The translations under genes were made by a program, and so were the position numbers. 64,000 nucleotides of DNA from Ruminococcaceae bacterium R-25 (GTDB lineage Bacteria; Bacillota; Clostridia; Saccharofermentanales; Saccharofermentanaceae): the NCBI GenBank assembly GCA_003149065.1, contig QGFZ01000001.1:1488001-1552000 (forward strand), given 5' to 3'. The notes under the pieces were generated by a model, which ran no database searches, had not been told where the DNA came from, and was given only the letters and a program-made list of their open reading frames with translations. Each line of letters begins with the position of its first letter. Position 1 is the first letter of the stretch. Positions 1 through 64,000 of the stretch are shown here, piece after piece.

Positions 1-1217
1 AGCAGAACGCCGCCGACAAAGCCCGTCTCCTCTATGTAGATTGAGAAGATATAGTCGTTCTGCGCCTCTGATACATAATTATATTTGGATCTGGAATTTC
101 CGAGGCCGACACCCCACATTCCGCCTGAACCCAGAGCGTTATGGGCATTATCAACCTGACGGGTATCGTCCTTTGTAAGTCCGCCTTCCTCTTCCTCATC
201 CCTTTCTTCATCAGCATTGAAGATCTGGATTCGCTTGAAAACGTGTGCGTAGTTTCTCTCAATGCTTTTCTTCTTCTCAGCAGGCATTATGATAAATGCG
301 ACCGCACCGCCCACAATTCCGAATGCGAGCAAGACCGCCATGCCGTAAAGCCACGATTTGCCCGGGATCTCAGATACGAGAGCGCACATGAAGATTACAA
401 GACCAACAATGATGAAGCACGAAACGTGAGGCTGGATAACGATTACTATGTCGACCAGAACGCACATTCCGATAGGAAGGATAAAGTCGAACATCGCAGT
501 GAAAAGATTCTTGCCGAGCTTTGTCTTCGGCGTTTTGAACCTGCCCTCATTACGAAGGTTTGCGATTACCGAACGGTAGCCTGCAAAAGCAACGATCAGG
601 GCAACTTTGATGATCTCCGAACTCTGGAGCTGGATAGGACCGATGTTGATCCATCTGGCGGCACCGTGCTCACGTCCTACGCCTAAGGCGATCGTCGCAA
701 ACGCGAGGCCGAGGCTCACAAAATAAGCAATGAGCGCAACCCATTTCTGGTTAAAGAAATCGATCGGAATAAAAGAGATAACAAACATCACCACGATTCC
801 GACAACCGTGAATCTTATCTGTCTTGCAAGAAACCAGGATGAATTCTGGAACTGACCGTAAGCATCAGGTCCTGATACCGAATAGAGTACAACAAGACCG
901 AAAACGATCATGACGAATATCATCAGGATCATAGGGATATTTGAAGTTCTTACCGCCTGCTCGATCTTAGCCGCATTAAGGCCTTCGCGCTCTGCCTTCG
1001 GCGGAGGTTCGATAAGGCTGTCGATGTCGGTGATCTTACCGGTCTTGGGATCTGCAAAAGGCTTCTTTATAAAAGACTTTTTTGCAGGAGCATGGTTCTT
1101 CGAAGGCGCCTTTTTAACAGGTGCCTTATTACTTGGGGCACCGGTCTTAGCCGCTGTATTGGGATTACCATACAACGGTACATCAGGTATTATCGACTTT
1201 ACCTTCTTTTCAGCCAT
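1..1217 (-). CDS. ftsW: SEDS-family peptidoglycan glycosyltransferase FtsW, C-terminus beyond the window
   Basis: Partial gene: about 405 codons are present and the reading frame is open at base 1. FtsW polymerises lipid II at the septum together with the class B PBP encoded upstream. The protein starts with a basic Lys/Pro/Ala-rich cytoplasmic segment of about 85 residues, then several hydrophobic segments. SEDS landmarks are the ARWINIGPIQLQSSEIIK stretch (usual GxxRWI...QPSE region) and the loop with ALGSGGMWGVGLGNS followed by EAQNDYIFSI. The start ATG lies 3 bases after the murF stop. It differs from RodA at 11732-12856. Placement straight after murF, with no mraY between, is unusual. 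Confidence 0.9.
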   Translation of the reverse strand, partial: MAEKKVKSIIPDVPLYGNPNTAAKTGAPSNKAPVKKAPSKNHAPAKKSFIKKPFADPKTGKITDIDSLIEPPPKAEREGLNAAKIEQAVRTSNIPMILMIFVMIVFGLVVLYSVSGPDAYGQFQNSSWFLARQIRFTVVGIVVMFVISFIPIDFFNQKWVALIAYFVSLGLAFATIALGVGREHGAARWINIGPIQLQSSEIIKVALIVAFAGYRSVIANLRNEGRFKTPKTKLGKNLFTAMFDFILPIGMCVLVDIVIVIQPHVSCFIIVGLVIFMCALVSEIPGKSWLYGMAVLLAFGIVGGAVAFIIMPAEKKKSIERNYAHVFKRIQIFNADEERDEEEEGGLTKDDTRQVDNAHNALGSGGMWGVGLGNSRSKYNYVSEAQNDYIFSIYIEETGFVGGVL

Positions 1218-1220
1218 TTA

Positions 1221-2672
1221 TCAGGCATTCCCCTTCTCGATAAAACTCTTTGCCACTTTCTCGAAGCCGAAGCTGTGCGATGCCTTGAAAAGGATCGCGT
1301 CTCCGTCTCTTACATAATCTTCAAGACGTCTTTGAACGTCTTCAGTGTCTTTGCATTTTACTATTTCGAGCTTCATATTTACCATATGAGCGCCCTTTAT
1401 GAATTCATCGGCGTTTTCGCCTGTGACAAATACTCTGTCAAAGTCATAAGAAGCACACGCCTTGCCTGTCAGCTCATGAAGGCCGGGCGCAAATTTTCCG
1501 AGTTCCAGCATGCCTCCCAATGCAAGGACCTTGCGGTGTCCTTTTGCTTTCTTATAGAAGTTCAGGAAAGCATTTTCCATGGACTCGGGAGATGCATTAT
1601 AAGCATCGTTCATTATGAAATACCTGGCTGTTTCCGTGATAGCGCCTCTGCCGTCAACAGCGCTCTTTGTGCTGATCACTTCAGCAATCTTTTTCTGGTT
1701 TTCAGGTGTCTTTGTAATGCCCATCATATAGGCACAGAAGATTGCAAAAAGAGCATTTCTGATTGCAGGCTCACCATACATTCCGACACTGAGAGGAACC
1801 GAGAATTCAGAATCCTCACCCATTCTCTTAAGCTTCGCACCAAATGACATTCCCGTCTCAGTCTCCTTAACATCTGTTGCGGAAATGATGATCGGGCAAG
1901 GAAGATCGTCATCTGAACTTACCTGAATGCCTGCAATGAAATTATTTATTGTGAGCACCTTAACGCAGTGGTCAAAGAGCTTTCTGTCATCACTGTTGAT
2001 AGCGATAATTCCGCCGTCCGTAAGACCTTCCGTGATCTCCATCTTGGCATTCAGTATCGCGTCTTTGCTCTCTAATATTCCGATATGCGAATAACCGATA
2101 TTCGTGATTATCGCAATGTCAGGTCTCGCAATCTTTGTAAGATAAGAAATCTGGCCGGGGCCTCTCATACCCATCTCGACTACGATGACATCAGAGTCTT
2201 CGGGAGCAGAGAGGATCGACTGTGCCAAACCGATCTCGTTATTGAGATTTCTTACCGTCGAATGGACCTTAAGGCCGGTCTTCAGCACCTCAGCGATCAT
2301 GGTCCTTGTTGAAGTCTTTCCGACAGAACCTGTTACTGCGATAACCTTGCAGCCGAGCTTAAATCTGTAGTGGTTTGCAAGAAGTCCCAATGCCTTTACG
2401 GTATCTTCCACGATTATCGCATTTGCACCGTCGGGCACCATCTTTTCATCATTGGTAACAAGCGCGCATGCGCCAAGTTCAAATGCTTTTGCGAGATAAT
2501 CGTTGCCGTCAAAATTCTCACCCTTCAAAGCGATGAAAAGCTCACCTTCTTTGATGGTCCTCGTATCGGTAGATACACCTTTTACTTCGATCAATGATGC
2601 GAAAACGATCTCATCAGTTTTGGAGATCAGCCTGCCGCCTATTGCTTTCTTTACTTCTTCAAGCGTAAACAT
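1221..2672 (-). CDS. murF: UDP-N-acetylmuramoyl-tripeptide--D-alanyl-D-alanine ligase MurF
   Basis: 483 residues, normal length for MurF, which adds D-Ala-D-Ala to UDP-MurNAc-tripeptide in the cytoplasm. The Mur ligase P-loop GSVGKTSTR is near residue 115, and the EMGMRGPGQI and NDAYNASPESM motifs typical of MurF follow. The start ATG lies one base after the murE stop, with a GGAAGG ribosome binding site inside the end of murE, so the two are translationally linked. The next gene downstream is ftsW, not mraY. Confidence 0.95.
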   Translation of the reverse strand: MFTLEEVKKAIGGRLISKTDEIVFASLIEVKGVSTDTRTIKEGELFIALKGENFDGNDYLAKAFELGACALVTNDEKMVPDGANAIIVEDTVKALGLLANHYRFKLGCKVIAVTGSVGKTSTRTMIAEVLKTGLKVHSTVRNLNNEIGLAQSILSAPEDSDVIVVEMGMRGPGQISYLTKIARPDIAIITNIGYSHIGILESKDAILNAKMEITEGLTDGGIIAINSDDRKLFDHCVKVLTINNFIAGIQVSSDDDLPCPIIISATDVKETETGMSFGAKLKRMGEDSEFSVPLSVGMYGEPAIRNALFAIFCAYMMGITKTPENQKKIAEVISTKSAVDGRGAITETARYFIMNDAYNASPESMENAFLNFYKKAKGHRKVLALGGMLELGKFAPGLHELTGKACASYDFDRVFVTGENADEFIKGAHMVNMKLEIVKCKDTEDVQRRLEDYVRDGDAILFKASHSFGFEKVAKSFIEKGNA

Positions 2673-2673
2673 A

Positions 2674-4182
2674 TTATTTTCCTTCCCGCTCGATCACAGC
2701 ATTTCTGGCATGCTCGCAATCATCGAAATGTATCGTTTTGTCTGCAAAGATCTGATAGTCTTCGTGGCCCTTGCCGGCGATAAGAACAGTGTCACCTTCC
2801 TGAGCCATATTGATGGAGAGCTTAATTGCTTTGCTCCTGTCAGGTTCGACCTCATACTTTCCGTCAGTTTTGGATATACCCGTAACGATGTCGGCAATTA
2901 TCGCATCAGGTTCTTCCTTTCTGGGATTATCTGATGTTATTACCGTATAATCCGAGAGGTTTCCTGATACTTCGCCCATCTCGAAACGTCTTGTAACAGA
3001 ACGGTTTCCGCCGCATCCGAAAACAGTTATTATCCTTCCTGTAGTGTATTCCTTAAGAGTGGTCAGAACGCTCTCTAAAGCTGCAGCATTGTGTGCATAA
3101 TCAACGAGGATATTAACTCCGAAATTATTCTCAATGGGCTGCATTCTTCCGGGAACGCTGATATTTGCCAGAGCAGTCTTGATATCTTCAATATTTATGC
3201 CTTCAGTTACTGCAGAGCAAATAGCACAAAGAGCATTATAAACATTGAATTTTCCGGGAAGCGCAACAAAGATGTCGCACTTATAGTATTCGCAGTCGAG
3301 CTCGAAAACAGTACCTGTTACGTGACCTCTTCTCTCAGGTCTTAAGTTTCTTGCGACAAAGTCAGCTTCGCCGTTTATCGAATATGTGATAAGGTCAGTT
3401 TTGCCTTTGCAGTATTCGATAACTCTTTCTGCAGCATCGCAGTCGAGATTGACGATACCCTTTTCGCAACTATCGAAGATCTTAAGTTTGCAGGTAATGT
3501 AGTCTTCCATATCAGGATGCTCATTAGGCGCAATATGGTCTTCGTAAAGATTTGTAAAAGCAGCCGTACGGTATGTAAGGCCCCTTACCCTGTCGAGCTT
3601 TAATGCCTGGGAAGATACCTCCATTACAAGGCTTTCCGAATTGTTTCTCGTTAAGACATCCATCATGTCATAGAGTTCTCTTGATTCAGGTGTCGTATGG
3701 GCAGCATGTGTCTTTTTTCCTGCAATGATATTGCAGACAGTTCCAATGAGGCCTGTGTCCCTGCCGCTTTGCTCAAGGATAGCTCTCAGCATGAAAGCCG
3801 TAGTAGTCTTACCCTTGGTTCCTGTAATGCCGTATATGGAGAGTCTCTTTTCGGGATGCTCGTAAAAATTTGCGCACAGATCAGCCAGATGCTTATGTGT
3901 GTCATCGATCTCAATGACGCTTAAGAAATTCTCTTTCGCGAGGACATCAAGTTCATCAGCTGAAAGGCATGTTCTGTTCTTATCAACAACTATCGCGGAA
4001 GCGCCCTTTTCTGCAGCCATTGAAGCAAATGAATGGCCGTCAACGGTAAATCCCTGAACGCATACGAAGAGCGATCCTATTGCCACTTTTCTGGAGTCAT
4101 ACTCGACAGATGTGATCTCCTTGTTAAGATCACCTGAAATTACCTCAAAATCTATATTGTTAAGAACTTCCTGAAGTTTCAT
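2674..4182 (-). CDS. murE: UDP-MurNAc-tripeptide synthetase MurE, meso-diaminopimelate type
   Basis: About 502 residues. Adds the third stem-peptide residue to UDP-MurNAc-L-Ala-D-Glu. The P-loop GTKGKTTTAF and the DNPR motif (in TSDNPRKEEPDA) are visible; DNPR is the known meso-diaminopimelate specificity signature, so an mDAP peptidoglycan is inferred. I chose the ATG at 4182 over an upstream in-frame start at 4209 because AGAGGAAG sits just before it. A 135-base gap separates it from the upstream PBP gene; the gene is otherwise packed against murF. Confidence 0.95.
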   Translation of the reverse strand: MKLQEVLNNIDFEVISGDLNKEITSVEYDSRKVAIGSLFVCVQGFTVDGHSFASMAAEKGASAIVVDKNRTCLSADELDVLAKENFLSVIEIDDTHKHLADLCANFYEHPEKRLSIYGITGTKGKTTTAFMLRAILEQSGRDTGLIGTVCNIIAGKKTHAAHTTPESRELYDMMDVLTRNNSESLVMEVSSQALKLDRVRGLTYRTAAFTNLYEDHIAPNEHPDMEDYITCKLKIFDSCEKGIVNLDCDAAERVIEYCKGKTDLITYSINGEADFVARNLRPERRGHVTGTVFELDCEYYKCDIFVALPGKFNVYNALCAICSAVTEGINIEDIKTALANISVPGRMQPIENNFGVNILVDYAHNAAALESVLTTLKEYTTGRIITVFGCGGNRSVTRRFEMGEVSGNLSDYTVITSDNPRKEEPDAIIADIVTGISKTDGKYEVEPDRSKAIKLSINMAQEGDTVLIAGKGHEDYQIFADKTIHFDDCEHARNAVIEREGK

Positions 4183-4317
4183 ATTTCTTCCTCTGTCGCT
4201 ATCTGTCAATTACGCTTTTAAACCGACAAATATATTAAAACAAAAAGTTCAAACTCTTATGTGGCAAAAAGAATGAAATTAATGTAATGGCGCCTCCCAT
4301 GTTTGTGCGTGAGAGCA

Positions 4318-6801
4318 CTATTCCTCTCTGCGTTTATTCGTGTTTCCCGCTGTTGTTCCGTCTTCACCTGAAGTATCAACGACTGTAGAAGACTTTGTAG
4401 CATCGTTTTGCTGGTTATATGTTGCCGTGCTGCTGCTCGACAATTTGACATAAATTATGTCGCCGGCTTTAACGGTCATGCCGGAAGCAACGCTCTGGCT
4501 CACGCATACGCCCTTGATGTCGCTGTTCTTGTCGATCTTGCAGTTGAGGTTCATCTTAAGGCATGCCTCAATACACTCGATCGCAGACATTCCGGCCATA
4601 TTGGGAACTCTTGTTGTGAGCATTTCTTCTTCAGAAACATTCTCAGGATAGAGTACGACGACACCTGTCTTATAAAGCGTGTGGTAATAGTCAGGATATG
4701 TTCTAGCAACTATTGTCTCAGAGTTCATGTCGAGTGTTCCGTAGAGAGTTGAAAGACCGTTTACGGAGATCTTTGATGCAGCCTGTGATGCAGGGAGTCC
4801 GTCGACCTTTTGGACGTACCATTCCTTGAGCATCTCACTGTATTCTTCTTCTGTGAATTTTCTCTCGACACCCATGTAAGACAATGTGCCTTCAACGATC
4901 TTTGCCGCCGTGGAAGCTGCAGAAGATGAGCCTACCGACTTATCTCTCGGCTTATTGATAACTACGAGAACTGCGATCTTCGGATCGTAAGAAGGTGCAT
5001 AGCATGAGAACGAGAGAACGTGGAGACCTTTAAGTTCACCTACGTCGATCGTTGATGTTGAGGTCTTACCTGCAACTGCGTAACCTGCAACTTTACCTGC
5101 TGAACCGGTACCGTCGGATACAACGCCTTCCATCAGTTTTCTTACTCTCTTACATGTATCTTCAGAGAACACCGTTCTAACTACTTCAGGTTCGATCTCG
5201 TCCACGATATTTCCTTCAGGATCCGTAATGTATTTAACGATGTGCGGAACGAGAAGGTCGCCGCCGTTAACGATAGCACAGTAGGATGTGATCAGCTGGA
5301 TAGGCGTAACCGTCGAAGACTCGCCGTAAGACAAAACCGACATATCGACCTTGGACGGACTCTTATGGAAGATACCCTTACCTTCAGCAGGAAGGTCTAT
5401 TCCGGTCGCATCATAGAAACCGAGCATGCGGACATATGAATAATACTTTGTTATTCCGATCCTCTGCGCAAGCTGTGCAAAGACAGGGTTGCATGAGTTT
5501 TCGAAAGCCTTGGTGAGTGTTTCCTGACCGTGGTTAAAGCCAGCCGACTTCTGCATCCAGCATGAAATCGTGTGCTGTTCTGAGAGTTTCATCGGAGCAT
5601 CGTCAAATGTCTCATCTTCTCTTGCGAGGTTTTCCTCAAAAGCCATGCAGGTTGTAAGAGCCTTGAATGTTGAACCGGGCTCGTATGTATCGGAAACGCA
5701 GCGGTTACGCCAGGCATTCGCCATTACGTACTGGACTCTGGTCTCCTTATCCATGTAGTTCCATGCTTCTTCACCCACTCCGTACGGCCTTCCGTAAGGA
5801 TCGTTAAGGTCGTAGTTGGGGATAGATACCATTGCATAAACGGCACCTGTATAAGGATTCATAACGATAGCGCATACACCGTCGATCGGGTCGAACTTAT
5901 CGTAAGCTTCTTTAGCTGCTTCTTCTGCGATTCTCTGGATACTGATGTCGATATTGGTGACTATGTTGTTACCGTCTGATACGGCTCTCGAAGTAGCATC
6001 AGCATAAGGAAGTACGCCGCCCGTGATTTCATCAGTCTCTGAATATCTGTATCCGTCATCACCTGAAAGAATGCTGTTGTAGTATGCCTCAAGGCCATAA
6101 AGACCGTTAAGGCTGACGCCGTCATTTTTCGCATATCCGACAACCTGGGAAGCAAGACTTCCGTAGTTGTAATATCTCTGAGGAACTGCAACGAAAGCAA
6201 AGCCTTTGACCTTGTTTTCCTTCGCCCACTTCGCGAATTCGTCTTTTTTCTCAACAGGAATATTCTTAATAACGTCGCATCCTGCAACATCATTTCTCTT
6301 ATCTGTCTTATCCGTAGGATCAACTGGAATGATCTTGTCTAATTTTTCGTAACTGACACCTAAAATGCCGACAACGCCGTCCATGATCTGCTGTCTGTCC
6401 ATAAGAGCGGATGAAACCATCTTCGGGGAACAGATGAGCGTGTAATCGTATGTATTTGATGCCATCGGGACCATGTTTGCATCGTAGATAAGTCCGCGGC
6501 TCGCACTGTATGTTACGAGAGTCCACTGTTCATCAGCGGCAGCTCTGGCATACTTGTCATAGTCTCTTACTGTCGTCTGATAGAGATTTAAAAGGAGATA
6601 AGCTGTATAAAGAACCACTACAACTGAAACGACCGCAATCCATACCTTTGCATATGAATTGCGTTTATGCTGCTGATCCTTTGACTGTTCTTCAGGGTCG
6701 TTTTCCGCAGGAATCTTTACCGATTCCTTAATGCCGTCTTTCGTTTTGATCCCGGTAAAACCCTTTAAGGGTTGGGCATTACTTATCAGGGTGCGCTGCA
6801 T
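4318..6801 (-). CDS. Class B penicillin-binding protein (FtsI/SpoVD type) with C-terminal PASTA domain
   Basis: 827 residues. Transpeptidase that cross-links septal peptidoglycan with FtsW. One N-terminal membrane segment lies near residues 52-73, then the PBP dimerisation region. Active-site motifs are STFK at 377-380 (nucleophile Ser377), SCN at 436-438 and KTST at 579-582. A PASTA-like domain (VPNMAGMSAIECIEAC...) follows near 710-780, then a Ser/Thr-rich tail. Position in the dcw cluster supports a division role (ftsI/pbpB or spoVD; I cannot choose). The start overlaps the ftsL-like gene by 23 bases and has only a weak ribosome binding site, so the exact start is less sure. Confidence 0.9.
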   Translation of the reverse strand: MQRTLISNAQPLKGFTGIKTKDGIKESVKIPAENDPEEQSKDQQHKRNSYAKVWIAVVSVVVVLYTAYLLLNLYQTTVRDYDKYARAAADEQWTLVTYSASRGLIYDANMVPMASNTYDYTLICSPKMVSSALMDRQQIMDGVVGILGVSYEKLDKIIPVDPTDKTDKRNDVAGCDVIKNIPVEKKDEFAKWAKENKVKGFAFVAVPQRYYNYGSLASQVVGYAKNDGVSLNGLYGLEAYYNSILSGDDGYRYSETDEITGGVLPYADATSRAVSDGNNIVTNIDISIQRIAEEAAKEAYDKFDPIDGVCAIVMNPYTGAVYAMVSIPNYDLNDPYGRPYGVGEEAWNYMDKETRVQYVMANAWRNRCVSDTYEPGSTFKALTTCMAFEENLAREDETFDDAPMKLSEQHTISCWMQKSAGFNHGQETLTKAFENSCNPVFAQLAQRIGITKYYSYVRMLGFYDATGIDLPAEGKGIFHKSPSKVDMSVLSYGESSTVTPIQLITSYCAIVNGGDLLVPHIVKYITDPEGNIVDEIEPEVVRTVFSEDTCKRVRKLMEGVVSDGTGSAGKVAGYAVAGKTSTSTIDVGELKGLHVLSFSCYAPSYDPKIAVLVVINKPRDKSVGSSSAASTAAKIVEGTLSYMGVERKFTEEEYSEMLKEWYVQKVDGLPASQAASKISVNGLSTLYGTLDMNSETIVARTYPDYYHTLYKTGVVVLYPENVSEEEMLTTRVPNMAGMSAIECIEACLKMNLNCKIDKNSDIKGVCVSQSVASGMTVKAGDIIYVKLSSSSTATYNQQNDATKSSTVVDTSGEDGTTAGNTNKRREE

Positions 6802-7474
6802 AATAGTCAGCCAACGCGTCCTTGGAATCCTTGAACGCTTCCTCGTTTATTCCGTCAGAGTTATAGTTGATCCTTGTCTTCAATGAATCCGTATTAGGGA
6901 TCGGGAGATTAATTACCTGATTCATATTCGGATCCTGCATGCCGAGCGCGATCGCACGTGCACGGATAACATCCATGTCCGTGATTCCGTTAGCATTCTC
7001 TTCTGCGTTTACTATTTCTCTTTTAGCGGTATTGATCTTGTCTTTAAGATTAGAATTATCTCTTGCAAGCTCTGAGATCTCTGTCTGAGGATAGAGAAGG
7101 AGCATTACGAATACGCCGATCGCAATTACAAGAATGATCGAGATTACTGTCTCGAAAAGCTTCCTTCTCGTAAGTCTTCTTGTCTTCTTTTTATTCTCTA
7201 ATCTCGTCTTCGGATCTTCGTGTTCCTTTGCATACTGAACTGATCTCTCATGAACATCTTCATAAGAAGCGAATTCTTCAGACATATACTTGCTGATGGG
7301 TTCTTCGATTATAAGGTTTTCTTCATCGGTGGTATAAGGGTCATAAGGAATGATAGAGCCTGCATTATAAGTATAAGTGCTCTTTCCGGCAGACAGCACT
7401 TCGTTGAGCGCTTCATCCTGTGCGCCTACATCGAAGCTTTTGATTTTTCTTTTCGATGCTGTCTTGACTGCCAT
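6779..7474 (-). CDS. FtsL/DivIC-like cell division protein
   Basis: 231 residues. A long charged cytoplasmic N-terminus (about 110 residues, ending in a KKKTRRLTRRK patch) precedes a single hydrophobic segment near 112-132 and then a short predicted coiled coil (ELARDNSNLKDKINTAKREI). This bitopic layout and the position between rsmH and the class B PBP are those of FtsL, which recruits FtsI/FtsW through DivIB/FtsQ and DivIC. Sequence identity in this family is always weak, so the call rests on topology and context. The N-terminal extension is longer than in Bacillus FtsL. Confidence 0.75.
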   Translation of the reverse strand: MAVKTASKRKIKSFDVGAQDEALNEVLSAGKSTYTYNAGSIIPYDPYTTDEENLIIEEPISKYMSEEFASYEDVHERSVQYAKEHEDPKTRLENKKKTRRLTRRKLFETVISIILVIAIGVFVMLLLYPQTEISELARDNSNLKDKINTAKREIVNAEENANGITDMDVIRARAIALGMQDPNMNQVINLPIPNTDSLKTRINYNSDGINEEAFKDSKDALADYYAAHPDK

Positions 7475-7499
7475 TTCCTACTACCTTTACTTATATTCG

Positions 7500-8468
7500 T
7501 TAGTTGTATTGCTCGTTATCGTTCCTCTCAAATACCCTGAGCTTCGAGCTTCGAGATCTCGGATTGATCTCTATTTCTTCTTCCGTCGGTTCGATCGGTT
7601 TCTTAGTGATCACCGTTCCCAAGGACTTCTTTCCGCAAACGCATACGGGGAAATCTCTGGGACATGTACAAGGACTTTCTGCTGTCCTGAAGGCTTCCTT
7701 TACGATCCTGTCTTCCAATGAATGGAAAGATATGACTGCAAATCTTCCGCCCGGTTTGAGCTTTCTGATTCCGTCGTTCAAAAGTGATTCCAGACCGTCA
7801 AGCTCGTGATTGACTTCAATTCTTATGGCCTGGAAGCATCTCTTTGCAGGATGCTGGTCCTCGCCCCTGCCGTGACCCGGCATATAATCCTTGATAGCCT
7901 GTGCAAGTTCCGTAGTTCTTGTGAAAGGCTTTGTTCTTCTTCTCTCAACGATACCGTCAGCGATCCTTCCGGCATGGTGTTCTTCACCATATTCCCTGAA
8001 GATTCTCTCAAGTTCGTCTCTCGAATATCTGTTTACGACTTCTGCTGCCGTAAGCCATTCATCAGGATCCATTCTCATGTCCAAAGGACCGTTCTTCATA
8101 TAAGAGAAACCTCTCTCAGCCGTATCGAGCTGATACGAAGAAACGCCGAGATCAGCCATAATGCCGTCGACCTTACCGATCTTGAGGCTCCTGATAATAT
8201 CATCTATATCTTTATAGTCAGATTTGACAGGCATCCAGTCGATCCCTGCAAATGCATCCTTACGCTCCATGCATGCAGCAAGAGCAGCGTCGTCCTTATC
8301 GATCGAAACAAGGATTCCCTGTCCCTTCATTCTCCTGGCGATCTCAGCGCTGTGAGAACCTCCGCCTGCAGTACAGTCCACATAGATACCGCCCGGTCTG
8401 ACATTAAGCGCGTCAACCGTCTGGTAAAGGAGTACGGGAATGTGATCAAAATCAGAGACCTTCAACAT
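7500..8468 (-). CDS. rsmH: 16S rRNA (cytosine1402-N4)-methyltransferase RsmH (MraW)
   Basis: 322 residues, normal family length. SAM-dependent methylation of C1402 in the ribosomal P site. HIPVLL at the N-terminus, the SAM-binding VDCTAGGGSHS motif near residues 31-41, and the ADLGVSSYQLDTAERGFSY and ISFHSLEDRIVK motifs are characteristic. The ATG overlaps the end of mraZ by 17 bases, as is common in this cluster. Confidence 0.96.
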   Translation of the reverse strand: MLKVSDFDHIPVLLYQTVDALNVRPGGIYVDCTAGGGSHSAEIARRMKGQGILVSIDKDDAALAACMERKDAFAGIDWMPVKSDYKDIDDIIRSLKIGKVDGIMADLGVSSYQLDTAERGFSYMKNGPLDMRMDPDEWLTAAEVVNRYSRDELERIFREYGEEHHAGRIADGIVERRRTKPFTRTTELAQAIKDYMPGHGRGEDQHPAKRCFQAIRIEVNHELDGLESLLNDGIRKLKPGGRFAVISFHSLEDRIVKEAFRTAESPCTCPRDFPVCVCGKKSLGTVITKKPIEPTEEEIEINPRSRSSKLRVFERNDNEQYN

Positions 8469-8880
8469 AATACTTCGTCTCCAATCCTTCTATGCCGCTG
8501 AGGTCGTGATCCTCATTGTCATAGAAACTCTTAGTGCAAATATCGAGCTTACCGTCATCATTAAAAACGCAGATCTCGTCGCCGGGCTTTGCATTGATCC
8601 TGTCCCAAAGCTCACTGTTTACAGAGATTCTGCCCTGGGAATCAACGCTTACTTCACAAGCCTCACCGATGATAGCTCTCTTGATCTTACGAACATTGGA
8701 ATCCATGGAATTGAGCTTTGAGAGCTGAGCCTTCAATGCCTCAAAATGGTCCTTCGAGTAAACGCACAAATAGCCGACATCGAGGCTGTTTGTTACTACA
8801 ACCTCAGCGCCAAGCAATTCTTTTTGCTTAGAAGGGATAAAAAATCTCCCCTTTGCGTCTACTTTCTTAATGTCTCTCAT
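8452..8880 (-). CDS. mraZ: Transcriptional regulator MraZ
   Basis: 142 residues, the usual MraZ length, with two SpoVT/AbrB-like DNA-binding repeats: DAKGRFFIPSKQ near the start and DSQGRISVNSEL in the middle. MraZ binds repeats in front of its own gene and controls the dcw cluster. I took ATG at 8880 (MRDIKKVDAKGR) rather than the longer frame from 8985, because the extra 35 residues translate operator and leader DNA and do not resemble MraZ. First gene of the leftward dcw operon. Confidence 0.93.
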   Translation of the reverse strand: MRDIKKVDAKGRFFIPSKQKELLGAEVVVTNSLDVGYLCVYSKDHFEALKAQLSKLNSMDSNVRKIKRAIIGEACEVSVDSQGRISVNSELWDRINAKPGDEICVFNDDGKLDICTKSFYDNEDHDLSGIEGLETKYYVEGL

Positions 8881-8934
8881 CCTGAGTCTTTCGTTTATAC
8901 ATGATTTTGTGTTAAAGTGGGGGCCGCGGTCGGT

Positions 8935-8985
8935 TTTCGACCACTTTCCTCCACCAGAATGGGAATTATCTCCCCGAATCACCAC
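8935..8985 (-). promoter_or_regulatory. Candidate MraZ operator: three GTGG boxes
   Basis: On the minus strand GTGGAGGAAA (8954 to 8945) and GTGGTCGAAA (8944 to 8935) form a direct repeat with an exact 10-base step, and GTGGTGATTC starts 31 bases upstream at 8985, about three helical turns away. MraZ is known to bind short G-rich direct repeats with 10-base spacing in front of mraZ. A hairpin (GGTCG/CGACC, 8928-8942) and an AAAGTGG/CCACTTT inverted repeat (8914-8947) overlap the same stretch. Binding is inferred. Confidence 0.6.
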
Positions 8986-8993
8986 ACATCTGT

Positions 8994-9022
8994 ATTCTAT
9001 TCGTAATCTTTTTTTAACGCAA
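8994..9022 (-). promoter_or_regulatory. Sigma-A type promoter of the mraZ-dcw operon
   Basis: Minus strand: -35 TTGCGT (9022 to 9017), 17-base spacer, -10 TAGAAT (8999 to 8994). The predicted start near 8987 places the GTGG boxes in the transcribed leader, about 105 bases before the mraZ ATG. Confidence 0.7.
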
Positions 9023-9287
9023 GAGGTTTTTTGTAATTTTTTGGAAATTTGTTAAATATTTTTTCTATGCTGATCCGGCAAAGGCTTTGAAGGCGAAACT
9101 CCGCGTGGTTGATGGGTTTTTGTTGTGTGTTGTCCATCAAAAAGAGAGGCAAATGCACGAAAACTGACACACTATTACCTCAATTGGAAACAGGGGATGT
9201 AATTGTCATAAAACTGATATGAAAAGGTGCCCTTTCAGGGGTGATTTTGAGGGTGAAGCTTCATCAGAAATGGGAGTGCACGAAATA

Positions 9288-9388
9288 GTGACGAAATCAG
9301 CCTAAAGCGTCACCAATTCCGTCACTTTACCCCCAAAATGACGAAATGTGTGACGAATTCAGCTGAAACCGTCACCATTTTCGTCACT
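9288..9388. repeat. Two imperfect direct copies of a 39-bp palindrome
   Basis: Copies at 9288-9326 and 9350-9388, starting 62 bases apart, agree at about 33 of 39 positions. Each begins GTGACGAA and ends with CGTCACT, so each can fold on itself, and each carries a third internal CGTCACC half-site. A further TGACGAAATG half-site lies between the copies. Confidence 0.75.
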
Positions 9389-9420
9389 TCCAATCACAAG
9401 TCTTTTTCACCATAAACAAA

Positions 9421-9441
9421 AGGCGGCTACTTAAGCCGCCT
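9421..9441 (-). terminator. Rho-independent terminator after the GH32-PfkB gene
   Basis: GGCGGCT (9422-9428) pairs with AGCCGCC (9434-9440) over a 5-base loop; on the minus strand the hairpin is followed by TTTTG. It lies 8 bases after the stop codon at 9449. Confidence 0.8.
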
Positions 9442-9448
9442 TAATAAC

Positions 9449-11716
9449 TTACTTTATTTCATCTAACTCCGGATACGACGGTATCGCGCCTTTTCTCTGG
9501 ACGCTTATCGCACAGAAGCGGTTGGCAAAGTCCAGGCACTCTTTAATGACCGCCAGAGGACACTCACCGAGATTTTCCTTGCCGATACCAAGAGATCTTA
9601 ACTTCCACAGGAATGAACCGATGAAGCCGTCGCCTGCGCCGGTGGTATCAACAGCCGTAACCTTAGTGATTGCAGAAGACACACAGCCCAAGCTGCTGTA
9701 GCAGTCAGCTCCGTCCTTGCCTTTGGTAAGTATCACGAGCTTTACACTTCCGGCGAACAGCAGCGGAAGCGCCTCGCCGATATCAGAACATCCTGTAATG
9801 AACTCCAGTTCTTCATCAGAGATCTTTACGATGTCGCAGTCAGGGATGAATTCCCAGATGACACGCTTTAACGCATCTTTGTCGTCCCAGAGCATGAAGC
9901 GGAGATTGGGATCGAAGCTGACGATTGCGCCCTGTCTTCTTGCGATAGTGATCGCAGCGCGGTGAGCGTCCTTCATCGGGAAGTCGCCCAAAGAAACGCT
10001 GCAGAAATGGAGCGCATAGCAATCATCGAACATCTCTGCCTTGATTGCTGAAGGATCGAAAAGCATGTCCGCGGAAGGATTCCTGTAGAAAGAATATGTG
10101 CTCTTGCCGTCAGCCGTTTGGCTTACGAATGCGAGCGCAGTATTTGCTTCAGACGTATATGAGATACAGGAAGTATCGACACCTGCTTCATTCAAAGTCC
10201 TTGTAATGACGTCACCGAAAGGATCACGGCCAAGCTGGGTGATCATACGTGATTTGCCGCCGAGCTTCGAAAAGGCTCCGCAGACATTTGCGGGTGCTCC
10301 GCCTGTCGCAGGAGAGAATGAACCTACTTCGTAGAATTCACAAGCCTTCCTGTCGGGAATGAAATCTATCAAGGCTTCACCGATCGCGACAAGCGTGTCG
10401 TTAAGTCTCAGCCTGCTTAAAGATGCAACAGCTCCGCTGGCTGAAACCTTCACCTGGCGGTGTTCGGGGTAAAACCTGGTGCACATGACGTATCTGCCGC
10501 CATTAATATATATTTCTAATGAAGATACATCAGCAATAATACGGAGCGATTCCAAAGAAGATATCCTGATTTTTCTCTCGCCTCTTCCATAGCCTTCGTC
10601 GTTGGTAAAATGCAGGCTTAAAACTCCGCTTGCCTTATCCCAGGTGATCTCAGCCCCTGATACGCTGACAGATACGCTGTCATCAAAACCTGCAGCATCA
10701 ACTTCAAAAGGCAGACCTTCCCACGCTTCGCCATCGACAGGCTTAGTAATCTTTTTTAATGAATCAAGTTCACGGATAGGGTTCTGCAAGATCTTTCCGT
10801 CAGATCCTGCAGTAAGTTCACGGGGCAATGTAAGACAATGCTGCCAGCCGAGATCTGTTGTCGGATTGGTATAAGAACCGTCTCCTATTCCCATCCAGCC
10901 GATAAGGAGTCTTCTGCCGTCAGGTGTAACGAATGTCTGCGGTGCATAGAAATCGAAGCCGTAATCGAATTCTTCGAAGTCTGATAATGCATCTCCGTCA
11001 ACAGTAAAATATCCGCTCTGGAACAGGTTCTGGTATTTGAATTCTCCCTGAGGTATTCCCTGCGGACAAAACGCAAGGAACTTCTTTCCTTCTAATTCAA
11101 AAAGGTCCGGGCACTCCCACATATAACCCATGTCAGGAGCAGAAAAGCATTTCTTATATTCAAGCGAATCGATGCTCTTGCCTTCATAAAGAAGCACGCA
11201 TCCTTTATCATCCTTCGTTCGTGCGCCCAGTACCATCTTATATACTCCGTCTTCGATCCATACCTTGGGATCTCTTACGTGACATGAACAAAAATCAGGA
11301 TAGTCGCTGTTGCGCAATAACACCTTTTTCGAAGACATGGAAGAACCGTCAGGAGACAAAACGTGAATAACGTTCGCGCCTCTTCCTTCCAAAACATAAT
11401 CGTAGTCTCCTTCTTCCATAACATTACCCGTATAGAAGAATTCTACGTGATCTTCAAAAGCAACTGCAGAACCTGAGAACACGCCATCCTTATCTTCAGG
11501 AATGTCTGCATCAAGGACTATGCCTTTATATTTCCACGAGAGAAGATCAGGGCTCACATAGTGGCCCCAACGGCGGACACTTTCGCCATTCGGCGTGCCG
11601 GGTGAATACTGGAAATAAACGTGATAAAGACCGTCAAAAAAGCACAATCCGTTCGGGTCGTTCATCCAACCTTCAGGAGGTTCGATATGAAGATTCTGTC
11701 TCCATTTTCCCTTCAT
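9449..11716 (-). CDS. Bifunctional GH32 sucrose/sucrose-6-phosphate hydrolase fused to PfkB fructokinase
   Basis: One uninterrupted 755-residue frame with two enzymes. Residues 1 to about 435 are GH32: WMNDPNG with nucleophile Asp20, RDP at 148-150 and the EC motif with acid/base Glu201, followed by the C-terminal beta-sandwich. Residues from about 440 are PfkB: VAIGEALIDFIP start, GGAPANV near 472, and DTTGAGDGF with catalytic Asp696. GH32 plus fructokinase would turn sucrose (or its 6-phosphate) into hexose and fructose-6-phosphate in one protein; there is no signal peptide, so it acts in the cytoplasm. GGAGG precedes the ATG, and rodA ends only 15 bases upstream, so it may be co-transcribed with lgt-rodA. 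No sugar transporter is adjacent. Exact substrate is not decided. Confidence 0.9.
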   Translation of the reverse strand: MKGKWRQNLHIEPPEGWMNDPNGLCFFDGLYHVYFQYSPGTPNGESVRRWGHYVSPDLLSWKYKGIVLDADIPEDKDGVFSGSAVAFEDHVEFFYTGNVMEEGDYDYVLEGRGANVIHVLSPDGSSMSSKKVLLRNSDYPDFCSCHVRDPKVWIEDGVYKMVLGARTKDDKGCVLLYEGKSIDSLEYKKCFSAPDMGYMWECPDLFELEGKKFLAFCPQGIPQGEFKYQNLFQSGYFTVDGDALSDFEEFDYGFDFYAPQTFVTPDGRRLLIGWMGIGDGSYTNPTTDLGWQHCLTLPRELTAGSDGKILQNPIRELDSLKKITKPVDGEAWEGLPFEVDAAGFDDSVSVSVSGAEITWDKASGVLSLHFTNDEGYGRGERKIRISSLESLRIIADVSSLEIYINGGRYVMCTRFYPEHRQVKVSASGAVASLSRLRLNDTLVAIGEALIDFIPDRKACEFYEVGSFSPATGGAPANVCGAFSKLGGKSRMITQLGRDPFGDVITRTLNEAGVDTSCISYTSEANTALAFVSQTADGKSTYSFYRNPSADMLFDPSAIKAEMFDDCYALHFCSVSLGDFPMKDAHRAAITIARRQGAIVSFDPNLRFMLWDDKDALKRVIWEFIPDCDIVKISDEELEFITGCSDIGEALPLLFAGSVKLVILTKGKDGADCYSSLGCVSSAITKVTAVDTTGAGDGFIGSFLWKLRSLGIGKENLGECPLAVIKECLDFANRFCAISVQRKGAIPSYPELDEIK

Positions 11717-11731
11717 GGTATGCCTCCGACA

Positions 11732-12856
11732 CTACATATTCCGGTTTATTGAAATGTTCAATATAACTCCGAACGCCATGAAATTAATGAGCATCGCCGT
11801 GCCTCCCAGACTCATGAAAGGCAAAGGGATTCCCGTGATAGGAAGAAGGCCTACTGCCATGCCCATGTTTTCGATAAAGTGGAATGCGAAATATCCGGTA
11901 AATCCGGTCATCATGTAGGATGCCGATTTCGACTTGATCTTAGCGGCGACGTACAGGCATCTGCACAGGAAAAAGAATGCGAGGATTATAACCGTCGTAG
12001 TTCCGATAAATCCCATGTGTTCTGAAATGGCGGCGAAAATAAAGTCGCTCTCCTTAACCGGAACGGGGGTAAGGATTCCCGTGTGGTTTCCGGCAAGACC
12101 ACCTGAAGCGATCGCCATCTTGGACTGCTGGAGATTGTACTCGGACTGAGGTGAAGATCCCTGGAACAAGAGAGATAAGATTCTCTCCTTCTGATAGGGC
12201 TTCAAATAGAACGTCCATACCAACGGTACGACGATAACGATCAAGGATGAGAAAGCAAGAAGGAAGTATCTGTAACGGACACCCCACGCAAACAGCATGC
12301 AGATAAAAGTAAATACGATAACCATCGCGGTACCGAAGTCAGGTTGCGCGAGGATAAGAAGCATAGGCGGCGCATAGACTGCGGCCATCTTACCGAAGCC
12401 TTTCAGCATCGTGACTTCTTTGTTATGCATCTGTTCGAAAATATCGGCAGCTACCATTACGAGACCTATCTTGGCAAGCTCTGACGGCTGGAAGTTACCG
12501 ATTACAGGGAGCTTGAGCCATGAATCGGCGCCCCATGTGCCTGCCAGGGAATAACCGTCGATAGGAACCAGGATCAAAAGGAAAAGCGCTGCGGCGTAGA
12601 CAACTCTGCCGACAACCTTAAGCAGGTGTTCGTCGAGAAGCGAGATAATCAGCGCAGCGATAACGCCGCCTACCGTTGCCACTATCTGTCTGTAGTAGTT
12701 TCCGGGGTAAGCTGCATAACCTTTGGATAAAACTTTCTGAAGAACATAAAGGCCGATTATCGTCATGGTCAAAACAGGCACGACAAGATAATAGTCGACG
12801 GCCTTAAGACCATCTTTCCCGCGAAGTTTTACAACGCCGGAACCAGCCTTACTCAT
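11732..12856 (-). CDS. rodA: Rod-shape SEDS glycosyltransferase RodA
   Basis: 374 residues, with about ten hydrophobic segments. SEDS landmarks: GTWGADSWLKLPVIGNFQPSELAKIG, LAQPDFGTAMVI, and ESDFIFAAISEHMGFIG near the C-terminus. RodA polymerises peptidoglycan during elongation. It is shorter and lacks the long basic N-terminus of the FtsW at 1-1217, which supports the elongation assignment. ATG lies 2 bases after the lgt stop. Confidence 0.88.
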   Translation of the reverse strand: MSKAGSGVVKLRGKDGLKAVDYYLVVPVLTMTIIGLYVLQKVLSKGYAAYPGNYYRQIVATVGGVIAALIISLLDEHLLKVVGRVVYAAALFLLILVPIDGYSLAGTWGADSWLKLPVIGNFQPSELAKIGLVMVAADIFEQMHNKEVTMLKGFGKMAAVYAPPMLLILAQPDFGTAMVIVFTFICMLFAWGVRYRYFLLAFSSLIVIVVPLVWTFYLKPYQKERILSLLFQGSSPQSEYNLQQSKMAIASGGLAGNHTGILTPVPVKESDFIFAAISEHMGFIGTTTVIILAFFFLCRCLYVAAKIKSKSASYMMTGFTGYFAFHFIENMGMAVGLLPITGIPLPFMSLGGTAMLINFMAFGVILNISINRNM

Positions 12857-12858
12857 TA

Positions 12859-13743
12859 TTACTTCTTTTCCTCAGTCAACTCAACATAGAGCTTCTTGGG
12901 GAAGCCCTTTTTCTCAAACTTCTGTGTTCTCGCATAAGCGATGTAAGCGAGCGCCAAAACTACGAAGATAAGTGACAGAAGCTGAGATGTTCTGATGCTT
13001 GTGTTACCAATATAAAGCGAATCTGTTCTGAGACCCTCGATGAAGAATCTTGCAGTTCCGTAAAGTGCGAAATATGCGCAGGATGTCTCGAAAGGAATCT
13101 TTGAATGCTTTCTTACATAAAGAAGGATAAAGAAGATCGCGAGGTCAGCCAAAGACTCGTAAAGGAATGTCGGATGAACCGGCATCGTTGATACGAGCGT
13201 AGGGCAGCTGGAACTGAGATAGCTCTCAATAGTAGAGCTTGTCATACCCCAGGGAAGTGTCGTGTTTGTTCCGAAGCATTCCTGGTTAAAGAAATTGCCC
13301 CATCTGCCGATTGCCTGACCCAAAGGAAGATAAACAACACAATAGTCGGCAAGTTCCCTGAAAGGGATCTTCCTTATGTAGCACATAAGAAGACCGCCGA
13401 GGAATACGAGGATAACACCGCCGTAAATGGCTAGTCCGCCTGATCTCAGATCAAAGATAGCCGCGGGGTGCTTTGTATAGTAATCAAGATTGCATGCTAC
13501 GAAATATAATCTGGCACCGATGATGGCACAAGGGATTATCATGAGGATCGTATCGTAAACGAGGCCTTCCGGGAAATTAAGGCTCTTTGCCTGCTTAACT
13601 GCAAGAATTACAGAAAGCACCAATGCGAACGCGATCAGAATGCCGTACCAGTAAACCTCAATGCTGCCGATATGAAAGGCAACGGGGTTAACGTTTACGT
13701 CGATTCCGAGTCCCGGAAATTTAACTTCTACCATATTCATCAT
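12859..13743 (-). CDS. lgt: Prolipoprotein diacylglyceryl transferase Lgt
   Basis: 294 residues with about seven membrane segments. Transfers diacylglycerol from phosphatidylglycerol to the lipobox Cys of prolipoproteins, which this window also encodes (23876, 40180, 52696). Signature stretches: YWYGILIAFAL, RSGGLAIYGG and GQAIGRWGNFFNQE. Three in-frame ATGs (13743, 13740, 13734) follow an AAGGA site, so the first residues are uncertain. A TTGACA element (13828-13833) just upstream could be its -35, but I see no convincing -10. Confidence 0.95.
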   Translation of the reverse strand: MMNMVEVKFPGLGIDVNVNPVAFHIGSIEVYWYGILIAFALVLSVILAVKQAKSLNFPEGLVYDTILMIIPCAIIGARLYFVACNLDYYTKHPAAIFDLRSGGLAIYGGVILVFLGGLLMCYIRKIPFRELADYCVVYLPLGQAIGRWGNFFNQECFGTNTTLPWGMTSSTIESYLSSSCPTLVSTMPVHPTFLYESLADLAIFFILLYVRKHSKIPFETSCAYFALYGTARFFIEGLRTDSLYIGNTSIRTSQLLSLIFVVLALAYIAYARTQKFEKKGFPKKLYVELTEEKK

Positions 13744-13840
13744 GTTTCCTTATCCTCCCTGCCCCTCCTTGGGGTCAGATAAATCCCTGTTATATTACCA
13801 CAAAATAAATAATATGGCTTTTTAAGGTGTCAATCTCGGT

Positions 13841-14773
13841 CTAATTGAGGTTTTTGAGGTAGTCTTTAGCCTGCGCTTTATTAAGATTTACGGCATCTAT
13901 CAATTCTTCTTTAGATGTCATCTTCGATTCAGGCCTCAAAAAATGCAGGAGCTCAACTTCGAGGTTTGCACCGTATATATCCTCATTGAAATCGAAAATA
14001 TAGGTCTCAGCCACATCGTTTACAGCATCTTCCAGAGTGGGTCTCCTGCCGATGTTGGTTACACCGTAAAGTGTTCTGCTGCCAAGGCGGATGCGAGAGA
14101 CATAAACGCCTCTTTTTACTACGAACTTATCTTCCGGCACGATTATGTTTGCCGTAGGAAAACCCATTGTCCTGCCGAGCTGTTTTCCCTGAACGCAGCG
14201 TCCGGAATAGAAATAGTTTCTTCCACCGCAAAGATCTCTTGCGAGATCGACATTGCCTTCAGCAAGCTCATCCCTGAGCCATGTCGTGGATATCTTCCTG
14301 TCTGTTCCTTCGAGCAGATGGTCTTTTACGACGATAACGCGGACATCGTTTTCTTTTGCAAATTCCTTGATCATGGCAACGTCGCCTCTGGCGCCCTTGC
14401 CGAACCTGTAGTCCTCACCCATGATGAGAGTATCAGCAATGCAGCGGTACAAAAGAACGTTGCGAAGATAATCTTCGGGCTCCATATCCTTTACTTCATC
14501 GAAATCCAGGACAAGCAGTTCGTCTGCGCCGGTCCCGCTTACGAGCTTTAAGCGTTCCTCCGAAGTATAAAGTGATTTATTGTCTTTCTTAAAAAGATTC
14601 TTAAACGTCTGGACTGTTGATGTGAGACCGTCTCTTTCAGCTGTGGCAACAGCCTTTCTGATAATGTCCATATGGCCCTGATGAAGGCCGTCGAACATGC
14701 CGAGCGCGATCACGCGTCCCTTTGTGCCCAAAGGGAGATCGCTAAGGCCATATGTATTGCAAACTTTAATCAT
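13841..14773 (-). CDS. ribF: Bifunctional riboflavin kinase / FAD synthetase RibF
   Basis: 310 residues. Phosphorylates riboflavin to FMN and adenylylates FMN to FAD. N-terminal nucleotidyltransferase region: ALGMFDGLHQGHMDII near 25-40 and FRFGKGARGD-like EDYRFGKGARGD; C-terminal flavokinase: RTMGFPTANI and GVYVSRIRLG. The start overlaps truB by 8 bases; last gene of the rimP-ribF operon. Confidence 0.95.
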   Translation of the reverse strand: MIKVCNTYGLSDLPLGTKGRVIALGMFDGLHQGHMDIIRKAVATAERDGLTSTVQTFKNLFKKDNKSLYTSEERLKLVSGTGADELLVLDFDEVKDMEPEDYLRNVLLYRCIADTLIMGEDYRFGKGARGDVAMIKEFAKENDVRVIVVKDHLLEGTDRKISTTWLRDELAEGNVDLARDLCGGRNYFYSGRCVQGKQLGRTMGFPTANIIVPEDKFVVKRGVYVSRIRLGSRTLYGVTNIGRRPTLEDAVNDVAETYIFDFNEDIYGANLEVELLHFLRPESKMTSKEELIDAVNLNKAQAKDYLKNLN

Positions 14774-15707
14774 GTGCGAAAAGCCTCTCGATCCTCATAG
14801 TCAAAATACCGTTTTCCATTGCAGGAAAAACAACTGCAATAAGCTTATCTTCAGATGTTGCCCTGTAGTAAATGCGTTCATCACCGTTAAGTTTTACATC
14901 TATAGGGAAATCTATCTTTCTTCCGAACTTGATATCCTTCGTCTGCTTTTGGTCAAGCTTAATCTCTGGCAGAAAACTTACCGTCTCGGATGCATCTCTT
15001 ACAAATGAGAAATCACCTGCTTCGGCCATCTTTTCGAGCATATCAGGAGTAAATGCATCTTTTACATTGAACTGTCCGTTAACGGTTCTTCTCAAAGTTT
15101 CAGCATAAGCACCGTAGCCAGTAATACTGCCCAGATCAGAACAGATCGTTCTGATATATGTTCCCTTGGAACACAGGCAGTCAAAATCGATCGCAAGACC
15201 CTTTTCACGCTTTTCTATACCAGTGATATCGAGCGAATAGATCGTTATCTTGGCAGGCTTTAAGTCCGGCATCTCACCTTTTCTCGCGAGCTCATATGCT
15301 TTCACACCGTCGATCTTCTTTGCGGAATATGCGGGCGGGAGCTGCTCTTTTGTTTCTTTAACTTTTAATACTGCATCGCGGATAAGCTTGTAGTCAGACT
15401 TTTCGAGCTGTTCTAAAGCTTCAGGTGAAGGATAATTCTCAGAAGTTATCTCACCTGTCTTATCCATCGTATCTGTTTCCGCGCCGAAAACACATTTGCA
15501 GGAATATCCTTTATCAAAACCTTCGCAGAATCTTAAATACTTTAATCCTTTGCCGGCAAACACAGGCAGAAGGCCCGTCGCAAACGGGTCTAACGTACCT
15601 AAGTGTCCTACTTTTCTTGTGCCGAGGAGTTTCCCGACAAACCGGTCAGTCTTAAAGGAAGTCCATCCTTCAGGCTTATCAACAAGGATGAATCCGTCTT
15701 GAATCAT
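14766..15707 (-). CDS. truB: tRNA pseudouridine55 synthase TruB
   Basis: 313 residues. Makes pseudouridine 55 in tRNA. N-terminal DKPEGWTSF and the catalytic motif GHLGTLDPFATGLLPV (Asp in LDP) are clear, with YSAKKIDGVKAYELAR and SKGTYIRTICSDLG downstream. The ATG overlaps the nrnA stop (ATGA). Pairing with ribF and rbfA is the usual Firmicutes order. Confidence 0.96.
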   Translation of the reverse strand: MIQDGFILVDKPEGWTSFKTDRFVGKLLGTRKVGHLGTLDPFATGLLPVFAGKGLKYLRFCEGFDKGYSCKCVFGAETDTMDKTGEITSENYPSPEALEQLEKSDYKLIRDAVLKVKETKEQLPPAYSAKKIDGVKAYELARKGEMPDLKPAKITIYSLDITGIEKREKGLAIDFDCLCSKGTYIRTICSDLGSITGYGAYAETLRRTVNGQFNVKDAFTPDMLEKMAEAGDFSFVRDASETVSFLPEIKLDQKQTKDIKFGRKIDFPIDVKLNGDERIYYRATSEDKLIAVVFPAMENGILTMRIERLFAHD

Positions 15708-16768
15708 AAAATGTCCTGAACCCTTTTTATGACTTCATTGGCGATCTCGTTAATATCGCCTTTTGCATTAAAGCCTGCGGCTCTGACATGTCCGCCGCCG
15801 CCGAAGCCTTCGGCGAACTTGCAGCAGTCGAAGTATTCCTGGGATCTGATATTGCCCCTGACATCTCCGTTCTCGAGTTCTCTTAAAACGATCGCGAGCT
15901 CAACACCGTCAATATCTCTCATTGCAGATACGACATCGTCAACGCCGTCAGGGCCGGCGCCGAATTCTTTGAACTGCTCGTAAGGAACTACCGTAAGAGC
16001 AAACTTGTCATCACAATAGAACTTAACTTCCGATCTGGCTTTTGCAGACAGACGGAACTTCGGCTTGGACTTGCGGTCGAAAAGGTTATAGCAGACTTCG
16101 GAGATATTTCCTCCGAGATCCATCAGCGCACCTGCCGTCTCTAAAGTCTCAGGGTGTGTGTTCGTGAAAGTAAATCTGCCGGTATCTGTTACGATTCCTG
16201 CAAGAACCGCTTTAACCGCATTGGGAGCGAGAACATCTTTAAGATCTTTTCCTGTAAGCAAAGATACCTGCTCAGCAACATAAAATACCATCTCACTTGC
16301 TGAAGAACTGTCCGGATCGATCCACATATTATCTGATCTCGTCGTAACGGAAGCATGGTGGTCGATTATGATCTTCGTATCAACTGATTCAAAGATTGCA
16401 CCGCATATTCCCATTCTCGAACTCTCGGAAATATCGGTAGCGATTACTGCACCGGGCTTCTTACCATTGACGGTACCCTTAGAATTTAATTCTGTTGCTT
16501 TTTCAGAAACGCTGTCAGGCTGGATGAGGTATTCATCTATACCCAAAAAGCCCATATTCTCAGGTAATTCTTCAGGAATAGCCACATAAGCATCTACTCC
16601 CAAAGACCTGACAATACTTACGATGCCGGAACTCGAACCGACACAGTCACCGTCTACGCTCCTGTGAGGAAAGACAAGGATAAGCTCATCGTTATCCTTG
16701 GCCTTTTCTATAACGCTTAAGATGTTTTTGGCAGTTCTTAAGCTGCCTTCCTTATAGCGTTCTCTCAT
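15704..16768 (-). CDS. nrnA: DHH/DHHA1 phosphoesterase, NrnA-type nanoRNase/pAp phosphatase
   Basis: 354 residues. DHH-family Mn-dependent phosphoesterase that degrades very short RNAs and 3'-phosphoadenosine 5'-phosphate. Motifs: PHRSVDGDCVGSS near 29-41, AVIATDISE, IIDHHAS, and the C-terminal DHHA1 motif GGGGHVRAAGF. Its place between rbfA and truB matches nrnA/ytqI-like genes in Clostridia. The exact substrate is inferred from family and context. Confidence 0.88.
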   Translation of the reverse strand: MRERYKEGSLRTAKNILSVIEKAKDNDELILVFPHRSVDGDCVGSSSGIVSIVRSLGVDAYVAIPEELPENMGFLGIDEYLIQPDSVSEKATELNSKGTVNGKKPGAVIATDISESSRMGICGAIFESVDTKIIIDHHASVTTRSDNMWIDPDSSSASEMVFYVAEQVSLLTGKDLKDVLAPNAVKAVLAGIVTDTGRFTFTNTHPETLETAGALMDLGGNISEVCYNLFDRKSKPKFRLSAKARSEVKFYCDDKFALTVVPYEQFKEFGAGPDGVDDVVSAMRDIDGVELAIVLRELENGDVRGNIRSQEYFDCCKFAEGFGGGGHVRAAGFNAKGDINEIANEVIKRVQDIL

Positions 16769-16808
16769 TTAAATCTCCGTTCTAAAAACAGCCTGTCAGG
16801 AAAGAAGA

Positions 16809-17222
16809 TTACTCTTCTTCCCCGCTGCCATCATTCTTGCCTTCTCTTTCTTCTCGGGCAAGTCTTCTTGCTTCATCTTCCTTGATCGTTTTATCGATCA
16901 GAGCTTCCATCCTTAATGCGTTGTTAAGAGTGTTGTCGAGCTTGAAGCTTAATTCGGGAGCGACTCTTAAGTTTATCTCCTGCACTGTTTCGTATCGGAT
17001 AAAACCTTTTGCATGCTCTATAGCTTCCATCGCTTCCTTCTGTGTTTTCTCGTCACCATAGACGGAGATAAACACAGTGGCATGCGATAAGTCTCTGCTC
17101 ATCTTAACGGACGTAACAGATGTCAGCAAAGGAACTCTGGGATCCTTTAACTTGGTTGAGATAATGGTGGAGATGATCTTCTGGATCTCATCTCCGACTA
17201 TCTCAGGTCTTCTGTTTTTCAT
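16809..17222 (-). CDS. rbfA: Ribosome-binding factor A
   Basis: 137 residues. KH-like fold protein needed for 30S maturation and cold adaptation. Seen: RRPEIVGDEIQKIISTIISTKLKDPRV at the N-terminus and SHATVFISVYG in the middle, both typical. It ends in an acidic tail. The start lies one base after the infB stop. Confidence 0.93.
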   Translation of the reverse strand: MKNRRPEIVGDEIQKIISTIISTKLKDPRVPLLTSVTSVKMSRDLSHATVFISVYGDEKTQKEAMEAIEHAKGFIRYETVQEINLRVAPELSFKLDNTLNNALRMEALIDKTIKEDEARRLAREEREGKNDGSGEEE

Positions 17223-17223
17223 A

Positions 17224-20112
17224 TCAGTCCCTCTTAACTTCGACGTTGCCGAAAGCTTCGATAACGTCGCCGATCTTTATGTCGTTATACTTCTCGACTG
17301 TAAGACCGCATTCATGTCCGGACAATACTTCCTTAACGGAATCCTTTTCGTGCTGCAATGATCCGAGAACACCGGTGTATACGACAACGTCGTCTCTGAT
17401 GACTCTGACATTGGAAGATCTCTGGATCTTACCGTCAGTAACATAGCAGCCGCCGATAGTACCGATACCGCTGACCTTGAAGAGCTGTCTGACTTCTGCA
17501 TGACCCCAGATAACTTCTTCGATCTTGGGTGCGAGCATACCCTTCATAGCGTTCTCGACATCTTCGATCGCGTTATAGATGACGCTGTAAAGTCTGATGT
17601 CTACGCCTGTCTCTTTTGCCTTATCGATGATCATCTGTGAAGGTCTTACATTGAAGCCGATGATGATCGCGTTGGATACGTCAGCAAGTACGATATCTGA
17701 TTCGTTGATCGCACCGACTGCTCCATGGATAACGTTGATCTTAACTTCTTCGTTTGTAAGTTTCTCCAAAGACTGCTGTACGGCTTCGACAGAACCCTGG
17801 ACGTCAGCCTTGATGATGATATTGAGATCCTTGACATCGCCTGCCGCCATCTGTGCTGCGAGTGTATCAAGGCTCATCTTTGATGATCTGTGAAGCTGCT
17901 CTTCTCTCTGCTTGATCTTACGCTTTTCAACGAGCTGTCTTGCTGTCTTATCGTCATCTACCGCATAGAGGATCTCACCTGCCTGAGGAACCTCAGGAAG
18001 ACCTAAGATCTCTACAGGGATCGAAGGACCTGCCTTCTTGATAGGCATACCCTTATCGTCGTACATAGCTCTTACGTTACCTAAGATAGGTCCGCATACA
18101 ACTGTATCGCCCTGTCTTAATGTACCGCGCTGGATGAGAACGGATGCAACAGCACCTCTGTTCTTATCGAGCTTAGCTTCGATAACGGCACCCTTTGCCT
18201 GTCCCTTAGGATCGGCCTTGAGTTCCATGACGTCTGCTGTGAGGAGTACGTTTTCGAGAAGGTCATCAATACCTGTTCCCAGCTTAGCTGAGATAGGTAC
18301 CATGATCGTCTGGCCGCCCCACTCTTCGCAGATGAGGCCGTACTGTGTAAGTTCCTGCTTAACTCTGTCAGGATTTGCGCCCGGCTTATCGATCTTGTTG
18401 ATAGCAACAATGATCTCTGTATTAGCAGCCTTAGCGTGGTTGATAGCTTCGATCGTCTGAGGCATTACACCGTCGTCTGCAGCAACTACGAGGATCGCGA
18501 TATCAGTAAACTGCGCACCTCTGGCTCTCATCGTTGTGAATGCTTCGTGACCGGGGGTGTCGAGGAATGTGATCTGACGACCCTTAAGTCTTACTGTGTA
18601 AGCACCGATCTTCTGTGTGATACCGCCGGCTTCACCTTCGGTTACGTTTGAAGATCTGATCTTATCGAGGAGTGATGTCTTACCATGGTCAACGTGACCC
18701 ATGACAACTACTACCGGAGGTCTTGTCTCGAGGTTCTCCGGATTATCCTCATCAACGAAGAGGATATCTTCCTCTGTCTTCTCCTCAAGGAGTTCTGCAT
18801 TGATTCCGAAGCTGTCTGCAACGAGGCATGCCGTATCGAAGTCGAGTTCCTGGTTAATTGTAGCCATGACGCCGAGCTTCATGAGAGCCATGATAATGTC
18901 AGAGCTCTTCTTGCCGATACCTTCAGCGAACTCCTTAACAGTGATGAACGCAGGGATCTTGATCTCTGTGATTACCTGCTCAACAACAGCCTGCTGTGAT
19001 TCCTGCTTCTTTTTCTTCTTCTTGAATGAAAAATCATCGTAGTCACCGTCGCTGTTAACGCGGCCTGAGAACTGTGATGTTCTGGACTGCTTTCTCTTAT
19101 CGATATTGGCGTTCTTTTCGCCGTCTCTTCTGTCGTTGTTGTTATGCTTCTTATCGAAAGCACTCTTTTCTGCATAAGAAGATCTGCTCTTCTTTGCATC
19201 TTCAATAGGAGCCTCTGCTCTCGGCTTGGGTGCTCTCTTGAACTGCGGACGCTGGTTATCATCGTCCTTGTCCTTATCGAATCCACCGCCTGCGGGCTTT
19301 TGGAAACCGCCGCCCTGTCGGTTGTTATTGTAGCCGCCCTGGCCGCCTGATCTCATCGGGCTCTTCTTATCTCTTCCGGCATAAGTAATAACCGTGGAGC
19401 TTCTGATAGTCTCGCCTCTTGCGGGAACGTCAGGAAGCGAAATAACAGCTGAAGAGAGCCTCGGCTTGGGAGCCGGCTTAGGTGCCTCAGGCTTCTTTTC
19501 CTCAACGGGTTCAGGCTTAACCTCAGGCTTTTCTTCCTTAACTTCCTTTACCTCAGTTTCTTTTACCTGAGGCTCTTCGGGCTTCTTTTCTTCAACAGGC
19601 TTTTCTTCTGCCTTAACAGCCTTTGCTGCAGGCTTTTTAGCAGGCTTCTTCTCTTCGGCAGGCTTTTCCTCTGCTTTCTCTTCTGCAGGCTTCTTTTCGG
19701 AAGTCTTCTTGGGGGCAGCCTTCTTTGCCGGAGCTTCTGCCTTCTCGGTCTTTTCTGTCTTATCGGCCTTCTCGGTCTTTTCTGTCTTATCGGCCTTTTC
19801 AGTCTTCTCTGTCTTAGCTGCAGTCTTCTTTGCAGGCTTCTTTTCTTCAGCAGGCTTTTCTTCTGCCTTCTCCTCAGAAACCTTCTTTGCAGGTGCCTTT
19901 TTAACAACAGGCTTAACCTCTTCTGCAGGTGCAGGTGCGGGAGCAGGAGCTGCGGGTGCAGGTGCTGTTGCCTTTACCTCAGTTTCAGGTGCAGCGGCCT
20001 CAGGTGCATCGTCAGACTTCTTCTTATGCACACGGCCGAGTCTCATTTTCTTACTGCCGGATACGCCTCCGACTGTCAGGTCCTTCTTCTTATTATCGTT
20101 ATCTTCACTCAT
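17224..20112 (-). CDS. infB: Translation initiation factor IF-2
   Basis: 962 residues, at the long end for IF-2. The GTPase places initiator tRNA on the 30S subunit. The first 370 or so residues are low-complexity Ala/Pro/Lys/Glu, including a 9-residue tandem repeat (TEKTEKADK type). IF-2 N2 domain near 390-440 ([13 protein letters not shown]...), then the G domain: [12 protein letters not shown] near residue 475, [14 protein letters not shown], followed by the conserved domains II to IV up to the C-terminus. The ATG overlaps the ylxQ stop by one base. Confidence 0.97.
19741..19816. repeat. 27-bp tandem repeat inside infB
   Basis: Two identical 27-base copies at 19741-19767 and 19768-19794, followed by a diverged partial third to about 19816. 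It encodes the 9-residue Lys/Glu/Thr repeat in the disordered N-terminal part of IF-2, so copy-number change would stay in frame. Confidence 0.85.
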
Positions 20113-20444
20113 TAAATATTGTCCTCCTCGCCTATCTTCTCGAGTATGGCGGATATACCATCCGCAAAGCTTTTATCAGTAATAGCCGCAACTGTTCTGG
20201 CGGGTTTGCCCAAGGCATCTCCCAGTTCATCTGATGATCCGAAACTGTAACAGGGGATTTCATTTTTTCCTGTGATGTTTCTTAAGATCTTGTCCAAAGA
20301 ATTTCCCGAAATGTCTTTGGTGATTATCAGGAGTTTTACGTTGCCTGAACGGATTGCTCCGATCACGGAATCACTTCCCGATACCGCCTTGCCTGCTCTT
20401 GCCGCAAGCCCGATCATTCCGTATGCTCTTTCCTTATCTGTCAT
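20112..20444 (-). CDS. ylxQ: L7Ae-family ribosomal-like protein YlxQ
   Basis: 110 residues. Kink-turn RNA-binding fold: [20 protein letters not shown] then [17 protein letters not shown]. Sits between ylxR and infB, as in most Firmicutes nusA operons, with one-base TAATG overlaps on both sides. The cellular role is not settled. Confidence 0.85.
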
Positions 20445-20719
20445 TACTCTCCTTTTATGCTCTCCAAAAGCGATTTAGCGAGTTCTTTGATCTCTTCATC
20501 GGTCAAAGGCTTCTTAAGTCCCTTGGAAAGCTTTGCTGCCTTCTTTAACTCAGCAGTAATGCATTCTTCATTGCGGCAGAGATATGCACCTCTTCCGGCG
20601 AGCTTGCCGGTCGGGTCATAACGGACATCCCCTTCGGGTGTTACCACAACGCGCAGGAGATCGTTCTTATCTCTTACTGTCCTGCAGGATACACAACTTC
20701 TTTGCGGCTTTTTCTTCAT
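20444..20719 (-). CDS. ylxR: YlxR (DUF448) RNA-binding protein
   Basis: 91 residues. Small basic protein with the signature RSCVSCRTVRDKNDLLRVV and KLAGRGAYLC, including two Cys pairs. Members of this family bind nucleic acid; in Bacillus subtilis the protein has been linked to RNase P modulation. Encoded between nusA and ylxQ in a tightly packed operon. Confidence 0.92.
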   Translation of the reverse strand: MKKKPQRSCVSCRTVRDKNDLLRVVVTPEGDVRYDPTGKLAGRGAYLCRNEECITAELKKAAKLSKGLKKPLTDEEIKELAKSLLESIKGE

Positions 20720-20740
20720 AACTTCTGATCGCTCTGCTTC

Positions 20741-21913
20741 TTATTCGTTCTTTCCTGCTTCGTCATCAACAACTGTAAAGTCATCGATAAGTGCCTTAGA
20801 TGCTTCTACGCTCTCATCGGACTCTTTCTTGATGTCGATCTTGAAACCTGTAAGTCTTGCAGCAAGACGAACGTTCTGGCCGCTCTTACCGATAGCGAGT
20901 GAGAACTGCTGGTCAGGTACGATAACCTTTGCATATCTCTCAACTTCACCGTTCTCGTTTGTAGTGATCTCTGTATCAACTCTGGAAACCTTTGCAGGCT
21001 GCAAAGCTTCGCTGATAAAGAGTGCCGGATCTTCCTTCCAGTCAACGATGTCGATCTTCTCTTCTGCGAGCTCGTTCATGATCTGCTGGACTCTCTGTCC
21101 TCTCTGGCCTACGCATGAACCCTTTGCATCGATATCGGGATCCTTGGAGTAAACAGCAACCTTTGTTCTGGAACCTGCTTCTCTTGCAACGGATCTGATG
21201 ATGACGTCGCCGGCCTTGATCTCAGGTACCTCAAGCTCGAAAAGCTTTGTAACGAGTCTTGCATCTGTTCTTGAAAGAACAACTGAAGGTCTGCCGTTAG
21301 CTTCCTCAACGCCCATTACGAGGAACTTCATGATCCTGTCCTGATCGTAATGCTCGTTTCTGTTGTTTCTGATCTGGCCGTCGTGCTTAACGATAGCTTC
21401 AGCACGGCCGATGTTTACGTATACATTTCTTGCGTCCTTACGAACGATAGTACCGGAAGTGATCTCACCGATCTTGCCGGAGAACTCCTTCTCGATCTTT
21501 AAAGACTCAGCATCTCTGAGCTTCTGGTTGATTGCGTTCTTTGCAGCGCTTGCAGCAAGACGGCCCAAGTCTTCAACATCGATACCGATCTCGATCTCGT
21601 CTCCGACTTCTACGTCTTCATAACCAAGCTCTTTTGCATCTTCAATGGAAATCTCGTTAGCCTCGTCGATTACATCATCAACAACTTCAGCGAGCTTATA
21701 AACGTAGATCTCGCCTGTCTCTCTGTCGATCTCGGCACTTACGGACTTGATATCCTGCTTGTTGCCGCCGAACTCACGTCTGTAAGCTGCAACAAGACCG
21801 CTCTCGATCGCCTGGAATACTTCTTCTTCGTCGATGTCTCTTTCTTCTGCGAGGAGCTTAACAAGACTTACTATTGTATCCTTGGGTTCCTCTTCATTCT
21901 TCTTTCTGGGCAT
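20741..21913 (-). CDS. nusA: Transcription elongation/termination factor NusA
   Basis: 390 residues. Binds RNA polymerase and nascent RNA. N-terminal domain with EVFQAIESGLVAAYRREFG, S1 domain with GEITSGTIVRKDARNVYVNIG, then KH domains with CVGQRGQRVQQIMNEL and LAIGKSGQNVRLAARLTGF. No extra C-terminal acidic repeats, as in other Firmicutes. It starts 28 bases after rimP. Confidence 0.97.
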   Translation of the reverse strand: MPRKKNEEEPKDTIVSLVKLLAEERDIDEEEVFQAIESGLVAAYRREFGGNKQDIKSVSAEIDRETGEIYVYKLAEVVDDVIDEANEISIEDAKELGYEDVEVGDEIEIGIDVEDLGRLAASAAKNAINQKLRDAESLKIEKEFSGKIGEITSGTIVRKDARNVYVNIGRAEAIVKHDGQIRNNRNEHYDQDRIMKFLVMGVEEANGRPSVVLSRTDARLVTKLFELEVPEIKAGDVIIRSVAREAGSRTKVAVYSKDPDIDAKGSCVGQRGQRVQQIMNELAEEKIDIVDWKEDPALFISEALQPAKVSRVDTEITTNENGEVERYAKVIVPDQQFSLAIGKSGQNVRLAARLTGFKIDIKKESDESVEASKALIDDFTVVDDEAGKNE

Positions 21914-21941
21914 TTTTATTTCCTCCTAACATTAATAAACT

Positions 21942-22412
21942 TTAGAAATCTATATGACGTACGGCTTTCGCGATATCCTCGAAACCGAGAGTAAACTCTT
22001 CGCCGTTATCAAATACGAATGTTGCCTTTTCGCCTTCTGCACCCTTTATTACTGCAGTAAAGCTCTTCTTGCCTTCCATGGGCTTATAAAGTGATACGTC
22101 AACCTTTTCGCCGGCGTATCTGATGTAATCCTTCTCCGTCTCCAGAGGTCTTGTAAGACCGGGTGATGAGACTTCGAAGAAATCAGGATCGATAGATGCC
22201 GCTTCATCAATGATCGGATCTACCGCGCGGCTGACTGTCTCACAGTCATCGATGCCGATGCCGCCGCGCTTGTCAATATAGAGCGTGAGCACCATGCCTC
22301 TGGCCTCTTTGACATATGAACAGTCGACCAGGTCAAATCCCAGTTCTGTTACGACAGGTTCAGCCAGATCAAAAGCTTCCTGTGCGATTTTCGATCTCTT
22401 AGCCAATGCCAT
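21942..22412 (-). CDS. rimP: Ribosome maturation factor RimP
   Basis: 156 residues. Needed for 30S subunit maturation. Core motif LGFDLVDCSYVKE, then GIGIDDCETVSRAVDP and DFFEVSSPGLTRPLE, all typical of RimP. I chose the ATG at 22412 because AGAAGGAG stands directly in front; the longer frame from 22445 runs through the leader hairpin. First gene of the rimP-nusA-infB-ribF operon. Confidence 0.94.
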   Translation of the reverse strand: MALAKRSKIAQEAFDLAEPVVTELGFDLVDCSYVKEARGMVLTLYIDKRGGIGIDDCETVSRAVDPIIDEAASIDPDFFEVSSPGLTRPLETEKDYIRYAGEKVDVSLYKPMEGKKSFTAVIKGAEGEKATFVFDNGEEFTLGFEDIAKAVRHIDF

Positions 22413-22427
22413 TTCTCCTTCTACAAC

Positions 22428-22457
22428 AAAAAACGGACACGCCATACGGCTGCCCGT
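22428..22457 (-). terminator. Leader hairpin plus T-run upstream of rimP: candidate attenuator
   Basis: In the minus-strand transcript, 22457 to 22433 folds as a 7-bp stem (one G-U), a one-base bulge and 3-4 more pairs, followed at once by TTTTTT (22433 to 22428). It lies between the promoter and the rimP ribosome binding site, so as drawn it would end transcription before the first gene. Confidence 0.6.
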
Positions 22458-22486
22458 TCAGAAAAAACTCTTTTATGAACTGGCTA

Positions 22487-22515
22487 ATTCTATCATATTT
22501 AAAAGAAGAGTGCAA
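22487..22515 (-). promoter_or_regulatory. Sigma-A type promoter of the rimP operon
   Basis: Minus strand -35 TTGCAC (22515 to 22510), 17-base spacer, -10 TAGAAT (22492 to 22487). The leader is about 70 bases long and contains the candidate attenuator. Confidence 0.75.
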
Positions 22516-22628
22516 ACCGAAAAATGTCCCTATTTTTTTACACTTTTATATTCATTTCGCGCTTTAAATACAGTAAAATAAGTCTATCCAGATACACATG
22601 GAAATATGATCCCCAAAGGAGACATTCT

Positions 22629-23036
22629 ATGATTAAACTTATTGCAGGACCTAAGGGCACGGGCAAGACAGCAAAGCTCGTCGATGACATTAACGCAGTT
22701 GCAGCTTCTGACAGCAACGTCGTTTGCCTCGAGAGAGGAAACAGATTAGACCAGCTTCTTAAGCCCACAGTCCGTCTTGTAAATATGAAGGAATACCCCA
22801 TCGAAGGTTTTGACCAGGTTCTCGCGTTCATCTGCGGCATTTGCTCCAAAGATTACGACCTTACACATATCTATGTTGACGCAATCTGCAAAGTAGCTAA
22901 CAACTACGATCCTGAAGGCCTCGGCGCTTTCCTTCTCAAGCTTGATACTTTCCTGAAGGACACACCCGTTGTTGCAACGATCCTTTACAGCGGCGATGTT
23001 AACAGCCTTCCCGAAGAAGCAAGAAAGTTCGCTTAA
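22629..23036 (+). CDS. Small P-loop ATP-binding protein of unknown function
   Basis: 135 residues. A Walker A motif GPKGTGKT lies at residues 7-14, and a hydrophobic strand ending in Asp (LTHIYVDAI) may serve as Walker B. Similar short proteins occur in Clostridia and are sometimes loosely named PilT-like; I do not claim that function. ATG at 22629 follows AAGGAGA; the frame is open upstream to 22524 but that part does not look coding. It ends in its own terminator and is followed by mscL. Confidence 0.75.
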   Translation: MIKLIAGPKGTGKTAKLVDDINAVAASDSNVVCLERGNRLDQLLKPTVRLVNMKEYPIEGFDQVLAFICGICSKDYDLTHIYVDAICKVANNYDPEGLGAFLLKLDTFLKDTPVVATILYSGDVNSLPEEARKFA

Positions 23037-23061
23037 TACAATTTAATATTCCGAAAAAATT

Positions 23062-23091
23062 CCCGGGTCTGTAACAGGACCCGGGGTTTTT
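23062..23091 (+). terminator. Rho-independent terminator after the P-loop gene
   Basis: CCCGGGTC (23062-23069) pairs with GACCCGGG (23078-23085), followed by TTTTT. It separates the P-loop gene from mscL. Confidence 0.85.
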
Positions 23092-23121
23092 AATAACAAT
23101 CCATCAGGAGGGAGAAAACAT

Positions 23122-23574
23122 ATGGGTTTAATATCAGAATTCAAGGAATTCGCACTCAAGGGTAATGTAGTTGACATGGCAATCGGTGTCATCGTCGGTG
23201 CAGCTTTCAAGGACATCGTTACTTCTTTCACAGACAGTTTCATTAATCCTTTGATCGCTTCTGTCGGCGGCGCTGAGATCGCAGGCTCAATCAGACTTCC
23301 GTGGGTAGACTATACAGGTCTCGACCCTGAGCAGATTGCAGCTCTTTCACTCAACTATGGTGCTTTCATTACAGCAATCATCAACTTCCTTATCATGGCG
23401 TTGATCCTCTTCTTCATGCTCAAGGCTATCAACACTCTTAAGGGTGGCGTTGGCAAGCTCGCTAAGAAAAAGAAGGGCGCTAAGGAAGAACCCGCACCTG
23501 CACCCGAGCCTTCTGATGAAGTTAAACTCTTAACAGAGATCAAGGATCTCCTCAAGGCCCAGAACAGTAAGTAA
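23122..23574 (+). CDS. mscL: Large-conductance mechanosensitive channel MscL
   Basis: 150 residues. Pentameric membrane channel that opens on osmotic downshock. N-terminal FKEFALKGNVVDMAIGVIVGAAF (amphipathic helix and TM1) is diagnostic; TM2 is near residues 80-105, then a Lys-rich and Pro/Ala-rich cytoplasmic end. GGAGGGAG precedes the ATG. Confidence 0.97.
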   Translation: MGLISEFKEFALKGNVVDMAIGVIVGAAFKDIVTSFTDSFINPLIASVGGAEIAGSIRLPWVDYTGLDPEQIAALSLNYGAFITAIINFLIMALILFFMLKAINTLKGGVGKLAKKKKGAKEEPAPAPEPSDEVKLLTEIKDLLKAQNSK

Positions 23575-23596
23575 ACTGCTGATTAAATTGTATTTG

Positions 23597-23626
23597 AAAG
23601 AGGCTGCATTCATTGCAGCCTCTTTT
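23597..23626 (+). terminator. Rho-independent terminator after mscL
   Basis: A perfect 12-bp stem, AAAGAGGCTGCA (23597-23608) with TGCAGCCTCTTT (23614-23625), loop of 5, then T-rich DNA. Read in the other direction it also has a T-run and may serve the convergent lipoprotein gene. Confidence 0.85.
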
Positions 23627-23647
23627 ATTTGGGACGTTAATCTAAAG

Positions 23648-23844
23648 TGTATCGAAAACCCTGATAATTTATGTGTTTTCGATACAACGCTGCCTGGGTT
23701 TGTATCGAAAAGTGTGTGTTTGTCGAGGTTTTCGATACAATTTGTCTATTTTTGTATCGAAACGGGTGTATTTTTCGAGGTTTTCGATACATCATCGCCG
23801 TGTGTTGTATCGAAACAGGTATATTTTTCGAGGTTTTCGATACA
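23648..23844. repeat. Array 1: four 39-bp palindromic repeats with about 52.5-bp period
   Basis: Units at 23648-23686, 23701-23739, 23753-23791 and 23806-23844, each exactly 39 bp, spacers 14, 13 and 14. Every unit starts TGTATCGAAA and ends TTTTCGATACA. The first unit has a distinct interior; the other three share an interior ending in TCGAGG. A fifth, decayed left half (GGTATCGAA) follows near 23856. The array fills the space between mscL and the convergent lipoprotein gene. A second array is at 30260. Confidence 0.92.
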
Positions 23845-23875
23845 ATTTGCTTTTTGGTATCGAACTAGGCAACTA

Positions 23876-24274
23876 TCATTTGAATATTATCTCGTAACTG
23901 TAGTTTGGTCCGTCATCCATATGTGATAAGGGATCGAGTGTCATGGGAACTCCGTAAGTTCTCGTCATAGTACCGGTTCTGGTAATTACCTCTACGCCTT
24001 CTTCTGTGATCTCTCCTATCCTCATTACCCATGCGTTTTCGGCTGCACCCTTGTCTTTGGCTATTTCAAAATCGCTTCCGAAAAAACCTCCGGTGATGAC
24101 ATCACCTTCTTTAATATTCCCTACCTCATATTCCCTGTATCCGGAAAAGTCCTCACCTGATATTCCAAAGCCGCTTCTGTATTCTTTTACAAGCATCTTT
24201 ACTCTTGTTTTACTGCATCCGCATAAAGATAATGTCACCGCAAATAATAAGATCACCGCTAAAAGTCTTTTCAT
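23876..24274 (-). CDS. Small lipoprotein of unknown function
   Basis: 132 residues. Signal peptide MKRLLAVILLFAVTLSLCGC with a lipobox ending at Cys20, so the protein is expected outside the membrane, lipid-anchored. The mature part (DFSGYREYEVGNIKEGDVITGGFFG...) has no motif I recognise. GAGGAG precedes ATG 24274; the frame runs upstream to 24325, but that extension would bury the signal peptide. Confidence 0.75.
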   Translation of the reverse strand: MKRLLAVILLFAVTLSLCGCSKTRVKMLVKEYRSGFGISGEDFSGYREYEVGNIKEGDVITGGFFGSDFEIAKDKGAAENAWVMRIGEITEEGVEVITRTGTMTRTYGVPMTLDPLSHMDDGPNYSYEIIFK

Positions 24275-24380
24275 ATGACTCCTCGCTTTCGAAAAAAACA
24301 ATTGCTTCGCTCTATACCCTAACAACAGTTAAATGAGTGAAATTGTTGCGCACAGTATCGTTGAATGATGTCACTGTGTA

Positions 24381-24412
24381 AATAAGGACCGCCCCAGCAA
24401 CTGAGACGGTCC
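24381..24412 (-). terminator. Terminator after the yhbD/ArsR-type pair
   Basis: GGACCG (24386-24391) pairs with CGGTCC (24407-24412) around a 15-base loop; on the minus strand it is followed by TTATTT. It lies 8 bases past the stop codon at 24420. Confidence 0.65.
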
Positions 24413-24419
24413 CCACTGA

Positions 24420-24809
24420 TCAATCTTTTTTCTTTTTCTTGCTCTTATCTTTTTTCTTCTTTTTCTTGCCCTTTTTGATCTTCTCTACTTCATCTGTTTC
24501 AGCGGCTTTATCCTTAGATGATTTTTTCGAGCCGGTCTTAAGAGCGTTGATACCGGAAGAAACAAGATCTATTGTGTCTTTGTTGATCGAATAGTAAGCA
24601 AATCTTCCTTTTCTCTCAACGTTTACGAGGCCTGATTCAACGAGGCAGGTCATGTGGTGTGACAATGTCGGCTGCGTGAACTCGAATTCGGCGAGGATGT
24701 CTTTTGCGGTCATCTCACCTCTCGAAGCGATAAGACTTAAGATCTTATATCTGACGCCTTCTGCAAGAACGCCTAATACTTCGATGAAATGTTCTTCCTT
24801 AGCAGACAT
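24420..24809 (-). CDS. ArsR-family winged-helix regulator with a poly-lysine tail
   Basis: 129 residues. Residues 1 to about 85 are an ArsR-type winged helix: VLAEGVRYKILSLIASRGEM, recognition region FTQPTLSHHMTCLVESGLV, and wing ERKGRFAYYSI. The canonical CVC metal site is absent, so I do not call a metal sensor. The last 40 residues are almost all Lys/Asp/Glu/Ser, ending in runs of 4-6 lysines, an unusual addition. It follows the YhbD-like gene by 12 bases and is probably co-transcribed. Confidence 0.85.
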   Translation of the reverse strand: MSAKEEHFIEVLGVLAEGVRYKILSLIASRGEMTAKDILAEFEFTQPTLSHHMTCLVESGLVNVERKGRFAYYSINKDTIDLVSSGINALKTGSKKSSKDKAAETDEVEKIKKGKKKKKKDKSKKKKKD

Positions 24810-24821
24810 TGTTTTTTCTTA

Positions 24822-25448
24822 TCAGGCAATAAGCTGATCCTTTAATGCTTCTTCGAATTCGCCGAGGTTAGCGCAAGCGATTACTTCTGCGTTGTCTTCG
24901 AGAAGGATCTCGTCCTCGCCTCTTACGAGAACTGTCATAGGTACGCCCATCTTACGGAGAAGGATGAGCTGGTATTCCTTGGAAGCTTCTGCGGAGAGAT
25001 ACTTGCAGAGAAGTCTTAATACCTGCTTTGCATCTTCAAGATAGATTCCGGAAAGCTTCATGAGGTGGTCAACGACATACATACCGAAAACATCGTTGAA
25101 GTCCAGGAGATCCTTCATCGGGAAGATTGAGGTAAAAGCGGTAATGGACATTCTTCCGACGATCTCTAAATCCTTGAAATCCTGCATAGGGATCTTGAAG
25201 CTCTCTACGTTTGCAGAGAAGAGCTCCTGCATCTGGTCAACAGAAAGCTCGCTCTTGAGATCCTTGATACGGGCGATCCTGGCTGTGATCTTTTCTTCAG
25301 GGAAGAAAGTTGCCTGACCGATCTCTGTTGCTTTATGAATAAACCAGCTCTCGGGAATCAGACCCTGACGCTTCCAGCGATAGAGTGTTCCGTATGAGAT
25401 TCCTTCCTTTGTGAGCAGGTCCTTTTTTGAGATAAGTTTGTCGTCCAT
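24822..25448 (-). CDS. YhbD-family (DUF4004) MerR-like helix-turn-helix protein
   Basis: 208 residues from the ATG at 25448; an in-frame TTG lies nine bases upstream. The N-terminus LISKKDLLTKEGISYGTLYRWKRQGLIP is a MerR-type helix-turn-helix, and WFIHK...GQATFFPEEKI follows as in YhbD. The remaining 130 residues have no assigned function. In Bacillus, yhbD precedes bactofilin genes; none is present here. Instead it precedes an ArsR-type regulator. Confidence 0.75.
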   Translation of the reverse strand: MDDKLISKKDLLTKEGISYGTLYRWKRQGLIPESWFIHKATEIGQATFFPEEKITARIARIKDLKSELSVDQMQELFSANVESFKIPMQDFKDLEIVGRMSITAFTSIFPMKDLLDFNDVFGMYVVDHLMKLSGIYLEDAKQVLRLLCKYLSAEASKEYQLILLRKMGVPMTVLVRGEDEILLEDNAEVIACANLGEFEEALKDQLIA

Positions 25449-25469
25449 AATTGCCAATTACCCTCTTTC

Positions 25470-25482
25470 GTAACTTAGTTAC
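25470..25482. promoter_or_regulatory. Palindrome in the leader of the yhbD-like gene
   Basis: GTAACTTAGTTAC is a perfect 13-base palindrome 22 bases before the ATG. Additional GTTAC/GTAAC half-sites lie upstream (near 25504). It could be an operator for the MerR-like or ArsR-like product of this pair. Confidence 0.4.
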
Positions 25483-25540
25483 TTTGATTGTAAAATAACA
25501 ATGTTACAGTCATAAGACATCAGGATAAAAAGAAGGCAAC

Positions 25541-25572
25541 AAAAAGGGGCTTCCCTGTGCGGACAGCCCCTT
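25541..25572 (-). terminator. Terminator after the coiled-coil membrane protein gene
   Basis: AAGGGGCT (25544-25551) pairs with AGCCCCTT (25565-25572); on the minus strand the hairpin runs into TTTTT. Confidence 0.8.
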
Positions 25573-25594
25573 AAAATGCTGACTTATATAACGC

Positions 25595-26269
25595 TTAGCC
25601 GAAGTTTACGGAACTGAACATCGTCCAGATAGCGTTGATGACATTTTCTCTGATAGGTGCCGGGAGACAGACGCCGACTACGATTATTGCAACGAGACAG
25701 ATAACTATTGCAATGATGTAATAAGCGAGGATCGCTTTTTCAAAATTCTTAACGTTCCTGTTACGTCCTGCGAGCGAGAGAATGATAGTTGCGATAAAAC
25801 CGATTACCGGAATGCAGCTTAAGAATGCGAGCCAGAAATACTTGGAAGTAGATACAGGTCTGTACTGCGGAGGGCAAGCGTCAACTAATGCCTGTTCTGC
25901 AGCCTTCTTCTGTCTCTTCTTTTCGAGCTTGGCTTCAGCCTTTTCCTTGGCTATTCTTTCCTTTTCTGCCTGCTTTTCAGCCTGGGCCTGCTTTTTTGCA
26001 GCTTCCTTGGCAGCCTGTTCTTCTGCCTTCTTAGCTTCCTTGGCAGCCTGCTCTTCAGCTTTCTTTGCTGCCTTTGCAGCTGCTTCAGCTTCTTTTGCTG
26101 CGGTTGCTGTCACTGCAGTAGCTGCAGCTGCTGTTGCTTCTGAAACGTCCTTTGCAGCCTCAGCTGCCTTTTCCTCAACAACAGAAGCCTCTTTGGTAAT
26201 GGCTTCTTCAACCTTATCAACTGCTTCGCTGATCTCGGGTTCCATCTTCTTATCTAAATCTTCTGCCAT
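25595..26269 (-). CDS. Ala/Lys/Glu-rich coiled-coil protein with C-terminal membrane segments
   Basis: 224 residues, function not recognised. Residues 1-130 are almost entirely Ala, Lys, Glu and Gln, with a repeated KKAEEQAAKEA pattern expected to form a long helix or coiled coil. Residues from about 145 hold two to three hydrophobic segments (FWLAFLSCIPVIGFIATIILSLAG and AILAYYIIAIVICLVAIIVVGV). AGGAGGGGG precedes the ATG. Orientation in the membrane is not clear. Confidence 0.7.
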   Translation of the reverse strand: MAEDLDKKMEPEISEAVDKVEEAITKEASVVEEKAAEAAKDVSEATAAAATAVTATAAKEAEAAAKAAKKAEEQAAKEAKKAEEQAAKEAAKKQAQAEKQAEKERIAKEKAEAKLEKKRQKKAAEQALVDACPPQYRPVSTSKYFWLAFLSCIPVIGFIATIILSLAGRNRNVKNFEKAILAYYIIAIVICLVAIIVVGVCLPAPIRENVINAIWTMFSSVNFG

Positions 26270-26304
26270 GTGAAAGCCCCCTCCTTATTCGTAATAAATT
26301 GATT

Positions 26305-26423
26305 ATATCACGCAATCGAGCAACTTGCTTGCAAGGGTTGAGAGATAAGTGATATATGGAGCGAAGCGGAATATATCACGCAATCGGGCAACTTGCTTGC
26401 AAGGGTTGAGAGATAAGTGATAT
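26305..26423. repeat. Two near-identical 51-bp palindromic repeats
   Basis: Copies at 26305-26355 and 26373-26423 differ at one base and start 68 bases apart. Each begins ATATCAC and ends GTGATAT, and contains an inner CAACTTGC/GCAAGGGTTG inverted repeat, so the whole unit can fold into a long interrupted hairpin. The 17-base spacer holds GGAGCGAAGCGGA. No coding capacity seen. Confidence 0.85.
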
Positions 26424-26442
26424 GAAAGACCCGCAAATGCCG

Positions 26443-28080
26443 TTATTTTACATACCAGCGATGTCTTATCCTGTATGCCTTGAGCACTCTGATAAGGCCG
26501 TCTACGATAGCAAGAACACCCACGATTATCATATATACGGCGAGCGTGTTTTCGGGCGCGAAAAGAATGTAGATTCCGCTCACCGCCCAGATGGCGCTCA
26601 TGATAATAAGCGTTATTACAAACGGCTTGTTGTGTGTCTTTTTCGCTCTGGCAAAACAGTTATATGCGCAAGCGAAAAGAAGGGCCGCAAAGATGCCGCT
26701 CGCCATTACAAAGAATGCGCCTTCTTTAACGAAAGTGATTACAGTCGTTGCAAGGAGCGCGGATGCTACAGTCGCATCGACCAGATGGGGTTGGAAATTC
26801 CAATTATCTTTCTTCATTTTCTTAACGCACAAAACGATCGATATGATCGTCGCGGCACAGAGCAGGATCGATACAAACAGGAACATGAACGCTTCAGGAA
26901 TAAGGAAGATCACGAGTCCTGCAAGTATCATGGCAAGACCTTTTGCAAGGTCTGATTTTCTGAACTGACGGACCAATCCTGTTTTAGCCACCTTCTTGCC
27001 GGCGCCGTCCAAAAGAAGCTGGTCTGGCAGAGAAGCAGCGGCGATCCTGAAACCTTCGTCATCGCCCATTACAACATTTAAGACACGCTCCCAGGCTTTA
27101 GTTCCCTGCGCCGAGAACTGCTCTACCGTAAGCGTTCCGTCATCGCTCATCGCATCAAAGAGTGCATTTATAAATCTTTTTCTCTCATCGATATCAACGG
27201 AATATATCCACTTATCAAAACCTGTGTTGATCTTTTCCGCAATAGGATCCAGGCCTTCCGGCGCGAGCATGATATCGCCGTGGTCAATAAGCCATGAACA
27301 GAGCTCGTGCTGGTCACCCATCTGCTTGTCGCTCTTGATGACATGGCTGTCGTCGACCTTTGGCGCGAAAACATTTCCTACTACGGAAAACTGCGGAATG
27401 ATCCTCGTTGTCTTGGGATTTGCCCTTTTGATAAGGTCTTCTTTTAATACTTCAGGACAGAATCCCGGCCCGTCATTTGTATAGATGTGCTCTACCCTGT
27501 TGAATAATTCGTCAGGCAGAACAGCGGCTGAATAGATAGCGAGGTTTCCGCCCTTTGAGTGGCCGCCCGTCATGATCGTATCAAAAGTCTCAAGACTCTT
27601 TTTTACATAGTCTGCAGCCATTTTCTGGGAAGATGTGAGCATGAAGCTCATCATGAAGTCTTCTTTCCATCCTGCGATCGTGCTGTCGGTTCCGCGGAAG
27701 CCTACATATGCCCATCCGCCTTTGGGATCAGGCGAAAAAGTCATTGCGGAAAACTGGATGGAATCTTCTTCGTTGAAAACGTCAGAAAACGAAGAAATAT
27801 AGAGGTTTCCGAACCTTTTTGAGTTTGCGCAGGCCTTGACGAGATTAGTAAATCTTATGCTGTCGTCCGGAGCCATTTTGCGGATAGAAATGCCGTGGGC
27901 TGTTAAATATCCCACGGCATCTTTAATAGTCATTGCGCCATCTCCGGAATAGAGTTCCGGAATGTCTTTAAGATCGAGATAAGCCAACTGACTGAGCACT
28001 ATATTATCGACTCTTGTAAAGGGTCTTCCTTCAAAGTCGATAGCGCCATACCAGCGCACATAGTCAGTAATGTTATCCAT
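26443..28080 (-). CDS. Mbeg1-like (DUF2974) alpha/beta-hydrolase with C-terminal membrane domain
   Basis: 545 residues. N-terminal half is a lipase-like fold: a VGFRGTDSTIAGWKED oxyanion-region motif and a GGHSKGG nucleophile elbow (Ser175), with a later NDGPG stretch typical of DUF2974. The C-terminal 140 residues contain five or six membrane segments. Function is presumably a membrane-bound esterase or lipase; substrate unknown. I chose ATG 28080 rather than the longer frame from 28167, which would overlap the upstream deacetylase by 74 bases. Confidence 0.78.
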   Translation of the reverse strand: MDNITDYVRWYGAIDFEGRPFTRVDNIVLSQLAYLDLKDIPELYSGDGAMTIKDAVGYLTAHGISIRKMAPDDSIRFTNLVKACANSKRFGNLYISSFSDVFNEEDSIQFSAMTFSPDPKGGWAYVGFRGTDSTIAGWKEDFMMSFMLTSSQKMAADYVKKSLETFDTIMTGGHSKGGNLAIYSAAVLPDELFNRVEHIYTNDGPGFCPEVLKEDLIKRANPKTTRIIPQFSVVGNVFAPKVDDSHVIKSDKQMGDQHELCSWLIDHGDIMLAPEGLDPIAEKINTGFDKWIYSVDIDERKRFINALFDAMSDDGTLTVEQFSAQGTKAWERVLNVVMGDDEGFRIAAASLPDQLLLDGAGKKVAKTGLVRQFRKSDLAKGLAMILAGLVIFLIPEAFMFLFVSILLCAATIISIVLCVKKMKKDNWNFQPHLVDATVASALLATTVITFVKEGAFFVMASGIFAALLFACAYNCFARAKKTHNKPFVITLIIMSAIWAVSGIYILFAPENTLAVYMIIVGVLAIVDGLIRVLKAYRIRHRWYVK

Positions 28081-28093
28081 CAGGTGCCAGCCT

Positions 28094-29497
28094 TTATTTC
28101 TTTCCGATAGAGTAGTATACCACTCCGTTTTCAAGGCCGCCCTGCTTAAGGAGTCCCATCTCCTCAACGGTTACGAGCTGGAAGCCGGCATTTACGAGTG
28201 CAGGAACGATCTTCTTAGTAGCCTGAGCCGTAGACTCATAGAGGTCGTGCATGAGAACGATATCACCGTCTTTTACCTTGCCGATAACACGGTTGCAGAC
28301 CTTCTCGGCATTTCTGCTCTTCCAGTCTTCTGTATCAATACTCCAAAGAATGATCGGCATACCGGCCGCTTTCTTGACTTTGTCATTACAGCTGCCTCCC
28401 GGTGGTCTTAAACAAGTTGTCTTTCTTCCGGTCACCCTAAGAAGCTCGTCATCTGTTTTCTGGAGCTTCTCCTTGATCTGTTCCTCGGTTAATTTTGTAA
28501 GCGTGTTATGGCCGTATGTGTGATTGCCGAGTTCGTAATTAAGTTCACCTTCGCGTTTTGCATGCTCCTCGTTCCATGAAACTCTGTCGCCGACGATAAA
28601 GAATGTTGCCTTGCCGCCGTACTGTTCGAAAACGTCGATGATCTGGCTGGTGTATTTTGACGGGCCGTCATCGTATGTAAGAGCGACCATCGGCTTGCTT
28701 CCGTCTACTTCACGTGTAACCTTGCCGTCATCACCGAAATAGTAGAGGTGGTTATCTGCCATGGCTCTCTTGTTGCGGATCATCATGCCGCCAATAAAGC
28801 CGTATTTGCCGTCTGGTTTTTCGACGATACCGTCAAGGCCTTCGCCTGTATCTTCATTGAAATAGTATTTCTCGCCTTCATAATCGACCCAGCCCTTTGT
28901 CATAAGGCCTGACTCTTCGTCAAAGAAATACTGCTTGCCTTCGATTGCCTTAAGGCCCGAAGCAACGATAGACGTATCGGGATCGGCATAATATGTACCT
29001 GCTTCGAGATTAAAAAGGCCCTTAGCTGCCTTTCCGCTCTCTGTTTCAAAGTAATACTTCTTGCCGCTTAATTCCTGCCATCCGGTAAGCATCTCACCGG
29101 TTTCTTCATTGAAATAGTAGGTGTCGCCCTTGTCATGGAGCCAGCCCTTCTTCATTATGCCTGTATCAGGGCTGTAATACCTTTTCGCACCCTTAACATC
29201 CTGGAAACCGGTCATCATGACACCATCGCTGCCAAAGAGGTAGAGGTTTCCGGAAATCTCGGTCTCACCCTTTGCCATTATGTGAGTCTCTTCATCGAAA
29301 TATCTGATCTTGCCATCTTCAGGGATCTCCCTGAATCCGACATATTCATCGCCGAGATCATCGTAGTAATATGTGGCGTCGCCGGAAAATACCCATCCTC
29401 TGTTAGCTCCTGAACGGACATCACAAAGGGATGCCACGAAGCTAAGCACCGTGGTAATGATAGCTAATACAAAAACAGTAAGACACTGTTTTCCCAT
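28094..29497 (-). CDS. Exported polysaccharide deacetylase with cell-wall-binding repeats
   Basis: 467 residues. An N-terminal hydrophobic signal/anchor (residues 4-24) is followed by about nine 20-residue aromatic repeats of the choline/glucan-binding type (for example KKGWLHDKGDTYYFNEETGEM) to residue 255. The C-terminal half is a NodB/CE4 domain: TYDDGP 274-279 with catalytic/metal Asp276 and Asp277, HTYGH 326-330, RPPGG 364-368, and HD 417-418. All metal and catalytic motifs are intact. Probably removes N-acetyl groups from wall glycan. It lies 95 bases after a YunG-like gene. Confidence 0.9.
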   Translation of the reverse strand: MGKQCLTVFVLAIITTVLSFVASLCDVRSGANRGWVFSGDATYYYDDLGDEYVGFREIPEDGKIRYFDEETHIMAKGETEISGNLYLFGSDGVMMTGFQDVKGAKRYYSPDTGIMKKGWLHDKGDTYYFNEETGEMLTGWQELSGKKYYFETESGKAAKGLFNLEAGTYYADPDTSIVASGLKAIEGKQYFFDEESGLMTKGWVDYEGEKYYFNEDTGEGLDGIVEKPDGKYGFIGGMMIRNKRAMADNHLYYFGDDGKVTREVDGSKPMVALTYDDGPSKYTSQIIDVFEQYGGKATFFIVGDRVSWNEEHAKREGELNYELGNHTYGHNTLTKLTEEQIKEKLQKTDDELLRVTGRKTTCLRPPGGSCNDKVKKAAGMPIILWSIDTEDWKSRNAEKVCNRVIGKVKDGDIVLMHDLYESTAQATKKIVPALVNAGFQLVTVEEMGLLKQGGLENGVVYYSIGKK

Positions 29498-29592
29498 AAG
29501 TGATCTCCTTTTCGTGACCAGTAAATCCTAAATTTTAGTTTATCACGCTGAAAGAGTCTTAGTGAAACAATTGTGTTACAGAATATCTTTTA

Positions 29593-30039
29593 TCAGATTC
29601 CCCTGGCGCTCTTAAGAAGGGCCTTTAAGAGCAGATATCTGTTGTATTTTTCTTCTTTTCTGAAATGGACTTCGCGCATCTGGCGGTGCTTGTCATCGTA
29701 AACCAGGCTGTCCCTCTCATCACCAAACTGGGCTATCGTCAGATCATACTGCTTACCGTCTATAACATTATAACAATGGAAATTTCCGTCAGGTCTCTTG
29801 ATCCCGTATACTTCGCCTCCGAAAATATCCTGAACAAGGAAAGCCGTGATGGAACACTGGCCCAAAGTTCTGTTCTCAGGACTCCATTTGGACTGCATCC
29901 TGGGAGCACATGTCGCTTCGCGCCAGACTTCCTCATACAAAACCTTATAAAGATCCGAAAGTGAATCAAGCTTGTATCCGCAGTCTGCTAACGGCTTTAC
30001 ATCCCCTGCTGTTTCATGTCCTAAAAAGTCCGGTTCCAT
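29593..30039 (-). CDS. YunG-like family protein
   Basis: 148 residues. The pattern WSPENRTLGQCSITAFLVQDIFGGEV, followed by HCYNVIDGKQYDLTIAQFG, resembles the YunG family, in which a conserved GQC and a later His and Asp suggest a papain-like cysteine fold. Function is not established. The C-terminal 40 residues are basic. Confidence 0.6.
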   Translation of the reverse strand: MEPDFLGHETAGDVKPLADCGYKLDSLSDLYKVLYEEVWREATCAPRMQSKWSPENRTLGQCSITAFLVQDIFGGEVYGIKRPDGNFHCYNVIDGKQYDLTIAQFGDERDSLVYDDKHRQMREVHFRKEEKYNRYLLLKALLKSARGI

Positions 30040-30143
30040 TTTTTATCCCCTTATTATCTACTATTATCCCTTGTCTGAATTTTGGATGTAATTATACAAA
30101 AAATCTCGTCAAATGATAGGCAATTTATCCGCAGAATTTATTC

Positions 30144-30194
30144 AGTGTAAATTCAGTGCGCGAAACGGGTGTCTTTACGCACTGTTTTTACACT
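30144..30194. repeat. Long inverted repeat upstream of array 2
   Basis: A 17-base left arm (30144-30160) and right arm (30178-30194) match at 15 of 17 positions when reverse-complemented; cores are CAGTGCG and CGCACTG. The 17-base loop contains CGAAACGGGTGT, which also occurs inside the third 39-bp unit of array 1 (from 23758), so it may be a relative of the array units. Confidence 0.7.
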
Positions 30195-30259
30195 CGACTT
30201 GATTGATGAAGGCGGCACTGAGTTTGAATGAAGTGAACCACCTTTTATATTCGGAGAAG

Positions 30260-30455
30260 TGTATCGAAAATCCCTGTTTTTAATGTATTTTCGATACAAG
30301 CAAGTTCACTCATGTATCGAAAACTCCTGCTTTTTATGTATTTTCGATACAAAAACGCGAATTTGTATCGAAACGGGGGCTTTTTTCGAGGTTTTCGATA
30401 CACCAAAGTGTGATGCTGTATCGAAAACGGTTTGCTTTTCGAGGTTTTCGATACA
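30260..30455. repeat. Array 2: four 39-bp palindromic repeats
   Basis: Units at 30260-30298, 30313-30351, 30364-30402 and 30417-30455, each 39 bp, start-to-start distances 53, 51 and 53. Arms are the same as array 1 (TGTATCGAAA and TTTTCGATACA). The first two units have a type A interior (CCTG...TTTATGTA), the last two the type B interior with TCGAGG. A decayed fifth unit follows from about 30468. Orientation within the window is the same as array 1. Confidence 0.92.
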
Positions 30456-30522
30456 AAAGTGCGATTCTATATCCAAACTGTATTTTTCGAGGGCGAAAAC
30501 AGGGGCGAAAGCTTAAAAGCCC

Positions 30523-30550
30523 AAAAAAGAGGCTGCCAGACGGCAGCCTC
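30523..30550 (-). terminator. Terminator after hpf
   Basis: GAGGCTGCC (30529-30537) pairs with GGCAGCCTC (30542-30550), loop of 4; on the minus strand the hairpin is followed by TTTTTTGG. It lies 25 bases past the hpf stop. Confidence 0.85.
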
Positions 30551-30575
30551 CGTGTATATCAATTGTAAGGGAGAA

Positions 30576-31118
30576 TCAATATTCGGGTTCGAGCAAGCCG
30601 TAGCCGCCGTCATATCTCTTATAAACAACGCAGACAGAATTTGTATCGCTGTCAAGGTATACGAAGAAGTCGTGACCGAGCATCTCGAGCTGAAGGATGG
30701 CATCCTCAGATGTCATGGGTCTTAATGCAAACTGCTTGCGCTTTGTGATCTTCTCGTCCTTTTCGTCGACGAAGTCGAAATCAGCTCCACCGTCATCCTC
30801 GAGATAATTAACGATTCCCGGGAAATCCTTCTTTCTCTTAAGGAATTTGGTCTTTTGTCTTCTGATCTGAGATTCGAGCTTGTCAACTGTTCTGTCAACT
30901 GCTGTCAGGATATCCTCATCAACTGCCTCAGCTCTTAAGATCCTGCCGTCGAACTTCATTGTAATTTCGACTACCATATCGGATCCTTCAGGTCTGATTC
31001 TGACATTGAGTGTGCCTTCATCACCGAAGTACTTGTCGAACTTCGACATCTTAGAAGCGATCTTCTCCTCAAGTCTTGTACCGATGCGAATTCCGTTTCC
31101 CTGTGTAGTGATCTTCAT
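30576..31118 (-). CDS. hpf: Long-form ribosome hibernation promoting factor HPF
   Basis: 180 residues, long form. The N-terminal domain (MKITTQGNGIRIGTRLEEKI...) binds the decoding site; the C-terminal domain (KRKQFALRPMTSEDAILQLEMLGHDFFVYLD) dimerises ribosomes into 100S particles. ATG 31118 follows AAGGGAG; the upstream frame to 31148 adds ten unrelated residues. A TATAAT (31175 to 31170) lies upstream as a candidate -10 with a poor -35. Confidence 0.94.
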   Translation of the reverse strand: MKITTQGNGIRIGTRLEEKIASKMSKFDKYFGDEGTLNVRIRPEGSDMVVEITMKFDGRILRAEAVDEDILTAVDRTVDKLESQIRRQKTKFLKRKKDFPGIVNYLEDDGGADFDFVDEKDEKITKRKQFALRPMTSEDAILQLEMLGHDFFVYLDSDTNSVCVVYKRYDGGYGLLEPEY

Positions 31119-31222
31119 AAAATCACTCCCTTCCGTTTGAAGTTTCAAAAGGCTTTGACCTTTGATTAAATTATAAACGATTGAGGGAGCGAATTTAATT
31201 AAATTTGTATTAATTTGAAATA

Positions 31223-31735
31223 TCAGTCTTCGTGTTCAGACCAGATATTCGTACCGCCTCTGTCTAACGCGACAAGTCCTGTACGGCACATTTCGATGAT
31301 CTCGAATTTCTTCATATATTCTATGAAGGCATCTATCTTCTGGCTGTCGCCGGTAGCTTCGATACTGATAGCTTCATCCGTGAAGTCGATGATCTTCGTC
31401 CTGAAGATATTTGTGGCTTCCACGATGTCCGCGTGCTGCTGCTCAGTATTTCTGACCTTTATCAGAAGGAGCTCGCGCTTGATACAGTCTTCTGTCGAAA
31501 GGACTATAACCTTCTTAACGTTATAGAGCTTACGGAGCTGCGAGACTACCTGGTCCTTATCGTTCTTTTCGGCGGTAAGCGTGATCGTGATTCTGGAATA
31601 CTCGGGAGATTCAGTCTCACCTACCGTAAGAGAGTCGATGTTATAACCTCTTCTCGTAAACATTGCTGTTACACGCGAGAGGACACCATACTGGTTATCA
31701 ACGTAGATGGCAATGATTATCTTATTTCTCGGCAT
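31223..31735 (-). CDS. ilvH: Acetolactate synthase small (regulatory) subunit
   Basis: 170 residues, usual length. N-terminal ACT domain with AIYVDNQYGVLSRVTAMFTRRGYNIDSLTVG, then RELLLIKV and EATGDSQKIDAF of the C-terminal domain. Gives valine feedback control to IlvB in branched-chain amino-acid synthesis. It overlaps the end of ilvB by 14 bases. Also called ilvN. Confidence 0.95.
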   Translation of the reverse strand: MPRNKIIIAIYVDNQYGVLSRVTAMFTRRGYNIDSLTVGETESPEYSRITITLTAEKNDKDQVVSQLRKLYNVKKVIVLSTEDCIKRELLLIKVRNTEQQHADIVEATNIFRTKIIDFTDEAISIEATGDSQKIDAFIEYMKKFEIIEMCRTGLVALDRGGTNIWSEHED

Positions 31736-33404
31736 CGCTGATATCCTCCCTTCTTAAGATAAGGTTATTGAATGTTCCGCCGGGTTTTAACATCGGAAGA
31801 ACGAGGCTGTCTGTCTTGATCGTAAGATCGATTATCGAAGGACCCTTTACTTTATACGCTTTCTTGAAAGCTTCTTCGAAAGACTTCTTGTCCGTTGCCT
31901 TAAAACCCTTAGCACCAAATGCCTGTGCGAGCTTTACGAAATCAGTCTTGCGGTCTAATGTCGTATTGGAATACCTTCCGTCGAAAAATACCTTCTGCCA
32001 CTGTCTTACCATACCAAGTGCATGGTTGTTGAAGATAACGATCGTAACAGGGATATTGTAAGTTACAGCTGTTGCGAGTTCGTTAAGGCACATGCCAAAG
32101 CTGCCGTCACCTGTGATAAGAACACTTCTGGTATTAGTTCCTATAGAGCTTCCGATAGCGGCGCCTAAGCCGAATCCCATGGTTCCAAGGCCGCCTGATG
32201 TGATCCATGTTCTCTTGTTCCTGAACTTGAAGAACTGCGCTGTCCAGCACTGGTGCTGGCCTACATCAGTTACAAGTCTCGTATCAGGCTTGATGTTATC
32301 CGAAATGATATTGATCGCATCTCTAGGCAGGAAAGGAAGGCCTTCATAAGCGTCAGCCTCTCTTTGCTTAAGCTGCTCTACTTTCTTGATCCATTCTGTA
32401 TTCTTGCGCTGCGGAGCAGCCTTGATAAGGCGGTCAACGAAGTCTTTGATATCACAGCAGATACCAAGATCGACAGGAACGTTCTTGCCTATTTCGGCAC
32501 GGTCACAGTCGACATGGATCTTTGTTGCAGACAAAGAAAACTTCTCGGTCTTTCCCGTTGCCCTGTCAGAGAATCTGACACCAAGAGCGATTATCAGGTC
32601 TGCCTTGGCAAGAGCTACGGAAGAAGCATATCTTCCGTGCATTCCCTGCATGCCCAAAAATCTCGGTGAATCCGATGGGATCTCTGAAAGGCCCATCATG
32701 GAGCAGCCGATTACCGCATCGAGCTTATCAGCAAGCTTTACGATATCTTCTCCTATTGAAGTCCTTACAGCACCGCCGCCGAAATAAATATAAGGTCTCT
32801 TGGCTTCCTTGATGAGCTTGACTGCTTTTTGGATGTCTTCGTCATCACAACAGGGAATCGGATCAGGCTTTTTAACAGGCTGCTTCTTAAATTCGAAAAC
32901 AGCTTCCTGGACATCCTTCGGAATATCGATAAGGACAGGACCGGGTCTTCCCGACTGGGCGAGCTCAAATGCTGTCCTTACAACGTCTGCGAGCTTTGAA
33001 ACCTTATGTACAAAGAAGTTGTGCTTTGTAATAGGGAGCGTGATGCCCGTGATATCGATCTCCTGGAAAGAGTCTCGTCCGATCATGGAATTTCTTACGT
33101 TTCCCGTGATCGCAACGAGAGGGATAGAGTCCAGATAAGCCGTAGCGATTCCTGTAACAAGATTGGTCGCACCGGGACCGGATGTCGCAATTACGACACC
33201 TGTCTTTCCGGTGGCTCTCGCATAACCGTCAGCACTGTGAACGGCACCTTCCTCGTGAGCGGTCAGGATGTGATTGATCTTATCCTGTTTGTCGTAGAGC
33301 TTGTCATAGATATCTACGACCATTCCGCCCGGGAAGCCGAACACGGTATCAACACCTTGTTCGATCAAGGTCTCGACTAATATCTGTGCTCCGGTCATCT
33401 TCAT
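31722..33404 (-). CDS. ilvB: Acetolactate synthase large (catalytic) subunit
   Basis: 560 residues. ThDP-dependent condensation of pyruvate (or pyruvate plus 2-oxobutyrate). Catalytic Glu in HEEGAVHSADGYAR near residue 50, TSGPGATNLVTGIA, and the ThDP/Mg motif GDGSFGMCLNELATA...NNHALGM are all present. No T-box or leucine-leader structure is visible upstream; the gene begins 34 bases after the clostripain-like gene with no terminator between them. Confidence 0.96.
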   Translation of the reverse strand: MKMTGAQILVETLIEQGVDTVFGFPGGMVVDIYDKLYDKQDKINHILTAHEEGAVHSADGYARATGKTGVVIATSGPGATNLVTGIATAYLDSIPLVAITGNVRNSMIGRDSFQEIDITGITLPITKHNFFVHKVSKLADVVRTAFELAQSGRPGPVLIDIPKDVQEAVFEFKKQPVKKPDPIPCCDDEDIQKAVKLIKEAKRPYIYFGGGAVRTSIGEDIVKLADKLDAVIGCSMMGLSEIPSDSPRFLGMQGMHGRYASSVALAKADLIIALGVRFSDRATGKTEKFSLSATKIHVDCDRAEIGKNVPVDLGICCDIKDFVDRLIKAAPQRKNTEWIKKVEQLKQREADAYEGLPFLPRDAINIISDNIKPDTRLVTDVGQHQCWTAQFFKFRNKRTWITSGGLGTMGFGLGAAIGSSIGTNTRSVLITGDGSFGMCLNELATAVTYNIPVTIVIFNNHALGMVRQWQKVFFDGRYSNTTLDRKTDFVKLAQAFGAKGFKATDKKSFEEAFKKAYKVKGPSIIDLTIKTDSLVLPMLKPGGTFNNLILRREDISDAEK

Positions 33405-33438
33405 CTTGTTCTACCTCGTAAACGGCTGTTTCAAAAGC

Positions 33439-36309
33439 TTAGCTTAATACCTGGCAAGCAGAGATAGCCATGGTCTTTCCGTCCTTGTCGACAACCTTGA
33501 TAATGTAGTAGCCGGGCTTGATATCCTTGTCTAATTCGAAGGAGATAACATATTTATCGCCTTCTTTTCTTACTTTCGACTTGCCGGTCTTAACAGCGCT
33601 GGAAAATTCTTTCTGCGAGAACATATTGTCTTCGCTGTAGTAATAACCAAACGTGAATTCATCGTCACAAGCATCTTTTACGTAGAATTCCAGAGAGATA
33701 TTCTTTGTATCCTTGTAGTAAACGGAGTCCGACTTGATCTTATTGTTTGAAGATACCCAATCACATTCAACACCACTGAAGATGGAAGTTGAATCATAAG
33801 TAACTACTGAGCCGATCATAGTTGAAGCATCGGTCGTACCCTTATCGTACTGGCTGTCCTTGCCTCTCTTTACATCGATCTCAGAAGCAGGCTTACCTTC
33901 TCTGAGCTGTACTCTGTAATCGTTGTTGTAAACGTCATAGATATCGAATCCTACATAACCCTTAACGTCGGAGTAATCAACGTTGGAATATCTGTAGAGG
34001 CTTACGGCTTCAGAATAAGTTACGGACTTGCCCTTGCCGAGCTTTTCGTAATTCATTGCCTTTGTTGCCGTGTCATAGTATTCGCGTACGAAAACGATCT
34101 TGTCTGTATCCGTAAACTGCATACCCTGGTTTGCATCGAACTTGTCTTCGAGGATATCTGCCCAGTAGTAACCGATGATCTCGCCGTTAGGATTGTCAGA
34201 GCTTGATGCGATAACAACATATGCTGTCTTGTCGTTGATCAATGCTTCTGCTGCAAGATACTTCTTCCATGAACCGTCATCTGCCTTTTCGTACTTGAGG
34301 CATTCGCAGGTTACGAATCCGAAGTCAGTGAAGAATACCCACTTTGTCGGGTTTTCGAGAATGATGTAGTTATTCTCGTCGACATCATACTGGTAGTCGG
34401 AACCGAGATAGTAGATCTTGCTCTTATCATCAGGGAAAACATAAGCGAGCGTTACCTTAACGTCACGGATGATCTTCCAGTCGTCTTCAGTGAGCTTGAT
34501 AGCTTCGTAGCCGCCCATGCTTACAACATTATTGGAAATGTCATAGACATTACCGGACTTGATATCATTAGCGTCAGCCGGCTTGATATACCAATCGCCT
34601 GCAGCGCTTGTCTTATTAAGGATATAGAGTTCCTTACTTACGAACTTATCGTAGAAGAGAATTGTTGAATCGTGGTAACCAAGAGTCTTGAATGTGATTC
34701 TTGCCTCGTTGTAATACTCGGGATAGAGGTAAGGTGCATATGTTGTCATGCCGTGAGCATATGTATAGGAGTTATTGCTCTCGGTGAAAACGCAGTTACC
34801 TACTTCGTTAACGAGCTTACTTGCTGCCTGCTCGATATCCTTGTCACCGCAGTTGATGTACTTGCTCGCAAGTGTCGTAAGGTCAACAGAGTCTGTGGAT
34901 TCGAAAGAACCGCATGCTTCTCTGAGCTGAACGTATTCAGCAAATCCGTTGCCGTCGAAAACTCGCTTGTCCAATGCGGCAATGAATTTCTCGTAAGCTT
35001 CGAGCAAGTTGTTTATGTTGCTTGTATCGATAGCAGACATACATGTATCGATACCATAGTATCCGGTAGCATTCTGCGTAGCTTCGATATTCTTCATGTA
35101 ATCTCTTACGATGAACTCGCTGTAGTCTTTTGCAGAACCGTTGAAATCGTCTTTGCCGATGAAATTTAAGAAGTTGGTGTAGTTGATACCTACATCATAG
35201 TAAGCGCTTCCCCATGTAGGGCTCTCAGCTGCAACGATGTATTCTGTATAAGGATCCAATGCCTTTGCTACTTCCAAAGAACCCATGAGACATGCGTTAA
35301 AGATAACTGTCTCAAACTGGATATCTGCATTCTTGATAGCATCAGCGATCTCGATCTCTGTGAGCTTACCGTCGTGGAGCTCATCAGAACCGAATCCCAA
35401 AGGAACTCCGCCGCCGTGATCCCAGAGAACGAGGATATAGTGCTCAGCAGGATAATTCTCTTTTGCGAACTTTACGAAGTCCTGCAGAGACTGCTGCTCA
35501 ACCATGCTTACATCACCTAAATTGGCGAGTTCTTTAATATTTCCGTTCTGGATAGCGAAACGCTGGCACTGGCCGTCCTGCATGTAGGAGTTCTGGAAAT
35601 CCTTGCATCCACCCGTCTGAAGAACGATATTTACGTTCTTGCTGGGTGTTGCAGCGAGCATTTCCTTAACGTCTGCAGAAAGGTTCGAACCCTTTGACTC
35701 AAGGTCTGTTCCGATCGCATAGATCATAACTGTTCTTGCGGGAAGTTCAGCTACGGACTCTGTAGGGTCAGTCTCAGTCTCTACTACCTTTGTTTTCTTT
35801 GTATGTGTAGGTTCAGGAATCGCACTTCTTACTGCGAAAACGATACCTACGATGATGCCTACGAGAAGCACAACTCCTGCTGCGGAAAGACCGATGATAA
35901 GTCCGACCTTGCTCTTCTTTTTCTTCGGGGGCTCAGCAGTTGTCTGAGCTGCCGGAGCAGGCGCTTCAGGCATCGGTGTTCCGATAGGACCAAAAGCAGA
36001 TTCTGTCTGTGCAGGTGCGGGTGCTGCAGGAGCAGGAGCCGGTGCGCTTGCAGGTGCTGCAGAAATAGGTGCGGAAACCGGAGCAGGAGCAGGAGCAGGT
36101 GCAGGTGCGGATGCAGGTGCAACAGGTGCAACAGGTGCAGGTGCAGCCTCAACCGGAGCAGGTGCTGCGGGTGCGGGCGCAGCCTCAACGGGTGCAGGTG
36201 CTACAGGTGCAGGAGCTGCCTGCTGCCAGAGTGCAGAAACATCTGTTCCGCAACCGCCGCAGAATTTCTGATTGTTTACAAGTTCTTTTCCACAATTAGG
36301 ACAATGCAT
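33439..36309 (-). CDS. Membrane-anchored zinc-ribbon / clostripain-family (C11) peptidase
   Basis: 956 residues. An N-terminal zinc ribbon (CPNCG and CGGCG, Cys3, 6, 17, 20) is followed by about 100 residues of Ala/Pro repeats, one membrane segment near 135-160, and a clostripain-type domain from about 190. Catalytic His298 lies in WDHGGG and Cys340 in FNACLMG. The remaining 500 residues carry beta-rich sequence of unknown role. The layout puts the zinc ribbon in the cytoplasm and the protease outside. GAGAGG precedes ATG 36309. Partner genes are unclear; ilvB follows directly. Confidence 0.85.
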   Translation of the reverse strand: MHCPNCGKELVNNQKFCGGCGTDVSALWQQAAPAPVAPAPVEAAPAPAAPAPVEAAPAPVAPVAPASAPAPAPAPAPVSAPISAAPASAPAPAPAAPAPAQTESAFGPIGTPMPEAPAPAAQTTAEPPKKKKSKVGLIIGLSAAGVVLLVGIIVGIVFAVRSAIPEPTHTKKTKVVETETDPTESVAELPARTVMIYAIGTDLESKGSNLSADVKEMLAATPSKNVNIVLQTGGCKDFQNSYMQDGQCQRFAIQNGNIKELANLGDVSMVEQQSLQDFVKFAKENYPAEHYILVLWDHGGGVPLGFGSDELHDGKLTEIEIADAIKNADIQFETVIFNACLMGSLEVAKALDPYTEYIVAAESPTWGSAYYDVGINYTNFLNFIGKDDFNGSAKDYSEFIVRDYMKNIEATQNATGYYGIDTCMSAIDTSNINNLLEAYEKFIAALDKRVFDGNGFAEYVQLREACGSFESTDSVDLTTLASKYINCGDKDIEQAASKLVNEVGNCVFTESNNSYTYAHGMTTYAPYLYPEYYNEARITFKTLGYHDSTILFYDKFVSKELYILNKTSAAGDWYIKPADANDIKSGNVYDISNNVVSMGGYEAIKLTEDDWKIIRDVKVTLAYVFPDDKSKIYYLGSDYQYDVDENNYIILENPTKWVFFTDFGFVTCECLKYEKADDGSWKKYLAAEALINDKTAYVVIASSSDNPNGEIIGYYWADILEDKFDANQGMQFTDTDKIVFVREYYDTATKAMNYEKLGKGKSVTYSEAVSLYRYSNVDYSDVKGYVGFDIYDVYNNDYRVQLREGKPASEIDVKRGKDSQYDKGTTDASTMIGSVVTYDSTSIFSGVECDWVSSNNKIKSDSVYYKDTKNISLEFYVKDACDDEFTFGYYYSEDNMFSQKEFSSAVKTGKSKVRKEGDKYVISFELDKDIKPGYYIIKVVDKDGKTMAISACQVLS

Positions 36310-36486
36310 TATTCTACCTCTCTTATCCTTTAATCGTTTCAAATATCTTCTTTAATTGCTTTCAAGGTTTGGTCGCTGCCTGCCTTAAAAACATTGTTGC
36401 CTAATGTTCTTATAGTAACAGTTTTTCCTAAAGTGTCTATCCGAAGGGCTGTCAGCACCATTCTGATAAAGTCTTCCCTGCTACTC

Positions 36487-37479
36487 TTATCTGTCTTCTC
36501 TGTAGTAATTGCGTCCGATGGCCTGAGGCTCACCACTCTTCTTCTTTGATGAGAGAGAGCTTGCGATGAGGACTATGAGCGTTATGATGAACGGCAATGC
36601 CGAGAAGAAGTGAGATGGGATCTTCGTAAGCCATCCGAGCGCACCCGGGAATGCATAAGCCAGTGCGGCATTCTGTACGCGGAGCGTGTTGAAGAATCCG
36701 AATACGAGTGTTCCGAGCAGAGCTTTCGCAGGGCTCCAGTTCGCGAAAATAACGAGCGCGATTGAGATCCAGCCGTAACCGTTGATCCAGCAGTTGGAAC
36801 CTTCGAATGTACCGCCCATGTTAAGTCCCATATAAAGTCCTCCGATTCCCATGATGCCGGAACCGATGATTATATGAACATACTTATAAAGCGTAACGTT
36901 AATTCCCAGAGAGTCTGCAGCGCCCGGATTCTCTCCGATCGCACGGAGCTTTAAGCCGGGTACTGTCTTGTTGAAATAAAGCCACATCAATATTGCGATA
37001 ATGACACCGAGATAGACGAGGATTCCGTGTGAGAAAAGTGCTTCTCCGATGAAAGGGATCTTGGAAAGGCCGGGGATCGCAAAAGCCTGTGACTGTAAAG
37101 CAAGCTTAGTATCGTTAAGTCTAGGCCATCCGCCATCGCTGTTTGCAAGAGCGTTGCCGATGAAATAGTAAAAAGCTACGCCGAATGTCGTTATGGTAAG
37201 ACCTGTTACATTCTGGTTTGCCTGCAAAGTAACAGTAAGGAATGAGAACAGCAATCCGACAAGGCCTGAAGCAATAAAGCTTACAAGGACTGCAACAAAG
37301 AGACTGTCCGCTTTTATTCCCGCAAGATATCCGACGACCGCACCTATCGCCATCGTACCCTCAACACCGAGGTTAAGAGATCCGGATTTCTCGATCATGA
37401 TCTCGCCCGTTGTGCCGTACAGGAGCGGAATGTTGTAAACGATTATGTTAAAGAGGAACAACGTAATTACATCAAGCAT
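36487..37479 (-). CDS. BMP-type nucleoside ABC transporter, permease 2
   Basis: 330 residues, about nine membrane segments, of the branched-chain/ribose-type permease family: YGTTGEIMIEKSGSLNLGVEGTMAIGAV near the start and LRAIGENPGAADSLGINV in the middle, as in YufQ. I took the ATG at 37479 because AAGGAGG is directly next to the upstream ATG (37488), leaving no spacing there. It overlaps permease 1 by 8 bases. Last gene of the xpt operon. Confidence 0.88.
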   Translation of the reverse strand: MLDVITLFLFNIIVYNIPLLYGTTGEIMIEKSGSLNLGVEGTMAIGAVVGYLAGIKADSLFVAVLVSFIASGLVGLLFSFLTVTLQANQNVTGLTITTFGVAFYYFIGNALANSDGGWPRLNDTKLALQSQAFAIPGLSKIPFIGEALFSHGILVYLGVIIAILMWLYFNKTVPGLKLRAIGENPGAADSLGINVTLYKYVHIIIGSGIMGIGGLYMGLNMGGTFEGSNCWINGYGWISIALVIFANWSPAKALLGTLVFGFFNTLRVQNAALAYAFPGALGWLTKIPSHFFSALPFIITLIVLIASSLSSKKKSGEPQAIGRNYYREDR

Positions 37480-38575
37480 TCTTTGCATCCTCCTTCTTTA
37501 CGATCTTAAAGTTTGCTGCAAAGTCAGCGACCAGAACAGAGAATAGGATGATTCCCTGCAAAAGGTCTGCGTAATTGCTGTCTATCGCAGGATACTGTGT
37601 GGCAGCAGCCTGGCAGCCGTACTGCAGAATGGAAATGAGGATTGACGTAACGAATACTGCAGGAACACTGAGTTTAGAGAGCCATGCAACGATGATTCCC
37701 GTCCATCCTACGTTATTGGTAACAGTATCAGAGATCGTACCTGAAGCAGATACGGTAAGTGCTGCTGCAAGTCCGATAAGAGCCGATGAGATAAACATTG
37801 TACGGAGAACGATCTTGCCTACGCTCATTCCCGCATATTTTGCGGTAGCGCTGCTGTCGCCTACTACGGAGATCTCATATCCCTGCTTTGTATACTTAAG
37901 ATATATATAAATGATAACTGTAAGAACGAGCGTTATGATGACAGACCAGAGAAGCTTGAACTGTCCGATCGGAATTCCCGTCATTACTGCAGAGTCAGGG
38001 AATGTTCCGAATTTAGGTCTCTCGGAATCTTCTCTTAAGAAGAAGTTCCAGTCTGCCTTTGTCTCACCGATATATCTGATGACATAAAGCATGATGTAGT
38101 TGATCATGAGCGTCATGAGAGTCTCATTTGTATTGAACTTTACCTTCAAAGCAGCGATAGCAATACCGATTATTCCGCTCGATATCATTGCCGCAAGGCA
38201 CATGAGAAGAACAGTAACAAAATTAGGCATTCCGTTGCTGTTAAATGCGATTATGGATGCCGCGATAGCACCGATCAGGAACTCGCCTTCGCCTCCGATA
38301 TTCCAGAAACGCATCTTAAATGAGAGACTCAACGCGAGTGAAGTCAAAAGGAGCGGAACGAAGATCTTAAGGAAACCTTCGATGCTCTTATAGCCGTATC
38401 GGTTTCCGACAAGACCTATCGTAAACATTCTTCCGTAATAATCGAAAGGATTGATCCCCAAGCATGCGAGGATTATTGCACCGATCGAAAGTGAGACTAA
38501 AAGTCCGATTGCATAGTAGATCAAGGTTCTCTGGATCTTAGCATCAGCTCTTCTTACCAGATGATATTTTCTCAT
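37472..38575 (-). CDS. BMP-type nucleoside ABC transporter, permease 1
   Basis: 367 residues with about nine to ten membrane segments. Features of the YufP type: FWNIGGEGEFLIGAIAA and YEISVVGDSSATAKYAGMSVGK. Forms the transmembrane channel together with permease 2. The ATG overlaps the stop of the ATPase gene (TAATG). Confidence 0.88.
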   Translation of the reverse strand: MRKYHLVRRADAKIQRTLIYYAIGLLVSLSIGAIILACLGINPFDYYGRMFTIGLVGNRYGYKSIEGFLKIFVPLLLTSLALSLSFKMRFWNIGGEGEFLIGAIAASIIAFNSNGMPNFVTVLLMCLAAMISSGIIGIAIAALKVKFNTNETLMTLMINYIMLYVIRYIGETKADWNFFLREDSERPKFGTFPDSAVMTGIPIGQFKLLWSVIITLVLTVIIYIYLKYTKQGYEISVVGDSSATAKYAGMSVGKIVLRTMFISSALIGLAAALTVSASGTISDTVTNNVGWTGIIVAWLSKLSVPAVFVTSILISILQYGCQAAATQYPAIDSNYADLLQGIILFSVLVADFAANFKIVKKEDAKNA

Positions 38576-40149
38576 TAGGCTTTGCCCTCCTCATCCGTAA
38601 AAGCTGAATCTTTAGCAATACCGTCGGTCTTGCCGTCTTTGTTTACGATATTGATCGTACCGGTCATCATGAGACCGATCTCTTCTTTGGTCGTGTGATT
38701 GCTGTTAACAACACCCTGGAGCTTGCCGTGGCAGATGACCATGATCTTATCGCATAAAGCGAGCATAACGTCCAAGTCCTCGCCGACGAAAAGGATACCT
38801 ACGCCTTTTTTCTTCTGCTCATTGAGGATATTGTAGATTGTATAAGAAGAGTTGATATCAAGACCTCTTACGGGATATGCAGTAACAAGGACGTTAGGAC
38901 CTGACTTGATCTCACGTCCGAGCAATACTTTCTGGACATTACCGCCTGAAAGTCTTCTTACGGGAGTTTCCGTTGAAGGCGTAACTACTTCGAGCCTGTC
39001 AATGACCTTCTGTGCTTCTTCGCGCGCTGATTTGCGGTCAACGAAAATACCCTTGGCTTCATTGTAGTTTTTGAGGATCATGTTATCCGTTATGGAAAGT
39101 GACGGAGCAAGTCCCATGCCCAGACGGTCTTCAGGAATGAAGCTCATGGAGATACCGTGCTCCAGGATCTTCTTAGGCGACATTCCGACGATGCTCTCGC
39201 CTTCGTGGATCATCTGTCCCTCTTCGATCTTTCTTAAGCCGGCGATAGCTTCGCAGAGTTCCTTCTGTCCGGAACCGGCGATACCTGCAACGCCTAACAT
39301 CTCGCCGCCTCTGATGTAGAAATTGATGTGGTCTATAGCGACAGCGCCTTCGTCATTCTTGACGGTAAGATCTCTTATCTCAAGAAGCGGATGTGTCTTT
39401 TCCATGATGGGTCTGTCGATATTAAGCTCGATCTTACGGCCGACCATTAATTCAGTCAGGACTTTTTCATTGGTTTCTTTTGTAACTACAGTATCGATAT
39501 ACTCACCGTGTCTTAAGATAGCGACTCTGTCTGAGATCGCCATAACTTCGTTGAGCTTATGCGTAATGATTATTATCGAATGACCTTCTTCCTTCATCTT
39601 TCTTAAGACGTCGAAAAGACGGTCGATCTCCTGTACGGTAAGAACTGCCGTAGGCTCATCTAAGATGATTATCTTTGCGCCGTAGCAGAGCACCTTAAGG
39701 ATCTCTAATGTCTGTTTTTCGGAAACTGCCATGTTGGCAACTATCTTATCCAGATCTATATCAAAGCCGAACTTGGCGGCTGTATCTTCAATTTTTTTAC
39801 GGACGTCTGCACCGTGCAGGAAACGTCCCGCATCCCTCATACCGATACGGATATTTTCGAGCGCCGTAAAACGCTCGACCAGCTTAAAGTGCTGGTGGAC
39901 CATTCCTATTCCCAGTTTGCCGGAATCTTCAGGTGAATTGATAGACACCTTTTTTCCGTCGATAAAAATAGAACCGCTGTCGGGCATATAAATGCCCGAC
40001 AGCATGTTCATAAGTGTTGTTTTTCCTGATCCGTTCTCGCCAAGCAGAGCCAAAATCTCACCCTTGGCAAGAGACAGATTGATGTTTTTATTGGCCGCCA
40101 CAGGGCCGAAGCTTTTAGTTATTCCCTTTAGCTCTATGGCATATTCCAT
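38575..40149 (-). CDS. BMP-type nucleoside ABC transporter, double ATPase
   Basis: 524 residues with two ABC modules, as in YufO and sugar-type ATPases. Module 1: Walker A GENGSGKT at 37-44 and IIILDEPTAVL; its signature is degenerate (MAVSEKQTLEILK). Module 2 has LSGGNVQKVLLGRE but a changed Walker A (GIAGSGQKEL) and VLVTAYPVRGLD in place of the DEPT motif, so only one catalytic site is expected. AAGGGG precedes the ATG. Confidence 0.9.
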   Translation of the reverse strand: MEYAIELKGITKSFGPVAANKNINLSLAKGEILALLGENGSGKTTLMNMLSGIYMPDSGSIFIDGKKVSINSPEDSGKLGIGMVHQHFKLVERFTALENIRIGMRDAGRFLHGADVRKKIEDTAAKFGFDIDLDKIVANMAVSEKQTLEILKVLCYGAKIIILDEPTAVLTVQEIDRLFDVLRKMKEEGHSIIIITHKLNEVMAISDRVAILRHGEYIDTVVTKETNEKVLTELMVGRKIELNIDRPIMEKTHPLLEIRDLTVKNDEGAVAIDHINFYIRGGEMLGVAGIAGSGQKELCEAIAGLRKIEEGQMIHEGESIVGMSPKKILEHGISMSFIPEDRLGMGLAPSLSITDNMILKNYNEAKGIFVDRKSAREEAQKVIDRLEVVTPSTETPVRRLSGGNVQKVLLGREIKSGPNVLVTAYPVRGLDINSSYTIYNILNEQKKKGVGILFVGEDLDVMLALCDKIMVICHGKLQGVVNSNHTTKEEIGLMMTGTINIVNKDGKTDGIAKDSAFTDEEGKA

Positions 40150-40179
40150 AAAACACCCCTTAAATCAAGTAGTCAGTTA

Positions 40180-41382
40180 TCAGTTAACCTGAGTAACGCC
40201 TTCTACGTAGTAGTTCATTGAACCCTGGATAACGCCGTCATCAACAGGAGCGCCGCCAGCTGCAACGATCTCTGTACCGTCGTTTGTCTTAAGAGCTGCA
40301 TCAGCCTGTGTGTATGCACCGGAAGCATCGAATGTGAGCTTAACGCCGGAGAATACATCCCACTTGCCGGACTTCATGAGTTCCTTAGCTGCGTCGATAG
40401 CTGCCTTTGTAGCAGGCTCGCAGTTACCGGAGATAGGAGATACGTCAACGAGACCAGCATTGAGACCCTCATAGTAGTTGCCAACCTTTGTCATGAAGTT
40501 AGCCGGATCTTCCATAGCAGCCTTCATAGCTGTTGCATAGTAAGCATCCCAGTTCCATACAGGTGCTACGAGGTGAGCATTGGGAGCTTCCTTTGTCATG
40601 TCTGAGTTGTATCCGCATCCGAAAACGCCCTTTTCGTTAGCAACGATCTGAGGCTGAGCGGAGTCGCAGTGCTGAGCGATTACGCAGCATCCGTATGTGT
40701 CGATCAATGTCTCAGCTGCCTGTCTCTCAAGCTGCTGGTCACCCCATGTGGAGATCTCATAAACGCTAACCTTTGCGTCAGGGTTAACTGCCATGCATCC
40801 CATTGCGAATGCGTTGATACCGGAACATGTCTCGGCATATTCTGTACCCCAAGCGGATACATAACCGATGTTGTTGTTGCCTAATGCGAGAGACTTATAT
40901 CCTGCAGCGATACCTGCAAGGTAACGAGCCTGATAGATTCTTCCGAAATAGTTATTGAAGTTCTTATCGTTTGAAAGATAACCTGTTGCGTGAGAGAAGA
41001 TGATGTCCGGATATTCCTTAGCCTTAGCTTCGAATGCGTTGATGTAACCGAAGCTGATACCGAAGATGATGTTGCATCCGTTACCGGCGAGCTGGTCGAT
41101 TGCCTGCTTAACCTTCTCGTCGTCCTCAGGTACGTTGTCTACGATGTAAAGATCCTTAGCGGGATCCAAACCGATCTTCTTCATACCTTCAGTAATACCA
41201 TGATGGTGCGCATAGGTATAACCTGATGTGTCATTCTGGCTGTTAATGTAGATAGCACCAACCTTGAAGTTTGATGCCTTGCCTCCGCCGTTGCCCCCGT
41301 TAGCTGAATTACAGCCTGCAAGAGCGAAGACTGAAGTAACTGCGAGTGCAGCAGTTACTAACATCGAAATGAGTTTTTTCAT
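40180..41382 (-). CDS. BMP-family substrate-binding lipoprotein
   Basis: 400 residues. Signal peptide and lipobox LAGC (Cys24) from ATG 41382, with GGAGG in front. Mature protein has the Bmp fold pattern: VGAIYINSQNDTSGYTYAHHHGI, ILFG-like NIIFGISFGYINAF, and VSAWGTEYAETCSG. Family members bind purine nucleosides; co-location with xpt supports that here. It is abundant in transporters of this class and sits first after xpt. Confidence 0.9.
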   Translation of the reverse strand: MKKLISMLVTAALAVTSVFALAGCNSANGGNGGGKASNFKVGAIYINSQNDTSGYTYAHHHGITEGMKKIGLDPAKDLYIVDNVPEDDEKVKQAIDQLAGNGCNIIFGISFGYINAFEAKAKEYPDIIFSHATGYLSNDKNFNNYFGRIYQARYLAGIAAGYKSLALGNNNIGYVSAWGTEYAETCSGINAFAMGCMAVNPDAKVSVYEISTWGDQQLERQAAETLIDTYGCCVIAQHCDSAQPQIVANEKGVFGCGYNSDMTKEAPNAHLVAPVWNWDAYYATAMKAAMEDPANFMTKVGNYYEGLNAGLVDVSPISGNCEPATKAAIDAAKELMKSGKWDVFSGVKLTFDASGAYTQADAALKTNDGTEIVAAGGAPVDDGVIQGSMNYYVEGVTQVN

Positions 41383-41447
41383 AAACTGCCTCCGTTCAAA
41401 AATGTTATATGCAATATAAACGCATATCAAAATTAATCGGTTCAGGT

Positions 41448-42032
41448 TTACTGCGGCCTGAACTCCAGTGAATCATCAGTCATCTTGTCGATGATAGCCA
41501 ATGACTCGACTCTTACTCCCTTTGCCCTCAGAGCATCGCCGCCGCCCTGGAAGCCCTTTTCGATCGCAATCGCGCAGCCTGCGAGCTTCGCACCTGCCTG
41601 GCCCGTGATATCGATCAGCCCGTTAAGAGCATTGCCCATGGCAAGGAAATCGTCGACTATGAGGATTACGTCATCGCTCTTAATGTAGTCGCCCGATACC
41701 ATGATGTCATATGTCTGCTGGTGGGTATAAGAGAAAACCTTAGATGTTAAGATGTTGCCTGCAAGATTTGAGCTCTTGTGCTTCTTGGCAAAGACCATGG
41801 GAACACCCAGTGAGACTGCAACGGCATATGCGAGCGCAATGCCCGAAGACTCAATGGTCAAAACCTTTGTTACGTTACTTTGAGAAAAAAGTCTGGCAAC
41901 TTCGTCACCCATTTCCTTAAGGAGCTTAGTGTCGATCTGCTGGTTCAGAAAACTGCCTACTTTGAGGACTTCACCCGGAAGAATCTGGCCTTCGGTAAGG
42001 ATCCTTTGTTCTAACGTGCGGATATGAACCAC
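41448..42032 (-). CDS. xpt: Xanthine phosphoribosyltransferase Xpt
   Basis: About 194 residues. Converts xanthine and PRPP to XMP. LKVGSFLNQQIDTKLLKEMGDEVARLF and the PRPP loop VILIVDDFLAMGNAL are typical of Xpt. Start is problematic: an in-frame TAG closes the frame just upstream, and the only conventional start is a GTG (42032) whose G is the last base of a perfect AGGAGG; the residues after it (VHIRTLEQRI) align with the known N-terminus. An ATC codon lies eight bases after the AGGAGG. Heads the purine salvage and transport operon. Confidence 0.92.
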   Translation of the reverse strand: MVHIRTLEQRILTEGQILPGEVLKVGSFLNQQIDTKLLKEMGDEVARLFSQSNVTKVLTIESSGIALAYAVAVSLGVPMVFAKKHKSSNLAGNILTSKVFSYTHQQTYDIMVSGDYIKSDDVILIVDDFLAMGNALNGLIDITGQAGAKLAGCAIAIEKGFQGGGDALRAKGVRVESLAIIDKMTDDSLEFRPQ

Positions 42033-42060
42033 CTCCTAAAAGGATTTAAAACACCCTAAT

Positions 42061-42089
42061 ATATTATAATTATTACAATTTGGTGTCAA
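42061..42089 (-). promoter_or_regulatory. Promoter of the xpt-transporter operon
   Basis: Minus strand consensus -35 TTGACA (42089 to 42084). A -10 TATAAT lies 15 bases on (42068 to 42063) and TAATAT 17 bases on (42066 to 42061); one of these should serve. The predicted leader is only about 25 bases, too short for a purine riboswitch. Confidence 0.65.
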
Positions 42090-42113
42090 ACCGAAAATGG
42101 TTCATTTTTTGCC

Positions 42114-42767
42114 TTATTGAGGCACATAATCAGCTTTGGAAATCTCTATTATGTCGGGTATGCCCTCTGCCAGATCGATTCCTCCGGCACTGACCTTTTC
42201 CACAGGAATGAGATTTTCCTTATAACCTTTTCCCAAACAGTAGTAAAGAGAGCTTCCGGGGCCTTCATGATATCTGACCCTGTTTAAGAGCTTGCCAAGA
42301 TAAGCAGCTGCCTCATCACCGATCGCGATAACAGGTACGCCGTTTTTGGAAATCGAATCCAGAAGTGCTTCCCTGCCGGCATCAGAGAGGACAAAATCCC
42401 CGTAAAGCACTATCAGCATGTATCGAGGATATTCTCTCGGATGAGCTTCGCTCACATAATTGCCTTCCGGATCGTATTCTGTTACGTGATACGGGAATAT
42501 CTTTATCGGAAGGGTTTCTTCTGAAGCTGTCTCAGGCGGGATAACGTTTATGACAGGCATCAGATGCTCCAATTCCTTGGGCACCTCGCCTATCCAGTAG
42601 ATCGTAAGATCAGTCTGGGCAATAATGTCGAGCTTTGCTTCAATATCGGCTTTCCTGTCGATATTTTCCTGCCTTTTTGTAGACGAGCCGAAAAGGATCG
42701 CGATAAAAAGGAAGAACATTACCGCGAAAAGCGTCAAAACAACAAGCCCGGTCTTACCTCTGCTCAT
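42114..42767 (-). CDS. Membrane-anchored protein of unknown function
   Basis: 217 residues. One N-terminal membrane segment (residues 7-28) and then a soluble, presumably extracellular domain of about 185 residues with alternating strands and helices (YMLIVLYGDFVLSDAGREALLDSI, GVPVIAIGDEAAAYLGKLL), suggesting a Rossmann-like fold. I do not recognise the family. The start lies 2 bases after the SseB-like gene, and it is the last gene of the malQ operon. Confidence 0.7.
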   Translation of the reverse strand: MSRGKTGLVVLTLFAVMFFLFIAILFGSSTKRQENIDRKADIEAKLDIIAQTDLTIYWIGEVPKELEHLMPVINVIPPETASEETLPIKIFPYHVTEYDPEGNYVSEAHPREYPRYMLIVLYGDFVLSDAGREALLDSISKNGVPVIAIGDEAAAYLGKLLNRVRYHEGPGSSLYYCLGKGYKENLIPVEKVSAGGIDLAEGIPDIIEISKADYVPQ

Positions 42768-42769
42768 GA

Positions 42770-43513
42770 TTAGTCCTTATTGCCCGATACAAAAGGCTTA
42801 ACGCCTTCGATTACTTTTTTAGCAAATTCCTCGTTCTTTGATACGACCATGCAGTCCATGTTATCAAGATAAGGAAGACAGTATTTTCTTAAGTTTTCCA
42901 GTGTGTATTTCAGGGGTTCGCCCTCGCCTTCCGCATCTGCCACGATGAGCCAGATAAGGCGGTCAGTGCCGTTCTCCCTCATAAGTCTTACCCAGATATC
43001 GGAAACTGTAGGTTCGATTTGGAGATAACCGTTAAGGGCCTTTTTAAGTTCCGGAGGATATTTGTCAGGCTCGCCGACCTTTGCGGTGCCGTCTCCGCCG
43101 ATACCCATCTGGGCAGCGATCATCTTCAGCATGTCGTGACCGAACAAGACTTCCTCCGAACCGGGATTAATGACAAAACCGGACAGCCCCATCTTCGGTG
43201 CCATAACGACATCGATAAGATCCGCAAAGCCTGCAACTACGCCATTTTGCGGTTCTTTCTTATTTTCGAATGCGACTTCAAAACTGTCAGAGTCGCAATA
43301 TACGACCATATACTTAAGACCCTTGGAATCGCTTACCGCATGGAAGCTGTAATTGCCCTCCGTGCCGTCAACGGGGACCAGGAATTTAGCGACCGCAGCT
43401 TCTTTAAGCACTGCGATCATGTTCTCTTCGGAACTGTCCTGTCTGATGGAGCCTAAGAGCTCAACCAGTTTCTCGTTCTCGATCCTCTCTATCTTTCCTG
43501 AATTCTCACTCAT
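42770..43513 (-). CDS. SseB-family protein
   Basis: 247 residues. N-terminal SseB-like domain: EAAVAKFLVPVDGTEGNYSFHAVSDSKGLKYMVVYCD, then GFADLIDVVM and GFVINPGSEEVLFGHDML; the C-terminal half (YLQIEPTVSDIWVRLM... RLIWLIVADAEGE) fits the SseB C-terminal domain. The biochemical role of these proteins is not established in Firmicutes. Confidence 0.72.
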   Translation of the reverse strand: MSENSGKIERIENEKLVELLGSIRQDSSEENMIAVLKEAAVAKFLVPVDGTEGNYSFHAVSDSKGLKYMVVYCDSDSFEVAFENKKEPQNGVVAGFADLIDVVMAPKMGLSGFVINPGSEEVLFGHDMLKMIAAQMGIGGDGTAKVGEPDKYPPELKKALNGYLQIEPTVSDIWVRLMRENGTDRLIWLIVADAEGEGEPLKYTLENLRKYCLPYLDNMDCMVVSKNEEFAKKVIEGVKPFVSGNKD

Positions 43514-43531
43514 TTCCTATACCTCTTAAAA

Positions 43532-44461
43532 TCAAAATACCATCTTAACAGCCCAGACCCAGAACATCAGCGTCACGAGCATAAATATCATCGACAAAGA
43601 AACCGTCCGCGCGCAAAAATGCGGGGCCACATCATTATTCTCGGAATATATGACATTCATTGAGCCGCAGGGCAAAGCACACATCAGTACGATTACGCTC
43701 TTTGTCTCAGGCATCATGGGCACGAAAAAAGATACCGCAAAGACGGCGCCCATTACAATTGCAGGCAGCACCATGAGCCTTAAAGCCGATACGACATAAC
43801 CTTTCTTATCTGTCAGGAGCTTCTTGATCTTAACACCTGCCAACATCGAACCCATTACCATCATGGACATAGGGACCGTCATGTCGCCGATTAGCTTAAA
43901 TGTCTCGCTGACAAAAGAAGGCATTCTCCACGGGATAATGAAAAGAACGATCGCGAGGATGGATGCTACAGACACAGGGTTCTTAAATATCTCCAAAAGC
44001 CTGAATTTAGGCTTTCTGGAAAACAGATAGACCGCGTAAGTATAGAAGAACAGGTTGTAGCAGAGGTTATATACGGCGGCCAGAAGCAGTCCGTAATTTC
44101 CGAACAGCGCTTCCATTAAAGGGAACCCGACAAAGCCGGTATTTGCAAAGACAGTGCATGTCACCATTATCCTGCGCTCGTCTTCGAGCATCTTTGTTTT
44201 CTTTAAAGAAAGCCTCATTATAATAAGCGTCAGAGCATAATAGCCGATGCCGAAAGCAGCGCATGTGACCATGCCGTTTACAGCATCAACAGAATAGGTG
44301 TGCTGGCTCGAATTTAAGATCATGAACGGCAGGACAGCCGTAAGCAGGATATTCGATAAAGCCTTCTCGGCATTGCCGTCGATGACCTTAGTTTTGTTGA
44401 GAACAAAGCCTAATGCCAAGAATACGAATATCTTGAAAAAAACTATATAAACCTGAACCAT
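43532..44461 (-). CDS. AEC-family (auxin efflux carrier-like) transporter
   Basis: 309 residues with about ten membrane segments. Conserved parts include LGFVLNKTKVIDGNAEKALSNILL at the N-terminus, FANTGFVGFPLMEALFG and ALPCGSMNVIYSE. Family members export or exchange small organic acids. It lies 4 bases after glpK; the substrate is not evident. Confidence 0.87.
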   Translation of the reverse strand: MVQVYIVFFKIFVFLALGFVLNKTKVIDGNAEKALSNILLTAVLPFMILNSSQHTYSVDAVNGMVTCAAFGIGYYALTLIIMRLSLKKTKMLEDERRIMVTCTVFANTGFVGFPLMEALFGNYGLLLAAVYNLCYNLFFYTYAVYLFSRKPKFRLLEIFKNPVSVASILAIVLFIIPWRMPSFVSETFKLIGDMTVPMSMMVMGSMLAGVKIKKLLTDKKGYVVSALRLMVLPAIVMGAVFAVSFFVPMMPETKSVIVLMCALPCGSMNVIYSENNDVAPHFCARTVSLSMIFMLVTLMFWVWAVKMVF

Positions 44462-44465
44462 TAGA

Positions 44466-46004
44466 TCAGTCGTTGCCGGAAAGAAGCGTTGCTCTTACGG
44501 CAGAACGGTAACCCTCCATCTTCTCGGATACTTCAAAAGCAGACATCTTGGGATCGTAGGATGCTCCTGCCTGATAGAATTTGCCCGTAGATTCAATGGA
44601 ATCAAATATACCAGCTTCGATTCCGGCTGCAAGTCCTGCGCCCATTGCGGTCATCTCATCGCTTAAGGCTCTCGTGATCTTAACGCCCAGGAGATCTGAC
44701 TGGAGCTGCATGAGGAACGAGCTTGCGCATACACCGCCGTCAACCTTCATCGTACCTGCCTTAATGCCTGTATCGTCAGTCATGAGGTTAACGAGTTCCG
44801 TAACCTGATATGCGATCGATTCAACGCCCGCCCTTACGATCTGGGCTCTTCCGGTACCTCTGGTAAGACCCGTCAGGATGCCTCTTGCATCAGGCTTCCA
44901 GTAAGGTGCTCCCAGTCCCGTAAATGCGGGAACGAGATATACTCCTCCGCAGTCTTCTATGGAATTGCAGATGTCATCACATTCTTTGGGTTCATTGATA
45001 AATCCCAGCTCGTCTTTAAGCCAGCTGATGACAGAACCTGCCTGGAAGATACTTCCTTCGAGAGCATAACTCGTAACGCCCTTAATAGACCACGCACATG
45101 AAGTAAGAAGTCCGTTCTTTGAGAATACTGGCTCAGTTCCCAGATTCATCAAAGTAAAGCTTCCCGTACCGTATGTGGTCTTTGAATCGCCTTTGTTTAT
45201 TGCGTTCTGACCCAAAAGAGCCGCAGGCTGGTCGCCTAAGACACCTGTGATATGAACGCCGTTTATAGACAACAGGTCATCAATCTCATCGTTACCAAAA
45301 CCATTGGCACTAAGATAATCTGCCTTAAGGTCGATCTCGCCGTAATCAGCGCATGATTCCAAAGGCTTTGCAAGAGCTTTGGCAGGGATACCGAAGAGGT
45401 CTAAAAAATCCGGATCATATGCCTTTTCGGAGATGTCGAAAAGCATGGTCCTCGAGCAGTTTGAATAGTCGGAAGCATAAGTTCTTCCGGCAGTAAGTCT
45501 GTATACAAGGAAACCGTCAATAGTGGATAAGAGCGCCTCACCTGTAGCGCAGCGCTGCCTTAAGCTCCTGATGTTTTCAAGGAGCCAGAGCATCTTTGTT
45601 GCAGAAAAATACGGGTCGATCTTAAGGCCAGTGATCTCCGTGACTCTCCTGCTCTGTTCCCTTATCTCAGGACGCCTGCAGATATCGGAAGTCCTTCTGC
45701 ACTGCCATACGATGGCCTGGTCCAAAGGCTTTCCGGAATGCGAAAAAGCTACCGTAGTCTCACGCTGGTTGGTAATGCCCATGCATGCGATATTGCCCTT
45801 TGCCTCCGGATGATCCTTTAAGATCATGGCGATTGCTTTAAGGACTGAAACGTATATCTCCTCTGCATCGTGGCTTACCCATCCGGGCTGGGGATAGTAC
45901 TGCTTGAAGGGCACATGCGCGCCCTGTGACAGATTACCCTTCTCATCAAGAAGAAAAGCCTTTGTGGAAGTAGTTCCCTGGTCGATGCAAAGAATGTATT
46001 TCAT
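44466..46004 (-). CDS. glpK: Glycerol kinase
   Basis: 512 residues. FGGY carbohydrate kinase phosphorylating glycerol to glycerol-3-phosphate. ATP site CIDQGTTSTKAFL at the start, AIVWQCRRT, GVLGDQPAALLGQNAINKGDSKTTYGTGSF and MKVDGGVCASSFLMQLQ are characteristic of GlpK. No glpF or glpD is adjacent; it sits between malQ and an AEC transporter. Confidence 0.95.
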   Translation of the reverse strand: MKYILCIDQGTTSTKAFLLDEKGNLSQGAHVPFKQYYPQPGWVSHDAEEIYVSVLKAIAMILKDHPEAKGNIACMGITNQRETTVAFSHSGKPLDQAIVWQCRRTSDICRRPEIREQSRRVTEITGLKIDPYFSATKMLWLLENIRSLRQRCATGEALLSTIDGFLVYRLTAGRTYASDYSNCSRTMLFDISEKAYDPDFLDLFGIPAKALAKPLESCADYGEIDLKADYLSANGFGNDEIDDLLSINGVHITGVLGDQPAALLGQNAINKGDSKTTYGTGSFTLMNLGTEPVFSKNGLLTSCAWSIKGVTSYALEGSIFQAGSVISWLKDELGFINEPKECDDICNSIEDCGGVYLVPAFTGLGAPYWKPDARGILTGLTRGTGRAQIVRAGVESIAYQVTELVNLMTDDTGIKAGTMKVDGGVCASSFLMQLQSDLLGVKITRALSDEMTAMGAGLAAGIEAGIFDSIESTGKFYQAGASYDPKMSAFEVSEKMEGYRSAVRATLLSGND

Positions 46005-46015
46005 AATAGTTCTCC

Positions 46016-47644
46016 TTATCTGAAATAGATCCTGTTAAGATTCCTGTACCAGTCGTTATCTATTGAATCAAAGTCTTCCTTTGTAAACCTTACCACCCAG
46101 TTGCCAGAAGGCGTTCCGGGGATATTCATTCTGGTGTCTCCGCCGTAGCCCAGCATATCCTGGATAGGGATGATCGCAACATCAGCATGGCTCATCCACA
46201 AAGTCTTTATGATCGCTCTGCATGAACCGCTGCGGCTGCCGCCGTCGCCCCAGTTATCACCTGTGAAACCGCAGTATTCGAGGCAGCACTTACGGACTTC
46301 CTCTTTGCTGTCCCAAAGCCAGCCTAGGAGCGTGTTGTTATCGTGTGTTCCTGTATAAGCAACACAGTTATTGTCGAAGTTATGAGGCAGGAATGAGCTG
46401 TTGTCACCCGGATAGAATGCGAATTCCATGACTCTCATTCCGGGGATTCCGACCTTGCCCATGAACTCGGCGAGGTCAGGCGTTACTTCGCCCAAGTCCT
46501 CAGCGATGAGCCTGGATCTGTCCTTGAACTTCTTGTCGTATTCTTCAAAGAAATCAAGGCCCGGACCGGGGATCCACTTGCCGTCTCTTGCAGTCTCTGC
46601 ATTAGCTTCGATCTCGCAGTAAGAAGAGAATGCTCTGAAGTGGTCGATCCTCAAGTAATCGAAGAGCTTGAAGTTATCCTCAAGTCTGCTCATCCACCAT
46701 GCATAGTGGTCAGCCTTCATCTTCTTCCAGTCGTAGATCGGGTTGCCCCAGAGCTGGCCGTCTGCACAGAAATAATCCGGCGGTACGCCTGCGACGCTCT
46801 CGAAAACAAGAGCTTCCGGCTTCGGCTTTCTGGGTTCCTTCAAAGGCTCGCCGTCCTTACCGGTGGTCTCGCCCTTCTCCATTGCTTTCTTATACTTTTC
46901 GAGAGACTTCTCGTAGTCCTTAAGGACTTTATTGACTCCTGACGGAGTTGCCATCTTGAAAAGATCCCTGCTGGCCCATACGTCAGCTGAATCTCCCGAT
47001 ACATAGAACGGGATATCACCGATTATGGAGATTCCAAGGTCGTTGATCTCCTTCTTGACCTGTGCCCACTCGTCAAAGAACAGATACTGAACAAAGCCGT
47101 GATATCTGTAATTAGGATTGTTCTTAAGCCCTGCTACAGCAGACTTCTCGTAGTTTCTTAAGTTAACGTCGGACCATTCCCACCAGGGCTTGCCGAAGTC
47201 GGCATCCTTAACTGTCTGGTAAGCAGCCACGTCCTGGACCCACTTGTTGTCCTTGATGAACTTATCGGCCTTTGCGAGCAGGTCCTTATCTGCGCGCTCA
47301 AAAGCTTTCCTTAAGAGCTCATCCCTGTTGGTCCTTAAGAAATCATAGTCGATTCTCCACTTATTCTGGTTATATTCAGCCTGCTGAACCTCTGCAGGAG
47401 TTAAAAGGCCGCGCTTTTCGAGCCTTCTGGGGTCGATAAAGAGCCAGTTGCCGGCAAAAGCCGAGAAACTCTGATAGGGTGAATTGCCCATGCCGGGGTA
47501 GGAAAACGGCAGAACCTGCCAGTACTTCATTCCCTGGGAAGCCAGTTGCTTCGCAAAGTCTATAGCCTCCTGTCCGATCACGCCCGTGCCAAAAGGACCC
47601 GGAAGTGAGCTGATATGCATTAGAACGCCACCACCACGTCTCAT
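46016..47644 (-). CDS. malQ: 4-alpha-glucanotransferase MalQ (GH77)
   Basis: 542 residues. Disproportionates maltodextrins. RRGGGVLMHISSLPGPFGTG at the N-terminus, LPFSYPGMGNSPYQSFSAFAGN, LRIDHFRAFSSYCEI with the catalytic Asp, LIAEDLGEVTPDL with the acid/base Glu, and YTGTHDNNTLLGW are the GH77 hallmarks. It contains a Lys/Glu/Pro-rich insert near residue 250. First gene of a five-gene operon, divergent from prfC. Confidence 0.95.
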   Translation of the reverse strand: MRRGGGVLMHISSLPGPFGTGVIGQEAIDFAKQLASQGMKYWQVLPFSYPGMGNSPYQSFSAFAGNWLFIDPRRLEKRGLLTPAEVQQAEYNQNKWRIDYDFLRTNRDELLRKAFERADKDLLAKADKFIKDNKWVQDVAAYQTVKDADFGKPWWEWSDVNLRNYEKSAVAGLKNNPNYRYHGFVQYLFFDEWAQVKKEINDLGISIIGDIPFYVSGDSADVWASRDLFKMATPSGVNKVLKDYEKSLEKYKKAMEKGETTGKDGEPLKEPRKPKPEALVFESVAGVPPDYFCADGQLWGNPIYDWKKMKADHYAWWMSRLEDNFKLFDYLRIDHFRAFSSYCEIEANAETARDGKWIPGPGLDFFEEYDKKFKDRSRLIAEDLGEVTPDLAEFMGKVGIPGMRVMEFAFYPGDNSSFLPHNFDNNCVAYTGTHDNNTLLGWLWDSKEEVRKCCLEYCGFTGDNWGDGGSRSGSCRAIIKTLWMSHADVAIIPIQDMLGYGGDTRMNIPGTPSGNWVVRFTKEDFDSIDNDWYRNLNRIYFR

Positions 47645-47718
47645 TATTTGTAATTCCCTTCTTTCTTATATATAATTACTTGTCTCTATTAGGCTATTAT
47701 ACATTTCTTGAGGGCAAA
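47645..47718. promoter_or_regulatory. Divergent promoter region between malQ and prfC
   Basis: 74 A/T-rich bases. TATTAT and TATACA on the plus strand, and TATAAT and TATATA on the minus strand, are candidate -10 elements, but no matching -35 box is convincing, so I do not assign exact promoters. Confidence 0.35.
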
Positions 47719-49323
47719 ATGAATTCTGTTGATGAAATTAAAAGACGCCGAACGTTTGCGATAATCTCGCACCCGGACGCAGGTAAGACCACAATAACCG
47801 AGAAACTCCTTCTTTACGGAGGCGCCATCCACCAGGCAGGATCTGTCAAAGCGCGTAAAGCTGCACGCCACGCTACTTCAGACTGGATGGAAATCGAGAA
47901 AAAGCGTGGTATCTCAGTAACCTCATCAGTAATGCAGTTCGAATACGACGGCTGCCATATCAATATCCTTGACACTCCAGGCCACCAGGACTTCTCGGAG
48001 GACACATACAGAACGCTCTGCGCTGCTGACTCCGCGGTAATGGTCCTTGACGGCGCAAAGGGTGTAGAGACCCAGACAATAAAGCTTTTCCAGGTATGTA
48101 GAAGAAGAGGCATCCCGATCTTCACATTTATCAATAAGATGGACCGTGCCGCAAAGAATCCTTTCGACCTCATGGACGAGCTCGAAAAGGTTTTGGGCAT
48201 CAGATCCGTCCCGATCAACTGGCCTATCGGCACAGACGGTGATTTCGAAGGCGTTTACGAGAGAGAATCCCGTAATGTCCTTCTCTTCGACCGCGAAAAT
48301 AACGACCACGGCGCATCCATGGTTACCCAGAGCGTCTCAGGCATCGACGATCCAAAGCTCGACGAGATGCTCATGACAGGCCACCTCGAGACACTTCGTA
48401 ACGACATTGAACTCCTTGACATGGCAGGCGACGAGCTCGACATGGACAAGGTCTTAAAGGGTGAATTAACACCTGTATTCTTTGGTTCGGCTATCACCAA
48501 CTTCGGCGTAGAGCCCTTCTTACAGCACTTCCTTAAGATGAGCCCCGGACCTGCTCCCCACAACACCACTGACGGCGTTGTCGAGCCCGAAGATTCAATG
48601 TTCTCAGGCTTCGTATTCAAGATCCAGGCCAACATGGACCCTTCCCACAGAGACCGTATGGCATTTATCCGTATCTGCTCCGGCCAGTATGAGAAGAACA
48701 TGACCGTTAACCTCATGCGCACAGGCAAGAAGATCACTCTTGCACAGCCCCAGCAGTTCATGGCCCAGGACAGAGCCATCACAGAAGAGGCTTATGCAGG
48801 CGACATCATCGGTATCTTCGATCCCGGCAACTTCAGGATCGGCGATACGATCATCTCTTCCAACAGAAAGTTCGAGTTTGATCCTATCCCGGTATTCGCA
48901 CCGGAGAACTTCGCGCGCGTTGAGCCTAAGGATTCAATGAAGCGTAAGCAGTTCTTAAAAGGTATCGAGCAGCTCTCACAGGAAGGCGCAGTACAGCTCT
49001 ACAAGCAGCCCAACATCGGTACAGAGACTTACGTCATGGGCGTTGTCGGTATCCTCCAGTTCGACGTTCTTGAGTACAGACTCAAGTCCGAATATAACGT
49101 TGACATCGTAAGAACAGCCCTGCCCTACCGTCTCGCACGCTGGGCAAAGTCTGATGTCGAAGGATTCGATCCTAAGGAGATGACACTTACTTCAACTTCA
49201 CTCCTCGTTCTGGACAGAGACGACGAGCCGGTAGTTCTTTTCGAATCCGAATGGGCAGTCGACTGGGCAATCGACCACAACGAGAAGTTCAAGCTCAGTT
49301 TCGAGAATATTAATTCCAAGTAA
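47719..49323 (+). CDS. prfC: Peptide chain release factor 3
   Basis: 534 residues from ATG 47719, which follows GAGGG; the frame opens at 47680 but those 13 residues are not part of RF3. GTPase that recycles RF1/RF2 after termination. G-domain motifs: SHPDAGKTTITEKLL, DTPGHQDF, NKMDR; the conserved C-terminal domain ends at SFENINSK. One of only three plus-strand genes here. Confidence 0.96.
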   Translation: MNSVDEIKRRRTFAIISHPDAGKTTITEKLLLYGGAIHQAGSVKARKAARHATSDWMEIEKKRGISVTSSVMQFEYDGCHINILDTPGHQDFSEDTYRTLCAADSAVMVLDGAKGVETQTIKLFQVCRRRGIPIFTFINKMDRAAKNPFDLMDELEKVLGIRSVPINWPIGTDGDFEGVYERESRNVLLFDRENNDHGASMVTQSVSGIDDPKLDEMLMTGHLETLRNDIELLDMAGDELDMDKVLKGELTPVFFGSAITNFGVEPFLQHFLKMSPGPAPHNTTDGVVEPEDSMFSGFVFKIQANMDPSHRDRMAFIRICSGQYEKNMTVNLMRTGKKITLAQPQQFMAQDRAITEEAYAGDIIGIFDPGNFRIGDTIISSNRKFEFDPIPVFAPENFARVEPKDSMKRKQFLKGIEQLSQEGAVQLYKQPNIGTETYVMGVVGILQFDVLEYRLKSEYNVDIVRTALPYRLARWAKSDVEGFDPKEMTLTSTSLLVLDRDDEPVVLFESEWAVDWAIDHNEKFKLSFENINSK

Positions 49324-49367
49324 TTCTTGCACACTTGCAGGAATCAAAACTAAATAAAACAACAAGA

Positions 49368-49406
49368 AAAAAATCCTGATTCAACATCGTTGTTAAATCA
49401 GGATTT
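49368..49406. terminator. Bidirectional terminator between prfC and the LRR protein gene
   Basis: AAATCCTGATT (49371-49381) pairs with AATCAGGATTT (49396-49406), with a smaller CAAC/GTTG pair inside. T-rich sequence follows on the plus strand and AAAAAAA precedes it, giving a T-run on the minus strand, so it can end both convergent genes. Confidence 0.8.
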
Positions 49407-49430
49407 GTATTTGCGATTCTTTATGCTTCT

Positions 49431-52133
49431 TTAAGCTTCTTTGCGTTTCTTAAGAAGTACGACTCCTGCGCCGCATGCACATGCAACTGCTACAATAGCT
49501 AAACCGATATATGTTGCAGGGCCGGTGACTTCTCCTGTCGCAGGTACATCTGTATTAGCCTTAGCCGCGATCGTTACCTTTGTAGAAACCGAACCGTCGT
49601 TGAATTTAACAGTAACCTCATGTTCACCTGCAGATAATGTGCTTGTGTAGTCCTTTTTGATCGTGATTATCGTACTGCCCTTTGTTGCAGTGTACTGGTC
49701 ATCGGCCTTCATTTCAGTACCATCGATAGCTGCGCCGAGGAAATATGTTAAGCAGTTCTCATCGTCTACATTTCTGTGAACATCGATTACGATATCGGAA
49801 TTTTGTCCGTCACCTTTTACTTCACCGACAGTATAAACAGGTTTAACCACAGGATCAAAGACAGGTGAAAATGTCGTATCGCTTTCAATTTGAGGAAGTC
49901 CCTGATCCAGACTATATGTTGTTTTTCCGTCAGACCAGCCCACAAAAGTAAATGTGTGAGTATCTGTTTCCTTCCTAACAGGATTGTTTCCATTAAAGAC
50001 AGGAACTTCATGATATTTCACTGTATCTGAACAGATCTCAACTCCGTCATCGTCGACGAACGTTACTTTATATTCAATTTCCTTCCTGGTATAAGTAGCG
50101 GTATATGTTGCGGGTCCGGTTACTGCTACCGGTGCAGTATCCCAGCCTGCAAACTCAAATGAATATCCGCCAGATGATGGCTTTGAAGGAACGATAGTGC
50201 CTGTATAGCTGGGAACATCTCCATACGGTACGTTCTTTTTCTCGAGCACAGTACCATCGTAATTCTTGAAGGTGATCTCATATTCAATTTTCTTCCTGGT
50301 ATAAGTAGCAGTATATGTTGCAGGGCCTGATACTGCTACCGGTGCAGTATCCCAGCCTGCAAACTCATATGAATATCCGCCGGCTGATGGCTTTGAAGGA
50401 ACGATAGTACCTGTATATTCGGGAATTTCTCCCTCCGGTACTTTCTTCTTCTCGAGCACAGTACCATCGTAATTTTTGAAGGTGATCTCATGATTAACCT
50501 TTCTAAATGTTACGCGGATTGTGACGGTATTCGATTCGTAATCGAAACCATCGCTTGGCTTAGGCATTGTATATTTGCCGTTCACAGCTTTTAATTCTAC
50601 CGGGTCACCGCTTCCGTCAGACCATGTCACTTTATCGGTCGCATAATCTGTACCCGGACTCATTGTTAATGTTTCAGCACTTGAATCAAATGTATCCGAC
50701 GGTCCCGTGACACTTCCGTTCCCGTCAGTGGTGTATTTAAGATCATAATAGAAATGGAATTTATCAGAAGAAATATTTAGGAACGCATTCTTACATTTCT
50801 CATAGAGACTTTTTTTGATCGTTATGTTTGCAAGGCTTGAGCATTCGCAAAAAGCATAACTACCAATAGAGGTTACGCTATTAGGTATTGTTATGTTTGT
50901 AAGGCTTGCACATTGGAAAAAAGCCATTTCTCGTATTGAAGTCAAGCTATTAGGCAGTGTTATGTTGTTAAGGCTTGTACATTGGTAAAAAGCATCAGCT
51001 CCTATTGAAGTCACACTATTAGGAAGTGTTATGTTGGTAAGGCTTGTACATTGGTAAAAAGCATCAGCTACTATTGAAGTCACACTATTAGGAAGTGTTA
51101 CGTTTGTAAGGCTTGTGCATTTTCCAAAAGCAGCAACACCAATAGAAGTCACGCTATTAGGTATTGTTATGTTTGTAAGGCTAGTACATCCGTAAAACGC
51201 ACATTGATCAATAAAGGTTATGCTATTAGATAGTGTTATGTTTGTAAGGCTTGTACTATAAGCAAAAGCGTAATTACCAATAGAGGTTACGCTATTAGGT
51301 ATTGTTATGCTTATAAGGCTTTCACATCTGCTAAAAGCACTATCACCAATAGAGGTTACACCACTTTCTATAACCACTTTCTTAATATCGGTTCTTTGGT
51401 AAAATGCCGCGTCGCTCATCGCTCCTTCGCCGGAAATAGTCAGTGTTCCCTCATCATCTAATGTCCAGAATACATTGTCTCCGCAAGTTCCGTCATAGAA
51501 ATGGAATATATCAGAAGAAATATCGGGGAATGCATCCTTACATTGATCATAAAGACTTTTCTTGATCGTTATGCTTGAAAGTTTTGTACAATTGCGAAAA
51601 GCATCTTTACCAATAGAGGTTACACTAGCGGGAATTGTTATGCTAGAAAGACTTGGACAAAAATTAAATGCCTCTTTACCAATAGAGGTTACACTATTAG
51701 ATATTGTTATGCTTTTAAGGCTTGAACAATTGACAAAAGCACTATCTCCTATTGAAGTTACACTATTAGGTATTGATACTTCGGCAAGCAATTTGCAACT
51801 TTGAAAAGCAGCTTCTTCTATTGAAGTTACGCTATTAGGTAGTGATATTTTTGTAAGGCTTGTACAATTGCGAAAAGCTTCTTTACCAATAGAGGTTACA
51901 CCACTTTCTATCACCACTTTCTTAATATCGGTTCTTTGGTAAAATGCCGCGTCGCTCATCGCTCCTGTGCCGGAAATAGTCAGCGTTCCCTCATCATCTA
52001 ATGTCCATGTTACATTGTCACCGCAACTTCCTGATTTCTCTTCAGCAGCGCTCAATTTCTTCCCCGGGAATAAAACAATACCCAACACAATAAGTAATAA
52101 CACCACTGCAATCTTTGTTTTCGATGCTTTCAT
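49431..52133 (-). CDS. BspA-type leucine-rich-repeat surface protein with sortase-like C-terminus
   Basis: About 900 residues. A signal peptide (residues 5-30 from ATG 52133) leads into two blocks of 23-residue LRR_5 repeats (SLTNITLPNSVTSIGADAF type). Each block starts with a copy of a CGDNVxWTLDDEGTLTISG module. Next are two nearly identical 70-residue repeats (EITFKNYDGTVLEKK...GPATYTATYTRK) and a third diverged one, an Ig-like region, and a C-terminus with VPATG, a hydrophobic stretch and KKRKEA, the layout of a sortase substrate. It is expected on the cell surface, probably for adhesion. The start is uncertain; an ATG at 52169 is also possible. Confidence 0.85.
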   Translation of the reverse strand: MKASKTKIAVVLLLIVLGIVLFPGKKLSAAEEKSGSCGDNVTWTLDDEGTLTISGTGAMSDAAFYQRTDIKKVVIESGVTSIGKEAFRNCTSLTKISLPNSVTSIEEAAFQSCKLLAEVSIPNSVTSIGDSAFVNCSSLKSITISNSVTSIGKEAFNFCPSLSSITIPASVTSIGKDAFRNCTKLSSITIKKSLYDQCKDAFPDISSDIFHFYDGTCGDNVFWTLDDEGTLTISGEGAMSDAAFYQRTDIKKVVIESGVTSIGDSAFSRCESLISITIPNSVTSIGNYAFAYSTSLTNITLSNSITFIDQCAFYGCTSLTNITIPNSVTSIGVAAFGKCTSLTNVTLPNSVTSIVADAFYQCTSLTNITLPNSVTSIGADAFYQCTSLNNITLPNSLTSIREMAFFQCASLTNITIPNSVTSIGSYAFCECSSLANITIKKSLYEKCKNAFLNISSDKFHFYYDLKYTTDGNGSVTGPSDTFDSSAETLTMSPGTDYATDKVTWSDGSGDPVELKAVNGKYTMPKPSDGFDYESNTVTIRVTFRKVNHEITFKNYDGTVLEKKKVPEGEIPEYTGTIVPSKPSAGGYSYEFAGWDTAPVAVSGPATYTATYTRKKIEYEITFKNYDGTVLEKKNVPYGDVPSYTGTIVPSKPSSGGYSFEFAGWDTAPVAVTGPATYTATYTRKEIEYKVTFVDDDGVEICSDTVKYHEVPVFNGNNPVRKETDTHTFTFVGWSDGKTTYSLDQGLPQIESDTTFSPVFDPVVKPVYTVGEVKGDGQNSDIVIDVHRNVDDENCLTYFLGAAIDGTEMKADDQYTATKGSTIITIKKDYTSTLSAGEHEVTVKFNDGSVSTKVTIAAKANTDVPATGEVTGPATYIGLAIVAVACACGAGVVLLKKRKEA
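50072..50491. repeat. 210-bp tandem duplication inside the LRR protein gene
   Basis: Two copies with a 210-base step (for example GGTGATCTCA at 50271 and 50481) encode the paired 70-residue repeats. Boundaries are approximate. Confidence 0.75.
50800..51990. repeat. 69-bp LRR-coding repeats in two blocks 540 bp apart
   Basis: Units of 69 bases encode the 23-residue leucine-rich repeats. A longer segment containing the CGDN module recurs with an offset of 540 bases (51361 onwards and 51901 onwards), showing that a block of repeats was duplicated. Confidence 0.75.
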
Positions 52134-52313
52134 AATAGTTCCGATACGAGTAAAAGATATAGCATTCATACTGATATTCGCCCTGCCTGCTTTGAAAATA
52201 TATTCTTCTAGTGTAACCTTGAATTTGATCAGTTAACTTGAAAATAACTCTAACATGATTGCATATTTATATCAAATATGCTGGCCGTTCCGTTACTTCA
52301 ATTTAAGTCACTC

Positions 52314-52637
52314 TCAAGCAATAAACAATTTGTGGATCCACTCTGATCCGTAAATAGCTCCTGCGGCACCGAGGCAGCCACAGACTACGCAGATAAGAAT
52401 AGACATAAGGAACATCCAGACTTTCCAGTCCTTCACCTTTTTGTAGCCAATAACCATGTAAATGATCGTGAGCACCAGATAAATGGCCGCTCCGCCGAAG
52501 AGGAACATACAGAACAAAGTATTGTCACTGTTTCCGTAAAAGTCGAAAGCAGCATTCTTCAAGGATAAATACCAGACCAAAGAAGCCAGAATAAAAGACC
52601 AGATTATCTGAATGGTGAAATAAGTACCTTTTTTCAT
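52314..52637 (-). CDS. Small integral membrane protein, unknown
   Basis: 107 residues with three hydrophobic segments (about 7-27, 40-64 and 73-95), short loops and a basic YKKVKDWK between the second and third. No family recognised. A GGAGG-like site (CGGAGGCAAT) precedes the ATG. It lies between a lipoprotein gene and the LRR gene in the AT-rich accessory block. Confidence 0.65.
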   Translation of the reverse strand: MKKGTYFTIQIIWSFILASLVWYLSLKNAAFDFYGNSDNTLFCMFLFGGAAIYLVLTIIYMVIGYKKVKDWKVWMFLMSILICVVCGCLGAAGAIYGSEWIHKLFIA

Positions 52638-52695
52638 ATTGCCTCCGTTCCCTTGGATAAACGAGCCGTACTTTCTTGAAGTTATTATAGCAAGC

Positions 52696-53544
52696 TCAGC
52701 TGTATCTTCCGATTATGTAATCAGGTTTGACCGCGTCTTTGTTTTCCACCCATTGAGCGCCTCTCAGGCTGTAACAGATGTAACCGAAGCCACGCGTCTG
52801 CACCCAGATGTTATAGTTGTCTTTCTCCCAGCATATACCGCGGAAATTACTCTCCCAGCAAGGTTGGAATTCGGATACGATCCCGTTGTTGTCTAAGATC
52901 TCTATCTCCGTCATTTCAGTGCTTAAAGACCTGATCCTGGCATAATATTTTCTGTCATAGCTGTAGGTCTTCTCGACCGTAAAGCTTCCGTACTTTTCAA
53001 TACGGTCAGCCTCCTTGTCTGCCAGGACTTTCTCGTATACAGGTGTCCAGTATTCAGCCATTTTCGCAGGGAGCTCTTTATAGTAGTATCCGATCTCATC
53101 CGGCTTGCTGGCTCCACCCATGCACACTATAAAAAAGTACATCTTTGAATCGTAGCGGAATACCGATACATGTCTGTTTATATCGTTTCCGTTTTTATCA
53201 GTGAAATATACCCTGAAATTCACTTCGGAATCGGCGATCTTCTCGTACTCATCAGGCTCTTCCTCACGGACGATCCTCAAGTCGAGCTTATTTAAATGAT
53301 GCTGGTAATATGCGGGATCGTATTTGTTGTCCTCATTATAAAGTTCGACAAATCTTTCCCTATCGAAAACAGCATCCGTATTAACGGTCGCCTCCCAATG
53401 CGATGCGTCTTCTCCTGCGCGGAAATCAATGGTCATATCGCCTTCAATCTTGCTTATGTGACCCGTCGGCATGCTGAACAAACATCCGCTCAACATACAG
53501 AGCATCAGAAGTATAAGTGCCGGCAAGCACAGTTTCTTCTTCAT
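52696..53544 (-). CDS. Lipoprotein of unknown function
   Basis: 282 residues from ATG 53544 (an in-frame GTG is directly upstream). Signal peptide with lipobox LSGC (Cys21). The mature protein is rich in Asp, Glu, Tyr and Lys, with no motif I know. Expected on the outer face of the membrane. Confidence 0.72.
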   Translation of the reverse strand: MKKKLCLPALILLMLCMLSGCLFSMPTGHISKIEGDMTIDFRAGEDASHWEATVNTDAVFDRERFVELYNEDNKYDPAYYQHHLNKLDLRIVREEEPDEYEKIADSEVNFRVYFTDKNGNDINRHVSVFRYDSKMYFFIVCMGGASKPDEIGYYYKELPAKMAEYWTPVYEKVLADKEADRIEKYGSFTVEKTYSYDRKYYARIRSLSTEMTEIEILDNNGIVSEFQPCWESNFRGICWEKDNYNIWVQTRGFGYICYSLRGAQWVENKDAVKPDYIIGRYS

Positions 53545-53651
53545 CACCGAAAATTCTCTCCCATCGTTTATTCCTTATTTTGCATTATACATTAGTCAAA
53601 GATTATTCTTGAAGCACACGGTCTGGTTTGCTTCTTCAAATCCCAAAACGA

Positions 53652-53963
53652 TTATACGTTTGCGTAGTACCATTCAAAATACCCGGGCAATTCATCCGGA
53701 AGTAATTCTTTATACCGAGGTTCACCATTACCCTCTTTAGCCCAAGTTAAATGAATAACAAAGTATTTATCACCGTAGAAAAACAGAACATCATCCTGAC
53801 GTTCGGATTTTGCTATAACCTTAAGCTTGTCCTTTATTTCATATAACGGACTTGAAGAACCAATCTCTCTTTTCGCCTGCTCTTCAAAAGTGGTCTTAGC
53901 TTGCTCACCGGTAATTTCACACCAGCAGAAATCATCGTATTTAGCTTCAAATTCTTCAAACAT
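53652..53963 (-). CDS. Small soluble protein, unknown
   Basis: 103 residues, acidic, no signal peptide. The core DDVLFFYGDKYFVIHLTWAKEG is a pattern I have seen in uncharacterised Firmicutes proteins, without an assigned function. It lies 20 bases after the 54304 gene, so the small genes here are probably one transcript. Immunity-like roles are possible but unsupported. Confidence 0.6.
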   Translation of the reverse strand: MFEEFEAKYDDFCWCEITGEQAKTTFEEQAKREIGSSSPLYEIKDKLKVIAKSERQDDVLFFYGDKYFVIHLTWAKEGNGEPRYKELLPDELPGYFEWYYANV

Positions 53964-53983
53964 GTATTCACCTTTAAATGTGT

Positions 53984-54304
53984 TTACGCCAGTTTCTCAT
54001 TCAGCAGTCCAAGCACTCTTTGCAATCTGGTCTCCAATAACCTGTTCCCTTCTTCTGATTGCGTTACGCAATAAATACTATTGCCTGTATCTTCGTGCCA
54101 TAACAGTTCATATTCTGAATCGTCTGAAGCAATTCGTATGATCTTAAACCATATTCCGTCAAAGCTGTTGACCGTCTCAAAACCATACTCTGTTTTGAAG
54201 ATTTCCTCGATCAACTCGTTGCCGTTGATATAATCATAATCAATCAGCAGGAACTCTATCCTTTGCTTATCAGCATTATAATGTTGTTTATAAGTTACTT
54301 TCAT
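53984..54304 (-). CDS. Small soluble protein, unknown
   Basis: 106 residues without signal or membrane segment. Mixed alpha/beta look (IEFLLIDYDYINGNELIEEIF, ELLWHEDTGNSIYCV). Family not recognised. It starts 30 bases after the DUF6678-like gene. Confidence 0.55.
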   Translation of the reverse strand: MKVTYKQHYNADKQRIEFLLIDYDYINGNELIEEIFKTEYGFETVNSFDGIWFKIIRIASDDSEYELLWHEDTGNSIYCVTQSEEGNRLLETRLQRVLGLLNEKLA

Positions 54305-54334
54305 GTCTCAACCTGCTCACTTAAATCGAATTGC

Positions 54335-55003
54335 CTATTTGTAACCAAAAACAGTAAGAACACCGGAATCTATTTCATACTCAAAATATATATTATGTTT
54401 CTTAAGGATTCCTTCGATCTTGTCCTTTACGCTTTCTTCGGATATCTCAGGATCAAGCAATAATCCTTTTTGTGTGCTTTCCCTGATCGTATCATCAATT
54501 GCAAACCATTCAACTTCAGCCATGTTCATATAATACAGGTACTCATCAGATGAAAGACTCCAAGCGGATTCCGGATCGGTTTCATCAAATAACGTCTTGT
54601 ACCTTATGGACAGATTCGGAATCTCAGCAAGGTCATTAAGCAGTTCGCGCCACTTGGTATTATTCATGCATGATGTGAGTTGTCTCTGCTGCACAGCCTC
54701 ATGAATCCTGTCTGACAATGTCTTTTTGTTGTTGTATTTTCCGGTTTCTGCTTCATCGATCAGATTCTGCATTATTCCAATGGATCTTGAATCAGGGATC
54801 TTGTGGTATCTAAAAGTAGAAGAAACCTGTTGCTTATCTCTCTCAACATAGAACCAACCGTATCTCTGATTTCCATGAACGGTGAAAGCAATATTCCGCG
54901 GCCACTTTATCCGGAATACATCGTCAGACAGATCATTAGGCTGAAGCGTTCCACTACGGGCGTTCAAGGAATCACATAAACTGTTATATAGTTCTTCATT
55001 CAT
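54335..55003 (-). CDS. DUF6678-like protein with an extra N-terminal domain
   Basis: 222 residues from ATG 55003; a TTG three codons upstream is the alternative start. The C-terminal part (NNTKWRELLNDL, RYKTLFDETDPESAW, VEWFAI) resembles DUF6678. The N-terminal 110 residues (FRIKWPRNIAFTVHG, GWFYVERDKQQVSSTFRYHK) are a separate unknown domain. Cytoplasmic; role unknown. Confidence 0.55.
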   Translation of the reverse strand: MNEELYNSLCDSLNARSGTLQPNDLSDDVFRIKWPRNIAFTVHGNQRYGWFYVERDKQQVSSTFRYHKIPDSRSIGIMQNLIDEAETGKYNNKKTLSDRIHEAVQQRQLTSCMNNTKWRELLNDLAEIPNLSIRYKTLFDETDPESAWSLSSDEYLYYMNMAEVEWFAIDDTIRESTQKGLLLDPEISEESVKDKIEGILKKHNIYFEYEIDSGVLTVFGYK

Positions 55004-55035
55004 AATTCTCAACCATTCCTATATGCTTATCCATC

Positions 55036-55605
55036 TTAGATCATTCCGATCTTATAAACCGTTTCCTTAGGAAGTCTGTCCGTTATATCCACGTTGTTAT
55101 TGCGAAGTGCATTCAGTTCATTCACATAATCAGTTATATCAGTAACCTTAACGATCCAGTCATGCACATATTCGTCAACTGCATTTCCGCGAAGGCCCAA
55201 CTGGAGAGAACGGTAGGGAAGATTATTACCATCTATATCCTTCTCTGGATCCCACTGCACCCTGACATCTGATTCCTTTACCTGCTTTTGCCATTCTTCT
55301 TTGGTAATACCAAGATCATCAGAAAAAGTAGAGATCACTGCACTGTTAACAGCCTTATCAAAACCTGTGCGCTTGATATCAATTGCGAGGACATGCTCCT
55401 GGTTCTCTTTCTGCGCCCAACCGCATCTGTACATCATCCAGAGAAAAGAAGGCTTTATCCAGGTCATACGGGTCATGCTGAAATGAGCACCGAATGTTCC
55501 GTTCTTAACAGCTTCCTCTGCTATAGTCTTGTTGTATGCCTGATATACCCTGATAGTTTCATCAGTATAAACTGCACGTATTTCTTTATTTTTTGTAATT
55601 ATCAT
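55036..55605 (-). CDS. DUF4291 family protein
   Basis: 189 residues, full family length. The conserved pattern EIRAVYTDETIRVYQAYNKTIAEEA, then MTRMTWIKPSFLWMMYRCGWAQKENQEHVLAIDIKR is unmistakable for DUF4291. The invariant Arg, Tyr, Lys and Trp residues suggest an enzyme, but no reaction is established that I can cite. First gene of the accessory block, after the ftsH terminator. Confidence 0.88.
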   Translation of the reverse strand: MIITKNKEIRAVYTDETIRVYQAYNKTIAEEAVKNGTFGAHFSMTRMTWIKPSFLWMMYRCGWAQKENQEHVLAIDIKRTGFDKAVNSAVISTFSDDLGITKEEWQKQVKESDVRVQWDPEKDIDGNNLPYRSLQLGLRGNAVDEYVHDWIVKVTDITDYVNELNALRNNNVDITDRLPKETVYKIGMI

Positions 55606-55668
55606 ATTTCCCCCATAACAAGACTAAAGAACAAATTACTCTAGTCTTTTTTCAATAATATCAGAATT

Positions 55669-55702
55669 AAAAAAGGTATCCCAGATAAACCTGAGATACC
55701 CT
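55669..55702 (-). terminator. Terminator after ftsH
   Basis: Minus-strand GGTATCTCAG (from 55700) pairs with CTGGGATACC (to 55675) and is followed by TTTTTT. It ends the long rpsF-to-ftsH gene string. Confidence 0.85.
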
Positions 55703-55725
55703 TAATTGTTAGTTAATCGATCTTA

Positions 55726-57783
55726 TCAGTCTGACGGACCGGGATCGTTGGAATCGTCAGGATCAAGAGATGTTGCGTGAGGCTTCTCGACAGTGTGGTC
55801 AGGCTGAGCAGGAGTTTCCTCATAAACAGTCTCTTCAACAGGAACTGCAACGGGTGCTACAGGCTCGCTTACTACAGCTGAAGAAGTAAGATCGATTCCC
55901 GAATAATCCTGAGGATAGACAGCGCTTAAGTCGCCGTTTGCTTCGTAGATCTTCTCGAAGTCAGGACCGTCGACCGTAAGCTTATCGATAAGCCTTGTAG
56001 CAAGGCCTTCAACGACAGCCTTCTTCTCAATGAGGATCCTCTTTGTCTCCGCATAGCATGTATCGATGATGCTCTTGATCTCTTCATCGATAGCAGCTGC
56101 AGTCTGGTCGGAATAGCTCTGGACCTGACCCATTGAGTAGCCTAAGAAGACTTCCTCATTCTCATCGCCGAATACCATGTTGCGGAACTTCTTGGAAAGA
56201 CCGTAACGCTTGATCATGTTCTTTGCGATGTTATTGCACTGCTGCAAGTCGGATGAAGCGCCTGTGGATACTTCACCAAGGAACACCTCTTCTGCGGCAC
56301 GTCCGCCCAAAGACATCTTGATGGTATCAAGGAGCATCTTCTCCGTGTAGAAATCAGTATCTTCGATCGGCTTATAAGCTGTGAAACCGCCTGCTCTGCC
56401 GGCAGGAATGATCGTAACACGGTCGACCTTCTCGAACTCTGATGTTGCACGGAGTACGACTGCGTGGCCAGCTTCGTGATATGCAGTAAGGCGCTTAACC
56501 TTGTCGCTGAGCTTCTTGGAATTCTTCTGAGGACCCATCTGAACTCTAAATGTAGCGTCAGTGATCTCCTGCATTGTGATTTCTTTTTTATTGTGACGTG
56601 CTGTCATGAGAGCTGCTTCGTTAAGAAGGTTCTCAAGATCGGCACCTGTGAATCCTACTGTTGAAAGAGCAACCTCGTGGAGGTCAACATCCTTCGCAAG
56701 AGGCTTCTTTCTTGCGTGGATCTTAAGGATAGCTTCACGCTCATCAGCATCAGGCATGTTGACCATGATACGTCTGTCAAAACGGCCCGGACGGAGAAGT
56801 GCGGGGTCAAGAACGTCTACACGGTTTGTAGCTGCCATAACGATTACATTGGAGTTAACATCGAAGCCGTCCATCTCAACCAAGATCTGGTTCAATGTCT
56901 GCTCACGCTCATCCTGTCCGCCGCCAAGGCCTGCGCCTCTCTTACGGCCGACTGCATCGATCTCGTCGATGAATACTACGGAAGGAGCTTCCTTCTTAGC
57001 ATCGGAGAAGAGTGATCTTACACGGGAAGCACCTACACCTACGAGCATTTCGACGAAGTCTGAACCTGAGATGTAGAAGAACTTAACGCCTGCCTCACCT
57101 GCTACGGCTCTTGCAAGCAAAGTCTTACCTGTACCAGGTGCACCGTAAAGGAGAACGCCTTTCGGGATCTTAGCGCCGAGCTGCTGATACTTCTTGGGGT
57201 TCTTAAGGAAATCAACGATCTCCTGGAGTTCTTCCTTCTCTTCAACGGAACCTGCAACATCGGAGAACTTGACCTTGTCCTTGTTGGGGTCTGATATTCT
57301 CGCGCGGTTGTTACCGAAACTGAATACGCTGTTGCCGTCCCTGCTCTGTCTTGTGATGCTCAAGAAGAGTACGACTACAACAATCAGGGATACTGCGAAG
57401 AGGACCACATTGACGATCAATGACCAGTCAAACGGTTCGGTATATGTGTAATTATCGATCTTTCCCTGATTCTTTGCTTTTTCGAGCTTTAAAACGAGAT
57501 CGTCAACGAACTCATAAGGGACATCCTGAGTAACCTGCTGGTTAATTCCCTGACCATCTTTATAAGTTACAACGATCGTTGTTCCCTTGATCTCTACCAG
57601 ACTTACGTCATTGCTCTCATCGTCAATGATGGTCATGACATCTGACAGAGTCTTCTTTTCTTTCTGTCCGTAATTGCCGCCGAATACGATAGTTGAGAAT
57701 GCGATGAGCACAACTATCATGATGACATAGAAGAATAATCCTCCGCCTATCGGCTTGCTATTCTTTTCGTTCTTATCTGACAC
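55726..57783 (-). CDS. ftsH: ATP-dependent zinc metalloprotease FtsH
   Basis: 685 residues. Membrane AAA+ protease for quality control. Two membrane segments (about 15-36 and 119-142), Walker A GAPGTGKT 214-221, [13 protein letters not shown], second region of homology RPGRFDRRI, and the zinc site HEAGH 436-440. The C-terminus is a Pro/Asp-rich tail. It begins with GTG (57783). The hpt-ftsH pair after tilS is the classical Firmicutes order. Confidence 0.96.
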
Positions 57784-57789
57784 TTTCTC

Positions 57790-58314
57790 TTATTCCTTTC
57801 TTACGATCCTAATGTCGTCGAAATCTCTGTATTTGCCGTCAAGGTCAAGACCATATCCGACAATGAATTCATCCGGAACCGTGATTCCGTTATAATCAGG
57901 CACAAGGTCATTAACTCTTCTGCTCGGCTTGTCAAAAGCCGTACAGATCTTAAGTGACTTGGGCTGTCTCTTAAGGAGCTGCTCCTTAAGGAGTGCAAGA
58001 GTTCTTCCCGTATCGATGATGTCTTCGACAATGAGGACATTCATATCCTTGATGTCATAAGACATATCCTTCTTGATCTTGAGCTCTCCCGTGGAGAACT
58101 CTCCGACATAAGATGAGACCTGCATAAAGTCAACTATTACAGGCATCTTAAGTCTTCTTACAAGGTCAGCAGTAAAGATAAAAGCTCCGGTAAGGATGCC
58201 GACGACCACAAGGGGTTCATCACCGTAGTCGCGGTTGAGTTCGCTACTCAGACGGTCGAGCATCTCCTCGATCTCACTATGAGAAACTAACACCTGATCA
58301 GTATTGATAGCCAT
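57790..58314 (-). CDS. hpt: Hypoxanthine phosphoribosyltransferase
   Basis: 174 residues. Converts hypoxanthine and guanine with PRPP to IMP and GMP. PRPP motif VLIVEDIIDTGRTLALL and VVGILTGAFIFTADLVRR are clear. It starts 6 bases after tilS and ends 6 bases before ftsH. Confidence 0.95.
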   Translation of the reverse strand: MAINTDQVLVSHSEIEEMLDRLSSELNRDYGDEPLVVVGILTGAFIFTADLVRRLKMPVIVDFMQVSSYVGEFSTGELKIKKDMSYDIKDMNVLIVEDIIDTGRTLALLKEQLLKRQPKSLKICTAFDKPSRRVNDLVPDYNGITVPDEFIVGYGLDLDGKYRDFDDIRIVRKE

Positions 58315-58320
58315 AGTTCT

Positions 58321-59847
58321 TTACTGCCTTTCTAACGCGATCCTGACAAAAGTTCCGGAGCCTGCTCCGTCCTGCCCTGATGCGATGTATTTATCCAGAC
58401 TTACGGCGTTCGTGAAACCTAAGCCGTGTCCGAATCCCGGTAACCACAGAATGTCGCCGTCCTTCTTCACAAAGAGGATCTGCGCTCTGGCAGACTCAGG
58501 GATCTTAAGGTCAGTCATAAGGCGGTTGAGCTCTTTGCTGCCGTTAGAACCTGCTCTCTTCATTCGAAGGGCACTGCCGGTGCCGGCGGAATTACCGAGT
58601 GTGATCTTCCCTTCAGCAAGCGCTTCAATAGGGCAAAACCACGAATGATTATTATACTCCAATTCGCACGCGTTCTCAATTATTCTTGTTTTTAATATAT
58701 AGGCAGAATTGGGGATTTTAACTTCAGTTTCTCCGTCTTCAGGAAGGCTTATTTCAAGACTGACCGGTCCTCCGGCTACCAGAAAGCCCTTATCTTCTGC
58801 TATTTTGCAGGCCAGTTCCTTTACGCCGTCTTCTGTTCCGAAGGCAAAAATGTCCCCGAATCTGTATGCTTTGCGCCCGAAAGGCATATCAAGAAGGACT
58901 TCTCCTCCCGCCCCGTTATCAATAAGGCCAAAACAGTCGTTAAGGTTGCTCTCTTCAAAATCTATGAGGTCGCCAAAGGTCTCAAGCCATAATGACCTGA
59001 TCACTCTGGATTTCATTGCTTTGTGTATGCCCGTTACTTCTGATACCGCAAGGACCGGATAACCCGAGATCAGCTTTCGTCCTTTGCAGTAAGCCTCAGC
59101 TGCCGAGCTGTTGATGAAATCAAGGTCATCTGAAAGGAGCTTATATGTCCTCGTAAGAGGCACCGTGGGATCACCATAGGATTCTGCGATCTTCGGGAAG
59201 ATATCGTTGCGCCAGGTATTGCGGGTTCCTTCAGTCGTAAGGTTTGTCTGGTCGATAGCGTAGCTGACACCTAATATATCAAGGTAATCTACGAGCTCGC
59301 TCTTCTTAAGGCACAACAGAGGCCTTATGATCCTGCCGTTTACAGGCTTCGGATTAACTAGGCCTTCTAATCCCGAACCTCTGAAAAGGTTCATCATCAT
59401 GGTTTCAGAGACATCGTCTTTGTGGTGGGCGATCGCTATGCGGACCGTCTTGCCTGTAGCTTTTTCCAAAGCCTTTGCATACTGCTCGAAAGCTTCATAT
59501 CTTAAGACTCTCCCGGCAGTTTCTTCCGAAATGTGATTTAATTCTGCAAATCCTTTACAGTCAAAATCCAGGATCTTAAGTTCAACGTGGTTTTCTTTGC
59601 AGAGATCACTAACGAGCTTTGCCTCCTCATCACAGACACCCGGTCTTAAATGGTGATTACAATGCAGAGCATAGATATCGCAGCTGATGTCGAAGCAGTT
59701 ACGAAGGCCCTTGAGGATATGGAATAAAGCGACAGAATCAGGACCTCCTGACAGACCAACAACTATAATGCCGCAGTCAAACAGTCCTTTGCTTTTTGAA
59801 AATTCAAGGACCTCGTCTAAGATCTTAACTGTCTCTTCTTTTTTCAA
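58321..59847 (-). CDS. tilS: tRNA(Ile)-lysidine synthase TilS
   Basis: 508 residues. ATP-dependent lysidine formation at position 34 of tRNA-Ile(CAU). PP-loop SGGPDS at 33-38, HCNHHLRPG, AIAHHKDDVSETMMMNLFRGSGLEGL follow. The C-terminal domains (to GHGLGFTNAV) are present. It starts at a TTG codon (59847); no in-frame ATG lies before the PP-loop. Confidence 0.93.
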   Translation of the reverse strand: MKKEETVKILDEVLEFSKSKGLFDCGIIVVGLSGGPDSVALFHILKGLRNCFDISCDIYALHCNHHLRPGVCDEEAKLVSDLCKENHVELKILDFDCKGFAELNHISEETAGRVLRYEAFEQYAKALEKATGKTVRIAIAHHKDDVSETMMMNLFRGSGLEGLVNPKPVNGRIIRPLLCLKKSELVDYLDILGVSYAIDQTNLTTEGTRNTWRNDIFPKIAESYGDPTVPLTRTYKLLSDDLDFINSSAAEAYCKGRKLISGYPVLAVSEVTGIHKAMKSRVIRSLWLETFGDLIDFEESNLNDCFGLIDNGAGGEVLLDMPFGRKAYRFGDIFAFGTEDGVKELACKIAEDKGFLVAGGPVSLEISLPEDGETEVKIPNSAYILKTRIIENACELEYNNHSWFCPIEALAEGKITLGNSAGTGSALRMKRAGSNGSKELNRLMTDLKIPESARAQILFVKKDGDILWLPGFGHGLGFTNAVSLDKYIASGQDGAGSGTFVRIALERQ

Positions 59848-59850
59848 ACT

Positions 59851-61461
59851 TTAAAACCCGTCCGGGAAGCTGTCATTTGCCTGGGCAAAGAAATCGTCAT
59901 TTTCAGGCGGAATATCTTCATTATCAGGCATAGGAGGTTCCGGGATCGGAGCCTCATCCGTCGTTACGCTCTCAAAATTATAGTTCTGTGAAGCGGTATC
60001 GCCGTCCACAGTCCTGGTATAAGCACTGCCGGAATCGTCGTCAGGATCCTTCTCGTTATATTCTTTGAACATCGTCTTCTTGGGGATCCAGAACACGGAA
60101 TCCCTGCCGGTCTTGCCGTGACGGTTCTTTGACAGATAGATATATGCGGGCTTAACTTCGGAATTATCCTTGAAATCGACCTTCTCTGAACCTTCCTCAG
60201 GTGCTCCGCCTTCTTCATCTTTTTTCTTGTAGTAGTCAGGCCTGTCGATAAACATTACTGTATCGGCATCCTGCTCGATAGCACCAGAGTCTCTTAAGTC
60301 AGAAAGCTGCGGTGTGTGGTCATCTCTTTGCGCAGCGCCTCTGGAGAGCTGTGAAAGAGCAATGATCGGAATATTGAAATCCTTTGCCAGGAGCTTCAAA
60401 GATCTGGAAATGGCGGTAACTTCATCGTTACGTGATTTTCCGCTGCCGCCCGGCATCGTCATGAGCTGCAGATAGTCGATAACCACGAGTTTCGGAGCCT
60501 TTTTGGGGTCTGCAAAAAGCTGCGTGAGCTTTGACTTCATCGTGACAGGGTTAGTGTCGGAATTGTCATCGATATAGATCGGATACTCGGCAAGGCTGCT
60601 TAAGGCCTTATCGATCTGCTTGCGGTCACTGTCAGTCATCTTATGGGAATAGACGATCTCACTTACGGGCTTGCTCATGAAAGAAGACATAAGTCTAGTA
60701 GCGATCTCGGACTTACTCATTTCCAAAGAGAAGATCGCAACAGGCTTCTGGTTCGAAGCTACATTCTGGGCCATGTTGATGGCAAGAGCTGACTTACCCA
60801 TACTTGGTCTTGCAGCAAGGATATTAAGAGATCCCGGTCTTAGGCCTCCGAGCATGGAATCGAGCTTCGGGAAGCCAAGCTTTATCTTGGCGGAATTCTC
60901 GTCTCTTAATTCAGCCGTGATCTCGCTCATAGTGAGCTTAAGGATTTCGGGCATGCCTTCGAAGCCCTTGGTCTCTCCTGCGCCTCTGAGCTCGGAAATC
61001 TTGGTAATGGCATAATCTGCAGTCTCAGCTGCCTTCATGCTGCCGTCCAAGGCCTTCTTCTTAACTTCTTCGACAGCTTTCAGGAGCTTTGAACGGTCGC
61101 TCCTCTCCCTGATCGCGTCGATATAGCTCGGGAGCGCGGACTGTACAGCGGTCTTGTCGCCTACACGGTAAACATATCTCTGTCCGCCGGCCTTATCAGC
61201 AAGGCCGCGTCTCTCAAGTTCTGAAAATACTGTGATACGGTCTATCTGGGCATTATCCAGGAACATGTCGATAATGACCCCGTAGATCGTGCGGTTGCGC
61301 ACATCGGTAAAGTCATTTTCTTCGATCTTGTTCTCAACAATCTTAAGGATAGCAGTGTCTCTGCGCATGCATAGCGCCAAAAGACCCATCTCGACTTCGA
61401 CTTCGTCGTTGCCGTTTCCCTGATCGATAAGATTATTCAGATAGTCCATCTCATCAGCCAT
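59851..61461 (-). CDS. dnaB: Replicative DNA helicase DnaB
   Basis: 536 residues. Hexameric helicase of the replication fork. N-terminal primase-interaction domain (EVEMGLLALCMRRDTAIL), Walker A ARPSMGKSA near 222, VIDYLQLM Walker B, LSQLSRGAAQRDDHTPQLSDLRDSGAIEQDAD. Compared with typical DnaB it has a charged insert near 415-440 and an acidic, Pro/Asp-rich C-terminal tail of about 70 residues. Often called dnaC in Bacillus. Confidence 0.95.
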   Translation of the reverse strand: MADEMDYLNNLIDQGNGNDEVEVEMGLLALCMRRDTAILKIVENKIEENDFTDVRNRTIYGVIIDMFLDNAQIDRITVFSELERRGLADKAGGQRYVYRVGDKTAVQSALPSYIDAIRERSDRSKLLKAVEEVKKKALDGSMKAAETADYAITKISELRGAGETKGFEGMPEILKLTMSEITAELRDENSAKIKLGFPKLDSMLGGLRPGSLNILAARPSMGKSALAINMAQNVASNQKPVAIFSLEMSKSEIATRLMSSFMSKPVSEIVYSHKMTDSDRKQIDKALSSLAEYPIYIDDNSDTNPVTMKSKLTQLFADPKKAPKLVVIDYLQLMTMPGGSGKSRNDEVTAISRSLKLLAKDFNIPIIALSQLSRGAAQRDDHTPQLSDLRDSGAIEQDADTVMFIDRPDYYKKKDEEGGAPEEGSEKVDFKDNSEVKPAYIYLSKNRHGKTGRDSVFWIPKKTMFKEYNEKDPDDDSGSAYTRTVDGDTASQNYNFESVTTDEAPIPEPPMPDNEDIPPENDDFFAQANDSFPDGF

Positions 61462-61466
61462 ATATA

Positions 61467-61913
61467 TCAGGCACCTGTTACTACTTCAACATTGATATCT
61501 GCAGATACCTGGGGGTGAAGCTTAACTCTTGTCTTAAACATTCCCGTATTCTTGATGGGGTTTGAGATAACGACCTTCTTCTTGTCGACATCAAAGCCTT
61601 CCTTCTTAAGGCTGTCGGAAATATCCTGTGCAGTAACAGCGCCATAGAGTCTTCCATCTGCGCCGCCTCTTGCTACGACCTTGAAAACCTTGCCGTCAAG
61701 GATCTTCTTGGCCTCCTGTGCTGCGATCAATGCCCTGCGCTCGTGCTCTGCCTTAGCACCGGTCTGAAGCTTTACTTCATTAAGATTTGCAGAAGTAACT
61801 TCCTTTGCAAGGCCCTTCTTGAAAAGGAAATTCCTCGCATAACCGTCGCTTACATTAACAACCTCGTTGGCTTTGCCGACATTCTTGACATCAGAAAGCA
61901 GTATAACCTTCAT
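61467..61913 (-). CDS. rplI: Ribosomal protein bL9
   Basis: 148 residues. [30 protein letters not shown] is the L9 N-domain signature; the C-domain includes [15 protein letters not shown] 61913 follows GGAGG; the longer frame from 61955 is not needed. A large hairpin separates it from rpsR. Confidence 0.96.
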
Positions 61914-61951
61914 AAAAACCTCCGCCGATAACCCGGATACTAATTTACAAA

Positions 61952-62005
61952 ACAATCGGGCTATCTCCTAAGAACATATTATATGCTCCGGGAGGGCCCG
62001 ATTGT
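61952..62005 (-). promoter_or_regulatory. Large hairpin between rpsR and rplI, with an embedded TATAAT
   Basis: ACAATCGGGC (61952-61961) and GCCCGATTGT (61996-62005) are perfect 10-base complements, with CTCC/GGAG pairing inside. In the rplI direction it is followed by TTTTG. The loop holds TATAAT on the minus strand. It may be a partial terminator, an RNA stabiliser, or a promoter region for rplI-dnaB. Confidence 0.55.
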
Positions 62006-62079
62006 AATACATTTTTTAAATTATAACTTAGCTAACCTGTTTTGTGTTAACCAAGGACAGCTATTGTCCCAAAAACGGA

Positions 62080-62352
62080 TTACTGAACCGTGTAGGGCAA
62101 GATAGCAACCTGACGTGCACGCTTGATAGCTGTTGTAAGTTCACGCTGATGGATTGCGCATGTGCCTGTCATTCTCTTAGGAAGGATCTTTCCGTTCTCG
62201 GAAATATACTTCTTGAGAGTAGCCTCATCCATAAAGTCGATTGACTCAACCTTATTAGCGCAGAAGTTGCAAACCTTCCTGCGTGTTCTTCTCTGCCTCA
62301 TTCCGCCGGCAAACTCTCTACCACCGGCTCTGGGTGCTCTGTTCTCTGCCAT
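62080..62352 (-). CDS. rpsR: Ribosomal protein bS18
   Basis: 90 residues. [19 protein letters not shown] and [31 protein letters not shown] are diagnostic; four Cys suggest the zinc-binding form. An 18-residue Gly/Arg-rich extension precedes the conserved part. Confidence 0.97.
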
Positions 62353-62370
62353 TTTGAGTTTCTCCTTTAA

Positions 62371-62868
62371 TTAAATCTCAAATGGAAGCTCACCGGACTG
62401 TCCTTCATCAAAACCGCCCATAGGTGCATCGATCTGCATATTGGGAGCTGTAGGCGCACTTGCTGCAACAGAATCTGCTACAGGTGCAGGTGCACTGAAG
62501 GACTGAGTAGGAGCGACAGGCTCCTGACGATATGTCTCACCGGATGCAACGCCTGATGATTCTACGAATTCTGCCTCGTCAACAACGACTTCGGTAATGA
62601 ATTTCTTCTGACCGTTCTGATCATCGTAGCTTCTGGTCTGAATGCTTCCTACCAAACCGATGCGGTTGCCTTTATGGAAATACTTCTGAATAAAGACTGC
62701 TGTCTGACGCCATGCAACACAGTTGATGAAATCTGCCTGTCTCTGGCCGTTGGCATCCTTAAAACGTCTGTCAACAGCTATAGTGAAGTTGCAAAACTGG
62801 GTCTGGTTGGATGTAAGCTTTACTTCCGGGTCCTTAGTAAGTCTTCCGACTAATTCTACTTTGTTCAT
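62371..62868 (-). CDS. ssb: Single-stranded DNA-binding protein
   Basis: 165 residues. OB fold: MNKVELVGRLTKDPEVKLT and VAWRQTAVFIQKYFHKGNRIGLVGSIQTRSY. A disordered Pro/Ala/Ser linker follows. The C-terminus is SGELPFEI: the usual acidic tip with Pro-Phe is present, but two residues extend beyond the Phe that normally ends the protein. Confidence 0.95.
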   Translation of the reverse strand: MNKVELVGRLTKDPEVKLTSNQTQFCNFTIAVDRRFKDANGQRQADFINCVAWRQTAVFIQKYFHKGNRIGLVGSIQTRSYDDQNGQKKFITEVVVDEAEFVESSGVASGETYRQEPVAPTQSFSAPAPVADSVAASAPTAPNMQIDAPMGGFDEGQSGELPFEI

Positions 62869-62895
62869 TTACTGTTACCTTCCTGTCAAAAGTGA

Positions 62896-63183
62896 TTACT
62901 CACCGACACGAACAATGAGATAACGGATTACACCATCAGTAATCTTGAGAACACGCTCAATTTCCTTAGGGAAAACGCTATCGGCAGTAAATACTGTCTG
63001 AACATAGTAGCCGTTCTTCTGACCGTCAATCTCGTAAGCGAGCTCACGTGTTCCGATTGCATCAAATGTGTCAATCGTAGCACCTGATTCGATCTTAGCC
63101 TTAATTGTGTCAGTAAGAGAAGCAATTCCCTCTTCACCCTTTGCAGTGGAAAGGATTGTGATCAAACGATATTGGTTTGCCAT
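62896..63183 (-). CDS. rpsF: Ribosomal protein bS6
   Basis: 95 residues. QYRLITILST start and the GTRELAYEIDGQKNGYYVQTVFTAD motif are typical. ATG 63183 is preceded by AGGAGG at about eight bases; the upstream ATG at 63192 is too close to that site. First gene of the rpsF-ssb-rpsR-rplI-dnaB string. Confidence 0.95.
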   Translation of the reverse strand: MANQYRLITILSTAKGEEGIASLTDTIKAKIESGATIDTFDAIGTRELAYEIDGQKNGYYVQTVFTADSVFPKEIERVLKITDGVIRYLIVRVGE

Positions 63184-63203
63184 GTCATTCACCTCCTTCT
63201 GGA

Positions 63204-63234
63204 CTTTACGGTACGGCCCTTACGCCGTACAAGG
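63204..63234 (-). promoter_or_regulatory. Candidate rpsF leader: S6:S18-binding hairpin
   Basis: Minus-strand RNA folds as GTACGGC (from 63230) with GCCGTAC (to 63212), a 6-base loop, and a short outer CTT/AAG pairing that leaves the 3' side with an unpaired C-C-G-containing bulge. Known S6:S18 leader motifs place a CCG in such a bulge to mimic the rRNA site. It lies 10 bases before the rpsF ribosome binding site. Confidence 0.5.
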
Positions 63235-63263
63235 ACACCGCCCATATATAAGCGGCACCGAGA

Positions 63264-63293
63264 AGAATAACACAGCACAAGAACCAAAGTCAA
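63264..63293 (-). promoter_or_regulatory. Promoter of the rpsF operon
   Basis: Minus strand -35 TTGACT (63293 to 63288), 18-base spacer, -10 TATTCT (63269 to 63264). Predicted leader of about 75 bases includes the S6:S18-type hairpin. Confidence 0.6.
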
Positions 63294-63420
63294 GCATTAC
63301 TAAGCGAAAAGCCGTTTTTCTTTTGTTCGCATCCTGCCTAAATTCTTACTGATGAAAGTTTAGCAACAGCAAATTCAAAATTCCACCCTTTGGGCGCAGA
63401 TTGAGACTTTTAGGGGTCAT

Positions 63421-63442
63421 TTGAGACTGGTCTCAATTTTTT
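63421..63442. repeat. Palindrome TTGAGAC-TG-GTCTCAA followed by six T
   Basis: A perfect 16-base palindrome (63421-63436) just past the phosphatase-like gene. A T-run follows on the plus strand only, where no gene ends. An extra TTGAGAC half-site is at 63401-63407. It could be an operator or a terminator read from the right side. Confidence 0.5.
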
Positions 63443-63462
63443 CTGTCCCAAAAACAGGATTT

Positions 63463-64000
63463 TCAGATCCTCGAAGCGCCAAGATCCTTAATTATGTAGG
63501 GGAACAGGATTTCGAGCCATGCTCTGAGTGCCTTGGCAGTATGAAGATAAGTCTCAAAATTCTGGCCCGTGGGGTCAGGAACGGAGATCGACATGACTTT
63601 TCCGGACGAATCTTTCATAACAAGACCGTTTGCAGCAGCAAAAGTCGAGAGCGAAAATACCTTGTCTTTTATCTGCGGGAAGGCCTTTATTATCGCAAAT
63701 GCCTGTTCGTCCCTTACCGTAAGGATCAGGTCATTGCAGTCGTAAATGGCAGGATCTGCCCTTCTGGATTCGATATTCTTGATCCCGAAACCGGAGATCT
63801 CCCTTACAGCCTTATCCATCTGTTCGTCAGGCCCCATACCGTCCACAGCCGTAAGGCCTGCAGATTCGCAGTAGATCTCAACACCGGTATCACTTTCCCT
63901 GTTTGAGATGTAAGGCTCGTTCTTTTCTATCATGCGTCTCATAAGGGATTCCAGACATGAAGACAAAGAAGTATTGTTGTCGTCAACGAAAAGCACGGAT
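63463..64000 (-). CDS. Low-molecular-weight phosphatase-family protein lacking catalytic residues, N-terminus beyond the window
   Basis: At least 177 residues; the frame stays open to the edge and the first GTG (63996) is probably internal, since the residues before it fit the family strand. The fold is that of LMW tyrosine/arginine phosphatases (YwlE/Wzb): phosphate-loop strand LFVDDNNTSLSSCLESLM and C-terminal VPDPTGQNFETYLHTAKAL. The usual C-x5-R loop (FVCTGNTCRS) reads FVDDNNTSLS here, so both the nucleophile Cys and the Arg are missing, while the DP loop is kept. It is therefore probably not an active phosphatase. Intact frame and conserved rest argue for a functional pseudo-enzyme. Confidence 0.75.
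   Translation of the reverse strand, partial: SVLFVDDNNTSLSSCLESLMRRMIEKNEPYISNRESDTGVEIYCESAGLTAVDGMGPDEQMDKAVREISGFGIKNIESRRADPAIYDCNDLILTVRDEQAFAIIKAFPQIKDKVFSLSTFAAANGLVMKDSSGKVMSISVPDPTGQNFETYLHTAKALRAWLEILFPYIIKDLGASRI

Follow-up and report, generated by a model that had tools for sequence, protein, structure and literature searches.

The window (the whole 64-kb stretch of DNA that was analysed, from the host genome G000) contains two arrays of palindromic units with the arms TGTATCGAAA / TTTCGATACA. One of them, W1 (23648-23844), follows a terminator-like hairpin 3' of an MscL-like gene and has unit starts 53, 52 and 53 bp apart; the other, W2 (30260-30455), has unit starts at 0, 53, 104 and 157. 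A sequence-only reading had described four 39-bp palindromes at 53/52/53 bp and a decayed fifth half-unit behind them, and both descriptions hold (unit starts 23648, 23701, 23753 and 23806; half-site GGTATCGAAC at 23856-23865). The features of the window are as follows.

9288..9325, unstranded: unit 1 of an array with GTGACGAA arms and 62-bp spacing
9350..9387, unstranded: unit 2 of the array with GTGACGAA arms
23600..23630, + strand: terminator-like hairpin and T-run, 3' of the MscL-like gene and just before W1 (by eye)
~23642..23880, unstranded: DNA missing at the orthologous G019 site (edges uncertain by several bases)
23648..23686, unstranded: W1 palindromic unit 1, 39 bp
23701..23739, unstranded: W1 palindromic unit 2, 39 bp
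23753..23791, unstranded: W1 palindromic unit 3, 39 bp
23806..23844, unstranded: W1 palindromic unit 4, 39 bp
23856..23865, + strand: decayed fifth half-site GGTATCGAAC of W1
30145..30193, unstranded: palindrome next to W2 with a different type of arms (resembling those 5' of L298, by eye)
30260..30298, unstranded: W2 unit 1, arms as in W1
30313..30351, unstranded: W2 unit 2
30364..30402, unstranded: W2 unit 3
30417..30455, unstranded: W2 unit 4

Allowing up to one mismatch, the window has 22 copies of the arm 10-mer where 5.2 are expected (none of 100 shuffles reaches 22), and its 16 exact copies all lie inside W1 or W2. The position held by the half-site in W1 is occupied by a shorter fifth unit, of about 36-37 bp, in L009, L015 (twice) and L018. 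Elsewhere in the window, TGTATCGATA is present as two direct repeats 21 bp apart (35023-35032 and 35044-35053).

Across G000 the two strands give 43 and 38 exact matches to the arm pattern (a perfect palindrome counts on both), and the reversed control has none. The sites with TGTATCGAAA arms comprise 15 complete four-unit arrays, the broken array L007 and the lone unit L016. In ten of these arrays, which share one register, the arms have a mean pairwise identity of 97.4% (minimum 93.8%), with 13 of 800 arm letters off consensus, whereas the interiors average 53.0% (minimum 32.9%); the 12-bp linker is 74% identical and the 14-bp linkers 42%. Linker lengths are 14/12/14 in 14 of the 15 complete arrays, W1 (14/13/14) being the exception, and the central base is A or T in all 58 of the 39-bp units (one unit from G019). 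One array, L021, repeats a mismatched arm in three of its four units. Because the arms are kept at 97% against 53% for the interiors, with linkers nearly always 14/12/14, the TGTATCGAAA arms and the array geometry are under constraint; drift after duplication is disfavoured because it would not spare the arms alone. The earlier proposal of selection rather than drift is thereby supported, and checked genome-wide the spacing is regular and the arms are conserved, where ordinary decayed repeats had been expected to show random spacing and unconserved arms. Among the matches listed, the array-only copies (orphan arrays) are mostly intergenic behind 3' ends and not at other promoters, and several sit just behind a terminator. 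No clean target-site duplication was seen at them. A promoter regulon for TGTATCGAAA was considered and dropped, in that none of 12 isolated half-sites fetched from among the matches listed belongs to a unit; by eye, these half-sites seem to be coding.

In G019, the relative that matches best, the W1 site is flanked by the same neighbours (at 93% and 80% identity), but these are 10 bp apart, compared with about 255 bp in G000; by sequence comparison, this sister species is without the W1 insertion. Among 59 genomes searched (G000 included), exact units occur in G000 and G019 only, with just one in G019, which places the TGTATCGAAA arrays in the G000 lineage. When the species genome collection was scanned, 12 stretches with one unit each came up, one of them the G019 record (RUG11004); the remaining 11 may be chance matches or terminator hairpins. 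The lone TGTATCGAAA unit (L016, G000:C2:328287; L020, G019:C8) edges a block of about 530 bp that is common to the two species and has different gene surroundings in each.

An array detector, defined as a search for neighbouring palindromes with the same arms, found 46 clusters in 1327 kb (many of these loci having been fetched for their arrays) versus one in a first-order Markov copy. In stretches not chosen for arrays it found six clusters in 200 kb of G000, sampled away from known TGTATCGAAA arrays (so that the absence of TGTATCGAAA there is no finding); four in 800 kb from seven other species of the genus, one of them probably coding; none in 200 kb from G019, G102 and G101; and none in 272 kb from other genera of the order. 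The commonest same-orientation spacing is 50-53 bp in 54 of 91 clusters, 61-64 bp in 13 and 71-74 bp in 23, and the sole outlier is the broken array L007 at 89 bp. Thus 90 of 91 clusters fall near 52, 62 or 73 bp, about 5, 6 and 7 turns of B-DNA at 10.5 bp, in a set that is not independent (17 clusters carry TGTATCGAAA arms and many others ACGKACTA arms, and arrays were the reason for fetching many of the loci) and that leaves out duplicate loci and L118, a GC-rich, probably coding repeat at 87 bp that would fall outside the classes. A single spacing class would look like any period; here all three classes fall on one lattice, two classes occur within single families or arrays (L245, L286 and L303), and an ACGKACTA array common to G000 and G019 has spacings of both 52 and 74 bp. 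A period analysis with shifted-register palindromes (36 bp) found nothing significant, the uniform null being reached in 409 of 2000. Spacing near 5, 6 and 7 turns favours a DNA-level arrangement with units on the same face, and the suggestion made from the window alone, that equal sites would face the same side of the helix, is strengthened by these (non-independent) clusters.

Gene and array are associated. The arrays L216 (G000) and L071 (G007), which belong to different families, each lie directly upstream of homologous genes for an unnamed protein of about 265 residues with a C-terminal PD-(D/E)XK-like nuclease domain. Searched with the G007 protein, all 25 genomes of the genus, hand-chosen and many of them because arrays were present, gave 1-13 matches each (weak partial matches included), and four genomes from other genera gave none. 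The detector places an array at most 600 bp upstream of 27 of 50 partner genes (24 of 47 without L265, L287 and L288, whose arrays were already known when the genes were gathered); the remaining 133 kb of the 50 loci contain a single cluster (L310, downstream). Between arrays and start codons lie 16-305 bp, with 5 of the 27 arrays within 43 bp. Of the 23 genes without an array by the detector, four (L270, L273, L275 and L295) show one by eye, and in G000 the detector reports an array at six of eight matches inspected (of nine). The sequence-only reading had proposed looking for a co-occurring DNA-binding gene; a co-occurring gene was indeed identified, but the feature that marks it best is a nuclease-like domain. 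The parent of the TGTATCGAAA arms, G000:C1:928810-929598, lies outside the window, and its start codon is 35 bp from a TGTATCGAAA array at 929637-929832. The parent array, L013, is among the most diverged copies and so is not the direct template of recent ones. A full-length homologue on the human faecal contig MT839528.1 has no array there by the detector, indicating that the protein can exist without one.

Two further observations concern the gene loci. At L310 (G082:C45, 491-586), similar paired arrays stand in the same orientation both upstream and downstream of the nuclease-like gene. In most of L265-L275, and in L216 and L295, there is a second conserved palindrome, approximately TGAGACNNGTCTCA followed by AGTCTCAA, between array and gene (in L216 it falls beyond the array), which suggests a shared regulator.

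Nine residues of the protein are invariant in 49 members (S159, E162, A166, E179, P191, D192, H208, G210 and Y217) and E207 is nearly so; the metal-site motif is atypical, with E207, H208 and G210 kept and lysine absent from its usual place. The proteins encoded beside L216 and L071 (P0001 and P0002) have no Pfam or NCBIfam match above the curated cut-off, and over the 49 members the best Pfam E-value is 0.003, with scattered matches. The C-terminus of the PADLOC model PDC-S68 matches the nuclease domain (E 1.5e-25), as does HEAT_CxxC_PDDEXK (9e-7). In a predicted structure (mean pLDDT 93, pTM 0.68) the C-terminal part resembles I-Bth0305I (3r3p_B; Z 8.7, 2.7 A over 90), TnsA (1t0f_A; Z 8.6, 3.2 A over 114) and Bax1 (8gy8_A; Z 8.1, 2.9 A over 99), where Z of 8-9 is barely above background and 7-8 is common by chance; Foldseek alone returned nothing at E 0.001 or below. 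The highest-scoring structure match (Z 9.0) falls on the N-terminal part and is of coiled-coil type; within the whole-protein model this part has coiled-coil-like matches only. Plasmid matches are partial and fall mostly in proteins annotated as ATPases or helicases. In L324 (MT839248.1) a long frame with helicase-like motifs has the nuclease domain at its end, which agrees with the PDC-S68 match. A phage origin of the arms was considered and dropped: viral contigs gave no carrier of three arm types, a search of viral contigs with the L216 protein found none, and a profile search found eight, matching the C-terminal part only and none with an array by the detector.

The arms co-vary with the protein. 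For 30 proteins whose arms were written down and registered by hand (leaving out L266 and L282, where arrays are present, and second loci of one gene), arm similarity correlates with protein identity: r is 0.40 over the entire protein, 0.47 over residues 1-138 and 0.30 over the remainder, and none of 2000 permutations reaches the observed r in any of the three comparisons. A set of 11 loci in 11 species, orthologous by their potD neighbour, allows the change to be followed at one place. All 11 have an array between the potD end and the gene (8 by the detector and 3 by eye), and by eye a promoter-like stretch lies downstream of the array. In nine of them (L270 and L275, of unclear register, were left out), arm complementarity is 0.93 within units, where across species it is 0.63 (a result reached by none of 5000 label shuffles), and two units of one array have like arms (0.91 versus 0.62); the arms therefore changed in place, staying palindromic and alike within each array.

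Arrays of other arm types extend the class. A second dispersed family, ACGKACTA, was found in 13 of 83 genomes, with most copies in G019 and G000; the reversed-pattern control also hits 18 genomes, with 1-2 matches apiece, so that one hit by itself says little. Its arrays often have four units at 73/74 bp, and the family has a parent locus in both G000 and G019. Two G019 loci, C4 and C21, have a nearly identical block of about 330 bp in common. In C21 this block begins at the Shine-Dalgarno-like stretch of the nuclease gene, takes in the array and ends about 56 bp past it; the C4 copy has the array without a nuclease gene among its listed frames. In other copy pairs the common block begins at or near a terminator-like hairpin (by eye). 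For the G000 arm types GCCGTATTTT, CTGAAATC, TTCCAGAAA and GTGACGAA, the last present in the window, no parent gene was found (8 of 9 G000 gene matches inspected). Units with TGTATCTGAAAC arms occur in G084, G032, G073 and G007, with interiors alike in several; in G084 they are followed by pairs with arms such as TGTATAATTATTG, TGTGTAATTTT and TGTGCAATTGTTGG and linkers like AAAACGCGATTTT. Arrays with unrelated arms stand behind mscL, behind argG and between prmA and hisS in other species, and the mscL-site arrays of G008 and G070 are parent loci with an adjoining nuclease-like gene. The notion of one arm type per species was given up for lineage- and locus-specific arms.

Composite arrangements were also seen. 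In the G084 mosaics L068, L073, L075 and L077, units that differ in arm type are combined behind terminator-like hairpins, and one of their pair types resembles the arms of the potD-linked parent of the same genome (L268). L297 (G000:C3:76703) and L298 (C2:413003) make up a distant subfamily, in which the arms are composite (outer plus inner) and TGTCGG repeats lie close to where the gene begins; their arm types recur at L019:5850 and at 30145-30193 of the window (by eye).

The many gene-plus-array pairs of these related bacteria, each with its own palindrome, point to an undescribed two-part genetic system, and we consider it probable, by a modest degree, that W1 is an orphan copy of the recognition array of such a system, a predicted place of binding, cleavage or mobilisation by the partner protein. 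The parent locus would consist of at least two palindromes of about 35-45 bp at near whole-turn spacing, directly upstream of a gene of about 265 residues whose product combines an N-terminal helical part with the C-terminal PD-(D/E)XK-like nuclease domain. The N-terminal part, presumably oligomeric, would read the arms on one DNA face, so that proteins bound to adjacent units would lie on one side of the helix and could assemble; the nuclease domain, or host repair that follows its activity, may then lead to array-only DNA being copied into other intergenic sites. Orphan arrays would stay bound, and may keep their arms because the protein still occupies them. A broader form of this reading, which we regard as tentative and put at rather less than an even chance, is that members of the genus run up to about a dozen parallel DNA-addressing channels, in each of which a paralog uses its own palindromic code on helically phased multi-site platforms, located at its own gene and, in some cases, also at numerous intergenic positions, the codes being replaced at a locus in a coordinated, palindrome-preserving way in step with the protein. 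The role of these platforms may be their own copying, the marking of the chromosome, or defence.

Four other explanations have some of the evidence on their side. The proteins could be DNA-binding autoregulators, with the arrays as operators of their own genes and the orphans as passive operators or titration sites spread by ordinary recombination; the short distances to the start codons and the way arms track the protein would suit this. We nevertheless think it unlikely, given that the orphan arrays listed lie mostly behind 3' ends and not at other promoters, that the isolated half-sites gave no unit, that the nuclease core is conserved and that the promoter-like stretch of the potD-linked loci is downstream of the array. 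Less likely again is that the arrays are BIME-like boundary or supercoiling elements between transcription units, to which the gene is a hitch-hiker: the recurrence of unrelated-arm arrays at the same intergenic places (mscL, argG, prmA-hisS), several behind terminators, and a helical spacing that suggests DNA architecture speak for such a role, which would however require neither arm identity between distant copies nor arm-protein co-variation, and the two mscL-site arrays that are parent loci have the gene beside them.

To about the same low degree we entertain defence or self-marking, in which a nuclease held or calibrated by the host arrays acts on array-less DNA. The many diversified paralogs per genome and the matches of the nuclease domain to PADLOC defence-candidate models are in keeping with this, but PDC-S68 is itself no more than a candidate and the viral contig searches found no phage link. 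The sequence-only reading had left protein binding and an ordered RNA hairpin series side by side. A hairpin series in untranslated RNA would explain why changed arms stay complementary; the RNA half of that proposal is weakened by spacing classes near whole turns of B-DNA, and several arrays stand behind terminators, L021 repeats its mismatched arm, and a known Rfam RNA was dropped since none reaches the gathering score in the 64-kb window. We judge it very improbable.

If the orphan-array reading of W1 is right, these bacteria would have a palindrome system similar to REPs but operated by a protein that is not related to the known REP transposases. Its many paralog-arm pairs would be a natural experiment in joint change of a protein and its DNA code, in which the reading domain can be tested by swaps, and if the protein cuts DNA at the arrays, the family would also be a diversified set of site readers.

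Searches of an open-access library listed no nuclease-linked palindromic array system, and several known systems share some of the parts. In type III toxin-antitoxin systems (ToxIN) a repeat array stands directly upstream of a nuclease gene; those repeats are direct RNA repeats, whereas the present units are palindromic and helically spaced, with dispersed orphan arrays. By sequence the nuclease domain is like PDC-S68 and HEAT_CxxC_PDDEXK, but the match is to the last part of these proteins, the former being much longer and the latter differently built. The C-terminal fold is like the catalytic domains of TnsA (Tn7) and I-Bth0305I, although the fold scores are marginal and there is no whole-protein similarity. 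BIMEs, described in a passage of one report as mosaics of regularly spaced palindromic units and linkers (PMC2817692), are matched in their regular units and linkers; the present arrays differ in having arms unrelated between families, a linked nuclease-like gene and a strict array geometry.

In outline the proposed system works like REP-RAYT. Passages of two reports describe REPs and REPINs as short dispersed extragenic palindromes, in several families per genome, near a dedicated DNA-processing gene (PMC3116915, PMC3733652), and the present palindromes are likewise multi-copy, extragenic and near a dedicated gene. By the Y1 transposase test the system is not a member: PF01797 was found in none of six genomes (G000, G019, G084, G073, G032 and G007), with 5 of 14 control genomes positive, and RAYT-driven REPs were dropped on this ground. 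By eye, no GTAG/CGTC end tag is present in TGTATCGAAA or ACGKACTA units, but some other arms such as GACCTACAAA, AACCTACGGA, AACTACCGAC and TGTGTAGTTT have CTAC or GTAG within the paired arm. The partner is a PD-(D/E)XK-like protein unrelated to REP transposases, and, unlike in REP-RAYT, the palindromes form multi-unit arrays, with four units in the two best-studied families and spacing near 5, 6 or 7 turns. One of the two large REP super-families is, in a passage of one of these reports, apparently without a dedicated transposase (PMC3733652), so that a further type of partner protein would be relevant to that gap.
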